From Umbilicaria muhlenbergii (Eukaryota > Ascomycota > Lecanoromycetes > Umbilicariales > Umbilicariaceae): a stretch of DNA of 64,000 bases. How positions within the stretch are numbered: position 1 is the first letter of the stretch; each line of letters opens with the position of its first letter. The stretch spans positions 1,956,580-2,020,579 of the forward strand of contig KK106984.1 in NCBI GenBank assembly GCA_000611775.1. The letters run 5' to 3'. The translations under genes and the position numbers were made by a program. Below are positions 1-64,000 of this stretch, in pieces. The notes under the pieces were generated by a model that was not told where the DNA came from, made no database searches, and was given only the letters and a program-made list of their open reading frames with translations.

Positions 1-137
1 CACGCGAATCTCAGGTCGAGAAGTGCCTCAGCTCATCCCAACCACAACCACTACTTCATATACGACAGGAACAGAAGCCAAAGTTGGCTACCTCCACATA
101 TCACGCTTCAAGTCGAATCTCTGAAGTACCTCAACCG

Positions 138-196
138 GTAAGACTTGTACGTGAGTCTTCCTTACATAAGTTGTAACACTTGCTCACTTCCATTAG
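138..196 (+). other. 5'-UTR intron of F-box-like paralogue 1
   Basis: Donor gtaaga after 'accg', acceptor 'attag', 59 nt, ending 9 nt before the start codon at 206. An intron in the same place precedes paralogues 3 and 4. Confidence 0.5.
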
Positions 197-205
197 GTAT
201 CCAGC

Positions 206-604
206 ATGGCGCCTCCAACACTCTTGACGCTTCCGGTTGAATTACAGAAGGAAATTTTCGAGCTGCTCCCTATACCAACCGTCCAAGTCCTCAAAGCCAC
301 GCATCCACACTTCTACGCTATCATCGATTTAGAGGCTACCCGTTCCAAAATTGATGCTGCGGAGTTGTTGGACCAGCTCATCGAGGCTAGGGAGACAGAC
401 CGCTTCTGGATGCGGCAGCTCTTTAGACCATGCCGTGAGTGCTTGCGCCTCTTGCCTCTCCACAAATTTTCGTTCGCGGTGAAACTGACACGTCCACTAT
501 GTTCGAAATTCGACAAAGAGGTTACACATCAAATGTGGTCCCATCCGTATCAGTGTTCGAGCTGCATCATGTCACGGACGCAAAGGAGATCGCACGACAA
601 GTAA
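206..604 (+). CDS. F-box-like small cysteine protein, paralogue 1
   Basis: 132 aa. Residues 5-40 read as an F-box-like helix bundle (LPVELQKEIFELLP, then ATHPHF where classical F-boxes have a CRxWR-type helix). Residues about 75-90 carry the family signature CxxCLRLxPxxKF, and a second CxxC lies near residue 118. F-box proteins usually dock substrates on SCF ubiquitin ligases through Skp1; that role is inferred here from family resemblance only. The CxxC pairs suggest a small zinc-binding module. The stop overlaps a perfect donor (AAG|TAAGT), so a further exon is possible. It heads a tandem array of four copies on the same strand. Confidence 0.65.
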   Translation: MAPPTLLTLPVELQKEIFELLPIPTVQVLKATHPHFYAIIDLEATRSKIDAAELLDQLIEARETDRFWMRQLFRPCRECLRLLPLHKFSFAVKLTRPLCSKFDKEVTHQMWSHPYQCSSCIMSRTQRRSHDK

Positions 605-1142
605 GTGATGGATTGACCTAAGTTATTACTGTGGTGAGAATCGCGGACTTGAGGGAGAGGTTGAGGAAGATTTCGGTAGTGTCCATCCTAAGAAAAGGCG
701 CATCGGAGGCAGGAAAGTGGCAGCCTGAGGGCCTCAGCTGAAGAAATGAGACATGGGATGGATTGAAGAGAGAAATTTCATGTTGCGAATAGAAAGGCAG
801 AGAAACCCAAGACCTTGCATTAACGGACTGGGACAGAGCGGATTGGGACCGTGTTGCTGGGACGGTCAAACTGCTTGCGCCGCGTTGACAGTTGCTGCCT
901 AGACTGAGGAGGTAAATCGCGCGCCAAACAATGTGACGTGATCATAATCCAAAACCTACCTTGCAAACATGATGTGCAGGATCAAACAGAACCCTAAAGT
1001 CATAAACTGATTGTCTTAAATCCAAAGCATGTGCTTCCTTACTTCTCAAACTGCATACATCCAATCGCTCTCCTATATAGCCTAATGGCACATATTTCTG
1101 CACCATCGTCCTGTGAAGGATGGCAGAAAGTGTTAACAACCA

Positions 1143-1159
1143 CATTCACTAAGAGATGT
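1143..1159 (+). promoter_or_regulatory. Upstream block shared by F-box-like paralogues 2 and 3 (copy 1)
   Basis: CATTCACTRAGAGAYGT, 163 nt before the start of paralogue 2. The same block lies 156 nt before the start of paralogue 3. A TATA-like TTTTATAAT follows at about 1172-1180. It may be a retained regulatory element or simply recent duplication. Confidence 0.4.
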
Positions 1160-1305
1160 TTTCATCCGCCCTTTTATAATACCCTTTGACATGCAGTCTT
1201 CGACTTCTTCCACAATTTCTCGTCCGCAGCCATCTGTCTTACGAACGAACTACAATCAGCCCCAAAACCCAGCAAGTAAAACCTCCGGGCACTCGTCAAG
1301 CAACA

Positions 1306-1689
1306 ATGACCGCCCCAAACCTACTAACAATGCCCGTGGAGGTCCAACAAGACATCTTCGCTCTCCTTGACCACCCAACCCTCCAAATCCTCGGCGCAAC
1401 ACATACCCACTTCCAATCCATAGTCGATTTCGAAACAGCGCGCCGCACGACTCCTTCAAGGGAGATTCTTGACCAGCTCGTCCATGCATCCATGTTGGAT
1501 CCGTATTATGTGTTCAGACGCATGCTCGCCTGTAAACTCTGTCTGCGCCTTCGCTACCGATGGGAGTTCTGGAATACCGTGGTTGATCACTGGAATCCGC
1601 GCGAACGCTTCTGCATCGATTGCGGCCTTCAACATGGGAAGTCGCCGCCGGGCGCGGGATCTGGCATTGGCGACATGGCTTTGCCGTGA
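1306..1689 (+). CDS. F-box-like small cysteine protein, paralogue 2
   Basis: 127 aa from the ATG at 1306, chosen because the alignment with the other copies starts there (M-x-x-x-x-LLT/SLPVE); the frame is open further upstream, but that part has no counterpart in the paralogues. It has an F-box-like N-terminus (LTMPVEVQQDIFALL, ATHTHF), then CKLCLRLR, then a second pair CIDC near residue 108. The C-terminus after the second CxxC is unlike the other copies. The role is as inferred for paralogue 1. Confidence 0.65.
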   Translation: MTAPNLLTMPVEVQQDIFALLDHPTLQILGATHTHFQSIVDFETARRTTPSREILDQLVHASMLDPYYVFRRMLACKLCLRLRYRWEFWNTVVDHWNPRERFCIDCGLQHGKSPPGAGSGIGDMALP

Positions 1690-2349
1690 TGTTTGCGCAA
1701 GGCAGATGACTGAAGCGGAGAGGATATTTCGTCTGAGGGGATATATATTCGCGATCTAGTATCCGAGTATAGCCCCAGGAAATATCGGAATGGGAAAAAC
1801 GGCATGGCAAAAGCAAGAAGCGAGCGAGAAGAGAGGGCGGAAAAGAGAATGCAAGGATGAAATTGCAAAAAGAGGAAAAACTAAAAATTAGGATACGCTC
1901 ATGATGAGCTTAAGATGGACTTACGCAATGATCTGAGACGGCGTAGATGCTTCTTTTCTGGAGCAATGTCGAAAGCAAAGTGTCTAGCCGTTCTACGCGG
2001 AGATGATAATTGAACACCGAGGCAGAGGGATTACTGCCGCTGGCCGCTCTGCGGGGCGACAATGACAGAACACCAAGGCAGAAGGCCTACAGCATAAGGC
2101 CCTTATCCATGGGAAAAACGACAGAACGCCAGCGCAAAAGTAGACCAAACAATAGCATGTCTCAGAGAATTTATTGGGATAGAGATGGTAGACCATAGCC
2201 AGAGAGACCGAAATCGAATGATCTTTAGGATCTCCAATTAGGAGCATCTCCACGCCCGACCGCTTGTCTCCTGTATCGTTCACGCCTGGATGATGGAACC
2301 AGCGACGTCTGGCGTACAAGTTCGCCTCATTTATGTGGCATATCCAACG

Positions 2350-2366
2350 CATTCACTGAGAGACGT
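2350..2366 (+). promoter_or_regulatory. Upstream block shared by F-box-like paralogues 2 and 3 (copy 2)
   Basis: Second copy of CATTCACTRAGAGAYGT, 156 nt before the start codon at 2506. A TATA-like TTTATATATT follows at about 2392. Confidence 0.4.
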
Positions 2367-2453
2367 GTCAAATGTTCCTATCATCCATACCTTTATATAT
2401 TTTCGTTCTGTCCACATCCTCCTCGTCAGCTACCACTTCGAAAACACCCAAAC

Positions 2454-2490
2454 GTAAGTCAGACTATATCTCAACGACTATTACTCACAG
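2454..2490 (+). other. 5'-UTR intron of F-box-like paralogue 3
   Basis: Strong donor gtaagt; acceptor ctcacag at 2490, or the next AG at 2497. The start codon follows within 16 nt. Position matches the introns before paralogues 1 and 4. Confidence 0.45.
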
Positions 2491-2505
2491 TCAACAGATA
2501 CCACG

Positions 2506-2940
2506 ATGTCCAATCCATCTTTGTTCTCGCTCCCAGTCGAGCTCCTTTTCGAAATTGTAAAGCGCCTCCCAATTCTTGATGTCCAGAATCTTGCAGCGGT
2601 ACACTCTCACTTGCGCCAAGCCATCGACCTCAACGCCATCCGCGAGGCAACGCACAGTGCGAACCTGCTCCACCAACTTTGGGCAGCGAAGCAGTCGAGC
2701 CAATTCCGCCCACATCACCAGATCTGTTGCGACTGTCTCCGCCTGAGACCCAACGCCAAATTCACTATATCGCTGGGAAGAGATCGCCGCAACACCGCCA
2801 ATCTATTCTGCAACGACTGCGGCATCAAGGGCTCCAAGGCACCCGAAGCATGGTGCAAGAAGTGCAAGGTTCTCAGTCTGGACCCCAATTCTGGAGGGTA
2901 TCAGTCTGATCGAAACTGCATTCGCAATGCGGAGTTGTAG
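2506..2940 (+). CDS. F-box-like small cysteine protein, paralogue 3
   Basis: 144 aa, the fullest member of the array. Residues 5-45 are the F-box-like segment (LFSLPVELLFEIVKRLP). Then follow CCDCLRLRPNAKF (about 75-87), CNDC (about 103-106) and CKKC (about 118-121), giving three CxxC pairs and a probable zinc-ribbon-like module. The extra C-terminal pair is missing or diverged in the other copies, which suggests they lost it. The binding partner is unknown. Confidence 0.7.
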   Translation: MSNPSLFSLPVELLFEIVKRLPILDVQNLAAVHSHLRQAIDLNAIREATHSANLLHQLWAAKQSSQFRPHHQICCDCLRLRPNAKFTISLGRDRRNTANLFCNDCGIKGSKAPEAWCKKCKVLSLDPNSGGYQSDRNCIRNAEL

Positions 2941-3536
2941 CGATTGGAGGGTTTTAGGGTACCGCGTGTTGGGGAGATGGTTGGTGCTGATGGGACCTTG
3001 CCGGCGCTCGACAAGTGCCCTATGAGCCGGCGCGAGACATGGTGTCTGAGGGACGAGTGGGCCTTGGCTTACGGCATGTCTTGATCATGGGAGGGGATTG
3101 CTTTTAGAGTGGAGGAGGTTTCGTCGCATAAGGAGCGTAGCATCGACAACGCTGTGTGTCTGAAACCTCGCTATTAGCTGTCCACACAATTACAAGACGC
3201 GATGGCAAGATCCACGACACTAGAATTGCGTTGAAGTTGTCCGTAAAATGCCGAGACCAGGGAACTAATAGAGTGATGAACACTTACATTCCAGAATTGC
3301 CAGACTCTCTCGCACCCAGGATTACTCACTCCATAGTGGCGAACAACATGTGTTATAGAGGCCCTGGAGGCGAAAGAGGGTATTGCCCAACGATGTGTTG
3401 ACTGTGCAGCGATTCATCTGCACATATGCATGCGATGAAACTAAATGTCCCGAGTCCACATCACCAGCTCTACTCCCTACATCTACCATCAGCTTAAAGA
3501 CTACCCCACCTCTAGCAAGCTATAACAAGCTAAGAA

Positions 3537-3581
3537 GTGAGCATCTCTTACCGTTTGACAAACCTCTCTAACACCCCATAG
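3537..3581 (+). other. 5'-UTR intron of F-box-like paralogue 4
   Basis: Donor gtgagc, branch-like ctctaac, acceptor catag, 45 nt, ending 9 nt before the start codon at 3591. Confidence 0.55.
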
Positions 3582-3590
3582 ACACCAACC

Positions 3591-3938
3591 ATGCCCCCCC
3601 TCTCTCTCGTAACCCTCCACCCTGAACTCCAACTCCAAATAATCCAACACCTCCCACTGCCCACGCTCCAAATCCTCGCGGCGACCCATCCCCACTTCCG
3701 TCTCATAATCGACCTCGACAAGATCCGTAAATCGACACCCGCGACGGAGCGATTCAACCAACTGCTGACCGCCCAGCATTCGGATCCTTTCATACAGGCT
3801 CAGAATATGGCCGTCTGCAGGAGATGTCTGACGTTGCGTCCTCTCCGGATGTTTGACGCTGCGTGGGAGACGAAGTGGGGGTGGTATATCGATTGCCACC
3901 GTGCTGAGTCTGGACATCATGGCTGGTGGTGCGGTTGA
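3591..3938 (+). CDS. F-box-like small cysteine protein, paralogue 4
   Basis: 115 aa. F-box-like N-terminus (LVTLHPELQLQIIQHLPLPTLQILAA) and the first signature CRRCLTLRPLRMF. The second CxxC is degenerate (a single Cys in YIDCHRAE) and the protein ends early, so this copy may be decaying or have a different C-terminal role. It closes the tandem array. Confidence 0.6.
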   Translation: MPPLSLVTLHPELQLQIIQHLPLPTLQILAATHPHFRLIIDLDKIRKSTPATERFNQLLTAQHSDPFIQAQNMAVCRRCLTLRPLRMFDAAWETKWGWYIDCHRAESGHHGWWCG

Positions 3939-4430
3939 TACGAGTGTTCCTTTGGGGAAGGGTCTGCGCGTTCGGAGGACATTGGAAGGAGATGACGGAG
4001 TTGAGGGCACGGGACGAAGGAAGGCGAAGGTGAAATGCTCGGAAGGCTTTGTTTGCAGACGTTGGGTAAATCCTTGTCATGGGTCGAAGACGCGAAGGTT
4101 CTTTGTCTTCCTGTGGCAGGCTGAGACACGAACAATGCCATTATCGTACTGCACCGCAACACCTCGCAGAACGTCAAAGACACTACTCGAAAAGCATGAA
4201 CAAAGACAAGCAAGAAGTAAAAGAAAACAAGACTTCCACCTCCCAACAATGTCATTATTCTCGAACCCCCTCCAACATCCCAACCACGCGCCTCCGAAAC
4301 AAACGCATAGAACCACTCACCCCTAGAATCAGCAAGAACCTACCTCCCCCCAAACCCTCCATAATTACAACCGAACTCCCCCCCTACCCATACCCATACC
4401 CACACCCATCTCAAGCCATCAACCACGCAA

Positions 4431-5354
4431 ATGCCCTCCACCTCTCACCAACCCCCCTCATCCTTCCCCTCCCCAAATGACATCCCCCTCCTAACAAGCA
4501 TCCTCTCCCCCCACCACCCCTCCCCCACCTCCCTCACGACCCTAATCCACCAACTCCCCCCCCACCTCCTCGCCCGCCGCCCACCCCTCCTCTCCTTCCT
4601 CCCGTCCCCATCCCCAACCCGCCCCCTCTGCCCCCTCCACGCCCCCCTCAACCCCCTCACCATCTCCTCAATCCACCACGTCCTAACCACCGAACTCTCC
4701 CCCCACCTCCGCCTCCGGCACCTCCTGTCCGCCCCTCCCCAGTCCCTCCACCGCACCACCCTCTCCGTCCTCGCCCGCCTCGAGCGGCTCTCCGCAACCC
4801 TCGAAGCGCAAACCTCGCGCCGCACAAACAACTGCGTCGCGTGCGCCATCTCGCTGATTCCCGCGGACGTGGCGGCTCTGACGGCACTGCGGACGACGCT
4901 GTTGAGTAGGCGGCAGAGGGGACGGCCGCGGCCGAGGTTGCTGGGGTGGGTGGAGGGGTGGGTGGATGGGTTGGAAGCGGGGGTGGGGGAGGAGGTGAGG
5001 AGGGTGAGCCGGAGGGAGGGGAGGGTAGTGGGGAGGGATCGGAGGGGGTTGAGGTGGGGGAGGCTGGGGAGCGGCGGGAGTGGAGGCGAGGGGGTTGGGA
5101 GGAGGGAAGGGGGGCGAGAGAGCGAGGGTGAGGATGAGGGGTGGGAGGACGAGGTTGTGGAGGCCTATCGAGAAGAGGTGACAGCGGAGGAGAGCGAAAG
5201 TTCGACGGGGGTGCAGCTGCGGAGCGAGAATTTTGCGCCGAGGAATGGAGGGGACGATCGGGCGAGTCCGGTTGACATGGCTGATGAGGGCGGGGATGCA
5301 GAGAGGCACGCAGAGGAGTATCGAATGCTGTTGGGCCCGAGACCGGATTCCTGA
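4431..5354 (+). CDS. Hypothetical protein, 307 aa
   Basis: I do not recognise it. Residues 1-60 are Pro/Ser/Leu-rich. Residues about 85-175 look like a helical domain with one CxxC (NCVACAISLI) and an Arg-rich stretch. The tail is acidic and Glu-rich (about 225-290). The first half uses C at wobble positions and the second half G, with the switch near 4860, so strand composition inverts inside the frame. It could be a conserved fungal unknown or a long chance ORF in skewed DNA; the mixed basic-then-acidic architecture favours a gene. It converges with the SUR2-type gene. Confidence 0.45.
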   Translation: MPSTSHQPPSSFPSPNDIPLLTSILSPHHPSPTSLTTLIHQLPPHLLARRPPLLSFLPSPSPTRPLCPLHAPLNPLTISSIHHVLTTELSPHLRLRHLLSAPPQSLHRTTLSVLARLERLSATLEAQTSRRTNNCVACAISLIPADVAALTALRTTLLSRRQRGRPRPRLLGWVEGWVDGLEAGVGEEVRRVSRREGRVVGRDRRGLRWGRLGSGGSGGEGVGRREGGRESEGEDEGWEDEVVEAYREEVTAEESESSTGVQLRSENFAPRNGGDDRASPVDMADEGGDAERHAEEYRMLLGPRPDS

Positions 5355-5761
5355 CACGCCGGTGTCGAGTAGAGCAGACGCGCGCCATGGCCGGCGGCGA
5401 GCTCGTGACACTCGCCAGGTGGAATCCGATGTACATAGGAGAAGAGAGACGACTCCACGAGAAGCAAGAACAACGAGACGGAGCCATGGGTAGTAATGAT
5501 AAAACGAGTCAGCATAAGATTGGTGTATTAGAATACAATATGCCTTGAATAATCCAACGCCTCCTTAACCAGCCTGTACCTGTCCAGACGCGAAACGAGC
5601 GGCTCATACCTGATCCGTGTCCAACTCCATCAAGGGATGAGAATAATTACATGGCAAATTGCCCGTTAGGCCCGTGAATAAAGAGGTCGTAGCTGAGAAG
5701 GAAACAAAGTACAGTGTGAAATGTACAATACGAAATGAAGAATCCCAATTGAATGGATATG

Positions 5762-7382
5762 CTATCTTCTACTTTCCATTCCGATGATACCGCCCGGCCT
5801 ACCGTGCATACTACCGGTAACCCGATCTCGCAAGCCTTTGAAGCTGTCGGTCTGTGATATCGAAGTAGCCTTCTTCCGCTTACTCCTTCTAAGCAGACCC
5901 CTGACTTCCTTTTCTTCTTGCGCCTCTTCGGCAAGGACTTCGGGCCCGCCGTCTTCCTTGTCGTCCAGAACCTGCTGGCGAGAGCCTGCGGCTTGCTGCT
6001 CAGCTTTTCCAGCAGGAACCTGAGGCTGCTGGTCCCGCTTTCGTATTGATCGGAGATCAGTGGAGTTCTCAACGTCATCCTGATACGGGGCAGGATCTTG
6101 ATTCATGCTGTCCGCAACCTTCGAATTTGTAATGGTGGTTTGTGAATCTTCCTGGTCCAGCTTGCGCTGTGCTGCAATACGAGCGCGTTCGTAGCGAGCT
6201 GAGACGTCTCCACCAGTCCAGACTGTGCCTAATAGACGGTCCCAAAAAGTGAAAAACGGTTGAGAAAAGTTTGTCTAGACAAAAATCAGTTACTTGTCTG
6301 TGAGCAAAGATACAAGTCCTGCTCACCTTGATACCCCAGCTTTGATGATGGACATCATGATACCCAGCATTGTTGGAGGTCAAATGTTGTAAAGGATCCC
6401 AAGGTAACGCATATCCGCAATGATCATCGACTGTTTTGATCGTAGAGCATGTGAAGAACCACATTCCCTGTCGCGTGCTCATGCCAGTAACTTTGAATGC
6501 TATCGCTGCACCGAGAGTGTCAAGCAAGAATCCCTCAAAGGGGTGATTGTAGAGTGCGCCGAATGCGTAAGGCACGTATAAACGGTGGTGCCTCGAATGA
6601 AACGTCGTGTAGAGCCACTTGTTCATGTGCATTGCACGATGTAGGAAGTACTGCCAGGTATCTACCACAACGATCGCCACACCGAACTGGACAGCTGGGA
6701 TAATGAAGTGGTACAGGGCCGTAGCTGTCATCAATTCCCAAGTAGCGAATCTAGGCACTTGCCTTTGATGTCCAGTCCCCACGCTAACAAGTTCCGTCAA
6801 AGAGGAGTATCGGCCACCAGAGACGGCTCCGGCAAGCAGTGGATGTGAGCCTGCCATGCTCTTAGCCAGCCCTCCAGCATCGACGCCGACCAAGGACAGC
6901 AACGCTGGTAGAGCTCGTTGCGCAAGACGTATCCTCCTCGCCCATACAGCAATATGGTATTCCTGCTTTCCCGTGAAATCTTCTGGCTCTGTCATCCCGA
7001 GCAAAGCTCCCACTACCGTTTGTATCACCTGTTGAATCAAAACATCTCGCACCACCTCCGACCGCGACACGTGGTTCCTCTTCAACACTTCCGCCGGTGT
7101 ATGTAGTCGGTATTGTGAAAAGTAATCTTTGGTATCGATCCAATGGAAGAACATGGACAGAATCCAGTACGCAGCAATCGGAAGGAGAAGAGTCAGGAAC
7201 TTGTCGGGTATGTGAGAGACCAACGGAGGAAGAGGAGTGAGATGGTAGGGCGGTAGTGGCGGCAGGTCATATGAGCTCGAGGCATTGGCCATGTCGGTGG
7301 GAGATGATGCGAAGAGCGTAGGAGAAGAAGAGGTTGACTCCTGTTTCAAACGCGCTGTTTGACTAGGGGCCTTTGCGGCCAA
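5762..7382 (-). CDS. SUR2: Sphingolipid C4-hydroxylase (fatty acid hydroxylase superfamily)
   Basis: Hydroxylates C4 of sphinganine or dihydroceramide to make phytosphingosine-type bases in the ER membrane, using a di-iron centre. Spliced model: 7382-6327 and 6274-5762, one 52-nt intron (gtgagc...gtctag), 522 aa. The three histidine motifs of the family are present: HRAMH (248-252), HSRHH (262-266) and HDVHH (342-346). Hydrophobic segments lie near 62-80, 220-245 and 285-312. The second exon begins TNFSQPFFTFWDRLLGT, typical of fungal Sur2 ends. After it comes a charged, Lys/Glu/Gln-rich tail of about 140 residues that is longer than usual. An internal Met at residue 31 is an alternative start. 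It diverges from TCTP across about 690 bp. Confidence 0.9.
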
Positions 7383-8070
7383 AGCGCTAAGATTGCTCCC
7401 AGCAGGCAGCAGTGTGTTGTTCGTCGACGGTATTCTCTGGCGTTGGAGAGAAGGACGATCTCAGGGAGGCGGATGTTGTCTAGGGTACGCAAGCCAATGT
7501 AAGTGATAGCGAAAGAAAGAAGGGCGAGAGTGATTTGGAGGGAGGTTCACCCACGTCACTGCCTGAGGCCCTACCATTCGCGGTCGAGAACCCGAGTTTG
7601 CCACCTCAAGACGCCCGACGCTAAAGAACCGAGATGCCGAACGGAGCCTATGATTGCCCGTGCCGACAGCCTTTCCGAATGGTGACGGAACGTTGGAAGG
7701 GCATGGAGGGAACGGAGAGGATGGAGAGGGCAGGACGATGGGGCTGGCTAGTTCAGTGATATGCTATCGTGCTGGCATGAACATGAACTGAAACACATGA
7801 AGCTGACAGATGGCTGAGGACGCCCTTTGTCGCGGGTGTACGTCGCGGGTGTAAGTCGCGGGTGGAAGCACTCCATCAAAAGCTACGCCTTGCGAGGCGG
7901 TGCCTCTGGACTGGATTGAAAGAGGATTAGCGCACCCGCAAAGCCCCACCATCGAATTGCCGAACAATTTTCTCCATCTTCTGGCCAGCCCGGCTTGCTG
8001 TACGATTTCAGACATCGTCGCGAACGCCTCAGTCTCGTTTTTGACAAGCCTATCTGTACACACCGCCATC
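7383..8070. other. Divergent intergenic region, SUR2-type gene / TCTP
   Basis: No gene seen. It must hold both promoters. Around 7828-7866 a unit close to gtcgcgggtgta is repeated three times in tandem. Confidence 0.5.
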
Positions 8071-8941
8071 ATGATTATCTACAAGGTCGGTGAACAGAAG
8101 CTCCCGGTGTCATGGTGCGGACGGCGCATAGCCCTTGACCTAGCAACCCCATCTTGTTGCCCTTTCACCACCGCATTAGGATCAACTTCGCTAACGACCT
8201 TCGCAATCAACAGGACATTGTCACTGGTGACGAGATCATCTCCGATACTTGGGAGTTGAAAGAGATTGACGACGCGGTATACGAGATCGACTGCAAGAAG
8301 GTCACGAAGGGGACCGATAACATCGGTCAGTTGATCCATAAATCCTTGATATTCTCGAAAAACTTCTTGTGTGAAAAGAATAGCACCAATGGGTCGTCGT
8401 CTAGATTGCTAAGATTTGTTTATCTGTACAGATATTGGGGCCAATCCTTCTGCTGAGGAACAAGAAGAAGCTCTCGACGAAGGCAGCAAGCAAGTTATCG
8501 ATGTTGTTGACGCTTTCCGCCTGACTTTCCTCGGTGACGAGGAGTCGGGTAGCCGGGCATTCACAACCAAAAAGGAATACATGGGTCACCTCAAGAGTAA
8601 GCTGTTTTGAAACGAACCCCCCAGAGCCCCAACCCTTGAGGTCTACGGGCGACTGCATGAGCAAGAGGCTAATCCTAACTTGCCAAACTGTAGCGTACAT
8701 GAAAAAAGTCACCGAGAAGATGAAGGAAAACGGCGCCGACGAGAGTCAAATCAAGGCCTTCCAAAGTGGTGCTCAAAACTATTACACCAAGAAAATCGCC
8801 CCCAACTTCAAGGACTTTGACTTCTACGCCGGCGAGTCCATGGACACGGACGGAATGGTCGTGCTACTGAACTACCGCGAGGATGGCATGACGCCCTATG
8901 TCACTGTCTGGAAGTATGGCTTGACCGAGATGAAGGTTTAG
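8071..8941 (+). CDS. TMA19: Translationally controlled tumour protein homologue (TCTP)
   Basis: Small, abundant cytosolic protein of the TCTP/Mss4-like fold; in yeast (Tma19) it associates with ribosomes and mitochondria under stress. Four exons: 8071-8085, 8214-8325, 8432-8596, 8694-8941, giving 179 aa (family about 168-180). Family features seen: MIIYKDIVTGDEIISD at the N-terminus, the acidic loop after GANPSAEEQEEA, and the end GMTPYVTVWKYGLTEMKV. The first exon codes only five residues, as is common for fungal TCTP genes. Intron 1 has a weak donor (gtcggt) but a clear branch (gctaac) and acceptor (caacag). Confidence 0.93.
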
Positions 8942-10162
8942 ATGTTTGCTTCTGCGTGAACAATGGGGTTGGGAAAGAAAAGACGGGTTTGATGCATTTA
9001 TCTTGTCAATGGTCACATAGTACCAAACAGTGATCTTTCACACGAATAATGAGAATACATGGAAAGTCTTGAGTCTACGGCTTCACTGAGTGATTATGGA
9101 GAGACGTTTGATTGACCCATAGGCCGCGGCCACATAGTAGAACGGGGAGACAAGTGGTCATGGGTCAACAGACGTGGAGATGGATGTTTGTCCGCTGGTA
9201 TAATCCTCAGCCCTCTAGATGGTGCAATCCAAGTTACTCAGATCTGTCAAGCGGGTTTTCCAACATACAGAACCGCAATTTTCCGACCGGACACTTGAAA
9301 TAACACAAGAAGACACAAGAAAGTGCTCCGCTGCAAAAATTCATAGCTAATCAAGCTCTACACTTCTCTAATCAGGTTCTTCTTTGTACCTACTTTAGTT
9401 GTGAAGTTATAAAACCATCGCGGTAGGATGGCTGCAGCCCAAATGGTCACGGAGTACATGACGGTAGGGATAAATTACCGTACTAAGTTAGTGGAAACCC
9501 TATCCGACGTTGAACGCAGGAACATCTCCGCCTCGCCCCATTCCTCCTACTGGTACACCCCTTAAATAAAATATCCCTTCACACAGATCTGCTTAATGGT
9601 CAGTCACCGCTCTATTCAGTCACTCTGTTGGATAGTAAGCGAGAACAACATGTCACGATGCACCAAAGCACTTGCAACAAGACCATCTTGGCCGAGACGA
9701 AGCAGCATTTGCGTTGCCTTAGGTCCTCGACTGTCTAGAGTCTTGGCAACCCGCCTGCATAATTCAAAATAATCAACGGGATTAGCACGGCGTATTCCTA
9801 TGGTCACTACATGTTCTGACTCCGTTCCGCTCCAGAGATCTTGCAGAAGCTACGTTGTCCAGACTAGACTCCGCCGTTACTGTCCAATGTCCCCGCCATA
9901 GCCCTGCGTTTGTGCAGAGCTGCGTGACTATGCCAGTGCGACATGATTACACTGCCCGAGTATCTCACGGCGTTGCGCGATGCCACACTTTTTCGTGACT
10001 TGTCCTCTCTTTACTTGCAGTCTTTCCTTTCATTCTCTTGCCCTCTTGCTTCTACCTTCAAATATCCGTTGCGGGCCTCCAGATGCCCCTTTTTGTTGCT
10101 CAAGGATTACCAAACGTTGCTTTACTACCTTTGATTTCTGAATCGTTGGATCATTTACCTCC
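8942..10162. other. Intergenic, no gene seen
   Basis: About 1.2 kb between TCTP and the lectin-like gene. Only short overlapping frames without family features; no tRNA- or rRNA-like structure noticed. Confidence 0.5.
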
Positions 10163-11796
10163 ATGGAACCCCAACCTAGCGCCAGGGCTACGATACGGTG
10201 GTCCCAATACAACAGTGGACTTCAGGTTACCCCGGAAACTTCTTCAGGCATAGAGAGAGTACCAGTTGAACACTCGCATGCTGAGCAGCTACCACAGTTC
10301 GCACCAGGCGTTGAGGGGTTAGAGATAGCATATGGTTGAGGGGTTAGAGATAGCATATGCTGAGGTTGCATCTACCCCGGAAAAACAAGTGGTTGTACGA
10401 ACTGCTCCGGGAGTCGACAATGTGGCGGCTACTCCGTTGAAAAGAGTCCAGATAAGGATCTGTGCCGGCCTATCAGTTCTTGCGATAGTTATTGTCATTG
10501 TGGCTGTTGTGGCAACACTGGAGACCAGGGCCCACCGGAGCATGTCGGGCTCTAACAAGGAAGCAACCATAGCTCCTACATCAGGTTTCGCGTTCATTAC
10601 AACCGGTCCTACATTGACTGCATCCGGCCCTATATCTCCTTCATCCGATCCTACATTGACTGTATCCTCGGTTTCTGTGACTCGTGATGCAGGCATGTCG
10701 AAGTCAACATTTGGCGCTTATAATGGCACAGGCTTGTGTGTAAATCGTGGATGTAACATCCAGGTGTTGCTCTTCTACCAGCACTACGCAGGCGCCATCA
10801 GAGCTTCACGGCTGCCAGTCAATGGGATGTGGCAGCCATATGACCCCACACAAGACCTACTTGTTGCTTCGGGAGCTCGAAACGGAACTCCATTGGCAAG
10901 TGTTACCTATGGTATATCTGGGGCCTCTATGGTAACTATGCTATAAGCTTCCGCTCACTGCGGCAAACACTGACTGTTGTTGATAGTGGCAGGTTTTCTA
11001 TGTCGACTCATTGAACAAGCTTCGAGATACAATTCATCAAGAGGGTACTGGTTTTGGGAGACCTGGACTACTTGCCAAGGCAGATGTTCAAGTGTCTCAA
11101 ACGACCAATACAGGACTCGCGGTCTCCTACGGCTCTTTGTACTCAGATAATCCAGCAAATGGCACTGGATACTTGCTGTTCTATGGCGGCATTGATAACC
11201 TCGTGCATGTAATCACGTGGCATGAGAGAAATGAGTCGTGGACAGATGAATTTACGTTCCCTGAGTCTAACGGAAACGCCGGATTCAGCAGCTTTCTCAA
11301 TGGTTCCACATCATACCTTATCCTTGTCAACTTGGTTGGGTATCTAGAAATTTGGTGGAGAGACTTTGATCCTCAGAATAATAGCACATCTATGTGGAAC
11401 AGAGGTGAGCTTGTTGTCAGCGGGATTATTCCAACACCAGGAGACAAGCTCCTTATGCTCCTTACAGGTTCAATTAGCAACGTTGCCTTGCGGCCTAATA
11501 CCTCCGTAATCTTCGACCAAGCGGGTTTCTGCTACGCTCAATATGCTAACAACACCTTCGCCGCCATTGTGACATGGACCGATAACTCGGGTTTGCTCGC
11601 TTCGGGGCATTCTACACCGGTTGACTCGATCGAGGGCATACCAGGGTCAGGGATCACACTTTTTACTAGTTCGGAAGGTGACAACGGACAGACGTCGATG
11701 TCGATCTTCGTCCAGGTGAACGGCAGCGACATCACACAGGTTCAGCAGCTACGGTCCGGAGGCCCTTGGGAGCAGTATACACTGCCAGTATACTAG
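10163..11796 (+). CDS. Membrane-anchored fucose-specific-lectin-like protein
   Basis: Resembles fungal proteins with a short cytosolic N-terminus, one transmembrane helix and an extracellular lectin-type beta-propeller. The TM segment is about residues 45-63 counted from the ATG at 10332 (ICAGLSVLAIVIVIVAVVATL), followed by a Ser/Thr-rich stalk and a propeller beginning near FGAYNGTGL, with repeats such as LLFYQHYAGAIR, VFYVDSLNKLRD and LLFYGGIDNLVHVITW. Exon 1 ends at 10931; a 55-nt intron (gtaact...gatag) leads to 10987-11796. A frame starting at ATG 10163 (MEPQPSARAT...) ends just after a 25-bp tandem duplication (10311-10360). The ATG at 10332, formed at the duplication junction, restores a 469-aa product. 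Either the N-terminus was remodelled or the gene is newly damaged. Confidence 0.75.
10311..10360 (+). repeat. 25-bp tandem duplication inside the lectin gene
   Basis: Two adjacent 25-bp units (10311-10335 and 10336-10360), identical except the last base. Twenty-five is not a multiple of three, so the original frame is shifted; the junction creates the in-frame ATG at 10332. Confidence 0.9.
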
Positions 11797-14700
11797 GGTT
11801 GGCAGGGAACAAGGGGTTTGTCATCATTGTTCGTATACGAGTATATGTGTACTAGGTAATCGTAATAACAAGGCTAGCCTCAGACTAATATGACGAACAT
11901 CTCGTTTTCCTACATCTTTGCAGCTACTCCGTCACTATTTGCTGCGAGCATCGTTTGTCCCAGGTAGCTGCCACATTGAATTCTATCAATAGCCCATGTT
12001 CGGTTCGCAGAAATAGGTAGCTTTGATTCGATTAGACCATCTCACGTACGTCTACCTTAGACATTGCTCTCCCACGAAACTACCTATCAACCTCAAGTGA
12101 CTCCAAATACCCTCATCTCATCTCCACCCACCGCGGACTCACTCGAAACAGCAATTACCCCACATTACCCACGTTACTTAGTACGTGTTCCTAAGCTGTA
12201 TGCTATATCAATAATTTTCACGTCGATGTAAGACGTAAGTACATTTGACTGCAGAAGTAGCTTGGCTAGAGCGACAATGTGAGTAAGGTATCCATCCTTC
12301 GTCCTGGGGGCACGCTACATTAGTTCTCGGATACCTGCCTCCTGCCTGCATATGCTACGGAGATCATCAGGCATTACCTAGAAAACTACATCATCCTAGA
12401 GTTTCACCACAAAAAATGACCAAGAGTACATATTTGCGCCTGAGGCGATATTTGATCAGTTGTGAAGCGTGTCCAGGTATATAATTTACTCCAGAGCTCT
12501 CGAGAGGTTCAAGGCCTGCAATTACTAAGGAAGTACCTAAGCGCAAAATTACATATCCCCAGCATGATTCGTCAACAGCGTGCAGGATGACTGATCGCAC
12601 TCCCAATTGGAGAGGCTAACTACCATAATCTCAAGTGACCAGAACATATTCGTCGGACGTCGTTCGGTGCGTGACGTTCGAGGCCCATCATCTGCTGATG
12701 CGGCTTGATTAACTTACCTCAGAGTCCTAGCCCCAGACGCCAACTAGAGTCTGGGGTTGCCTATCGGGGACGAGGTATTCAACGCCCGGGAGTCGTGAGA
12801 CCTAATCGAGCCAATAACTCGTCCTCCGCTTGTTTAAAGTACGGAAGCCCTGACCGTTGGTCGGTTCAGGTGGCCGTGAGGGTGATGCACGACTGGCTGT
12901 CAATGCATCGCTGTGGTCGCGGGGCGATTTATTGATCGGTCTGGCTTGTCGCGGACATGTCGCGCATATTCGGAGGAGCTTGGGGTCGTGATTGTTCATG
13001 TAGGATTCATTGCCCTTAATACGAGCCTCCTCCGGCTTGTGTATGTGGAGCGGCAAATTGATGATGGCGTACGCCTACATGAGTCCGGGGGATCGGCTGA
13101 TGGTGTTGCTGCGCCGCTTATCGCCACGACGACGATCATATCTGCGCCGACGACAGGAATAGAAGAGATCACTAAGCCTTGCCCAGCCATTGCCCAGCCT
13201 TCTGCGCAAAGTCCGAAAGAGGTCTTGGAGGTCGTGGCTTTGACAATCACATTGTGCAATTTCGTGCTGGGGCAACATCCGAGCCGAAGGACCTCTAAGG
13301 TATCGGAGTACCTCTTTGTAGGCTGGACAAGGTGCGGGCTTCAATGTACCCCCATAATCGGTGATGCGCTCCGCATACATATGCATTGCAGTAGCAGATG
13401 GCTGGACCTACGGAGTAGCACGCCTAGCTTACAACTGGACCATGGACCCCAACTGCCGGCCGGCGATTTTCAGTGGAGGGCACTGTAGCCTTGACGCTTC
13501 TGGGCAGGGAAGGTGGCCAATAAGACGTCGCCTCCACGCTTTCATTTGCTGCAAGTCTAATTAGCCACCCTGGCAAGCCGCCTTGATTCGACCGCTCAGG
13601 GCCTTAGCGAATTCAAAGCGTGGCAGGGATCGCTCGCGACTCTCTCGATGATCCCCCAAAGTGGCCCAACCTCCCGCGGTCCGGTCGACTACTCCGTAAG
13701 CTGACTACGTACCTATTTTTCGACCACGCATTTGCCTCGTGATGGTTCGAGAGAGGGCCGGAAATGAGCATGAACTTATGCCGGTGCCCGCAAGCCACTC
13801 AATCAACTCGCAGGCTAGTGTTCGCTGGTGCGCGGGATTGGCTCGCGCAACCGTCCAATCCTGCCGGTTTGGGGACCACCAAGGTTCTAAGGTGCTCAGA
13901 CTTACTCCGATACGGAGTACCCTGAGGCGGAGAGACAGACTCCTACGAGTAGTCTACTAGCCCCCGGTCGAGTTGGACCTTGATGCACGTTCCATGTTCC
14001 TGATTTCGAGAGAAGTCTAATCGCCGTGGGTGGAAGTCATGTCCTCTGATGCTCCTCAGCCCTGACCTCATTGGGGTTTGGGGCTGACGCTCGTTTTCCA
14101 TAAGATGTGATCGGAGCCCCACCCAGCCGCAGGGCTGGACGGTCAGTGTGTTACTTCCTCTCAAACTGTGCGGTGAGCCATTCGTGACTTCGACTCGACT
14201 TCTGAGAGCATCGTCACGATACATCGACGGTTATGCCGGAAGGCAGCTTTATCCCGAGACGTCTACTTGCAGCACGACGAGATCAGTCCAAAGGCTTTGA
14301 TAGTTGCGACCTGCGACCTGCGCTTGACCTTTGTATCACACGGACGTGCAGCTATTGATATAGGATTGCCTCGGCAGCAACAGGAGCTTCACGAGGCACA
14401 TAAGTGCGAAGAATTATGATCACGGGCCATTGATTATTTTATATCCATTTCGAAGTTGTATCAAGGCGGAAGAAACGGGATTCCGCATTCAGGGCTTTGT
14501 TGTTAGTACAGACGAAAGCGGACATCCCTAACAGGAAGTCGCAGTCAACTTCGTCATTCCGCCAACTTCTGCCCGAAGAAGTCAGTCGCGAGCAATTATC
14601 CCCAACTTGCACCTCTCGGAGCAGGAACTGATGGATCCCAGATTACACTACTCCGTAATCTGTCCGCTCTGTTCGACAACGTTTTACGGTTTCAAGAAGA

Positions 14701-14801
14701 TTAAAACCCTACACGGAACTGTGCAGTTGTCTCCGACAAAGGCCGTCACATGAGACCCGTCGTTCAATCGTTCTGCGCTGCTAAGCATAACATAACCTAA
14801 C
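11797..14801. other. Gene-poor 3-kb interval
   Basis: No protein family recognised on either strand. Frames up to 190 codons (e.g. 12913-13488) have no domain and opposite-strand frames of similar length. It holds scattered copies of a TACGGAGTA/TACTCCGTA word (near 13411, 13688, 13903-13920, 14647) and an 8-bp perfect inverted repeat CCCCAGAC...GTCTGGGG at about 12732-12757. It could be old, eroded repeat DNA. Confidence 0.4.
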
Positions 14802-16743
14802 ATGAGTTCAACAACTCTGGTAACGTTCTTGCTGTGAGTGACCTACCATTACTACTGCCGACCTGTCACTGTACTGAACGCTGTCAAGTCAAGCTCCGTT
14901 GTCAACATCCTCGGTCAACCTTCTTGGATCATGGGACAATTTCAGGAAAGCGTATCCTATGCAAAAGGACTCTCGTACAGGTCGAGGTCATTGGCGAGGA
15001 TGCCATTCTTTCCAGAATATCATCTGCGATGGAGACGCCCTGAACACTACCGGGAGCCGGAATGGTGGTCTCAAGATGGGTGGCAAGTACTGGTACTACG
15101 TACGGCTCTCCCTTTGTCCTATTACGATTGTCTGCCTCAGCTTATCCATTATTATATAGTATCAACTTGATGACGATGTTGATTACCACAATCCCGCGGA
15201 ACCTTTTACAACGTTCTGTCCATTGCTCCCAGGCCAGGAAGTCAACGTCCTCGATGTCCCAGTTGAATTAAAGTCGCCTAAACACCGCAGTCATACTAAA
15301 TCGTCGAACTCAGTGACGTCTCTTGTTTGTACCTTAAACCCCGAGGACCGGTACCTCAAGCCGGCAGGTCCCCCCGAGATCGAGATACCTCCTCGCGCTA
15401 CGCCGACGTTCCTTTCGATAAGTGAACACCACGGCCCACGAAAGTCAATATTAAGTCAAGCTCCCTTGCTATCTGCCGAACAGCCGAGTAGTCGCAGGGG
15501 CTTGGGTACCTCTCAACTGTCATCCCGACAGAGTAATGCGGGATCGATACTTGCCGAGAATAAGACGCTCTATGTGGCGGAATCGAGACGTGCTTCACTT
15601 TGGACGGCCATTCACCCATTTCGTGGCATCCGGTCAGCATTTACAAGCCACGGTCCCGAGGTCGGGCGCAAGGCTCCTCCCGGAAGCCAACGACTGCGTC
15701 CGCATACTAGCCCAACTGTAGGATTATCGCTCGCCCAGGGAACAGGATGCTTTGCCTCAAGCGGTGTCCCGTGCGTCTCCAATAGCATCGAGGAGTCGGC
15801 TCCTTCCGTGAGTTTCTCGGTGCTACCTTCAGGTGGAACGGAGCTGGCATTGGTGAGCGCACACGATATCAAAGCTGTACCCCCTCAAAATGAAGGCGTC
15901 GCTTGCGCCGTCGAGCCCGATGTGCCTGCTCCAGATGTTACGAGCGCTCCCTTTGGCAATAGTGCACACCAATCCCAAGAACAACTCCCAAGCTTAACAG
16001 ATCGGAATCCTCCCGGTCATCCAACAAATGGCGAGTTCGACCTCGGGGCTTCTTTGACCATCGCCTTAAGCCAACTAGCCGTTTCTCATCCCCACCCAGT
16101 CAACGATACGCAAGAACCGAAATTCAGCGCGTACAGCGAACAGGCAGCAGCAGCAGCTCAAGCTGACCTCGATATCCCTACCATTCTCCCCCCGCTACCG
16201 ATCGCCGCCGCGCACGATGCGCATAGTGGAAGTTTAGCTTCCAAGCTGTATCGGTCTTCCTCGTCCCAATATACAATGAATGACCTCTTCTCACCCTCCC
16301 TGAGCACTGCTAGCGCTTTCACCGGCCCCATGTCACCTTATCACCTTTCTCAACCCGGGACACCGTTGGTTAGTGATTTTGGCGAGGATTACCCTCGAGC
16401 ACATGATAGCGATGTGTGGTCCAGCCCCATGCCTGGCCTGGAGGAAGGACTCCTCTCACCAATGAAACCTCACATCGCCGCGGCGCCACCCATACCTCAT
16501 GTCACAAATTGCAATAATCGCGCTTTCACAGGTTACAGCCTCCCGGCGGAAGAGCAGACATCGTCGCTGACATTGGTCGAACCGGCCAGCGAGGCGTTCA
16601 GAGCTCCTGCGATGAGATCTCCGCTGGAACAGCAGAGCGAGAAGCAGCTGGTGGAGTCGTGGAACGATGGGTCCGAGCAGCGGAGCAGTGGTATGAAAGA
16701 GCTGCTTGATGATCTGGGCTATCTGGGGAGGATGATCGCCTGA
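14802..16743 (+). CDS. Glycogen-binding-domain (CBM48/AMPK-beta-like) protein
   Basis: Three exons: 14802-14833, 14889-15099, 15160-16743, giving 608 aa. The short exons are needed to rebuild the domain: residues about 16-105 contain VNLLGSWDNFRKAYPM, WRGCHSFQNIICDGD, GGLKMGGKYWYYYQLDDD and CPLLPGQEVNVLDVPVE, which I recognise as the fungal variant of the AMPK-beta/CBM48 fold (the LxGSWDNF strand, then YWYYY before the closing strands). The rest is long, Ser/Pro-rich and probably disordered, with short conserved-looking blocks (MNDLFSPSLSTASAFTGPMSP; MKELLDDLGYLGRMIA at the C-terminus). Glycogen or glucan binding and a scaffold role are inferred; no catalytic domain is visible. Confidence 0.8.
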
Positions 16744-18081
16744 GTGTCGTATTTCTCACTGTTCCCGCACATATTTTCTCTAGCCCGCACAGCATGTATA
16801 TTCTCACGAAGATGACGAGGTCACGACACATACAGGCAGGTGGCTTCGGTGCCGGATATACCCTGGGGCTTTTGTTTTGCACCTGTACTATTATTGCTAT
16901 TAATCGGGGATACTGGGATTATAATACAGTAATTGAGAATGTATATAGCGACTATGTAGACCTCACACAAACATTGGCGGTTTGGTACTACGACTCTATT
17001 GCCAGTGTGAAACGTGCCTCGCCGTTGTAGAAGGCAAGAGTCCGGCCAGCCAGGGGACGGCCAATTGCAGACTGCTCTTCGTACAACACGCACAATCCTT
17101 TCGGAAATGCGGGCTGAGCGGTGCCGAGAGCACTGCGGTGCGGTAATTATAAGCTGACGAGAGGTGCAGCACTCCAAGCTCCCTGTGATGGCTTTGTCGC
17201 AAAAAGAGTGCGGCGAGTGCAAAGCTTCGGTGCTTACGGTACGACTGAGACGAATCCCAGCACAGCCAATTCACTTGGTTGGTGTTGCGTTGTGATGAGT
17301 ACGTAGTAGAGTACACATGCGAGACAGCCAATCGTTCCTGTCGCAACATGCTAGAGCGTTGGCGGTGAAACGGGTGAAGCCGGTATAATGCTTCCGGCTT
17401 CGCAGCGGATTTGGCAGCAGTGAATCGCAGTGCTCGCGTCGTGGTGCGCATAAGGTACCTAAGGTACGGCATCCGCACTCGGATTGCATTAGTGGGATAA
17501 GTGACGTCGCATCCGTTGCACAAGTTGCACAAGTCGCATCACCTGTGCTTCGGCCGGAGCGGTTCCCTGGAAGAAGCCGAGCGTTGCGCTTGGCTCTGCA
17601 CAGCCCGGCGGTCGTCGTCACTTCCAGCTGTCGCCCCTCTTGCATCTTGCATCTTGCATCTTGCCGCAGCGCTGCCCTCCTCAACACATGCGGCCAACTT
17701 GAATACTCCCCCATTCTCGCGCTTCTCGACTTTCATCACTTTACGTATACCTTATCTGCGACAGAAGACAAGCTCATCACCGAGTCCACACGCCGTGTTG
17801 TTGTTGTTCCGCCCGGGCTGCCGACACAAGGCGAGACTCGCTCTGCTGGGGCATTTCGGCGTGCCAAGACGCCGCGCTTGCGTGTTCCCGTTGGTTGCAG
17901 AGCCTGAGCCTGAGACTCTGTCGACGTAACTCATTTCAGGCAACCGTCCGACTCGTCCACAACATCGACAGCGACGGCGACAGCGGCCACCACTCTTCCA
18001 GAACAAGATCCGCTGCGTGCCGAAGATATATAGGCTTGCGTACGACGCTGACAAAACCCACCTCGAGCGTGACCCACCGCC
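16744..18081. other. Intergenic / long 5' leader of the bZIP gene
   Basis: No conserved frame. Contains (TTGCATC)x3 near 17640-17660 and a long pyrimidine-rich stretch before 18082. Upstream ATGs occur in the leader and could act as uORFs, not testable here. Confidence 0.4.
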
Positions 18082-20076
18082 ATGTCCGCCTTCAAACAAG
18101 AATCCTCATCGGCTTCCTCTCCGGCACCTCAATCCGCCTGCTTCGAAGCCTTCGACATCGAACGGTACATCAACTTTGAACAAACAAACTACCCATCTCC
18201 ATCCGTCTCGCCGACCTCATCTGCATTGCACACCGTTGCCACCCCGAATCCTTCGACCGTCGATCCGAACCCGACCATCCATCCTTCCCAGTCAAGCAGC
18301 CAGCAAGTCTTTCCGGCACCCAGCCATCAGTATGGGCAGTACCAGCAATTCGCTGTCCTTCCCGTTGGGGGTGTGGCCAATACCATTGCCGTCAACCAGG
18401 CCAGCAGCCTTCCGTTTGGCAGGAATTTCGGTGCCTCCCCGATAGATGGTTATTTTAGCGGCAGTTCAATCGACTTCGACTTCGCCACTCCTCCAAGCCA
18501 TAACCCATCGTTCAGTGCTTCTTCCGACACGGACATGGACATGGACTTCTCGGCCCGCAGCTTCTTAGCTACTACCGACTCGCTCTCGCCCAACCCTGAT
18601 TTTATTGATCCAAACACCATCGGCGGCAAAGAAGATCCGAATAGCACTCCGACGTCCACACAGAGCAACGTTGGCCGTCTATGGCCAGGCATGCACCAAC
18701 AGCAAGCGAAGGCTCAGGCTCAAGCGCAAGCACAGCAGCAGAAGCAGCAACAGATGATGACGCAGCGGCCCCGCAATTTACCCACTCAGCAATCTTTACC
18801 TCCCGCTCCACGGAACAGCAAAGCCGGCCCGCACCCTTCTACTGATCCTATCGTCGAAGAGAGGATCTCTCGCCTACTCAACCAGATGCGGCAAAGCAGT
18901 GTCGCATCCTCACATGATGATGATGCCGCTACACCTAACGCGAACGGACTGTTGCCACATATCGCACGGATGCGGAAGGAAGAGGAAGACATGGACGAGG
19001 ACGAGAGGTTATTAGCCAGTGAAGAAGGCAAGAAGCTGAGCAGCAAGGAGCGTCGCCAATTAAGAAACAAAGTCTCAGCAAGAGCCTTCCGATCGAGGAG
19101 AAAGGGTACGTTATCTTCTAATACCACGTCGTGATCTTTTGCTAACTCTTAGCTAGAATACATCGGACAGCTAGAAGGGGATCTCGCCGCCAAGGCCAAA
19201 GAGGCCGATGATCTACGGGCACAGAACGAAGCGCTAATCGTCGAGAACACACGCTTGACCGATCTGACTCGTATGCTCCTGTCATCAGATGCTTTCTCAA
19301 GTTTCCTCGCCGAGATGAGCAACGAAAAGCGCTCTTCACAATCCAATTCACTACCGACGCCCACTCCATTATCAGCACCCGCTTCCACTCCCCGTACGCA
19401 AACCACTGAACCCCGCCCTACTGTGCGAAAAGACATCAACCCTCGCCATGCCACTCAACAGCAAATGCAGGGCCAACAACAGAACGGTCCACAAGTTGGC
19501 ATGGCTATGATTCCAGAGACATTCATGGACTTCTCCACCTTTGAGCCTCAGAACAACGCCTGGACTGGCAATATAGATTTGGGCTTTACCAACGCTCAAG
19601 TCTTCACTGTTGTCGACCTGCCATTAGGACCTGCTGTCGACCAGATTGACAGTGGACTTCTTTCTGGGAAAACATCGAACTTGTTTGGAAACTATTCCTC
19701 CAGCGACGACATCAAGGACCAAGCACCCGCAATCGAACGCATGCCTTCAATCGCCTCAGAAGAGGAAGACAAGGCAGTTGTCGTTCCACAAGAATCGATC
19801 CAGGCAAACGAAGACATTGACATCGACGATTCGGACCCTTCCTTTGCGCTTTTCGCCGATTGTGCTACTATTCCTAAAACTTCTACCTTAGAAGCACACG
19901 AGCAACTCTTCGGAAATATTCAACCAGAAAAAGTGTTTGCCCGCCTCGACCTTGTGGTAGAGGAGGCTACGAACGACGGTCAAGTCAGTGCAGCAGCGAT
20001 GGGACGTTTCGAGCGGATATGTTCGAGTATCGAGGGTGTCTTCCAGAGGATAGGGGCAGTGACTTCACATTTATGA
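18082..20076 (+). CDS. bZIP transcription factor
   Basis: Exons 18082-19105 and 19157-20076 (51-nt intron, branch gctaact), 647 aa. Basic region about 317-341 (ERRQLRNKVSARAFRSRRK, matching the bZIP NxxxAxxxxR pattern as NKVSARAFR), then a zipper about 345-378 (YIGQLEGDLAAKAKEADDL...). The intron falls exactly between basic region and zipper, as in many fungal bZIP genes. The N-terminal half is Ser/Pro/Gln-rich and holds an AQ/QQ tract at about 212-228, probably activation sequence. The C-terminal region has an acidic patch (EDIDIDDSDPSFALFAD). Nuclear DNA-binding dimer; I cannot assign it to a named orthologue. Confidence 0.88.
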
Positions 20077-20639
20077 TCGAGTCTGTCTTTGCAACGGAGT
20101 TTATTGGGGTCGGCGACCGGTCACGGAGTTGACGGGCTGCAGGTCGGTGGATATCCTAGGAGACCATTGGGGTGGACATGTGCGCGATATTGCTTGAGAC
20201 GGCTGTCCCACTCAGGACGCTGGGGTAAAGGTATTTACTCGGGATCGCTCTAGATAATAGTGGGAGCACCGTAGATAGATATGGAAATGATTACGATGGT
20301 CTTTATGGATTCGTAGATTTATTTACATCTGATCCCTCACTCTCCCAGCTTGTACGTCGTGTAATGATTGTGCTCCTAGATGTATGAAGTGTGAGCCGTG
20401 GAGGCCCATGGCTGGAGAAATGGGACCGTTAGTCCTGCACTTCCGGGTGACGAGGCCGGCAGATAAGAACTACGTACTTCAGGCCAGTGACGGCACTCGG
20501 AGATTGCGGATTTTGTTTTAGCCTCAACACATGGCATTTCCCCCTCGGGACTCGCCACCATGCTCATTTCGATCTCGAGGGGTTGCTATTTATTTCCACG
20601 CTGGCAATTGTTCAGTCGAAAGCCCGTGCATTACTGGCG
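20077..20639. other. Intergenic, no gene seen
   Basis: Holds the bZIP 3' end and the promoter of the molybdopterin gene. The frame of the next gene is open upstream to 20487 but lacks an ATG there. Confidence 0.4.
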
Positions 20640-23065
20640 ATGGATATATTAGTATCCCGCTCAACGGCGAGGCTCTGCCGCTTGAGTGCTCCTCGAGTCA
20701 GCAGAGCTCGAGGATGTCTTCAACATTCTTCACGGGGTGCTGTTGATCATACTCGAGGGATTGCCTCGGCCGCCGCCGTGGTGCAGGAGATACCATCAGT
20801 TCACGACCTGCCGATAACACGACCAACAATTCCTCCATCAATACCGCCAGACCCGCAGCTACAAAGGAGAGAAGCCCTCAAAGATGCCAAACCCTTCTCC
20901 GCCTTCCTGACCGATAATTTCTCCCGCCAACATGACTACCTACGCATCAGCATCACCGAGCGCTGCAATCTTCGTTGCGTTTATTGCATGCCCGAAGAAG
21001 GTGTTCCGCTCTCGCCGCCTTCCCATCTCCTTACTACTCCTGAAATAACCTATCTCTCCTCGCTCTTCGTCTCCCAAGGCGTGACCAAGATCCGCCTCAC
21101 GGGCGGCGAACCCACTATACGCCGGGATATCCTACCGCTCATGCACGACATCGGCGCCCTTCGCCGCAACGGGTTGAAAGAGCTATGTATCACCACCAAC
21201 GGCATATCCCTGCACCGGAAACTGGACAGTATGGTCGAGGCGGGCCTAACAGGCGTCAACTTGAGTCTCGACACTCTAGACCCGTTCCAATTCCAAATCA
21301 TGACGCGCCGCAAAGGTTTCGAAGCGGTCATGAAAAGCATCGACCGGATCCTCGAACTGAACAAGCTCGGCGCGGGTATCAAATTGAAGATCAACTGCGT
21401 CGTCATGCGCGGTATCAACGAGCGGGAGATCATCCCGTTTGTCGAGCTGGGGAGGGAAAAGGATGTCGAGGTTAGGTTTATCGAGTATATGCCCTTTGAC
21501 GGGAACAAATGGAGCCGGACGAAGATGCTGGGGTACAACGAGATGCTGGGGATCATCCGGGACAAGTACCCGGGGTTGAGGAAGGTCGGGGATCAGAAGA
21601 ATGATACGAGTAAGACGTTTGAGATACCGGGGTTCAGGGGGAAGGTCGGCTTTATCACCAGTATGACGCATAATTTCTGCGGGAGTTGTAACCGGTTGAG
21701 GATTACGAGTGAAGGGAACTTGAAGGTTTGTTTGTTTGGGAACGACGAGGTTAGTCTCCGGGATCTGTTGAGGAGGGATAATGGGGGGGAACCTATTGAT
21801 CGGGAAGCTTTGGAGGCGATGAAGAGAGTCGAGATGGATCGTAGGCAGGCTGGGCGGGGGAGTGTGGGGGGGTTGGGATACGGTGAGAGGGAGAGGGAGT
21901 TGTTGGATGTTATAGGCGTGGCGGTTAAGAGGAAGAAGGAGAAGCATGCGGGGATGGGGGAGTTGGAGAATATGAAGAATAGGCCGATGATCTTAATTGG
22001 TGGGTAGGTTCAGCCAGGTTTTTGTTTCCGTGCTCATTCAGCGTGCACATGCCGTCGTTTTGTTGCAACAGTGTATGTGATGTGTACAGGCATGCAGCTT
22101 CATACAGCTTATTTTGCACCGGCCTTTCTCCCTTTCTCCGCTGTTCTCTGTATATGAACACGCACTAACTGTGAGCCTTTTGTAGATGACACCCCTCTCT
22201 CACCCAAAATCTCGCACCGTCCTTCACCAACCAGACCCCTCTCCACACCAAACACCCGCATCCCCCACCCGCCTTTCCGCCACCGCATCCCCTGTCACCT
22301 CCTTCTCACCCCCCCACCCCACCACCTACGCACATACTCCACATCCCGCACCCCCCCTCCCCCTTCCCCATNNNNNNNNNNNNNNNNNNNNNNNNNNNNN
22401 NNNNNNNNNNNNNNNNNNNNNNNNNNNNNNNNNNNNNNNNNNNNNNNNNNNNNNNNNNNNNNNNNNNNNNNNNNNNNNNNNNNNNNNNNNNNNNNNNNNN
22501 NNNNNNNNNNNNNNNNNNNNNNNNNNNNNNNNNNNNNNNNNNNNNNNNNNNNNNNNNNNNNNNNNNNNNNNNNNNNNNNNNNNNNNNNNNNNNNNNNNNN
22601 NNNNNNNNNNNNNNNNNNNNNNNNNNNNNNNNNNNNNNNNNNNNNNNNNNNNNNNNNNNNNNNNNNNNNNNNNNNNNNNNNNNNNNNNNNNNNNNNNNNN
22701 NNNNNNNNNNNNNNNNNNNNNNNNNNNNNNNNNNNNNNNNNNNNNNNNNNNNNNNNNNNNNNNNNNNNNNNNNNNNNNNNNNNNNNNNNNNNNNNNNNNN
22801 NNNNNNNNNNNNGGGAGGGGTGGGGAGGTTTGGGGGGGTTAGGATCGAGGCGTCGGTTGAGTGTGAGGGGAAGACGGGGGTGGAGATGGAGGCGCTGACG
22901 GCGGTGGTGGGGGCGGCGTTGACGGTCGTGGATATGTGTAAGGGGGTGGATCGCGGGTGTGTGGTGCAGGGGTGTCGGGTTGTGAGGAAGGAGGGGGGGA
23001 GGAGTGGGGGGTGGAGGGAGAGTGGGTGGGTTGGGAGGGGGGAGGGGGAGGGAGTGGATGGGTAG
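20640..23065 (+). CDS. cnxABC: Molybdopterin precursor Z synthase, MoaA-MoaC fusion (MOCS1/CnxABC type)
   Basis: Makes cyclic pyranopterin monophosphate from GTP, the first step of molybdenum cofactor synthesis, in mitochondria. The start at 20640 is the first ATG and gives an Arg/Ser-rich presequence. MoaA part: radical-SAM cluster C109-x3-C113-x2-C116, GGEPT at 155-159, second cluster C347-x2-C350-x13-C364. Without splicing, MoaA ends ...ILIGG-stop at 22007 (455 aa). A donor overlaps those codons; splicing 22000-22185 (branch cactaac, acceptor ttgtag) removes GG-stop and continues into exon 22186-23065. That exon's end is plainly MoaC ([27 protein letters not shown]). The middle is lost in a 441-N gap, whose stated length does not keep frame, so the gap size is approximate or hides an intron. 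Confidence 0.9.
22000..22185 (+). other. Probable regulated intron joining MoaA to MoaC
   Basis: Donor G|GTGGGT overlaps the GGT GGG TAG codons of MoaA; branch cactaac at about 22162 and acceptor TTTTGTAG at 22185. Retention gives MoaA with a C-terminal double glycine; removal gives the fusion. Confidence 0.7.
22372..22812. other. Assembly gap (441 N)
   Basis: Unknown bases inside the MoaC-coding part. The left flank is almost pure pyrimidine (CCCC/CCT runs), the right flank G-rich, so the gap sits on an abrupt strand-skew inversion. Confidence 1.
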
Positions 23066-23974
23066 ATGGGTAGATGGGTAGATGGGGGAGGTGGACAAGG
23101 CGATTAGACCGGAGCGTTGTTGTGACCTGGGAGATGCCACGGCGTTGTTGATAGGGGAGTATGATTGAGTGGAGAGTTTAGATTGATATCGCGCTGCTCT
23201 GGGGGCTCGAAACTGGTGTAATATCTGAGTCTATACGTAATATTACCTGAGCTTAAATTGAGAAAGCAATCGTCACTGATCGATCGATCTCATTCTATGA
23301 CACAGTGTTGTCTACCATCCATATTCAGGCGTGTTTTACCGGAGTCAACACCTAGCGAGCCCGCTTACTAGTCCAGGTGTTGACTCTGGTAAAGCCGCCT
23401 GCGTATATGTATATATAAACAATCATCTATCTGTAGATCTTTGCATGTTCATATACCGACAAGCCCGTTCCCATATGGGGTGCATACCGTGCATCAAGAC
23501 ACAAAGACAAGACCTTTGTTACCTTCGATAGCATACCTACCTTAGCGTGAGCATAAGGGCTGCGGCCCGCCCCGCCGCTAGTGAGGGGCCAGTGACTCCG
23601 GTCTCGACCGCATGCTGCCATTTGTATGGACACACCTCCGCTACTTCTTCGACTTGCTCTGAATCTCCAGCTCCTTTCCATCTACACTCGTGACAGTCTC
23701 AGACACAGCTCACCCAATTCCCCCAGATGATGAAATGAAAGCTCTGCCTTGCCCGTCCCTTCGGCTAATTTCCCATCTCGCTGCCTAGAGCCATGTGTTT
23801 GATTTCTTTTCCTGAACTATCCTCTATTCGGATGCTTTCGTGAATTTCTGCGTATTAAATAACTCGAGCTTGTAGCCTTTGGATTTGGTCCTTCTGTACC
23901 AGGTGGTCGTCTGTTTGTGCATCAAGTGCACTCCTCTAAGCCCTCCCACTCTTCTACGTTACACCCAGCGCAAA
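23066..23974. other. Intergenic with microsatellite and hairpin
   Basis: No gene. It begins with a (GGGTAGAT) microsatellite at about 23059-23090 and holds a long inverted repeat (separate entry). A pyrimidine-rich leader precedes the Gtr2 start. Confidence 0.5.
23326..23401. repeat. Inverted repeat, arms about 27-28 bp
   Basis: Left arm 23326-23353 and right arm 23375-23401 pair over almost their whole length (core TTTACCRGAGTCAACACCT, 18 of 19 pairs) with a 21-nt loop. It could be a bidirectional terminator-like hairpin, a tiny TIR remnant or a structured RNA. Confidence 0.7.
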
Positions 23975-25284
23975 ATGGCTACCAAGAGCCTTACGGTCAC
24001 TGAGGTAAGCACATCCCCTGAGCGCAGAGATCCAGCTGATTCGAGTCTCTCAGATGCCTACGAATGATTCCTCTGCCTCTGCGAATCTCGCTGTTACCAG
24101 ATCAGCGGAACACAAGCCACGCCTTCTCCTGATGGGCCAGAAAAGGCACGTCGCGTCGTTCGAGTCGATACAGATGCCGAGATTCCTTACTAACTCTCGA
24201 GCACAGAAGCGGCAAATCCTCCATCTCCAATGTCGTCTTCCACAAAATGGCGCCCACCGAAACCCTCTTCATAGAAGCCACGACCGCCATCAAAAAAGAC
24301 GCCATGCAGTGCGTCTCCATCCCTCTTCCTCCAAAGATCCCCCCTTTACCCTCCCGGTTATACTAACCACCCCCAGCTCCTTCATGGAATTCCAAGTCTG
24401 GGACCTCCCCGGCCAAATCGACTACCTCGACCCCTCCTTCGACGCGGACGGAATCTTCGGCGGCGTCGGCGCCATGATCTGGGTCCTCGACGCCCAAGAC
24501 GAATACCTGAACCCGATCGTCAGCCTCGTCGAAACAATCCTGCACCTGCAACAAACATACCCCGACATCAAGTACGCCGTCTTCATCCACAAAGTGGACT
24601 CCCTGACCGACGATTTCCGCCTCGACACCATCCGCGACATCAACCAGCGCATCACGGACGAGCTGATGGACGCCGGGCTCGAGAACCCGCCCGTGAGTTT
24701 TTACCCGACGAGTATCTTCGATCATAGCATCTTCGAGGCGTTCAGTAAGGTGATTCAGGTGCTGGTGCCGCAGTTGCCGACGCTGGAGGCGCTGCTGAAT
24801 ACGGTGGCGGCGAGCTGTAAGATGGAGAAGGTGTATTTGTTCGATGTGCTGAGTAAGATTTATATCGCTAGTGATACGAGCCCCGTGGATATGGCGGCGT
24901 ATGAGTTGTGTTCGGATTGGATCGATACGATTGTGGATATGAGTGAGATTTATGCGTATCAGCGCGCTGAGGAAGAGGAAGAGGAGGGGGGGGTGGGGGC
25001 GAGGGAGAGGGATGTTAGGGCGCAGAGTGCGGAGTCGACGGTGGGGGGGGTGAGGGGGAATAGCTTGTATTTGAAGGAGATCAATACGTGAGTTTTTCTG
25101 GGCTGGGAGTGAGGAATGGGGTGGGCGGGGGGTTCGTGGGCTAACTGGAGGCGGGCATAGGTATCTTTGTCTCATCGGTGTGAGCAATGAGCCGCGGTTC
25201 GAGGTGGAGAAGCCGTTGGTCGATCATAATGTGCAAGTCTTTCAGGACAGTCTTTTGGAGGTGTTTGCGCGGAATGCGCGATGA
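23975..25284 (+). CDS. GTR2: Rag-family GTPase Gtr2 / RagC
   Basis: Works with Gtr1 (RagA) on the vacuole to signal amino-acid sufficiency to TORC1. Five exons: 23975-24004, 24054-24145, 24207-24308, 24377-25087, 25161-25284, giving 352 aa (yeast Gtr2 is about 340). Seen: P-loop GQKRSGKSS split by intron 2, VFHKMAPTETLF, switch/G3 FQVWDLPGQIDYLDP, G4 HKVD, and the C-terminal roadblock-like half (LPTLEALLNTVAASC, KIYIASDTSPVDMAAYELC, YLCLIGVSNE). Intron 2 (24146-24206) starts with GC rather than GT but has a textbook branch and acceptor. Compared with RagC it has an acidic Glu run and a Gly/Arg-rich insert before the last exon. The DNA switches from C-rich to G-rich near 24700. Confidence 0.9.
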
Positions 25285-26457
25285 ATTGGTTGGCGCAATG
25301 GGTTGGATGATGGCGGTATATTTTAGGTGGAAGAGACATGGAGGAAGGGATGATTGTTACATAGGTCATGGGTTGCGGGGGATTCCAAATATCTTGGAAA
25401 GAGATGGAGGAGATTGTAAGAGCTACGGGTTCTGCATCCTTTGTTGGCAAGTGGAGAGCCTTGGGACGGGGTCATACTCTTCGCCGTGTGGCGGCGTAGG
25501 CGGTAGGACTATTTTGGTGTCAGTACAATGAGTTGATCAGACATGAAACTATTCCACCACCACAGCGTCCAGTTCGTTAGCGGTCTAATCTGTTTGCAGA
25601 GTACGTCTCCCTTGCTCATGTACCCGAACATTCCCCAATAAACCCACAAGCCTTTACTGGGGTCATGACGGTAAAGGGCCTTTGCGATCTATCTCGGAGA
25701 GTGAGACCGGACTACTATGCTTCTATCGCCTTTCCGAGGTAACCTGACTAACTTCAGACCATACTGCCTGCTTGCAACAATCACTTTACCATCCGTTTCA
25801 ACATGCTGTTTCCCATCTCTCTCTTTTCAACATCGCTCGGTTTAGTATCAGCGCGATCCGCGATCAGGGGTCGCATGTCGGAGCAGGGTGTGAGGCCAAC
25901 TGAGTCGGTCTGCTTGACCTTTTTCAATGCAAACCTTTACTCGTGATACTCTATGATTAACCTCATCTGCTAGTCAGCCCAGGAGAAATCTCAGGGTGCG
26001 GAAGGGTAAACAGTGCGTCCAGACCACCAGTCTATAACCTGGTAGAGGAATTGAAACACTGTGTAAAGGGAGTTAACGACAACTTTGGCAAAGCTGTTTT
26101 ATCGAAGGAAGCGGGCGGCCTGAGTGTTAACGCATGCTCAGCTGGGAACTTCTATCGGTACTAGGTAACACATGAGAGCCACTGCACCCCGAAAAAGAGG
26201 AGCTGATATCCCAAAGACCCTTCCTTCTCATTGCACCATCACACACTAGCAGCATCGTCTAGTGAAATCCTTTCTTGTCTCCGCATCATTCCCCGCTGAC
26301 AGCAGTTGCAAGTCGCGACTCCAATCCATTCAGTAGACGACACTGATTTCCTCATCCTCCCACTTCCCATCCTGACACCATCTGGCCCTCCAGCTCTCCA
26401 CCTCACCTCCCTCACCTAAGAAAACAAGTTGTAGTAAGTTCCCGCTCCGAAAGCCAC
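25285..26457. other. Intergenic, no gene seen
   Basis: About 1.2 kb between Gtr2 and the broken F-box-like copy. No conserved frame or RNA gene noticed. Confidence 0.45.
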
Positions 26458-26937
26458 TCACGCCCCCGAAATAAGCTTCCGCCACGGCCCTCCATTCTCC
26501 GCATCATCGACCGCGCCCTTCAATGCGCCACACACTCGGCCATACGCTTGGTTTCCCGTCACTGCTGGCCCGGTCCCGAGCGGCGAAGCGGCGCACTTCC
26601 TGCGCCAGATCTCGGGAACACCATCTCTGCCCCACGAGCAGCTGTTACAGATGCCGTGATACCGAAAACTGCGCCGAGTGTATACAAAGTTCTCCACCGG
26701 TCTCACGTAGAGGCATTCGCAGCATGCCTGGTGATTATGACCAGAGTGGAGGGTCTCACTGACCGCGTAGTAGAAGCTTTGGTACAAGAGCTCGCGTGTG
26801 TGGGTTGTAGAATGGATTTTTTCGAAGTCGATAAGGCTGCGAAAGTGGAGATGAGTGTTGTGGAGGGTTTGGAGGCAGGGGAATGGTAAGAGGTCGAGAA
26901 TGTCTTTTGGGAGTTCGATGGGGAGGGAGAAAAGCCG
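26458..26937 (-). pseudogene. F-box-like protein, fifth, broken paralogue
   Basis: Related to the 0.2-3.9 kb array. Minus-strand reading from about 26937 gives RLFSLPIELPKDILDLLPFP, the F-box-like start, in one frame. The rest (HLHFRSLIDFEKIHSTTHTRELLYQSF, then CCECLYVRP, then CNSC) continues in another frame to the stop at 26458, so one frameshift separates the F-box-like helix from the body. No in-frame ATG lies just upstream. A donor/acceptor pair in the leader (about 27000-27050, minus strand) resembles the 5'-UTR intron of the family. It is probably a pseudogene; a sequencing indel cannot be excluded. Confidence 0.6.
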
Positions 26938-29035
26938 TGGAAGAGATGCCAGTGTGTCTGCTATACGTACATCAGCGTTGTTATATATATCGCTTGCAAT
27001 ACCAGCCTATCAAGAAAAGCATGCTTGAGCTGAGAAGTACTTACTTGAGGCAGCGTGGAAACCTATAAAGGCTAAAAGGGTTTGCTGAATGGACTGTTTG
27101 ATACAATTCGATGGTGTGGACAAACTGGAAAGTTAAACATGGACAAGCGGTGGGATATAAAATAGTAGATGAAAACACATCATCACCACACACTCAAGTG
27201 AATAACCTCATCAACACAAACATCAAACAAACAGTGCATGCTCCACTTCTTCGATCTGCACACCTATCCCCCCTATCACGACAACACCTCGAAACAGCCC
27301 AAGCTTTTCTCAACAAACCCTCAAAAACCACATCAATATCTCAAGCAAATAGCGATTACCTTGCCTATCTGGTCTGCTCACTGATTTTCCATGCCACACT
27401 ACCCCTAGATGAAACGAATAGCGTCAAGCCTTCCACCACCAACCAACCATCATCCAAAAAAACCCCAGAACCCCTCCCACACCCTCTCCAATTCTTCATC
27501 CGCCCTCAACCCGCCCTTCCTTCCTCCCTACTGACCCCATCCCTCCTCTCCTCCCGCACCCTGCTCCCCTCCTCCCGACTCGCATAAAGCGTCTCTTCCC
27601 GTTAGCCACGATAAACAAAAGTGACTCACGCCGCGGTTATGCTTTAACCAGAGAAAGAACCCAAAGGAAAGAGTGCAGAAAGGTAAGACCGACCGCCTTT
27701 ACGCCGAAGTCTTCGGGTTGAACAAAGAAAAAAAAAACCATTCAAAAAACCCATCCACACCTCCTTCACCCCATCCAACAACCCAGTCTTCCACCTCATC
27801 GATTACCGCACCACCCTTCAAATACAGAAATCCCCCCCCGTCCCAGTCCCAGTCCCACAGAGCCCATCTCCTCACCACCTCCCAGCCACACTCCTCGAAC
27901 AACACCACCCCATCACAGCTCGTTGCACACCCCACATCAGCCGAGTAGACCCAAAAAGCCATCCACGCCCGCGCGGACGAGCTTCCCGCAATACACAAAC
28001 CGGAAGTCCAGGCCAGCAGTACAGCTGCATCTCCCAGCCCGGGAAAGCCCGTTGGGTCGGGGAACGAATGTGGGAGTGGGCTTAGGTTAAGAAACAGAGA
28101 CGGGTTTGAGATGCACCATCAGAACGGAAAGAGCACGGGATCGAAGAGCAGGCAAATAAGGAAAGGACAAACGAAGTGACAACCGCCTGCGACCCGGGTT
28201 CTCTGGTGCGTGCAGAACTCCGACGCGCCAAGCCAGCGACGTGGAGGAATTCATGCAAATGGGGAAAAAGAGAGAAAGGAGTGGCATGTCGACATCGAAG
28301 AGTCATTGGGACGCATGGAGTAGCTTTGCATGCTTTCGATTGAGTCGTTTTTTGACGTGTGCCATCATCTGTTCGTCGTCGAAAATAGGGGCTCGAGGGG
28401 GGTGAGGTTCCCGCTAATTACGCTAAGCCCGATCGGTATGTGGTAATACCTCAGCCGAGGGCTTCTTCGACTATACAAAAAGCAAAAGAGGCTTTTGCAG
28501 AGACGTTATGGTGTAACTCATAGCATCCATTGATTTCTTCCCATTGGCTTTCATTGTCCTAACACTGATGGCATCTCACTTATCCTACCCCTACCCCCTA
28601 CCCCCGATATTCTCTACTAGAAACATCCATCATCATAGAGAATCGAGACCTCGACGGTTCTACTGCACAATCACCTTTCCCAGCAATACACGCACAACAA
28701 AAGAGGGAGGGGATACCAAGTTGCATTTCTCAAATCCACCGAAACTTCTGCCTAACCACTCATCTATCAAAATGAATGCCTCTTGTGTTAAAAACTCGTC
28801 CGAATCATGCACCATTGGCAAACTCGCAAAAACCCCACCGAGAGACTCTTCTACCGCCGTCATCACTCACAGATCCCTCAAAACAGTACCCCTTTGTCAT
28901 TTCGATAGCGACAGATCAGGCACAAAACCAACAGCAGTAGAAACTCTCCGCGCATCACCATATCCCCAGGCAGGCTCTTCCCAACCTGGCCCCTAGACAT
29001 GTAGTATCCCCAAACACGACAGCAAGACAGAACAT
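26938..29035. other. Gene-poor interval
   Basis: Nothing securely identified. A minus-strand frame open from about 28080 to 27699 is Trp/Gly-rich and might be an exon, but I recognise no family. Plus-strand frames at 27111-27587 and 28544-28996 look like by-products of C-rich DNA. Confidence 0.35.
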
Positions 29036-32000
29036 CTAGATGTAAAACATCGTATCCTTCACCTCATCATGCACGCCACTACTCCACCTCGCCGTCGACG
29101 GATTGAACCCCGCACTACTAGACGCCGCATCCGACCCATCCAGCACATCGCCGAGATAGCATCGAGCGCGCGTGCAGAGCAGATCGGCATAGTACGCCGG
29201 AGGACAGAGCGAGACGGCTTTGGTCGCGCGGCCAAAGAGGTAGCACAGGTTGTGCGTCTGTATCGACGTGTTAGTACTTCTCGTTTGCAGGATGGAAAAA
29301 GAGCGGCGGCATCACTTACCAACTGCTCCAACCCATCCGCCGTTAAGCCGATACGATCCTGAACGACGACATAGTGTGCCGATCTTGCCGTACCCTTGAT
29401 GCCGGTATGCGCCTGCAAGTAAAAGTCCCAGAAGCGCTCGCTCGTGACGCCGCGATCGACCACGGTGCCATTGACGCAGTTGCCAGACCTCTGGTCCGCA
29501 TCTTCCTTCTTGGTGGGGAAGAAACGAGTATGGTGACGCTTGCCGACGACGATGATTGAGATCTTAGGTTTCGCGCCTTTTGCTGGATAGACTCTACTGA
29601 CCGCGGCGTCGATGGCAGGAGATTCTTCTTGAAGCACGGTTTGGTATTGGCCTTCGGAGACGCCGTCGCGGTAGATGAGGATGTTCTGGGGCAGGGCCTG
29701 TTGGTTGTGTTTCTGGTACATCTTGAGCCGTTCCACGATCATGTCCTCCAGACCCGACACCATCTCCTTCCTGCTTTCTTGGCAGCGGACGCTGGCAGGC
29801 CATTGGCCGTACTTGTTGTCGATGCTGGCGACGACACCGGCGATACTTGGAGCGCCCTTTTGACTGCCAGGCGACGGATGCGTGACATCGATGCCCACGA
29901 GCATGGTCTTTGTGGTCCCTAGAATGCCCATCTTGTCTGGTGGCAACTGTTGGTTGATGCCGCCACGCTTCAGATTCCACTTCAAAGCAACATTCGCAAG
30001 GTACTGTGCCCGTTGACCTTTGTCGTTCTTATCGAGCTTGTCCGCCACAGAGCACACCGTGGTCAGGCCCCACTTAACGTCCCCAAGAAACTTGATGCAA
30101 GAGTAAATCTGCGCGGTCTTAACTGGGATGACGATGTAGACAAGTCGTGCCTTGGTATTAGTCCGGATGTTTTTGAACCATAGGTCAATGTCGCTCAGAT
30201 ACGTGTCAAGCCTGCCTTGGGTCAATTGCAATGGCGGGAGACCCGGAGAAGGGTTCGGAGGGTCCACCGTGAGACCAGTCTTTTGCATCATGTCCCTAAA
30301 CTCTCTCATCAATTCTACCAAAGGTGTATTGAGTGTAGTCCGTTTATTGAACTGAATCTCGAAAAAGGTCCAGTTGCTGATACGAGCACCAGTGAAGACC
30401 TTATTGCCAATCATGTTCCACGATCCGAATCTAGCGTTCAACGAGGAGCGGCCAGCGTAGAGTAGTTTTGGAGCATCCAGCACTCTTCCGTCGACTGTAA
30501 GCATCTTTGGGGTCATCTGAAGTCCGAAAACCGTCTACATGACTGTGTTAGTCAAGTACCTGCCACGACGTACAATACAGAAGCGGTTCGCCACTTACCG
30601 GCCCATCGGTATGGGTGGCTCCAATACCCATGACTCGAGCGCCTTCTCCAACAATCAACTCAGCATTCTCCGCCGGGGTACGGCATGCAACATTAACCAT
30701 CATCTCTGTCTGCCTCTGGGAAAGCTTCTTCTTAGCGACTTGGCCGGGAAGGACAATGCAAAGCTCCGGCGGTATCCAGGTCGGGAATTGTTCATTGCCT
30801 ACATTGACGACTGGTGCACCGGGGGTTTGGAGACGGATTTTGTACTCTGAATGGAGTTAGTGCCTTGGAAAAAGCTGAAACGCTAAAAGTGTACTCACTA
30901 AGGCGATAATACTCCTCGATCGTCACTTTGCGGTTTGCTTCCTCGTAGTGGAAAGAGATTTGGCCAGCTCCAGCCGCAGCATTAGGGGCTCGAGATATGC
31001 CAAAAATAACTTTCTTCTTCGGAACTCCCTTAGCGGTCTTCAGGTGAGTAAGCTGGACTTGGACGCCTTTTAGGAAGTAGTGCAAAGGCTGGTCCGGAGT
31101 ACGGGCTCCAAGGTCGTTGCGGAATTCGCGCATAAGATCGAGCAGCGGACCCTCGCGATAGAAGGATGCTGTGATGGAGTTCACGTTGATAAGCAGACGC
31201 AGCGTTGAGGCTCTGACACTAGTATAGTACCCTCGAAGAGCAACAAGTCCACCTCCTAGCTCACTAGGTTTCTGGCTCATCGGGAAGAATCGGTTAGCTC
31301 CTGGGAGCACCGCAACATCTGCTGCACTAGACGGCTTGCGAGCCATTGCGATGTTCAGGTGTTGCAAGAGCTCATCCTTGTCGTCATATCGAGCGTTACC
31401 ACTGGTGTCGGAGAGATATGTCAACAGTTCCTGTACAGACATAGCCTTCACATATTGTACACTGAACGTCAGGGGATCCTTTTCGGGATCCGGCCCTTGC
31501 TCTTCAGCTTCATAGTACGGAACCAACCAAGTGCCACGGTCCTCCGGGCCAAGGTTCAGCTTTTTGGCGGTGATCAGGGTCGAACGATTGTCAGTCGCCA
31601 CTGCATGACGTAGCCCGGCTAGGAATGGTGCATCTTGTATGAATAGCTCGAATGCACGCTTCCTCTTTCGGGCCGCACTAGGTTCTTTAACAACCTGGAC
31701 GGCGTATCGAAAGAGCTGAAAGTCCTTATTCGACAGCAGAACCTGGAAGTAGTTGGTCCGTAGAACCACCTTGTTACCCAAGGTACCGTAGGCAGGGCGA
31801 TTTGGCATCTGAGGTCCGTCGGAGAGGCTAAGCTTGCTTAGAGGTAGGCCTTTACGAGCAGCGACCAAAGCGTTTTCGGCCTTAGTCACATCAGCCGCCA
31901 CGGGTGGAATACCTTCTGCGGGACTATGACTGAGGTCAGCACGACGATTGGCGTCGTAGGAAAGCATGTCGTATCACCTGAAGATAACTGGTTGAGCAGC

Positions 32001-32246
32001 TCCTCCGCCGCCACCTCCGCCACGACCTCCACGGCCTCCACCACCGCCACGTCCACCGCCACGACCTTCGTAGCCTCCGCCACCACCTCGTCCACCCCCA
32101 CGACCTTCGTAGCCACCTCCTCCACCCCCACGACCTTCGTAGCCACCTCCTCCACCGCGTCCACCGCCGCCGCCGCGGCCTTGGCCAGGACTAGCACCGC
32201 GAGGCGCCCCGCCTCCGCGACCGCGAGACGGTGGTCGACCCGACAT
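29036..32246 (-). CDS. Argonaute (QDE-2/Ago-like), catalytic tetrad present
   Basis: Small-RNA-guided slicer of RNA silencing. Five exons: 32246-31978, 31929-30899, 30846-30599, 30534-29320, 29257-29036, giving 994 aa. Residues 1-88 form an RGG/GYEGRGGG repeat tail, common in Argonautes and a likely arginine-methylation and protein-binding region. Then N and linker domains, PAZ region, and MID-PIWI from about residue 600. PIWI catalytic residues are visible: D in GIDVTHPSPG, E in ESRKEMVSGLEDMI, D in IYRDGVSEGQ and H in RSAHYVVVQD (a DEDH tetrad). The end, THNLCYLFGRATKAVSLCPPAYYADLL...MFYI, is the classical Argonaute C-terminus. All four introns are 48-64 nt. Confidence 0.93.
31985..32235 (-). 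repeat. Coding minisatellite, RGG/GYEGRGGG tract of Argonaute
   Basis: About three imperfect copies of a GGGGYEGRGGGRGGGG-type unit plus flanking Gly/Arg repeats in the first exon. Copy number of such tracts often varies between strains. Confidence 0.75.
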
Positions 32247-33411
32247 CTCGGCCTCGTAGAAGACGCGTGAATGGCTCAGTGAGATCCTAGTGTTTCTTGA
32301 CTGAAGTGGTCTAAGCAGTTGATCTCAAAGAGTATGGGATGAAGCGAAACGGTTCGGGTGCTTTGATAAGAGAACGCAGTAGTGTTGACAACGATGGAGT
32401 GACAGGATGATGGCAGTACATGCAAGCAGGATGTGATACAGCGAGTGTGCAAAATCTAGGTGGTCACGATGACCTGTGCAACGGATGGGTGAACGAAGTG
32501 ATGGGGGGGATGGAAGCGATGTAAATATAAGGAAATACAGCATACGAGCAGTGATATAGAAGCAAAGATGATTGCCTAACAATTGGTGATGAGTGATGTT
32601 TGGAAGTGGTTGTGTGGACACGAAGAAGAGGTATTTGTGATGTGTTGTCAAACCCGCAAGACGGTCAGAAGGCAACAGCGACCGGGGAGTGATATGTAAA
32701 CACCTTGCACGTACCAACTCAGCAGTCGCGACTGCAAGGATTCTTCAAGCTAGTAGCCACGCCCTCAAGAGGCGCGGTGATGTTTTCGATGAGTATTGCT
32801 CTACAGCGTTGATGGTGTGATCTCGAGGCTGTGGTCGAAGTCAAGGCCGAGGTGGGGATGGTTTTAGGTGGACGTAGGATTGAAAACAACTTATAAAACA
32901 GCAGGGATGACACACGGATGGAAGAGGATGCGCAAGTGAAGGAGCTTGACGCTTTTAACACTCCTCATAGGACAGGACGGTGTCGTTCGGGGACGAAGTG
33001 GCACATAACACCGCGGGGAGCCGTCCTATCACCCGAACTGGGGAAGGACAACTTTAGTGGGGAGGCAAGGATGTTCGAGAAAGGTGGGGAACATGCAGCC
33101 TGATGGCCTCACCGCCCATTGCTTCACTACGGTATCATCCTTTACCTACATGCGCAAGATCGAAGGGAACAGCAAGTCATCGGAATTCTCATGGTGGTTC
33201 CAGAGTGTGACATGCGCTAGATCCGTTTCGCTCATAGCCTTAAGGGATATCAATCGAGCCTTACTGCCAGAGACACATTCGATACAGACAATATCCCGCA
33301 TGTAAATATCCGAGGCTTCCAACTATCAAACTACCGGTATACGAAAGACCATTCGGGTGATATGCCCAAGTAATCCGCCATCAACCATCAGCATATCCCA
33401 TTCTCTCCGCC
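32247..33411. other. Intergenic, no gene seen
   Basis: Argonaute promoter and leader, then the 3' side of the tetraspanin gene. Short frames only. Confidence 0.45.
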
Positions 33412-34300
33412 CTAACGAATTTCAACAGCTTCCTCCTGCCCGTCACCAGAAGCGCGTACACCAGTATCCCCCTCCTCCACAGGATTATCAAAGTAAAGCC
33501 TCTCAGTCTCCCCGCCTCCATCCTGCCCCGTAATCATCCTCCGCTCCACCCGTTGATCCTGCCGACCACGCGACTGCCACTCCCCACCGCCATAGCCCCC
33601 CAAGAGTTGCGGTCTCAAACGCACGAGTACAAGCAAAAGGAACTACCATAGAATATAAGTCGGTCAAGCAACAATTAGACGAAGATCACCTACCTTGCTA
33701 AGAAGACTCAAGGCTCCAATCGCAATCATGAGCCCCAAAATCATCCGTTCCTCCCTCCGCCAACTCATCAGACAGCTCTTCGCTCTATTAAAAGCGACCA
33801 TGCAAGCATTGGCGCCATGATCGTGGTCTGGGAACGGCCATGCCTTATCCACAGGGCTAACGAACCCACAACAGTCAAACCGATTTTGAACCCTCCTAAT
33901 CGCTCTACTATTCTTAGCCTGGAACAGCGCCCGCCAACGACTGTCCAGCGAGCAGGACAAGGCGTCCCCTGGCAACTGCGAGGAGGCGAGAGTGATGAGT
34001 ATAGTGTCCAAAAGCGGCAGCAGTCCCAATGCCTCAATAGGCGGGAACCTCGTCGACTTCTTGGAAGTTCTGAGACCGAATAAGAAGCAGAGGTAGTTCA
34101 AGAGCGGGATGATTGTGGCTAAGAAGTTGGCTAGTGCTGGGACGGGCAGAGAAAGAGCTGCGCTGCGGGCCCAATTGTACGCTGCTAGGACGGAGAAGGT
34201 GCAGCTGATCTGTAGACACTGGTGGGTTAGTGATGCTGAACTCACTCGGGGACGGGGTACAGACCAAGGCTCCTAGAACGGAGAATATGATTCCCCACAT
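33412..34300 (-). CDS. Tetraspanin-like membrane protein
   Basis: Exons 34300-34265, 34209-33694 and 33642-33412, giving 260 aa. Four hydrophobic segments: about 3-22, 38-57, 70-90 and 170-195. The last is completed only by splicing (ALSLLSK then FLLLVLVRL). The large loop between the third and fourth holds the tetraspanin CCG motif at 125-127 (RFDCCGF) plus further Cys for disulphides. The tail is cytosolic, charged and Gly/Arg/Glu-rich. Tetraspanins organise membrane microdomains; in plant-pathogenic fungi one class (Pls1) is needed for appressorium function, but I cannot place this protein in that class. Confidence 0.8.
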
Positions 34301-35110
34301 CTTGGTTCGGATTGATAGCGTGGGAGAGTGGCAGGTTTCTCGGATGTTTGTATCTTTAAACGTCTCACAAGCTTCTGTGGCGAGAAGTGAGGGGTTAGAT
34401 GATGTTTCGTGCTCCGCAGCGGTGAATGGCTACCTGCATATTAGAGGGCGGAAACGGCTACCGATGTCACACAGTCTGCCTGGAAGTACTCGTACCGGGG
34501 CCCGCTCCCTTTACCAAAACCAACCAAGGCCGCATGGTTGCCTAAAGATCCTCCGTGCACGCACCTCTTGTCCAACACAACATCCGGTTTCCTGGAGTCC
34601 TGTGAGTCACATCACTGCTGCTGTGGGTGCAGGGAGGATCCTCGCTGTAAATCGAAACAGTGTAACTGGTCTATCCCAACCCACAAAGTTCGCACCCGAT
34701 TTTCAATTGCTTAGCGCCGAAGGTGAGCGGTTACTGGCTTACCCTGAGTGCTGTAGGATAGACAAGGTAGACGAGATTGATTTTAATACGCCTTGGGATG
34801 GACCATAAATGGTACTACTGGCGGCGCTGGTGGCAGAAGCGTGCTGCAAGCTTGCAGGCACAGTGAAAAATGCGCTCTTCACATTCACAGAAGGGCAAAG
34901 AAGCTGAGAAAAGGGTCGCGCTTTGCTGAGCACATGTCACTTGTAAGGAGTTAAACATAAGGCAGTGTTGGAAATCATGACGACTAAAAATAAACTGCTA
35001 TGGAAAAGTGACTGAAAAAGTGACTATTATATATGCTCGACAACGCCGACAAAGAGGGAGCATTTTCCCTCCGCCACCTGCTCGCCGCATATGCCTGCCA
35101 AGCGGTGTGG
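34301..35110. other. Intergenic, no gene seen
   Basis: Tetraspanin promoter side and unassigned sequence; turns AT-richer after 34950 towards the repeat nest. Confidence 0.4.
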
Positions 35111-35225
35111 AGGGATTAGTCAGCCGCCTGCTTATTAGCTAGAATTTCTCCTCGTTAGAACAACACCTCGAGCATACCTAAGCAATCAAGCTGTTCAACC
35201 ATTATTGCCTGAAACCACCCTTTCA
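35111..35225. repeat. 114-bp repeat, intact copy
   Basis: Runs from AGGGATTAGTCAG to ACCACCCTTTCA. The second copy, about 600 bp away in the same orientation, is split by an insertion. Family unknown. Confidence 0.85.
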
Positions 35226-35333
35226 TTGGAGCCGAAGGCGGGGCTGTCTCTGTGTCATTCAGGGGCAGCCCAGGCCAGTCATCTTCAATCACCTCATCAA
35301 TTGGACGAATTCAACCATTCCTCCCACCTATCT

Positions 35334-35522
35334 CAAAGGACAGAGACATACCTTATCAATTAAACCTAAAAGGACTGAGGGACGGGTTCAAAGGACAGAA
35401 TCCAGCATAAGACTAAAAGGACTGAGCGTTGCGAATAAGACCTCAATGGACTGAGGCAATCCTGCTGGTATCGAAGGACCGAGAGAGCAGATGACACAAA
35501 AAATAGAAGGACTGAGGATTGT
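35334..35522. repeat. Irregular array of AAGGACTGAG-like words
   Basis: Seven copies of an AAGGACTGAG/AAGGACAGA-type word, spaced irregularly by about 20-35 bp. Confidence 0.65.
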
Positions 35523-36035
35523 GTATTGAATCAAGACCTTTGAAAAAGGCATACATCATTACAATGCGGAGGAAAGAAGGAATGGGTCAATCCCCTTGCT
35601 CACTACACTGTTATCGGGCCCTACACTACTAGCACTATCTCTCTACCCATTGCATTTGCTTTGACATCACCGTGGGCGGTGATCAAACAGGGTTGGGGAG
35701 CCTGTGAAGGGATTAGTCAGCCGCCTGCTTATTAGCTAGAATTTTTGCCTCAGCTAGCTCAGACCTCATTCCAAAGAGGCTTGCTAGCGCGCATCACCCT
35801 GGCAAAATCATGGAGCTAACCTGTTCAGATAGCTTTTCTCCATAGGGTCTGAGCGTGTTATTGATAATTACAGGTTGAAATCACTTCCAGACATGTAATT
35901 TAAGTTTAGTACAATGCTCAGATATTTCTGCTGTGTACATCTGAGAAATACTTGTTTTCTATTTAGTAATCAAAAACATAAACAAACTTCTCACACGTTG
36001 AGAACTTATCTTTTTACACTTATTTCTTGTCACTG

Positions 36036-36165
36036 CTCTGCTGCCTTTTCTGCTGTCTTTTCTGCTGTTTTCTCTGCTGTCTTTTCTGCTGTTTTCTCTG
36101 CTGTTTTTGCTGCTGTTTTCGCTGCTGTTTTTGCTGCTGTTTTCTCTGCTGTTTTCTGCGCGTCG
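36036..36165. repeat. CTGCTGTTTT-type low-complexity tract
   Basis: About ten degenerate copies of CTGCTGTYTTTT. It gives an open minus-strand frame of Lys/Gln/Arg repeats, which I treat as a by-product of the repeat. Confidence 0.75.
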
Positions 36166-36564
36166 CAAGTTTTGTGCATGTTATGCACAAAACTATGCAG
36201 AAGCTATGCAAAATCTCTACATTTTCATCACACAGAAGATTCAGTGCTAAGGATTTCTATATAACTCAGTCCAGAGGCTGCTATCAATGAGTCTAAATGG
36301 CGAAGCAATTTTGAGAGAGTGTGACTGTCTAGTTTTTGAGGTATAAGGTCACTGTTTTGAACTGAAAAGTACACTCTGTGAAGACTTAAGAAACTGTTCA
36401 ATAACAAGACACTTTTTTGAAATACTGACTACAGCATTAGATAAAGCGGCCATTATATAATTTATTACAGTTGTAACTTTGAATAACAAAATTGTGGTTG
36501 ATTTCATGTGACTGTTGTGCCTCCACGACTTGAGATTTTGACATGAAGCGTTTTCTACATACAG

Positions 36565-37381
36565 TTGGGAGGTTTAGCAACTTCTATGTAGTGTAGTGCT
36601 AGCCATATATAGAATAGCAACCAATGGGGTGTAATAACGAAAATTCAGTCTTGCTAGTACTACATAGCTCGAATGTAGGCTGCATTCGAGCTATGTAGTA
36701 CTAGGTAGGCTCAATCAGGCAATTCTGAATAGAATTTACTCCACTACGGAGTCATTCGGGAACCCAATTCAACGTCGGTTGAAGATCTCGATTAGTAGCT
36801 ATGGATATAGACTAGAATACACATGAATTGAACGATTTAGAGCAATATGACCACGAATTGGAGGCTTCTCAGTGTGAAAAGCCTCGCAGGAGGCGTTCCT
36901 GCACTGCCGCTGGCCACAAGAACCCTGTTTGCAGGCCAGCGTCTTTCTTCAGAGGCTATGAAGCGTCTGGAGAGAAGCTCCCAGGCCACTCAAGGCCTCC
37001 TCAGGGGTACGGTAGTACCGGGAGACTTACAATGAATGCAGGACGCCTGCTTCAACCCTCAAGCACTTCCTGGACCCCCCTCCGACCCATTCGCCGCTCT
37101 TTCAGCCACTCCGCCGCCTTCCTCTCAGGCTCCGCCGCCTTCCTCCCAGGCTCCGCTGAGCTCCGAGCAGTCTCTGAAGATCAGGCTTCCTTTCTCCAGC
37201 CAGCGAGTTGACCTGGGAGAGGAGGATTTGGACGAACTTATTGAAATCATATGACTCCAAAAAGGGGGGGTATTGGATATAGAGTTTGATAATACCATAT
37301 CAGGCTTAGGGCCGGAAAATCTATTATTCCGAGCCACTACGTACGTAGCACTACACTACACGGAACTGCTAAACCTCCCAA
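36565..37381. mobile_element. Nested TIR element (about 0.8 kb), possibly Tc1/mariner-like
   Basis: Inverted repeats of about 36-37 bp: 36565-36601 pairs with 37346-37381 (cores GGGAGGTTTAGCA and GTAGTGTAGTGCTA). TA dinucleotides flank both ends within a few bases (about 36560 and 37386), suggesting but not proving a TA target duplication. Inside, plus-strand frames at 36828-37254 code basic then Pro/Ser-rich sequence ending DLGEEDLDELIEII. It could be a broken transposase C-terminus, but no catalytic motif is seen. Confidence 0.5.
36654..36704. repeat. Perfect 22-bp inverted repeat
   Basis: Arms 36654-36675 and 36683-36704 (CTAGTACTACATAGCTCGAA and two more bases) with a 7-nt loop, no mismatch. 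Lies within the nested TIR element. Confidence 0.9.
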
Positions 37382-37909
37382 GTCATAATGAGTGTGTGTA
37401 CAGCTAAACGAAGCGTTTTCTGGCCTGTTTTTAGAATTACGCCCTCAGACCCTCCCCGGAAAACGCACACAGTCAGCGTTTGTAGCTAATCCCAAAGGGC
37501 ATTAGGGCCCGGCTAGTCCTAGCCGAGGCAGGGGGGGTTCTGAGTGACTGAGGCAATAGAATTTCTCCTCGTTAGAACAACACCTCGAGCATACCTAAGC
37601 AATCAAGCTGTTCAACCATTATTGCCTGAAACCACCCTTTCAGCGGCTAAGAGTTTCGCAGCGAAATATCAACAGGTAGCACAATAAATGGTTGAGTCAA
37701 CCTATAGCTATGGTGATGCTTGATGTATGTAATAATGCATACGGCTTGCAAATCCGAAGCGAACCATGCCGGGATAGGTAGGATATAGTCACTGATGTAT
37801 TACCGTTATTCAGATCATCGTTGCTCGTGTCTTCGCCGTTGTTTTGGTGTTTTGGTGGCGACTGAGAGAGGGCTAAGGGCTGGAGCTGGAGATTTGGAGT
37901 GAATAGGAT

Positions 37910-40071
37910 CTAATCGCTTAGATTCCCCTTGTCAAAATCATCGTCCTCTGTGTCTGAGTCGCTGTCTTGATAGCCTTGGAAAGGGTGCGGATGGTTGAGG
38001 TTTGGAGTGCTTCGCTGCATCGCCAAGGGTCGTCTCAGCTGCATTGCAATGCGCCTTCCGGTAAGGGCTGGCATATCCCCCACGTCTCGAGGCAAAACAA
38101 GCTGATCTTCCCTCGCTATAAAATTCTTGATATATCTGCTGCGGCCGGGACTGGTGAGAAGCAGCTTGAAGATAGCGTTGAGCGCCGGTGATTCCGTTAT
38201 CTCTCTCAATTTCTGAACTACAAAGCATGTGTCTTCCCTCCATTCCGATCTCTCGTACAGGGAAACACCATCAATGACACAGAATACAACTGTGTCGATG
38301 GGTATCTGATGCAGCAGCGTTCGGAATAGCCCACATAGGTGCCCTAGCTCGCACGCAAGGACTTGGTCTCGATAGCTTCGCGAGTCAATGAAACTGAGAT
38401 CGAATTTCTGGAAGGATAGAAGCTGAGAGATAAGACTTCGCATAAGGACCTTGGGCCCACTCAGAGGGTCGTGCCAGGATGTATGTAGGCCGCAGAAGAA
38501 CTGTACGCAGATGACTGGTTGAACATCCGCTAGACTTTGGACCAACGTGGCGCAGATGAGGGAAATGGGGGATGTACGACTAGTAGAAGCCGAAGGGCAG
38601 TTGCCATCCACAAGCAGCACCCGCGTTTCACCTGACTTCAGCCAGATCTCAAAGTTGAGATTACGCATCAGGGTATAAGCTGGACCCTGGGAACAAGGAT
38701 CGAGGGACATCCCTTGGCGGATCGTGAGCTGGCTGTCGTGGACCGCTCTTTCAGGATCTATGGCAAGTATGCCGACAAGCTGCTGCTGGGAGATCAACAG
38801 TTTGGGAGCGTACGCAAGAGCTCGTTCCTCTTCTAGCTGCTGAGAAAGTATCTGCTTTTCCCGTTCTGCCTTCCGCATATTCCCTGTATTGTTGTCAGCA
38901 GCAATGTGTACTAATAGACTTCCACAGTAACTTACAATTCGCGTTGCGCCATGTCTCTAGTAGATGCTCCACCATCGCTTTCCGGCCCTCATTTTGCATC
39001 TGGAGCTTGCTGATCTTGTGTTCTATCCTGGTTGAGTGCACGTAGTAAGATTCCTTAAGATCATTGACGTCACTTTGAATACTCCAAACAGAATCATTTG
39101 TATCTGCTGTAGTCTCTCGAGTTCTCACTATGTTCTGATCTCGTAAGAAGTCAACCCTTTGTTGTACAGATTGAAGATGAGTTTTCACATCCGCAATCTT
39201 CTCGTCGTGTGGCTTGTCGTACGAAGGACCGAGAAGTATGGCCTTGATTTGTTTCCCTTACTGACGTTAGTATCAGACGAAAACAGCTGATCGTTGATTT
39301 ACTCACATCCGCCTTTATCAACTAGCCACTGCATCATGCCTTCGATTGCTCTTAGGATTACGACATACAGGTCAATGATCAAGTCACTTAAGGTTTCATC
39401 TGAATGAAAATTCTCAAGATAACTTTCAACCTTAGCAATCGTCCTTGGTACTTCTCCTAGAGCTTCCAAAATCTGTTGTCTTTTTTCGCTCATTCGGCCC
39501 GCAGCCTGCGCATCTGTCATTACCAATATCTTTGTTTTCAAAAAGCGATTGTATAGTATACCGCAAAGACCAACTTCAGCCCGCCGCAAAGAACTGACGT
39601 GTACTCGCCGTCGGGAAGGAGCTCCAACCAAGGACTTGTATCAGCTGCATGGTCGCCAACAAACCTGAGAGCCTTGTGGCCGATTCCTTTCAAGCCCTTT
39701 GCTTTACTGTTATACTTTTGCTCCGCATCCTTTGCTTCCCGGATCACTTCGTCCCAACTGTGCTTGTCCCTGATATTGAAGTCCATTGTAGCCTTTTCCT
39801 TTGCATTCTTTCGATAGATCTCCATGACTTCGTAGAAGCGGTCAGTAGAAAGACGTAGACTGTTTTGAAAATATCAAACTCAAAAATAAGCTAATTGCGT
39901 ATGCCGGGGTGCCTCAGGATCAAGTAGAGATACGTACTTGTGATATTTTGTGGGCCTGAGCTCTGCGCGCTGATTCTCGAGCTGAGAAGAAGCGGCAAAG
40001 CTCTTGTGTAAGGATGGCGCATGCATGATTGCCCAATGTCTCGCTGTCTCAAGGCCCTCGTGTTGTGCCAT
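37910..40071 (-). CDS. DUF7708-domain STAND-like protein
   Basis: Five exons: 40071-39938, 39859-39562, 39505-39307, 39256-38936, 38883-37910, giving 641 aa. Residues about 60-220 match the fungal DUF7708-type N-terminal domain (SPWLELLPDGEYTSVLCGGLKLVF, EALGEVPRTIAKVESYLENF, LYVVILRAIEGMMQWL). A coiled-coil-like, Glu/Gln-rich middle follows. The C-terminal half resembles the NTPase-like part of such proteins, but the Walker A site is replaced by LLVDGNCPSASTSRT; a Walker B-like strand remains (VVFCVIDG). The acidic tail is DSDSDTEDDDFD. Proteins of this type are linked to fungal NLR/STAND systems; a role in self/non-self recognition is inference. Confidence 0.7.
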
Positions 40072-41522
40072 AGATGCGGTGCTTACAATGCTCACCTTGT
40101 TTGAGAGACAGTGAAAACGCCACTGAGATCAAGGCGCAATGACTAATTAACATGAGCTCAATGAGGGTACTGCACAGTTCTGACCTACACGTTCCTACTT
40201 TATTGTTACCAGGTATGGCGATGTGGTGGGGATTGGCCACAGAATCACAGAAACCAAATACAGTCTTCTCGGTTGAGAGAAAGGTGTGAAGAAGATCGCG
40301 GATGATATACAAGCTGAGTACGGAAAACGTTAACGTGCTTGGTGATAAATAGGCTCGTCGCAGCTCAAAACTCACCGTCATTTAGGCAGAGATAAATAAC
40401 AAATCACCGGACAGTGTAACAGGATTTATATGCTGCCATAGTCCTGAGATTACAAATGACGCAATGCGACAGCTGTTGAGACAGATTTGGTTTCCCCCAG
40501 TATCTTGAACTCGAAGGCATTTGGCCCAGCTTGATCGGAACTCAAGCTAATTTAGGAACAGCACTTTGTGATTACACCCACAAACTTGAAGGATGTCGAT
40601 GAGCGGACTTTATTCTGCCCTTGTTGCATTGCTGTCTTGCGGGTGGTTGAGGACGCTATTAAGTGGACTGATCATTAAAACCCGGAACAAAAGAAGCAGC
40701 TTCCCGCTCAGGATGCTGGATCCTTGCAGCTCTGTAACACACTCAGTGGTTACAGCCGCAATCAAGAAGTATGGAAGCGGTCTTTATTCTGCCTTGTTGC
40801 ATTGCTGTCTTGCGGGTGGTTGAGGACGCTGTTAAGTGGACTGATCACTAAAGTCTGGAATGGAAGAAGCAGCTTCGCGCCCAGGATACTTAAATATTGC
40901 AGCTGTGTAACACACCCAGCGTCTTGCAGCACGCCCTAGACTACGGAGGTACGCACATCAGAGATATGTTGCAGGAGCTGAAGAAGGTTTGACCAATAGT
41001 TCACCGTTGCCGGTTATAAATATCACAAGCCATGTGCATCGAGATATCTATGCGGCGAGGCTGCCGCCCACAGTAGATCTTTCATGTGCTATCCAACAGG
41101 ATCTGAGGCTCCCCATCCTGATCTGTCATTTATAAATAAATAGTTCGTTACTAAAGGATACTCGTCCGTGCCTCAGCGGGACCGCATGAACTCAAACTTT
41201 TTGGAGTAAATCCCATTTACGTCTCTATTTAATTTTATTCCACAAGCTCTTAGTTGCAACAGGAACTAGAAATCGCTGGCTCGATTTCTCTCAAAATCAG
41301 AAAGTGGCCCACTCTATAGGTAATTGTCCTTCAGTTTTTGAAGTAGAGGCTGGCTAACCGTATAGCTCGGATTGGAAATTCAACAGTGACTTTCAGCAAC
41401 TAAGGTTCCCTCACGCCTACTACCATTGGCTCTACCAGAGATACTGGCCTGGTTCTCGCAAGCCATTTGTGGCCAGCTTTATAACAGATCTTCTGAGCGT
41501 TCTGTAGAAGACAGGGCTAGCA
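40072..41522. other. Divergent intergenic region with a tandem duplication
   Basis: Promoter side of both the DUF7708 gene (minus) and the AAA+ gene (plus). Holds the 0.15-kb duplication listed separately; otherwise no feature seen. Confidence 0.5.
40601..40920. repeat. Two direct copies of a 147-bp segment
   Basis: Copy 1 about 40601-40748, copy 2 about 40774-40920, separated by about 25 bp and differing at roughly one position in eight to ten. A shared core is TTGCATTGCTGTCTTGCGGG. Function unknown. Confidence 0.75.
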
Positions 41523-43259
41523 ATGGCTGTGGACAACTCGCTTCGTGTAGGGCAAACCCCTGCCGGCCCCTTCACCGAGAGCTCTATGAGCAAAACTTCT
41601 CCTAAGGATGATATTTCACCAAGTTCGCGCACCGAAGGAAGCACCCCGCTGGAAGAGCTCATGTCTCAAGCAGAGCCTTCCTCCGAGAATGACACTTCCG
41701 AACAACACTCATCTAACGGATCTCTGGATGAGAAGAGCAAAGCCGCTGCTCACGATCAAGGTCATGACACAAGTGGAGATGAACCTAGATCCGATGACGG
41801 TGGCCAGATGAGCAAAGACAAGGAAGAGAAAGATTCTGAGACAGTGGAGAGAAAAGCAGAAGAGATCTCGGAACGGATTATGAAATACGGCCACTACCTT
41901 CAAATGATGGGGGAACAAATAGTACAGTGCGAAAAGGAGATCCAAAATAAGTCGTTGAAGCAGAACGACGGCGAGAAGTTGACGGCCACGAAAGATAAGA
42001 ATGCGAAACGACTCCCGGCTATTCCTAAGGTGGGTCGAGTAACCTGGACAGATTTCAAGAACAGAACCGCTGCAGACACGCGATATCCTGCCATAGAAGT
42101 CCTGATTGGAGAAGCAAGGTTCTATTATCAGCGCCGTAAGGAAAAGAAGCCAAGGTATAGTAGAACAACGTACGAGTACGAGGTACAAGAGGATGCAAAA
42201 GAAGAGACATTGCCTTCACCGAGGCTCGTATCCATACCTTATAAAGAAGTTCCAGAACGTGTTCGAATCAATTCCATACCGGTTATACTTGTTCTTTCCG
42301 ACATCACCTCTGAGAATTGGGCCACTGTTCCCACCGTAATGGTACGGCCTTTCAAGTTTCTGAAACACTTTGAGACGGAAATTCGTCAGGCTCTAAAAAA
42401 GCTAGAATGGAAATGGGACTGTGTCGAGAAGACTAAGGAGAACGACTCGCAAAGCCAGCTCTCTGAGTCAAACGGAGAGAAGAGTGGTTCAATGGCAAGC
42501 GAAGATGCAAAGCAGCCCAGCGTGTTTGTCGATACTGGAGATCATGAACTGGACAAGCTCAAAGAAACCAAGAAGCATCCGGAACAAGGTAAGTTTGACG
42601 AGACGATGATGAACGACTCAAAGGAGACAGAGATCATCAGTGAAGCTGGTGATCTCAAGTCACCAGATAGAATTTACTCAAAGAAGGAAGGCAAGGTCGA
42701 ACCAACAGCAGAAGAGCTTATGGATAGCTTTGAAGCCTTGAGGGACATGCGCTGCCTGGTACAGTTCATCGATACGTCCTTGAAGCCCCAGTGGCAGTAT
42801 TTTGACAATGCCAAGTATCGCAGGATTCAGTTCGCGGACCTGTGGCACATCTTCAAACCAGGAGATGATATTTTTGCGCCGTTGGGTTCTCAAACTGAAA
42901 CAGGATCTGTCACGGTTCCTCAACAAGAACAAGCAACGGGACCCGGATCTCTAGGACCAAGAAAAGGCCACAAGAGATCTCAAAAGGTTTGGAGGGTTGT
43001 AAGCATCACAGGTGGGCGGCCATATCTTAGTCCTGAAGACGATAAATCCGTCGACACAGCTCCTAAACACAAGCAAAATTCTTTCTGGATTGGATGCTAT
43101 TATATCGATTACGATGGCGAAAGATTTGGTCCTGTACAAAAGATATTCAAGATCAAACCGTTTCAAGGAGAGAAAGATATATGTTCCCTTGAGGTTTACC
43201 CGATGAAATTCGCAAAGGACGCTATCGAAGTCAGGAACCGGCTGAGAACAAGAGGGTTG
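41523..43259 (+). pseudogene. AAA+ ATPase with DUF7025-like domain, 5' part (gene split by LTR element)
   Basis: First 579 residues of a protein that belongs with the AAA+ module at 49980-52082. Residues 1-120 are acidic, Ser/Glu-rich and probably disordered, followed by a helical stretch (EEISERIMKYGHYLQMMGEQI). From about 330 to the break is a region typical of fungal DUF7025/AAA proteins (ELMDSFEALRDMRCLVQFID, IQFADLWHIFKPGDDI, FWIGCYYIDYDGERFGPV). The frame runs into the LTR at 43260 and stops within it after five codons. The host frame is otherwise uninterrupted, so the disruption looks recent. Confidence 0.8.
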
Positions 43260-43411
43260 TGTTATAAAGTCGTGTGAAAAGGATGGTGTTGCTCAGAGCT
43301 CCTAGGAAGCCACCTAAATAGTACCTAAGTGGGGCATTACGCTAGAATGCCACTAAGCCTAGTTGAGCAATAACTGACTACATAGGGTAGGCGTGTGAGT
43401 GCGCCGTAACA
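43260..43411 (-). repeat. LTR (3' LTR of the element)
   Basis: 152 bp; differs from the other LTR at one position that I can see. Confidence 0.9.
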
Positions 43412-46400
43412 GTGCCCCTCAATAATAAGACAGCGCCCCGCGTCTTCCCAGTCAGGGCCTTCTCCTCATGCCTTGTTTGTAGTCCTTGATAAGTTCAGGC
43501 GCGTTGGCGAGGTCTCTTGTAGTGCATCATTGGTCATGCTCAGGTCCATACCCTACCCACTGGGTGAGGTACTGCGTGGAGAAACCACGGCCTTTTTGAA
43601 TCACGCGCTTGTTTAGCAAGCGCTCAATTTCATGCTCTTCTTCGCCGTCAACTTCAACGGCAGGTGAGTGAGTGGGTCAGGGTCTCTCAAACAGGTCTTC
43701 AGATGATGGTGGTGCTGATTTGAGCATGATGACAGTGAAGACTGGATGAATCTTTCAATTGCGGGGTATATTGAGCTCATAGGTCAGTCTCTCAACTCAG
43801 CAGATTACCTTGAATGAGCTGATGAATTGTTGAGTGAGTTTCAGGTTCTTCTTCATGGCTGATAGTATGTAGCCTCAGTGTAACCTTAGATTTGCATAGT
43901 CTTCAACTCTCAGGAACATCACAGTGTGCTTTCTGTTGTAATGCTGCTTTGCCTGCATATTGATGAAGTTGATGGTGTCTCTTGAGTTAATTTGATAAGT
44001 GGTTTCACCCTGAGTGAAGGCTTCAGTACCTGGTTTAAGGGTCACAACATGATCAATCAGTTCAGTGACCTTCCTATCATAAAGGATTTCATTCAGTGAT
44101 TGGCCTGTAGAGCTTGATGTTGAGTTATTAAGGACTGCCTGCATCCTCAGTAAGATCATGAGCCAATCAGCAGGCTTTTCAAGGCCTGTGATGTAATGTT
44201 GAAGGGTTATTTCAAACATTTGGTTCATCCTCTCTGATTGATTGTCAGTTTGTGGATGGTAGGTGGTACTGTATAATAATTCAACGCTCTTCTCCTTGAA
44301 TATGATCATTCAGATTTGACTAATGAATTTCCTGTCCCGGTCTGATATGATGGCCTTCAGTAAGCCTCAGTCAGTGAGGTTCAAGTGTTTTAGTAGTAGG
44401 TGAGCTCATTGTTCTGCTGTATGTGTTGTCTTTCCTGATATCAGCGCTATCCGCTTGCTGAATTTGTCAGTTACACTCATGACTGAGTCAAAGCAGTTTG
44501 AGGGTGGTGACTGAGGAAGTGCTACAACAAAGTCAATGATTATGATATGATGCAGTGACGCTGATGTAGCGATCAGCTGTAATGATTCATAGGGACTATG
44601 CTGTGGGCTAGTCATGATCTGACAGTCTGAGCAGTGCCGTATGAATTCTCAGAGGGTGATATAAAGCTTCTGAATATATAGTGATTCAGTGATTCATTCA
44701 TAGGTTCTATGGAAGCCTGAGTGTTCAATTTCATCATGAGTCAATCATAGGACATCCTTTATCAGACTGTTGTGATCTGAGATGCAGAGTCTCTGAACAC
44801 CTTCTGAATCAACATGATAGAGTAGGCCTGTTTCATTCAATTCAAATGATAAAACAGCCTGGTCAGCCTCATTGAGGTGATCATTTGATTCAAGCATCTG
44901 TTGAACCTTACTTCAGGACTTGTCTGCGGTATAATCAGTGAGCAAGCAGGCCTTGAAGGTTTCACTCATCTCAATTAAAGTTGCAGCGTAGATGTATGCC
45001 TCATCAAAGAAAGTGTCAAGAATCTCATTCTTCAAGAGGCAATCATGATTGAACTGTTGACTCTTCAGTCTTGACAAGGCATCTGAGACATAGTTCATTC
45101 AGCCTTCCTTGTGACATACTTCAATATTGAACTGTTGAATGTATTCAGAGGCTCAGATTAGTTGTTTGTTCTGATGATCACTTGATGTTGCTGAGAGGTT
45201 TGTCTGCTTGATTAGGCTGATGAATGCATCATGATCAGTGTAGATGATTACCTGCTGTAGTGAGGATTCTATTAGATGCCTGATTTTCATAATTGTTCAT
45301 ATCAGGCCTGTGACCTCAAGCTCAGTTGATCAATAGTTCTTTTCAACGCTGTTGATGACTCAGCTTAAAAAGAGGATTGATTGAATCTGACTTTTCTGCA
45401 GTTTCACTGTGCTGTCATCCTTCACATGATAGACCATAGAGCTGATACTCAATTGAGAGGCATCAAGGTTCATGAACATTGATCAGGTATGATTGTAATG
45501 AGTCAGCATGATTGAGTGAGTGAATAATGACTGTAGTTGATGAAATGACTTTAGTTCTGCTGATGTAGGAGTGAGGATATTAGTCTTGACTGACTCATGT
45601 TTCCTGACTCAACCTGATGAGGAGACTCCTTTTAGAAGGAGTGTCTTTCATAACTGAAGTGAAGTTGACACTTGAGCATAAAAGGGTATGTATTGCCTCA
45701 GATAACTGATCATATCAAGGTATATTTTCAACTGCTTCAGTGACTTTGGAAATTTCAACTCAGAGATGGCTTGCAATTTCTCTGCTGTGGTAGATAAGCT
45801 GAAAGTGTTCACCTTCTGATCAAGAAGTTGAACTGACAGGTAGTCAATGAAAGATTTCATTGACTTTAAAATGATGTTGCGTTCATAGAGCGTTCAGAAA
45901 ATCACATTCAGGTGATCAACATGCTTTAATAATGACCTTGAGTAAATCACAATGTCATCCACGTAGGCCTTTGAATAGTCTTGATGAGGTCACAAGATTT
46001 GATTGATCATTCACTGAACATAGGAAGGACTGTTGCGGTAACTCATAACAGTGACATTGAACATTTCCTGGCCTCAGTGATTAATGACAGTCAGCTGATG
46101 ATGATGCTCAGTCTTGACACGTCACTGATAGAAGAAAGAAGAGCAGTTCACTGTTGATATCATGATTGCATCATGAACTGCTGTGATAACATCTGACTGT
46201 AGCAGCATGAGGTATATGTCAGAGACTGTTATTCAGTTTAAAGACCTGATATCAACAACTACTTGACCTTTTCAGGAGCCGTCAGACATCATTCTTTAAA
46301 CAACAAAGCATGAATAGTTAAACGGGGTAGGCTGATCAGATCATTCAAGCTTTTCCTGCTCTTAAAACTTATTAAATTCCTTGTCTACCTCATCTTTGTC

Positions 46401-49400
46401 TGCTTTACTCAGAGGGTAAACCTTTGTCTTGCATGTGTACTTTGATTGCCAGTCATTGATGAGTGATATAAGCATTCAATTAGACTCTGAGATGTTCACA
46501 ATATTGTCATGATCCTCTCACAACTTAGAGTAAGATTGAACTATCTTGAAGAGGTGCTGAACTGCTTCAGAATTTGTAGCACTGTATATCATAACACTGT
46601 TATTTAGTGAAGTTACTGACTTTGACTCAACAGTCTCAATTGCACTTGTTATCAGTGTGATGATTACACTTGCAGCAGCTAGCAGTGCTCCTGCTGTTGT
46701 GATGACCCTGATCAATCATTTGGCTCAGGAACCTTGGTTTTTCAGTTTGACTGAGATTTCAGTTAATGATAAGTCACTGACTTCAGCATGGAAGCACCCT
46801 TCTTCATTGTACTTCATGATTGAATCAAGTTGATCATTTCATTGAATTGTGATTGTTTCCTCTGTGTTGTTTCAAATCATTATGTCAGACATGAAGCAGT
46901 CAATGACATGAGTAAAGATACTTATGCCCTCAAGGTTGTGCTCTGGCTCAAACAAGAGGTCTCAATCATTGAGCAGATCAGCAGAATTGCCTTGTATCTG
47001 TACTGATATTAACTGAGTTGAAAATGAAGCTATTGAGGCCTCTGCTAAACTGATCACTGAGACTTGTGTTCTTTGATTTGATCATGATGAAACACTGAGG
47101 TTGATCTCAAGCCTCTCACAGGAGTGTATGACTGTGACTCAGCAGGAAATGTTGATGACTATGCTCTCTGATCTCATTATATTCACTCCTATAAGCAATT
47201 TAGCTTTGAGGTTGTTGATCAAGTGAACTTCATGAGTAATTTTCATGATTTGACTGTCCTTTTCAGGTATGTAAAGGTTGATGACAGCAAACTCCTCACA
47301 CTTGTGTATAATGAAGCCTATGCCTCAGACTGATATAGAGCAGGTCATTCTTTTAATTGATATGACTGAGAGTTCCTTCTTTAGGTACTCTTGATTCATC
47401 AGTGACATTGTGCAGCCTGTATTGAGGCAGACTGCTGTATTGCCTTGAGCAGGGTGTAACTTTGTCATTATAATGACATAATGCCATCCTTGAAAGCTGT
47501 AGCCGTCATTTTTTTGATCACTGACATATGACTTGATGACTTCAACTGAACTGGCTTTGTTGTTCAGTACAGTGACTTCAAATGAGGTGTTGTTGATGCT
47601 CAGTATGACAGTGATGTAACCTCCTTCTTTAAGAAGCCTCTTGCTTGATTGTATCCTGAAACAACCTTGACAGACATGTTTGTGTAAAAGGTTGTTCAAA
47701 AGAAAACTGTCCTGGCAGTTTCAACATTGTATGTTCTTTATTGATGAGACATAATTGGTGTCAACATCTTCCTCAGTGAGTCAGTCATCTTGTATATTTC
47801 TATTTTCCTCCTCATCATAGTCTTCATTGGCGTACATCCTTTCCTGCCAATAGGTGTTGTTCACATTGTAGTAGTTGTCTATGTAGGCTTGATACGCATG
47901 CCACTCATCAGGCTCATAGGGCCCGTCATCACTGATGAGTGTAACATGATAGGCTTTGATAGGCATAGGAGGGGGTCAAGAATCATTCATTCAATTTGAA
48001 TACAACTGCCTTGTGTTTACCGCTGCTGATGTAAAGCCTTGCATTGATGGTCAATAGCCTGGCCTGAAAGGAGGATTTTGATTTTGACTTGAGCTCTGCT
48101 GTTCACGGTTAAACCACAGTCTTGCTTGATCAGACTGCTGATTATTTGAAGCAGGTGAATGAAAGAAATTACTACTGTTTTCAGTAGAAGGAAAGAAATT
48201 TGCACTGAAAGGTGAGCAGGTAATGAAAGGTGCATTAGCAGAAAAGTTTGAGAAAAATGATCAATTTAAATTGAATCAATTGAACTGACTTGAGTACTGA
48301 TTAAAATCCTGCTTGCCTTGATATCTATTGCCTGCTTGACGTTCTCACTCATGCATCATGATGTAACCGTGGTTTCATCTGTAAATTTTAAATCATGCAT
48401 GCTTCCTTGAGTTCAGCTGCTCAATAAACTGAGCTACTGTTGTCTGAAGAGTTGGCTCTGTAAGGGTGAGTTGAAGCTCACTATTCAGATGTTCATAGAT
48501 TAGAAGAACTTGAGCATGATCAGTAATGATGATTCCTGCATTTCAATCATTGACGATTATGAATTGAACATATGAGGCAGGCTCATGATTCTTTCTTGCA
48601 TCATTCACTGTGTAGTGAGTGATCTCTAGCATGGTAAGTGACTTGTCAGAGGGATCTCAGAAGCGCTGTTTTAATGCCTTGCATCACTCCTCAACATCAT
48701 TGATATTCAGGCGTAGGCTGACTCACTGAATGTGTGAAAGCTCTTCAGTATACCACTTATCTGCCTGACTTAATAAACAGGCGTCAAGGTTTTGATGAAC
48801 TGTCACTGATTTCATCATGATTGCTTTGACTCATATTCAGTTTGTGAAGGAGAAGACATTCTGATATATCATATCTTGATCTTTGACAATGACGTCCTCA
48901 TTGCTGTTGAATTGAGGTTCAAAGTAGCTGATGTCTTTTGCTCTGAAGGTATTATGTTCATTTGTATCACCTCTGTCAGTCATACTTGACTCCTCTGTGA
49001 GGCCTTGCTGTCCTGATGATCCTACCAGGCCTTGCTGCTGATTGACTGATTGAGCAGCCAGGGTAGCAGCTACTGTTTAAGTGATAAGAGTGATGAGCTC
49101 ATTTCTTTGCTCTTCAGTGAAACCTCAGTTCAGCGGCTGATTTGCCTGGCCTGGCTGCTCTCTTCCCGTCATTGTTGAGAGTCGGTGAGGTGAGGGTGTT
49201 CAGGATAGTTCAGAATTGATTTGGTCAGACTCCTCAGGGGTTGATTGCTGATTTTTGAGTGAAGCGTTCTGAAGGTGAATTGTATCAGAAGCAGTTGAGC
49301 TGCTGTTATCAGAGCTTGCAGAGTGTTGAAAGGCTCTGTAAAATCAGTCAATGTTCAGCTGTAGCTTTGGTAGGTTTGTTGATCAGACTTCAGGTCAATA

Positions 49401-49822
49401 AGGGGCCTCTTTTGACTTAAACCTCATTCAATGAGACGGAGGGAGGTGTTGCCCTGAGTTAGCTAGGCTTGTGAAATACTGAGCAAGAGCTTGCTTTCTT
49501 GAGGCCTCAATTTCTTCAGCGTAGGGATGGCTGGACTCTAGAAAATTCTGAATTTGATGAGCAAGGGCAAGAGTCGGCTCATCTAGTGGTTCTGAAGCCT
49601 GACGGCTTGAGGAGGATGACGTCAGCTTGGGAGGCAAGAGACCTCATACGCCTGGTCGTAGATGTATTGGGTGACGTAGGCTATGACGTCGTGGTTCGTC
49701 CAAGGAAGGATGAGTGGCAGTGAAAAGCCTGATGGCAGCAAAAGCCTGGTGGCGGCGGAAGCCTGGTTGTCGATAGCAATCTTTGGTGCTAATCAACGAG
49801 ATCTACAAGGTGTTGCTACCAT

Positions 49823-49974
49823 TGTTATAAAGTCGTGTGAAAAGGATGGTGTTGCTCAGAGCTCCTAGGAAGCCACCTAAATAGTACCTAAGTGGGGCAT
49901 TACGCTAGAATGCCACTAAGCCTAGTTGGGCAATAACTGACTACATAGGGTAGGCGTGTGAGTGCGCCGTAACA
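49823..49974 (-). repeat. LTR (5' LTR of the element)
   Basis: 152 bp, pair of the LTR at 43260-43411. Confidence 0.9.
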
Positions 49975-49979
49975 GGTTG

Positions 49980-52082
49980 ATGTTCTGTGAATTCACATCC
50001 CCTCAACATAGATACTACACCGGACTTAGTCTGACCCACCAACCTATCGGAGATCCTATCTTGGATGAGGATGATACGATGATACATCCGGAGAATATAG
50101 TTAGTCAGGTCGTTGTTGATATGAGTGCGGCAGTTCAAGCCAATCCGCATTGGTCCCCAGGGTTCCACGTTGCCATGCCGCTGTCGACACAGCCGAGAGA
50201 ATTAGAGGAGAGTTATCCTGTAAAGATCTGGAAAGATAAGGAGCGTAAGACATTGCAGTCTGAACTCGAGGAGATGATATATGAGGATTCCAAGATAGAC
50301 ATCAAGCTTACAAACGACTTCAAAGACCGCGAACCTGCCCTCAGAGATGACTGGGCGGAGACTTCTGCTGCTGCTTCTCAGGCGTGCGAGATTGATTCGA
50401 TTCTGCTACCAACCCGCGTCTTTGCCTATTCATTTAGGAACCGCAAGTTTGGTACGTCATTCAATGGCTTCTGCTCTGAAATAAACAACGCGCATTGAAC
50501 TTTTGCTTACCATCCTTTCCAGTGCCACTGATGATCAACAATCTCCGGCCAACACAGCCTCAAAAGGACGGCTTTAATAGCTTGAAACTTCCGCCAGGTT
50601 ATAAGAGGACCGTACAAGCACTGGTGCACAGTCACTTTAGCAACAAGCTAGCAAATCAGACTCCTCCAGACGACGACTATGACTTTGATCTTGTTCGTGG
50701 GAAAGGTGAGGATCTTCGACACACTTGTCTCTATCTGTGACTTACATAAGTGTTAGGGAAAGGTCTTGTTATCCTCCTACATGGAGCTCCTGGGGTGGGA
50801 AAAACGTCTACAGCTGGTGAGCAGCCAAGGTAGCTTCAACCTGACTTGGTCATCTTTGCTTATCAGCATGGCAGAGTGCGTGGCAGAGTCACATGGCAAG
50901 CCGCTGTTTCCCATCACGTGCGGTAAGTATTTAGCTGGCGAGCGTGGGAGACTTAAACTCATAGGATGCCATAGGCGATCTAGGGCTAGTTGCAGAGGAG
51001 GTTGAAGCAAAGCTTGCCAAGATCTTTCATCTAGCAGAACAATGGGACTGTGTGCTCCTCCTCGACGAAGCGGATATCTTTCTGGCAGAAAGGACCAAAA
51101 CTGATCTGAAGCGTAACAGCCTCGTATCTGGTGGGTAGAATCTTCTGAAGTATCTGCGATGATACTAATAAACGTAGTCTTCCTTCGTGTATTAGAATAC
51201 TACACAGGAATTTTGTTCCTCACGACTAACAGGGTAGGTGCATTTGATTCAGCTTTCAAATCACGGATCCACATGCACCTCTACTATCCGCCGCTACGAA
51301 AGAAACAGACCCTCAGCATATGGAAGATGAACCTCGAGCGGACCCAGGAGAGGAAGAAGACGTTGATAGCAGATGAGAAGGAGATAATGGACTATGCGCT
51401 CCGTCATTTCCGCAGCACATCGCCTCAGAAGGCCAACTGGAACGGACGACAAATCCGCAACGCTTTCCAAACCGCCACCGCGCTCGCAGAGTACGACCGC
51501 TTCGTCAGCCAGACCGGCCCGGCCCGGCTCGACACAAAATACTTCGACCTCGTAGCCAAAGCCTCCCTCGAATTCGACCTATACATGGCCGCCACCCGTG
51601 TCGAAAATGACGCCGAACGCGCCTTGAACAACCAGGAGCGATACGACGAATTCAAACTCTCGTCCCAGTACCGTGGCCACGAACAGTCGGGCCCGATCAA
51701 TTCTCGTTTCCCGCCGCAAGCGCCACCGCAGTATCCGCCCGGCCCGTATCAGCAAAGCTGGCAGCAGGAACCCGGCGCGGTGATGCGCGAGCCGCAACGC
51801 TATGCGCAGCCGATGACCCCAACGATGATCAAAGGCCGGGCATATGCGCAAACCCAGCATCTAGCGGCGGAGTCCGCGTACCCCCACACGCCGCCGGCGA
51901 GTGCGGTGCCGGCGCCGCAATCGATGTACCCCCCTTCAGTGAATGAGGCCGTGTTGTTCCGCGAGGAGCCCGTCAGCACCCACGCTGGCGGTGGATGGCA
52001 GCGGCCGCAGCAACACTACAACGAGCCCGGGCAGGCCGGGATGAGCCAGGGTACTGGGTCTGGGGATGATGATTATGAGTAG
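49980..52082 (+). pseudogene. AAA+ ATPase with DUF7025-like domain, 3' part
   Basis: Six exons: 49980-50451, 50523-50705, 50757-50816, 50875-50922, 50975-51130, 51178-52082; with the 5' part the gene would code about 1186 aa. Walker A GAPGVGKT, with intron 50817-50874 falling ten bases after the GKT codons, Walker B CVLLLDEAD, sensor-1-like GILFLTTN, then FKSRIHMHLYYPP and a lid region (NWNGRQIRNAFQTATALAEYDR). The C-terminal 130 residues are Pro/Gln/Tyr-rich and low-complexity. Fungal AAA proteins of this class have no settled function; nucleotide-driven remodelling is the family expectation. Reading frame resumes immediately after the second GGTTG. This half has no obvious start or promoter of its own, so the gene is probably dead in this strain. 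Confidence 0.82.
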
Positions 52083-54099
52083 AGCTTGGGGAAATAGACA
52101 ATAAGACTGCGCCAGTGATTCGTGGAGAAGTGGTTGATCGATCTTCATAGACGGATGTTGTCAATGGATGTATCTGCGGAACTTTTGTACGCTTCAACAA
52201 CTTAATGGCCGGACTGCATGATTGCTTGAAACACAGAAGCTATTCGGCTTATGACCCACGCGTAGCCCTCCTCATGTGCCTCGTATTGCGGTTTATGACC
52301 CTTGAGCGCCCCCTGGAAATATTCGAGAGCCGTGAGTACTGTTCTCCCGTGGTATTACCGCGGAGTTCCCCCCCCCCCGTTGATGCAATTCCCTGGGAGG
52401 ACTCTCATCTCCCACATCTTGCCGCCTCTGACTTCACCCTCACCAAACTTAAAGCGTTAGCAGTACGTCTCCTCTGCAAACCGAACAAACCCCCCTTCTC
52501 ACCATTTTCCTCCATAACCTGCCTCCATAATCCGCCCAATTCTGACAGACAGCTCCAGGTCTCAGTCCAGCAAACTAACAGCGTCTCCCTCCAGACGAGA
52601 AGGTCACAAATCTCAACCCCAACAACGACACTTCGCTCCCAAGGACGACTAACTTGATCTGAACATGTGGCGAGACCCACAGCCAAGGTGGCGGAGAAAG
52701 CAGAGGCGGTGACAGAAGCAGATCAGCAGAAGCAGCAGAGCATGCAGTCAAAGAGGGATCACAGATTCCGCGGTTGAAGCTGCAGGAGACCTCTCAGCTT
52801 GCTGAAACAGATTTGTCAAGGCATAGACGTGAGCGGCAGCAGCGGCAGCAGGGATGACCGCGGTTACAACAGCAAGGGGCCGAAGCGCCGGCAGAGACAG
52901 CAGCAGCAGGAGGGGCAGAGGCCACGGCAGAGACAGCAAGGGTGAAGTTTATAACACAGTTAGTAAAGCGCTCTCCAAGAACGCAGACGAAATTGTATCT
53001 TTTAGCTATTGGGAACCGTCTAATTTCAGACAGTAAAACATAAACAACAGGCGCACAACAAGGCGCGGAAGGAGCGGGAAAGCAGAATTTTGATTACTGG
53101 AAACTGAGTCTCTAGATCAAAGAAAAGGAGGCATTGGAGAAAGTGAGGGGGGGGGGCGGGATTCCTGAGGAATACCGTCAGTTTTTCCCCGCGGGGGGGG
53201 TGGGGGGGGCTGTACTCTCTGATCATATTCTCTCGGGGGGTTTCTACTCGGAATCCATCAGCTATTCGGACTGCGGCTTCTTCCCAGGGCCTGCGGTATA
53301 TCCCCTCCCCGCCCACCTCAAAACTCGAATCACGCGCTCCCCCCCCGGGTCTCCCTCTTCCTCGCCCCCGCTTGGCCCTTCCCTTGGCAAATACAGTGCA
53401 TACCTCCTACCCAACCCCACATCCCCCACCCCACCCCATCCCCCTTCCTCAAACACCTTCAATCCCACCCTTTCTACCCCGCCAAACCCCCAACCCCCGC
53501 ACCCTCCTCTCTTCCCTACCTAACCCCTCACCCTCCCCTCATCTCATCTCACTCCCTTTCTTTCTTTCTTCAACCCCTCTCTACCTCACCAACCATGTCG
53601 ATCAAAAGCGGTGCACAAGCCACTATTGCATGCTCAATCTCACGACCAGCATCCATGTGAAAAACTAGGTTGCTCTGATGACGATGATGGCGGGGTTAGG
53701 GGGAGGTATTGTGGGTGTGAGAGGAGTGGGAAGGGAGGGTGAGAAAGTGGGAGGAAGGGGGTGGGGAAGTGAGCGGAAAGGGGGGTTGTGGGATGCGGCG
53801 GGGTTGGCTCGGCTTTGGGGCCAGGGGGGTTACGGCGGTCTAACTCATACTGGGGGGCGGCTCTGGGGGTTGAGGGGGGAGGTACGCCGCAGTGTGAAAC
53901 ACGTTGGCGGAGGTTCTCCAGGGTCATCAGACGGATTTGGATTTTTACACCCACGACCTTACTGTATAACCATCTCATATATCAAACAGACCCACACGGC
54001 TCACATCCTCCACTTAAACAGAGCAGGCGCCTTTCTTCTTCTCTTCCCTCTCATCTCTTCTGAAGGGCTTAGCCCCTACTCTCTAATCACTTACAATCC
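52083..54099. other. Intergenic, skewed low-complexity DNA
   Basis: No gene identified. G-runs near 53145-53215 are followed by a C-rich/pyrimidine stretch 53290-53575 and then a G-rich stretch 53680-53890. Long frames here on both strands (e.g. 53134-53523, 53678-54331) look like products of composition. CAG/GCA repeats occur near 52690-52940. Confidence 0.45.
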
Positions 54100-56472
54100 T
54101 CACAATCTCGCCCCCTCCCCCACCCTCAACTGCCTCCTCAACCCCCCCGCCACCCCCCTCGAAACCCAATCCGAAATCGCCATATTCGTCACCATCGGAT
54201 TAACCCCACTCGCGCTCGGAAAGACACTCGCATCACAAACAAACAGCCCCTCCGTCCCCCAAACCTGCCCGTTCGGATCCACAACACTAGTCTTCGGATT
54301 GTTCCCCATTCGGTTCGTGCCCATCTGGTGAGCGCTGGCGAACATCGAGTCCGGGAAATGCAGTCCCTTTTTCCGCAAATCGCCGAGCCAGGCTTGGAAT
54401 CTGGCGTCGTTGATACCCGGATCGGGTTGGCCTTCTGGAACGTCCTCCCGCACGAAGGTAGGGACTCCATAGGTCGTTGTGAAGATCTCCCTGGCGCCCG
54501 CGACGTAGTTCATTTTCGCCAAGGTAATGACGCCTTCCAGGGCATGCGCCTTGTCGAATGCACTGGGCGTGTATTGGATCCTACATCTCCCGTCCACAGG
54601 GTCGGGATACACACGTCCTGTGTCTCGATCGCGAACGAGAGAAATAAACCCGGCGTGGTGTTTGAGTTTCAAGCACAAAAGCTTATAGTCCAGCCCGCCG
54701 GTCCAATTAAGTTGGGTAAGGAACCATGATGGCAGCATCGTGACAGTCTCAAGCTTAGTCCCATGACCATGCCCATCGAGGTTTTGCAACTCATCGCAAA
54801 CGGTTGTCAAGATACCGCCTTCCCACGGACGAGTCTCTTCGTCGAAGGTGGCTCCAACGATATTGGCGGGATGCAGATGGAGATTCCGTCCAATTTGGCT
54901 ATGTTTGAGACCGCTTCGGAGCAGCAATAAGGGACTCTGGAGGGTTCCGGCCGACACGACCACTCTCTTCGCTCTTATTATGACTTGGCGGATAATCTTA
55001 TCGTTACCACTGACACCCCTGTTACTATCTCTTGAGGTCCAAACACCCTTTATACCAATAGCGACTTTCTTCCCTTTACGTTCGTCAAACAACACTTTCT
55101 CCACCTGGAGGCCCTCAACGAAGTGTGCGCCGGCTTTCGCGGCATCTGGCAGAAAAGACACTACAGGGCCTTGTTTTTCGACTGACTGGCAGCCGGATGT
55201 ACAGTAGCCACAGTAGTGCTTGCTGCCGCCAGTGTTCTAATTCAAAGTTAGTATGGAGGCACCAGGCTGTAGTTGTTTACAGGTTCCACCGTGGCGACTC
55301 ACCTGGGGGACCGCCTTGCACGAGTATCCCAACTTGCGGGCGCCTTCCAGGATAACTCGGTTGCATTTGTTATGTTCGATGTGCTCCGCCGAAACTCCCA
55401 TACGTTGGCACACGCGGTCGAGGGAATTTTGATACTCAGACGACGTGAAAAGAGGCAAGCCACCATCAGCCCATTCCTTCCGTACGAATCCCTGTGTTTG
55501 TAGCGATGCAGACCAGTTGACCGTGCCTCCGCCACCCCATGTCTGGCCCGCTATAACCACGATACTGTTGTCACCGCTGCTATCCAATCCACCATTCATG
55601 AACAGATGAACACCCGCGTCGCTCTCAGACATCGGGAGATGTTCAGGAGCAAAGTAATATCCCTTTTCCACAACAATAACTCTGTTGCCAGCCTCAGCGA
55701 GGTTCTTAGCCGCCACTGCTCCGCCACAGCCACTGCCCACAATCACGACGTCTGTCTCGATTATCTCCGCACCCGAACCCGGCGGAATCTGGAGGAAATC
55801 GTACTCGAACCCTTTCCCAGGCTTGCCGTGCACAGGAACCCGAGGAAAGCCTAGGACAGGGCCGATAGTTGGACTTGTTTTCAGCCATATCGACTTGAAG
55901 ATCGATGTCAGGGATTTGTACGTTTGACGAAGAGGTGGAAGGTAGGATTCCGCCCAGCTCAGGAGGATTTCTTGTCGGCGCGATACGGGCTGGAGATGAA
56001 ACGAGGTGGTAGAACCGGTAAGGAGGAAACAACCAGCCCGGGTACTGCCTTGGGGTTAGCATTCGGCATCATTGAGATTGCATGTATGAGAGGCTTACTC
56101 CAAGGCAGACAGTATAACAGAAACGCCCTTTCGTGCATCTTGGTTGATATAGTCACCTAGCATCCTGTGTAACAAGTCTTTGAAGCCTTTCACAGAGCTT
56201 GCGTTTTCCTCAAGGTACATTTGTGCGAGGTCGGAGTCCGCGTCTGGGGGCAAGGCGCTTCTGACCTTGTCGATAGCATTTGTATACGTGGAGGCTTGAA
56301 TACCGAGCCTACTTATGGAACTTGGTGAGGATGAGACTTCGATCGAGGGGATGGTTGCATCCGCTATAGCCATAAGTGTCCTCCATTGAGACGGCGTAAG
56401 GACCTCGCCTTCCGGCGGAGGAGGTAGTGGGCTTGCCAGAGGCGCTATAAGCGCCATCTGCTGGCTCGTCAT
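54100..56472 (-). CDS. Long-chain fatty alcohol oxidase (FAO type, GMC-like flavoprotein)
   Basis: Oxidises long-chain alcohols to aldehydes in alkane and fatty-acid use, usually on peroxisomal or ER membranes. Exons 56472-56099, 56044-55303 and 55236-54100, giving 750 aa, the usual size. Start MTSQQMALIAP was chosen because the conserved N-terminal domain (LTPSQWRTLMAIADATIPSI) follows at once. After LQPVSRRQEILLSWAESYLPPLR comes the FAD dinucleotide motif VVIVGSGCGGAVAAKNLAEA with VVEKG. Further family blocks: GQTWGGGGTVNWSASL, CGYCTSGCQ, VVVSAGTLQSPLLLLRSGL, SAHQMGTNRMG, CDASVFPSASGVNPM. Introns of 54 and 66 nt are regular. Confidence 0.92.
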
Positions 56473-59013
56473 TCCGTGGTGTGCGCGACGAAGATCCGGT
56501 CGAGGTGATGAGAGCACTTTCGAGATCCAGAGTATTATCGCACCCAGAGACGTCGAGCAGATGGGGGCGGAATTGTGTCTTATACGAATGGTGGCAGATG
56601 GATGCAGGCCAGACCTCGGCCCAATTGGAGGGCGTCGTGGGGTCAGGTACCGCTTGGCACGCGTGGGGTGGAGTAATCGCGCAGATCTCACTATTCCGAG
56701 TAAGGTAAAGGGAAGATTCCTCCACGCCTCACCGCCTCGATACTCGACAAGGCATGGTGAGGAACATGAAGAGCACAGTTCCTAGAGATTCTCTGCTTCA
56801 TATTTTGTATCCTTGATATCTATCCGAACCACACTCGGGTAATAGGTTATTGCTTAGGAGAGCGTGGACCTTTTTGGTCAAGAATTGCCACTTGCGGTAT
56901 TCGTGGGACGAATAACAGGCGCGCGTCTAGGAAGCTTAGCGGCTTATCCAAATCTGGTTAGTCGATATGAACAGCCGCTCTCCAGCACGCCGGTACGCGT
57001 GGGAGTAAGATCGTCTTCGAAAGATTCTAGCCTCAAACGTCTTCTCGGGGTCTAGTTTAGGATCTCCTTGGCCAGTCAATGATCGAGAGAGATTTTAGGA
57101 AGTATTCAACCCAAAGATGTCAGGTGGATCAAGAACATCTACACTCACTCCAAGGAGTCTCATACATCGCTTTTGGCCGTTGAGGAGTCGACGAGTTCCA
57201 CCGACAGAGGGCTGCCACTTACTTTGACAGCGCGCGTGCCATTCCACTCAGCGTTGTCCACGTAGACGGTGTCTGCAGAGTATTCGCCCCTCAGACTGAT
57301 GTCGCTGCAGCACCGAAGGATTCTCGCTTATGGGGGGTCGCACCAATTAAATGGCCCTCAGGCAGTCGGAAGGAGGTCATTGACAAAACGCGTCTTATGA
57401 CAGCCAACGTTGTTGTTCCTTCGAACACACCTGAAGGATCAACTGGAGCAGTTGCGTGTATTGATGCCCAATGTTGCATCGGGTATAACCGTGGTATAGC
57501 CGTGTGAGAGCGGTCCCTTGACTCTCCACCATCTCGGTCGTCGCCGAGGCATTGGATCCATTTCCTCGCAGTGATTCGCAGGGAGTGGATCCTTGGTTGA
57601 GGCTCAGCGAAGGCGAAGGCTGAGGCTGTCAATGAAATTAAGCGGCAGCCGATGGAACGGGTGGAAGGCCGGCTAAGACTCGAGCGCAGCGTGGCCAGCT
57701 GCATGCCGAGTGACGTAAGACGCGCTATTAGCAATCGGGGTGCTTGGCATGTGACCATCTCCGACCGGGACGCCTGTTTCGCCGTGGCAGATGGACGCTT
57801 TGTGGACAAGTCCGGAACATTCACTCTCGGGTGTGAGCCCGCAGAGCAGGCCTCGTATTCTTCCGGAGGATGGGCTTTGAAGAAGAGAAATAACGGCCAA
57901 TTCCAGCCAGGTCGTCGTGTTCCGCTGTACTTTGCGCGAGGGCCCTCAGGCTTCACCGTCAAGATCGACCCCGGCCTCGCCCTTAAGCCCGGGCATGCCA
58001 AGCCCGGTGCCAGCGAATCAGGTCGCAGACACTTATCAGCAGCGGGCGTGTTGCGACTGAAGATCAAACCACCATGACGGCGGGCCACCTTCATTCTGCT
58101 CCAACTGCCGTCCCTCTGCCAGGGATGGGCCAGGACGCGGACGGAAGGGGCAAGAGGGACGACGCCTGTCGCATACCAGTCGCAGGATCATTAAAGGCTG
58201 TCCAGCATGATATCTCCAGAATCCCACGGTAACAATAATACGGGACTCACAGAATCACGAGTTAGCTCATGCGACAACTTACCCAAAGCATCCTAAATGC
58301 TATCGATTCCGAGGATAAGCGTCCAACTGTCAGTGGGCCCTCGGCCCACCCGGGCCTTGCCCAAGCCCAAACCATAAGTTCAGGACGTCGAGGTCAATTC
58401 TTCCCCCAAATTGTGGGAACAGGAGGCTCGAGTCTTGCTTCTTCCCGTTATTCCCATTCCTGCTCCACCTTTTACTGGCACATACCTCTACACATATACG
58501 TACATAACATACCCTCATCTCCCCTACCTCCTACCTCCTACCTCCTACCTTCAGCAGATGCAGCCACCGTTCCTGCCCTGCTTGTTGTGACCTGTCATTC
58601 GCCGTCTTGAATCCTCTGCCTCCCCAACAAGCCGTGTCGCATCACTGCTGGACGCCATCGGCGGTTGCAATCCTCGACTTACCTACGGTTGCACCCGAAA
58701 ATCTGGGGGTTTTCTCACCGCGTTCGGCGCCCTCTCCTCGACTTGTTGATTTACATACTCCTCACCCCGGTACTCCCTGGAACTTGTCCCAATCCGTGGC
58801 AACCACTATCGCCAAAAGCGTTGAATCTGCAGTTCAACCGCTGTCTGTGTCACCACATCCGCAGATACACCTCATACGCTTATCACATGCCTCACACACC
58901 TACGAAGAAACCCCTTACCTGCGCTTGACAGCTACATACTCTTATACAGTATAAATTTTGGACACCCGGAAGCAACATTACTCCCTCGACGAATCGCACT
59001 TTTACCATTAAGC
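56473..59013. other. Intergenic 2.5 kb, no secure gene
   Basis: A plus-strand frame about 57185-57510 reads like protein but has no recognised family or start. Opposite overlapping frames at 57291-58094 (minus) and 57652-58077 (plus) have no domain. (CTACCTC)x4 lies near 58522-58549, within the probable leader of the FYVE gene. Confidence 0.4.
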
Positions 59014-59826
59014 ATGGCCACCAGCATCCCTACTACGCAGATGTATACCACTCCGCCGGGATCCCAGACCCAGCTCTATGGCGCTCAGCAGCCCTCACCA
59101 AGCAACTCCTCCTCCGGAACACCCACGGCTGCCTCGCCGACCTCACCACAGAATTCTACCTTGTATCCCGACCTCCCTTTACACACGAAACAGCTACGAC
59201 CACTGAAGTCCCCAATGTATGTCCCAGCAGTCCTTCGACCCACCGAAAGACCTCCTCGGCAGACCCTTACTCCTCCCCGAAGCGTGCACGGTAGCTTGGA
59301 AAGTTTGGACGGCATCGCGCAGACACTCAGTCGACGGTCAACTGGAGACGGCAAGAGCCACGAGGGCTCTGATGACGTCGCGGACGACGACATGGTTGAG
59401 GACATGAATCTCCCTGAAGTGACAGGACCGCCTACGAAAGAGCACTGGAAGCCCGACGCGGACGCCGTAATCTGCGACGCTCCGATCTGCCAAAAGTCCT
59501 TTAGTCTTTTCGAGCGTCGTCACCACTGCCGCCGTTGCGGTTACGTGTTCTGCAACAGCCATTCGCACTTCATGATCCCTCTCGATCAAGACGCAGAGTT
59601 CCACCCAGACGGGGCACCATCACGAGCTTGCAAGCACTGCTGGAACCTGTATTGCAGCTGGGAGGCAGCCAGGCGCTCTCGAAGCAACAGCACGAGTTCC
59701 GGAGCGACGACTACACCGGTGACGCCGATGATGGGAAGTGCCAAGGGGGCCACTTTAAACCCGGAAGCAACGAAAGCTACTATGAGCACCAGCGTCCCGC
59801 GAGACTGGAATTGGAGCACCTTCTGA
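59014..59826 (+). CDS. FYVE-type zinc-finger protein
   Basis: Single exon, 270 aa. FYVE domains bind phosphatidylinositol 3-phosphate on endosomes and vacuoles. The finger spans about 144-211: WKPD at 145-148 (WxxD motif), C154 and C159, then ERRHHCRRC at 167-175 (the R(R/K)HHCR lipid-binding motif), C180, and the last pair C206/C209. The first Cys pair is spaced x4 instead of the usual x2. The N-terminal 140 residues are Ser/Pro/Thr-rich and disordered, with an acidic patch just before the finger; the C-terminus is Ser/Thr-rich. No kinase, ubiquitin-ligase or Rab-binding domain is seen, so it may be an adaptor. Confidence 0.88.
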   Translation: MATSIPTTQMYTTPPGSQTQLYGAQQPSPSNSSSGTPTAASPTSPQNSTLYPDLPLHTKQLRPLKSPMYVPAVLRPTERPPRQTLTPPRSVHGSLESLDGIAQTLSRRSTGDGKSHEGSDDVADDDMVEDMNLPEVTGPPTKEHWKPDADAVICDAPICQKSFSLFERRHHCRRCGYVFCNSHSHFMIPLDQDAEFHPDGAPSRACKHCWNLYCSWEAARRSRSNSTSSGATTTPVTPMMGSAKGATLNPEATKATMSTSVPRDWNWSTF

Positions 59827-61062
59827 GCAATGCCCATCTCCGACCGAAGCATGCTTCCGACCCCATGGGGAACCTAGTCACGTCATACCGGGTGCTATGA
59901 CAGTTGTCGGATCGGCTCCATCTGATCGGGTGGTCCTGACGGATCAAACCACCGCGGGCAGTAAACCAGATTCTTTAAGCGAGTGCTGAGCCAACTACAA
60001 GAGGATTAAAATTCGGACTGGCCTCCGGCTTCCAGCTGGCCAATCGCGGCCGCTCCGACACGCTCAGTCCGGACCTTGACTGTTAGCTACGTTCTAGGAC
60101 CTCATATTCTATACAAACTGGGTATTGTGTCCCACAAGCCAGGACCCCGACCCACGGTCCACGAGACCCACCTCAGGCCCCCACCCGAGGCCTGTGCGCT
60201 TATGTCCGGAACCCACCCGGACCAAACTCAATTAGACTGATATACCTACAACGATACTCCGAGACTAATTATAGATTGATACCCCCACCTTTCCTCTCAG
60301 CACTGCTTGCGATGCGGGTGGTTAGGGAAGTTAGAATGAAGCACTGTACTTCCGCTAGATGGGATATTGCTTTCGACCGACGGTTAATGGGGGGGAGATG
60401 GGTTGGGGGGTTGTTTTGCTGCGCTTGATGAGGTGGCTGCGTTGGGGGTGTAGATGAGTTAGAATGAATGATGTTCGTACTGCAGACCAGGTTCGAAAAG
60501 ACCGTCCTGAACAAGTGAACCCCCGTGTACCCATCAATCCCGCTTTCACCATAAGCCAATGCAGTCCCATCAAATGGCAATTCAATCGCGTTCCGGTCAA
60601 TCCAGAACCCAGCCCCCAACGGTAACCATGCCACGCGAGTTGTAAATGTTGCCTTATACTACCTTAGCGCTCTCCAGCTCATCGGCAGTCGGCACTCAGA
60701 CTCGATCTCGTGCAATATCACGACAGTTGAATTGGTGCTTGGATACTGTACGGTTCAATCATCATCGCCACATCTGCTTTGCGTGAACTGTTGCATGCTA
60801 ATCAAGAGCAACGCACACTACGCTGTGACGAAGTTTCTTGGAACTATCGGTTGATACCATGATGTTATGCTTTCGCTGTCAGAAACATCGAAGTCGCTAA
60901 TGGAGGTGCTAGGGCTGGGGTAAGGGCAGCGAGCAGTCAAGTGGTCGAGTTGAGATATACCTTATGTTTATCCAAGGTGTCAATTTAACCGATCCACCAC
61001 TATTCCTTCCAACGGCCATGGGCTATTTTCCGCTTCATAACATTGCTGCGAGGTGCTCAAGA
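59827..61062. other. Intergenic, no secure gene
   Basis: A minus-strand frame 60634-60269 has a protein-like N-terminal half (AWLPLGAGFWIDRNAIELPF) but no family I know, and its second half is low-complexity. Confidence 0.35.
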
Positions 61063-61254
61063 TCAATCTGCAACACCCTCATCCCCTTTGTGTGATGGTC
61101 CTATCCAGGTCGCAGAGGCCCTATGCTGATCATGGGTAATAGTCCCATTCTGCAACTTTGAAACATTATCCCTGACCGTCTTTCTAGTGACATCCTCCTC
61201 CTTCCGCTCATTTTTACCCTCCTTCTCTTCCACCAGTATTCTCACCCTCCTCGC

Positions 61255-62238
61255 TGTTGAATTTAGGCGCTGTCGGCTTACGGCAGCCGCTTATCGGGGT
61301 GATTTCGGGGTGGATTTCAGGGTGGATTTCGGGGTTCAGGCTCCTCAGCCATGGCCTTATAGTTAGGCGATTTCTCCTCTGTTTTAGCAGTCAGTCAGTC
61401 CTTATCNNNNNNNNNNNNNNNNNNNNNNNNNNNNNNNNNNNNNNNNNNNNNNNNNNNNNNNNNNNNNNNNNNNNNNNNNNNNNNNNNNNNNNNNNNNNNN
61501 NNNNNNNNNNNNNNNNNNNNNNNNNNNNNNNNNNNNNNNNNNNNNNNNNNNNNNNNNNNNNNNNNNNNNNNNNNNNNNNNNNNNNNNNNNNNNNNNNNNN
61601 NNNNNNNNNNNNNNNNNNNNNNNNNNNNNNNNNNNNNNNNNNNNNNNNNNNNNNNNNNNNNNNNNNNNNNNNNNNNNNNNNNNNNNNNNNNNNNNNNNNN
61701 NNNNNNNNNNNNNNNNNNNNNNNNNNNNNNNNNNNNNNNNNNNNNNNNNNNNNNNNNNNNNNNNNNNNNNNNNNNNNNNNNNNNNNNNNNNNNNNNNNNN
61801 NNNNNNNNNNNNTACATCCTGAGTTGAAGCCTGCTTCAGAGGCAGCGGCCAAGCAAGCAACAGCGTGGTAAGGGTCATGGTTTTGGTTGTGTTTTTGGTC
61901 TAGGTCTTGGTCGTGGTCTTGGTCGTGGTTTTGGTCGAGGTCTTGGTCGTGGTCTTGGTCGTGGTTTCGGTCGAGAATTTGAGGCTTTTGTGATTGAGAT
62001 TTTGGGCTGTCTGGGGGTTAGAAATTGGGATATAGAAATTGAGGGAGCAGAGGGAGCCTCCAGCGAGAGGGAGTGTTGAATTTAGGCGCTGTCGGCTTAC
62101 GGCAGCCGCTTATCGGGGTGATTTCGGGGTGGATTTCAGGGTGGATTTCGGGGTTCAGGCTCCTCAGCCATGGCCTTATAATTAGGCGATTTCTCCTCTG
62201 TTTTAGCAGTCAGTCAGTCCTTATTGATATTTTCAACA
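61255..62238 (+). mobile_element. Small LTR retroelement (fossil), family undetermined
   Basis: LTR of 165 bp, TGTTGA...TCAACA. Right copy 62074-62238 complete; left copy starts at 61255 and runs into the N gap. Exact 5-bp target duplication CTCGC (61250-61254 and 62239-62243). A purine-rich tract precedes the right LTR, setting plus orientation. The visible interior holds a Gly/Arg/Leu/Phe tandem-repeat frame (about 61875-61980) and no recognised retroelement domain. LTRs differ at one or two positions in the about 150 bp comparable, so it is fairly young. If the gap size is right it is a short, non-autonomous (TRIM-like) element. Confidence 0.8.
61407..61812. other. Assembly gap (406 N)
   Basis: Unknown bases starting within the left LTR, consistent with collapse at a repeated sequence. 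Confidence 1.
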
Positions 62239-62594
62239 CTCGCCAGATCCTCAACATGCTCGTCCCCACTTCCCTCTCCCAGATCTTTCAACGCTTCGTC
62301 CAACATGAACAGATAGTCTTTGTTATCCCCAGCCAAGCCTCTGCTACGAGACATGTTCTGTGCTAAATCATCGGGATCCTGCACCCCGAGGAATTGCGGA
62401 TTGTCAGGAAGACCTATGTAAACCAAGCAATTCTCTATCGGAGGTTGGGAAGAATCAGCTGGTACAAAGGGTGTGTACCGAATGCTGTAGCCGTTCATCT
62501 CACGGATGTCGAGGTGATCTTGCACCTCTTTCGCATGGGCCCCAGGAATACGGTAGGCAGCTCCCCATGTGTGGCGGGAGGGTGGACCTGTGTG

Positions 62595-62959
62595 CTGTGG
62601 GAAGAGAGTAAGTGAAAACTTCGTATCTTGCAGCACTACACCTCACAGCTAAGTGTATATTCATGATAAGGGCTCGTTTTCATCAGGACTGTGTCACAAA
62701 CACTGCATGAAGCCGCGTCCGAATTGTAACCGCACGTTGCACGACAGGAAATACACGCCTTATTTCTACATCGTGCGCAGTACAGTCTCGCTATGCGAAC
62801 CCCTTCGATCGATGATAGTGTGGGGGATCAAGACTCCTTGGCCGAGCTTCTGACCTTTCCCAGAAAGGCTGACAGTGAGTGTATAAGCCGCCCTGCTTTG
62901 CAACCCTTGGGTCTAGTTGGCTCTTGTGACTCTCAACAACAGCGTACCATGACTAACAG
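62595..62959. other. Intergenic, no gene seen
   Basis: Separates the ChaC remnant from the NLR-type gene. No N-terminal ChaC coding sequence found here. Confidence 0.4.
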
Positions 62960-63756
62960 ATGGCAGAGTCGCTCTCACTTGTAGCTAGCATCATAGCTGT
63001 TGCCACTGTTGCTGCACAGATCACTTCCACTCTATCTAAACTTCGGGTAATATGCGAACTCCCCGCCAGGCTTCATGCTTTGAGCAACGAGCTCAACGAT
63101 CTTCAAGTTGTACTCCGTCATGTAGACACACTTGTTGATGATGGCACGGCGCAGCAGAACGAGGAGAAGAAAACAATACTACGGCTGCTTCAACAAGCAA
63201 AGTGGAAGCTTTCAGACCTCAACGTCATCATTCAGCGCCTGACTGTATCCTGTGTCAACAACAGACAATTCGTAGTTCGTGCTGCAACATGGTGGAAGGA
63301 GAAATCTCAGCTGCAAGCCCTTCAGCAAGACCTTCGTGGAATTAAAGTAAGTCTAAACATCCTTTTGGGTGTATCAAACTCGTAAGAGTCTCTACTTTCC
63401 CTCATTTTCGTGGCGAGAATATATATTCTAAAGCCAATGGGCAAAGTCCGTTGACTTGTGCATTATAGAAAAGGCATGATGCGCGTTGAACTAGACCTTC
63501 GCAGAGTTTCTGTAGTGACAACAGAGATGTCCCCGAACCAAGAGGCTCTTCATGATAGTGTTTTACAGAACCTCAATCACTGCCAGGAAAACTTGGTCAG
63601 ACCTTGCAGCAAAATAAAGATCACGTGGACGAACGTCTGAACAGGCTTGAGCAGATGCTGATGGAGCAGTTTTCGCGCGTTCAGACACAGCAAGAATATT
63701 CGGGGGGAAGTAACTTCCCAGAAGTTCCCATTCAGCGACACAAGCAACCTACGTAA
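62960..63756 (+). pseudogene. Fungal NLR/STAND-type N-terminal-domain protein, frame broken
   Basis: Begins MAESLSLVASIIAVATVAAQI, the hydrophobic helix that opens many fungal STAND and ankyrin proteins, followed by helices (SKLRVICELPARLHALSNEL, ILRLLQQAKWKLSDLNVIIQRL, QALQQDLRGIKVSLNILLG). Exon 1 is 62960-63381, the intron 87 nt, and exon 2 starts at 63469 (GMMRVELDLRRVSVVTTEM). Near 63590-63605 the coil moves to another frame: it continues as DHVDERLNRLEQMLMEQFSRV to a stop at 63756, which overlaps a donor-like gtaaga. One missing base, real or an assembly error, explains this. No NTPase or repeat domain lies in the window; the gene may run past its edge. Confidence 0.6.
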
Positions 63757-64000
63757 GAATATCGTGCTGAAGTCAATGAAAGAGAGGGTAAAAGCGGTCA
63801 TTTTATTGAAGGGATTTGCATTCGGATTGCTCTGTACATAATTGTAATCTGTCAGTCACCTTGTCCTTGTACTTGTCATTTAACCCACAAACACGAAACA
63901 CCTGAGTTTGTGGCACGCGTGCTGGGAAGTTATTTCTGGACTACGCTGGGATGCCGCTCATGAGCCGGCGCTGCGATACCGCATTCTGCGTAAGAAAGCA

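Follow-up and report, generated by a model that had tools for sequence, protein, structure and literature searches.

Probable RIP-like hypermutation, in place and weak at the repeat edge, of a recently inserted Ty3/gypsy-like element in Umbilicaria muhlenbergii

RIP, as known from Neurospora crassa and other Pezizomycotina, takes place in crosses, ahead of meiosis, and requires duplications over a length limit; mutation contexts were reportedly surveyed by Clutterbuck in 2011. The locus considered here lies in a 64,000-nucleotide stretch of contig KK106984.1 (the window), and has in common with RIP the change of C to T on both strands, mutated repeats beside spared other DNA, a putative RID-like gene in the genome and stop codons in coding frames. 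The usual +1 base in RIP, however, is A (CpA to TpA), with variants reported, whereas here A is the least favoured base at +1 and the most favoured at +2. RIP-like hypermutation at TpCpG in Microbotryum likewise has a trinucleotide context and affects gypsy elements (in the sections cited, PMC5381629), and is of a type ascribed to basidiomycetes and a Masc2-type enzyme (PMC4352252, in part). Its step is TCG to TTG, whereas the base mutated here is on the opposite strand of that step (CGA 7/8, against 1/8 for the C of TCG), with CCA, unlike in Microbotryum, an additional main target; the Microbotryum pattern is accordingly not the one found. Heavy CpG mutation of ascomycete repeats is likewise described, in the relevant passages, for Aspergillus nidulans MATE and for Tuber melanosporum (PMC2621366, PMC4352252), but there the second target is CpA and here it is CpC, with +2 weighing about as much as +1. 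The Podospora element crapaud is likewise an LTR-retrotransposon under RIP, and the portion of the account cited has LTRs of full copies hit by RIP and most solo LTRs not, whereas here it is LTRs bordering unmutated DNA that are spared (PMC10787394).

The stretch 43412-49822 is exactly what lies between the two LTRs of the element (Table 1). That these are 152 bp long with one difference, as the earlier note had it, holds up: A at 43366 is G in the right LTR, and GGTTG duplications bound the pair. LTRs of the TG..CA kind, a 5-bp duplication and, in one frame, RT-like then integrase-like motifs mark a Ty3/gypsy-like element. YVDD near 45954 is what we take to be the RT-like motif, and an HHCC-like motif near 44622-44738, with YHPQT near 44247, is presumably integrase-like. 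Pfam searches with 10 stop-to-stop pieces from outside the YVDD stretch, all short (55-144 aa) and full of mutations, returned no retrotransposon domain. The host-gene frame is open across the reconstructed empty site, up to residue 752, and, from frame and domain order, both host halves would be parts of one gene.

Table 1. Features of the insertion, in window coordinates
Feature	Position	Strand	Remarks
Host gene, 5' part, DUF7025 domain	41523..43254	+	Pfam PF22942, E=1.6e-25; one genome match only
Left target-site duplication GGTTG	43255..43259	.	same 5-mer at both outer edges
Left LTR (3' LTR of element), 152 bp, spared	43260..43411	-	A at 43366, TGA context
Left inner margin, polypurine-tract side, mostly spared	43412..43715	-	change point ~43716; index 0.43 then 0.28
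Hypermutated interior, Ty3/gypsy-like	43716..49622	-	single frame, stops nearly all TGA; from composition and change points
Right inner margin, primer-binding-site side, spared	49623..49822	-	change point ~49622; belongs to reference stretch for L059 comparison; no transversion vs L059
Right LTR (5' LTR of element), 152 bp, spared	49823..49974	-	G opposite 43366
Right target-site duplication GGTTG	49975..49979	.	pairs with 43255-43259
Host gene, 3' part, resumes at GGTTG copy	49975..52082	+	AAA lid domain in 51159-52082, Pfam PF23232, E=2.2e-17

Over 43701-49400 CpG o/e is 0.15, against 0.88 in the remaining window, and TCA+TGA number 108/kb against 34/kb, the top density elsewhere in the window being 44.0/kb (90 overlapping 5.7-kb stretches). 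The interior is indeed, as had been noticed, crowded with TCA and TGA and poor in CpG, though crowding on 'both strands' is a single fact because the two trinucleotides are reverse complements. TCA is 3.1-fold up, there is a deficit of CCA, CCC, CCG, TCC, TCG and all four CGN, and TpA is not increased (0.55 vs 0.75). Composition changes near 43716 and 49622, with unmutated-type sites making up 38/68 in the element ends vs 56/684 in the interior (p=3e-20), which bears out the observation that the LTRs and adjoining bases look ordinary. Comparison with other copies of the family, suggested in the earlier note, found interior-like composition in all six long copies compared; a second repeat family is likewise mutated, and with an index of 0.66 in the remaining window the pattern is, as in RIP, one of repeats mutated and other DNA spared. 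A composition native to the element, with TGA tolerated, would agree with its being common to the six long copies and with TGA being the only frequent stop in the frame, but is hardly credible when another repeat family shares both composition and rule, this element has ordinary ends, and differences between the spared end and copy L059 are unidirectional.

One frame can be followed through the interior, over 2,136 codons, with no sign of a frameshift across 6.4 kb of element; it contains 67 stops, of which 63 are TGA. This is what CGA and TGG codons turning into TGA would give: TGA+TGG+CGA come to 35 per 1000 codons in the frame vs 42 per 1000 for TGG+CGA in six host ORFs, and TGA accounts for 58/66 of such codons in the interior. 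The breaks reported in the interior are there, but are not those of general decay. Since the damage is of C-to-T type with no frameshift sign, a young insertion and a fast mutator suffice, and the mismatch of ages on which the earlier note centred, being unneeded, is probably not real.

The direction of change is best read from a clean pair, window 49550-49975 (a spared stretch, taken as reference) and the mutated copy L059, with 425 aligned bases. Its 50 differences comprise 37 G-to-A and 13 C-to-T and no other kind, so that 50/50 are C:G to T:A transitions on the two strands; other pairs also contain transversions, from older divergence. APOBEC-like strand-specific editing is ruled out by the presence of both C-to-T and G-to-A. 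By context, CCA is mutated at 15/18 and CGA at 7/8 sites, vs 4/60 for CAN and 8/65 for CTN (CSA vs all other contexts, p=1.5e-12), with 1/41 for CAC+CAG+CAT and 1/8 for the C of TCG; by dinucleotide, the figures are CCN 23/52, CGN 15/36 and CAN 4/60. The target can be written C-(G>C>T)-A, CCA and CGA becoming TCA and TGA; the base at +2, where A is most favoured, is about as influential as that at +1, and among dinucleotides CpA ranks last in each of three pairwise data sets. The rule is repeated when the window is set against 8 loci (6 copies), in 28 pairs from 8 copies of another high-copy family, in a regression over 11,352 sites of the high-copy family and in 116 pairs drawn from 21 further loci. 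(The comparison of gene L069 with L070, a damaged duplicate of it, was of no use as a clean reference, the differences being about equal in both directions.)

A preference for CpA, expected of RIP, is not what these data give (CAN 4/60; +1 A coefficient -1.52 in the regression), and the earlier note was right to find classic CpA-to-TpA RIP a poor fit. By the standard indices, for which the cited part of PMC7882544 sets product >1.15 and substrate <=0.75, classic RIP is rejected (0.54 and 1.71), and the composite index is -1.17 in DNA packed with C-to-T changes. On balance we lean slightly towards the fungus using a RIP variant of inverted specificity, with C-S-A favoured and the classic CpA disfavoured; no match to a published CSA or CpNpA rule was found in literature surveyed mostly at listing level. 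If repeats were slowly methylated at cytosine and then deaminated in the ordinary way, with the ends unmethylated, this would account for the changes being C-to-T only and for the strong CpG loss in a genome with a DIM-2-like gene. It is nevertheless improbable, as the clean pair has CpC mutated no less than CpG, and the contrast of TGA at 58/66 inside vs 1 change over 152 aligned LTR positions would require a very strong local difference in rate.

Sparing of ends is not peculiar to this copy. In the left LTR 5/10 sites are unmutated in the outer 150-bp bin, and copies L011, L012 and L013, of other lineages, also have a spared LTR beside unmutated flank, with L012 keeping 6/9 and L013 3/10 unmutated in the outer 150 bp and interiors nearly saturated; L014 is intermediate, and the first 150 bp of the L012 flank looks mutated (3/15). 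The outer-150-bp index is 30/58 for six edges with unmutated flank vs 1/24 for three LTRs inside islands (p=3e-5), copy flank and age being confounded in the comparison. This index, together with the C-(G>C>T)-A rule, supports the earlier suggestion that mutation depended on sequence context and left the ends alone. In the high-copy family (28 copies) end-sparing is not significant (rho=0.29, p=0.14) and the flank-class comparison gives p=0.91; among five of its copies picked post hoc (flank index at least 0.24) the tail CpG kept are 6 in three and 1 and 0 in two, and copy L091, with flank 0.17, keeps 4. Edge sparing is unlike the sharp TE borders reported in the cited passage on Cladonia (PMC12542154), and unlike Stagonospora, where the text cited has RIP slightly stronger at repeat ends (PMC2621366). 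Gene conversion, described between LTRs in yeast (PMC10787394, in part), might have made old LTRs identical here, but is very doubtful given that the inner margins, unrepeated within the element, are spared as well, the target duplication is undamaged and the host gene keeps an open frame through this point.

A different proposal, that of movement in trans, holds that a copy was hypermutated elsewhere and that a functional element then copied it, perhaps by way of template switching, to give sound LTRs and margins around an older mutated interior of another lineage. It explains the identical LTRs directly, and kinship at the right end is mosaic: compared with L059, transversions number 0/352 at the right end and 40/1101 inside (p=2e-5). 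The inside figure is 13/717 once the variable stretch 49101-49500 is left out (p=0.007), and the switch falls near 49508, some 115 bp away from the border in composition. The left end has no transversions in 347 positions vs L002 (which has CA near 43478 and 43487, in the left inner margin, where the window has TG). The contrast in kinship means different histories, which is what a chimera of sound ends and premutated interior would yield, but the histories may be those of the window element or of L059, which could itself be the mosaic; vs L060 the trend is reversed (66/2196 inside, 18/319 at the end). No interior match above 84% was found among scored candidates, though a source could be lost or lie outside those. 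The single LTR difference is TGG to TGA, a favoured context and one event only, at a site that is G in 8/10 other covering LTR loci, the island copies L010 and L016 being the only ones with A. The left LTR thus bears a change of the process's own kind that the right one lacks, which implies that the process was active after insertion. With the sparing in the L011, L012 and L013 lineages also against it, mobilisation in trans is unlikely, and of that part of the earlier note it is the right-end mosaic that lends it weight.

The explanation we favour, with fair confidence, is RIP-like hypermutation, in place and weak at the repeat edge, of a recently inserted Ty3/gypsy-like element. The retrotransposon would recently have entered the DUF7025/AAA-ATPase gene, after which a RIP-like process would have converted C to T in either strand of repeated sequences, the element included. 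RID-like and/or DIM-2-like methyltransferases would do the mutating, perhaps around the sexual cycle by analogy with Neurospora, and the ends may escape through homology sensing or spreading being incomplete at the repeat edge. The genome contains a DIM-2-like gene, L067, and a RID-like one, L068, which matches PF00145 with one stop within the match, perhaps an intron, and carries PPCQFFSPAHT, the motif by which it is putatively assigned to RID. Two points count against this explanation: the canonical target of RIP, CpA, is here the poorest of all, and the right end and interior differ in kinship.

The process is of a kind already known; its rule, however, is an uncommon variant, scored as negative by the standard RIP indices, and the composite index can be strongly negative despite dense C-to-T changes. 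If the rule is right, enzymes of the RID/DIM-2 class would be able to change their preference at the base directly 3' of the target, with the second base becoming decisive, and surveys by TpA/ApT and CpA+TpG indices would have called such genomes RIP-free. A 2025 survey of fungal genomes describes, in the part cited, a CpA preference common to RIP-like defences (PMC12543289); a genome that has both a RID-like and a DIM-2-like gene, and repeats mutated at CCA and CGA but far less at CAC, CAG and CAT, would be a testable exception, through which the part of the enzyme that sets context would become experimentally approachable. Under such a process, near-identical LTRs against a damaged interior would be no valid contrast of age.

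As an insertion the element is gypsy-like and ordinary; it lies in a 34.8-Mb genome of 7 contigs, and its LTRs are as near-identical as the earlier note had it, the single difference being at 43366. It splits what is apparently one host gene, whose DUF7025 domain lies upstream of the insertion and whose AAA lid domain lies on the other, downstream side; in the reconstructed empty site the host-gene frame is open up to residue 752, and a genome search with the upstream part finds that part alone, so that the insertion is young relative to the host gene. A 5.8S rRNA search of the assembly gave no match, and the rDNA array may be absent from it or have been overlooked by the search.

Features of the element and its neighbourhood, in window coordinates
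Feature	Position	Strand	Remarks
LTR retrotransposon	43255-49979	minus	GGTTG 5-bp duplications; two 152-bp LTRs; TG start, CA end
Argonaute gene (RNA-silencing)	29062-31967	minus	Piwi, ArgoN and ArgoL1 domains; ~11 kb from the insertion
Stretch with lowest C-S-A index outside the element	34501-41200		0.51-0.52 (5.7-kb stretches with starts 34501-35501); perhaps an older, weakly mutated remnant
Stretch of low GC	35001-37000		GC 0.41-0.45; CpG o/e 0.53-0.54

The described crowding of the interior with TCA and TGA, and its poverty in CpG, are borne out (108 TCA plus TGA per kb and CpG o/e 0.15, vs 34 and 0.88 in the rest of the window), with borders to the spared ends near 43716 and 49622; elsewhere in the window TCA plus TGA peaks at 44.0 per kb among 90 overlapping 5.7-kb stretches. 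The composition is common to the other long family copies, L020-L024 and L059. The misfit to classic CpA-to-TpA RIP also held, in that TpA is not raised (0.55 vs 0.75), and the RIP indices (product 0.54, substrate 1.71) are the opposite of RIP by the thresholds quoted in PMC7882544 (product >1.15, substrate <=0.75). A single minus-strand frame of 2,136 codons carries YVDD, an HHCC-like motif and YHPQT in that order, and 63 of its 67 stops are TGA; the remaining two minus frames have 147 and 185 stops, including 59 and 40 TAA or TAG. The even pattern of stops gives no apparent sign of a frameshift. TGA, TGG and CGA together make up 35 per 1000 codons of the element frame, close to the 42 per 1000 for TGG and CGA in six host ORFs, so TGG and CGA codons account for the stops; within 43701-49610, 58 of the 66 TGA/TGG/CGA codons are TGA. 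With regard to the proposed age mismatch, LTR age and interior damage do appear contradictory, but the damage, being TGA stops with no frameshift sign, reads as fast and not old.

The almost unmutated stretch 49550-49975 forms a clean pair with L059, a copy within a mutated island on contig 2, which differs from it at 50 of 425 positions, all G-to-A (37) or C-to-T (13) in L059; beyond the stretch, near 49506, are three neighbouring mismatches, two of them non-transitions. Within the pair, C followed by G or C and then A (C-S-A) is altered at CCA 15/18 and CGA 7/8 (p=1.5e-12 vs all other contexts). Other CpC and CpG contexts gave CCT 6/22, CGT 6/16, CCG 2/5, CGG 2/5, CCC 0/7 and CGC 0/7, and CpA and CpT contexts CAN 4/60 and CTN 8/65. 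Five further comparisons at the left end, noisier with 236-416 aligned bases and some transversions, all prefer A at +2, but three of them (L003, L004, L011) have a dinucleotide other than CpA as the lowest. Copy pairs were scored as discordant C/T over C/C plus C/T with identical neighbour bases required, copies being common to several pairs. For CAA, CCA, CGA and CTA the values are 0.44, 0.89, 1.00 (9/9) and 0.72 in the gypsy family, 0.35, 0.74, 0.88 and 0.60 in a separate high-copy family, and 0.35, 0.84, 0.97 and 0.55 in 116 further pairs (21 loci); for CAC, CAG and CAT they are, respectively, 0.20, 0.07 and 0.23; 0.04, 0.02 and 0.09; and 0.15, 0.06 and 0.17. CpA is the lowest dinucleotide in all three sets (626/2454, 758/5817, 4477/23822), counts diluted by CpA arising from CpG, an effect of which the clean pair is free, and CpT is second lowest (780/2150, 856/4179, 6486/22037). 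CCG and CGG, with few sites, are often unaltered (0/6 and 0/5; 3/21 and 0/18; 0/58 and 55/114). In the high-copy family, regression over 11,352 sites yields coefficients at +1 of G 1.66, C 0.20, T -0.34 and A -1.52, and at +2 of A 1.86, T 0.04, C -0.96 and G -0.94, with lesser effects at +3 to +5 and little upstream of the target C. As a control, gene L069 was compared with its duplicate L070, and there the rule is weak if present (CGA 8/20, CCA 6/25, CAA 4/21). The very high-copy repeat (L008:1-1313, L071-L078, L080-L099) is mutated by the same rule; its long matches are 85-90% identical over ~1.3 kb among the best 40 scored of 392 first-look candidates, it has 13-bp tandem units at one end, and one copy of it lies within the contig-1 gypsy-family copy, at the place corresponding to window 43606.

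A context-dependent process with spared ends, one of the options originally put forward, agrees with the proportion of C-S-A sites left unmutated (unmutated over unmutated plus mutated, in 150-bp steps; 0.66 in the rest of the window), which is high at both edges and low inside: 0.50, 0.43 and 0.28, then 0.05-0.28, from the left, and 0.60, 0.74 and 0.42, then 0.00-0.20, from the right. Among copies adjoining unmutated DNA the outer 150 bp retained 6/10 (L008), 4/9 (L011), 6/9 (L012) and 3/10 (L013) sites; the last three are down to 0.06-0.15 in the second step, so sparing reaches further inward in the window element. Copies within islands retained 1/10 (L010), 0/7 (L016) and 0/7 (L017). Pooled, the classes differ at 30/58 vs 1/24 (p=3e-5), the intermediate L014 being left out and L015 and L018 having no class. 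Copy age could explain part of this between-copy difference; the within-copy contrast of end and interior is beyond it. Among 28 copies of the high-copy family end-sparing was not significant. The literature, as far as the accessible text of each source goes, is divided: in Neurospora testers RIP can leave a distal portion of a repeat untouched (PMC4858203), TE borders are sharp in Cladonia (PMC12542154), and RIP is slightly higher at the ends of one Stagonospora repeat (PMC2621366).

Both LTRs of an insertion start as copies of one template. Here TGA in the left LTR stands opposite TGG in the right, which shows the process at work on the window insertion itself, as read from a single LTR event; G is present at 8 of the 10 other loci covering the site (one of the 10, L009, being the window's right LTR), and A is confined to L010 and L016, which lie within islands. 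The rival reading, a chimera or the movement in trans of an already mutated interior, of which the earlier note had raised the latter, has this post-insertion event against it and draws on a difference in transversion kinship between end and interior. Relative to L059 the right end has 0/352 transversions and the interior 40/1,101 (p=2e-5), or 13/717 (p=0.007) with the variable stretch 49101-49500 excluded; relative to L060 the interior has 66/2196 and the end 18/319. On these alignments either the window element or L059 is a mosaic joining parts from different lineages, which suggests recombination between element lineages, and if the window element is the mosaic, the mutations of its interior could predate the joining. 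Window 49508-49974 and L059 are of recent common lineage, with no transversions, yet their interiors differ. The closest interior matches among scored candidates are 79% over 2.0 kb, 82% over 1.6 kb (end included) and 84% over 430 bp. Hypermutation of the interior in place is probable rather than certain because of the mosaic pattern, and a chimera or mobilization in trans is improbable.

The PF00145 profile finds four places in the genome. L068 we take, from its motif, to bear the RID signature. L069 (C5:2349218), a cytosine-methyltransferase-like gene, has a partial match, and L070 (C1:6527376) is a damaged duplicate of L069; across 947 alignment columns the two are 79% identical, and they differ in both directions. 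In L067 a methylase domain and a DUF7893 domain are accompanied by a BAH match that falls slightly short of the cut-off; the nearest solved relatives of L067, 9bap and 9baq, are cytosine methyltransferases of 1,456 and 1,244 residues, and it is taken as DIM-2-like on this resemblance. The acting methyltransferase would presumably be among these candidates, the time of its action being likewise conjectural.

No published description of the C-S-A rule was found in the literature searched, which took in few subscription papers. In the portions available, a kingdom-wide survey has CpA preference as common to RIP-like defences and names TAA as an enriched k-mer in Neurospora tester crosses (PMC12543289), a ten-genome study has signatures at CpA, CpT and CpG and none at CpC (PMC4352252), RIPCAL is, per its authors, not built for detecting trinucleotide bias (PMC2621366), and PMC11969663, PMC13297926 and PMC5555474 hold nothing that alters the comparison. 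Microbotryum is described as changing TCG to TTG (PMC5381629), whereas here the opposite strand is chosen at the same step. Judging by the Neurospora TAA k-mer, the preference for A at +2 may be a common feature, with the +1 preference alone shifted. The mutator is of a RIP-like kind but has an unusual target and acts weakly at element ends, and so LTR age and interior damage seem contradictory; the interest of the element lies in the mutator that struck it and not in the insertion itself.
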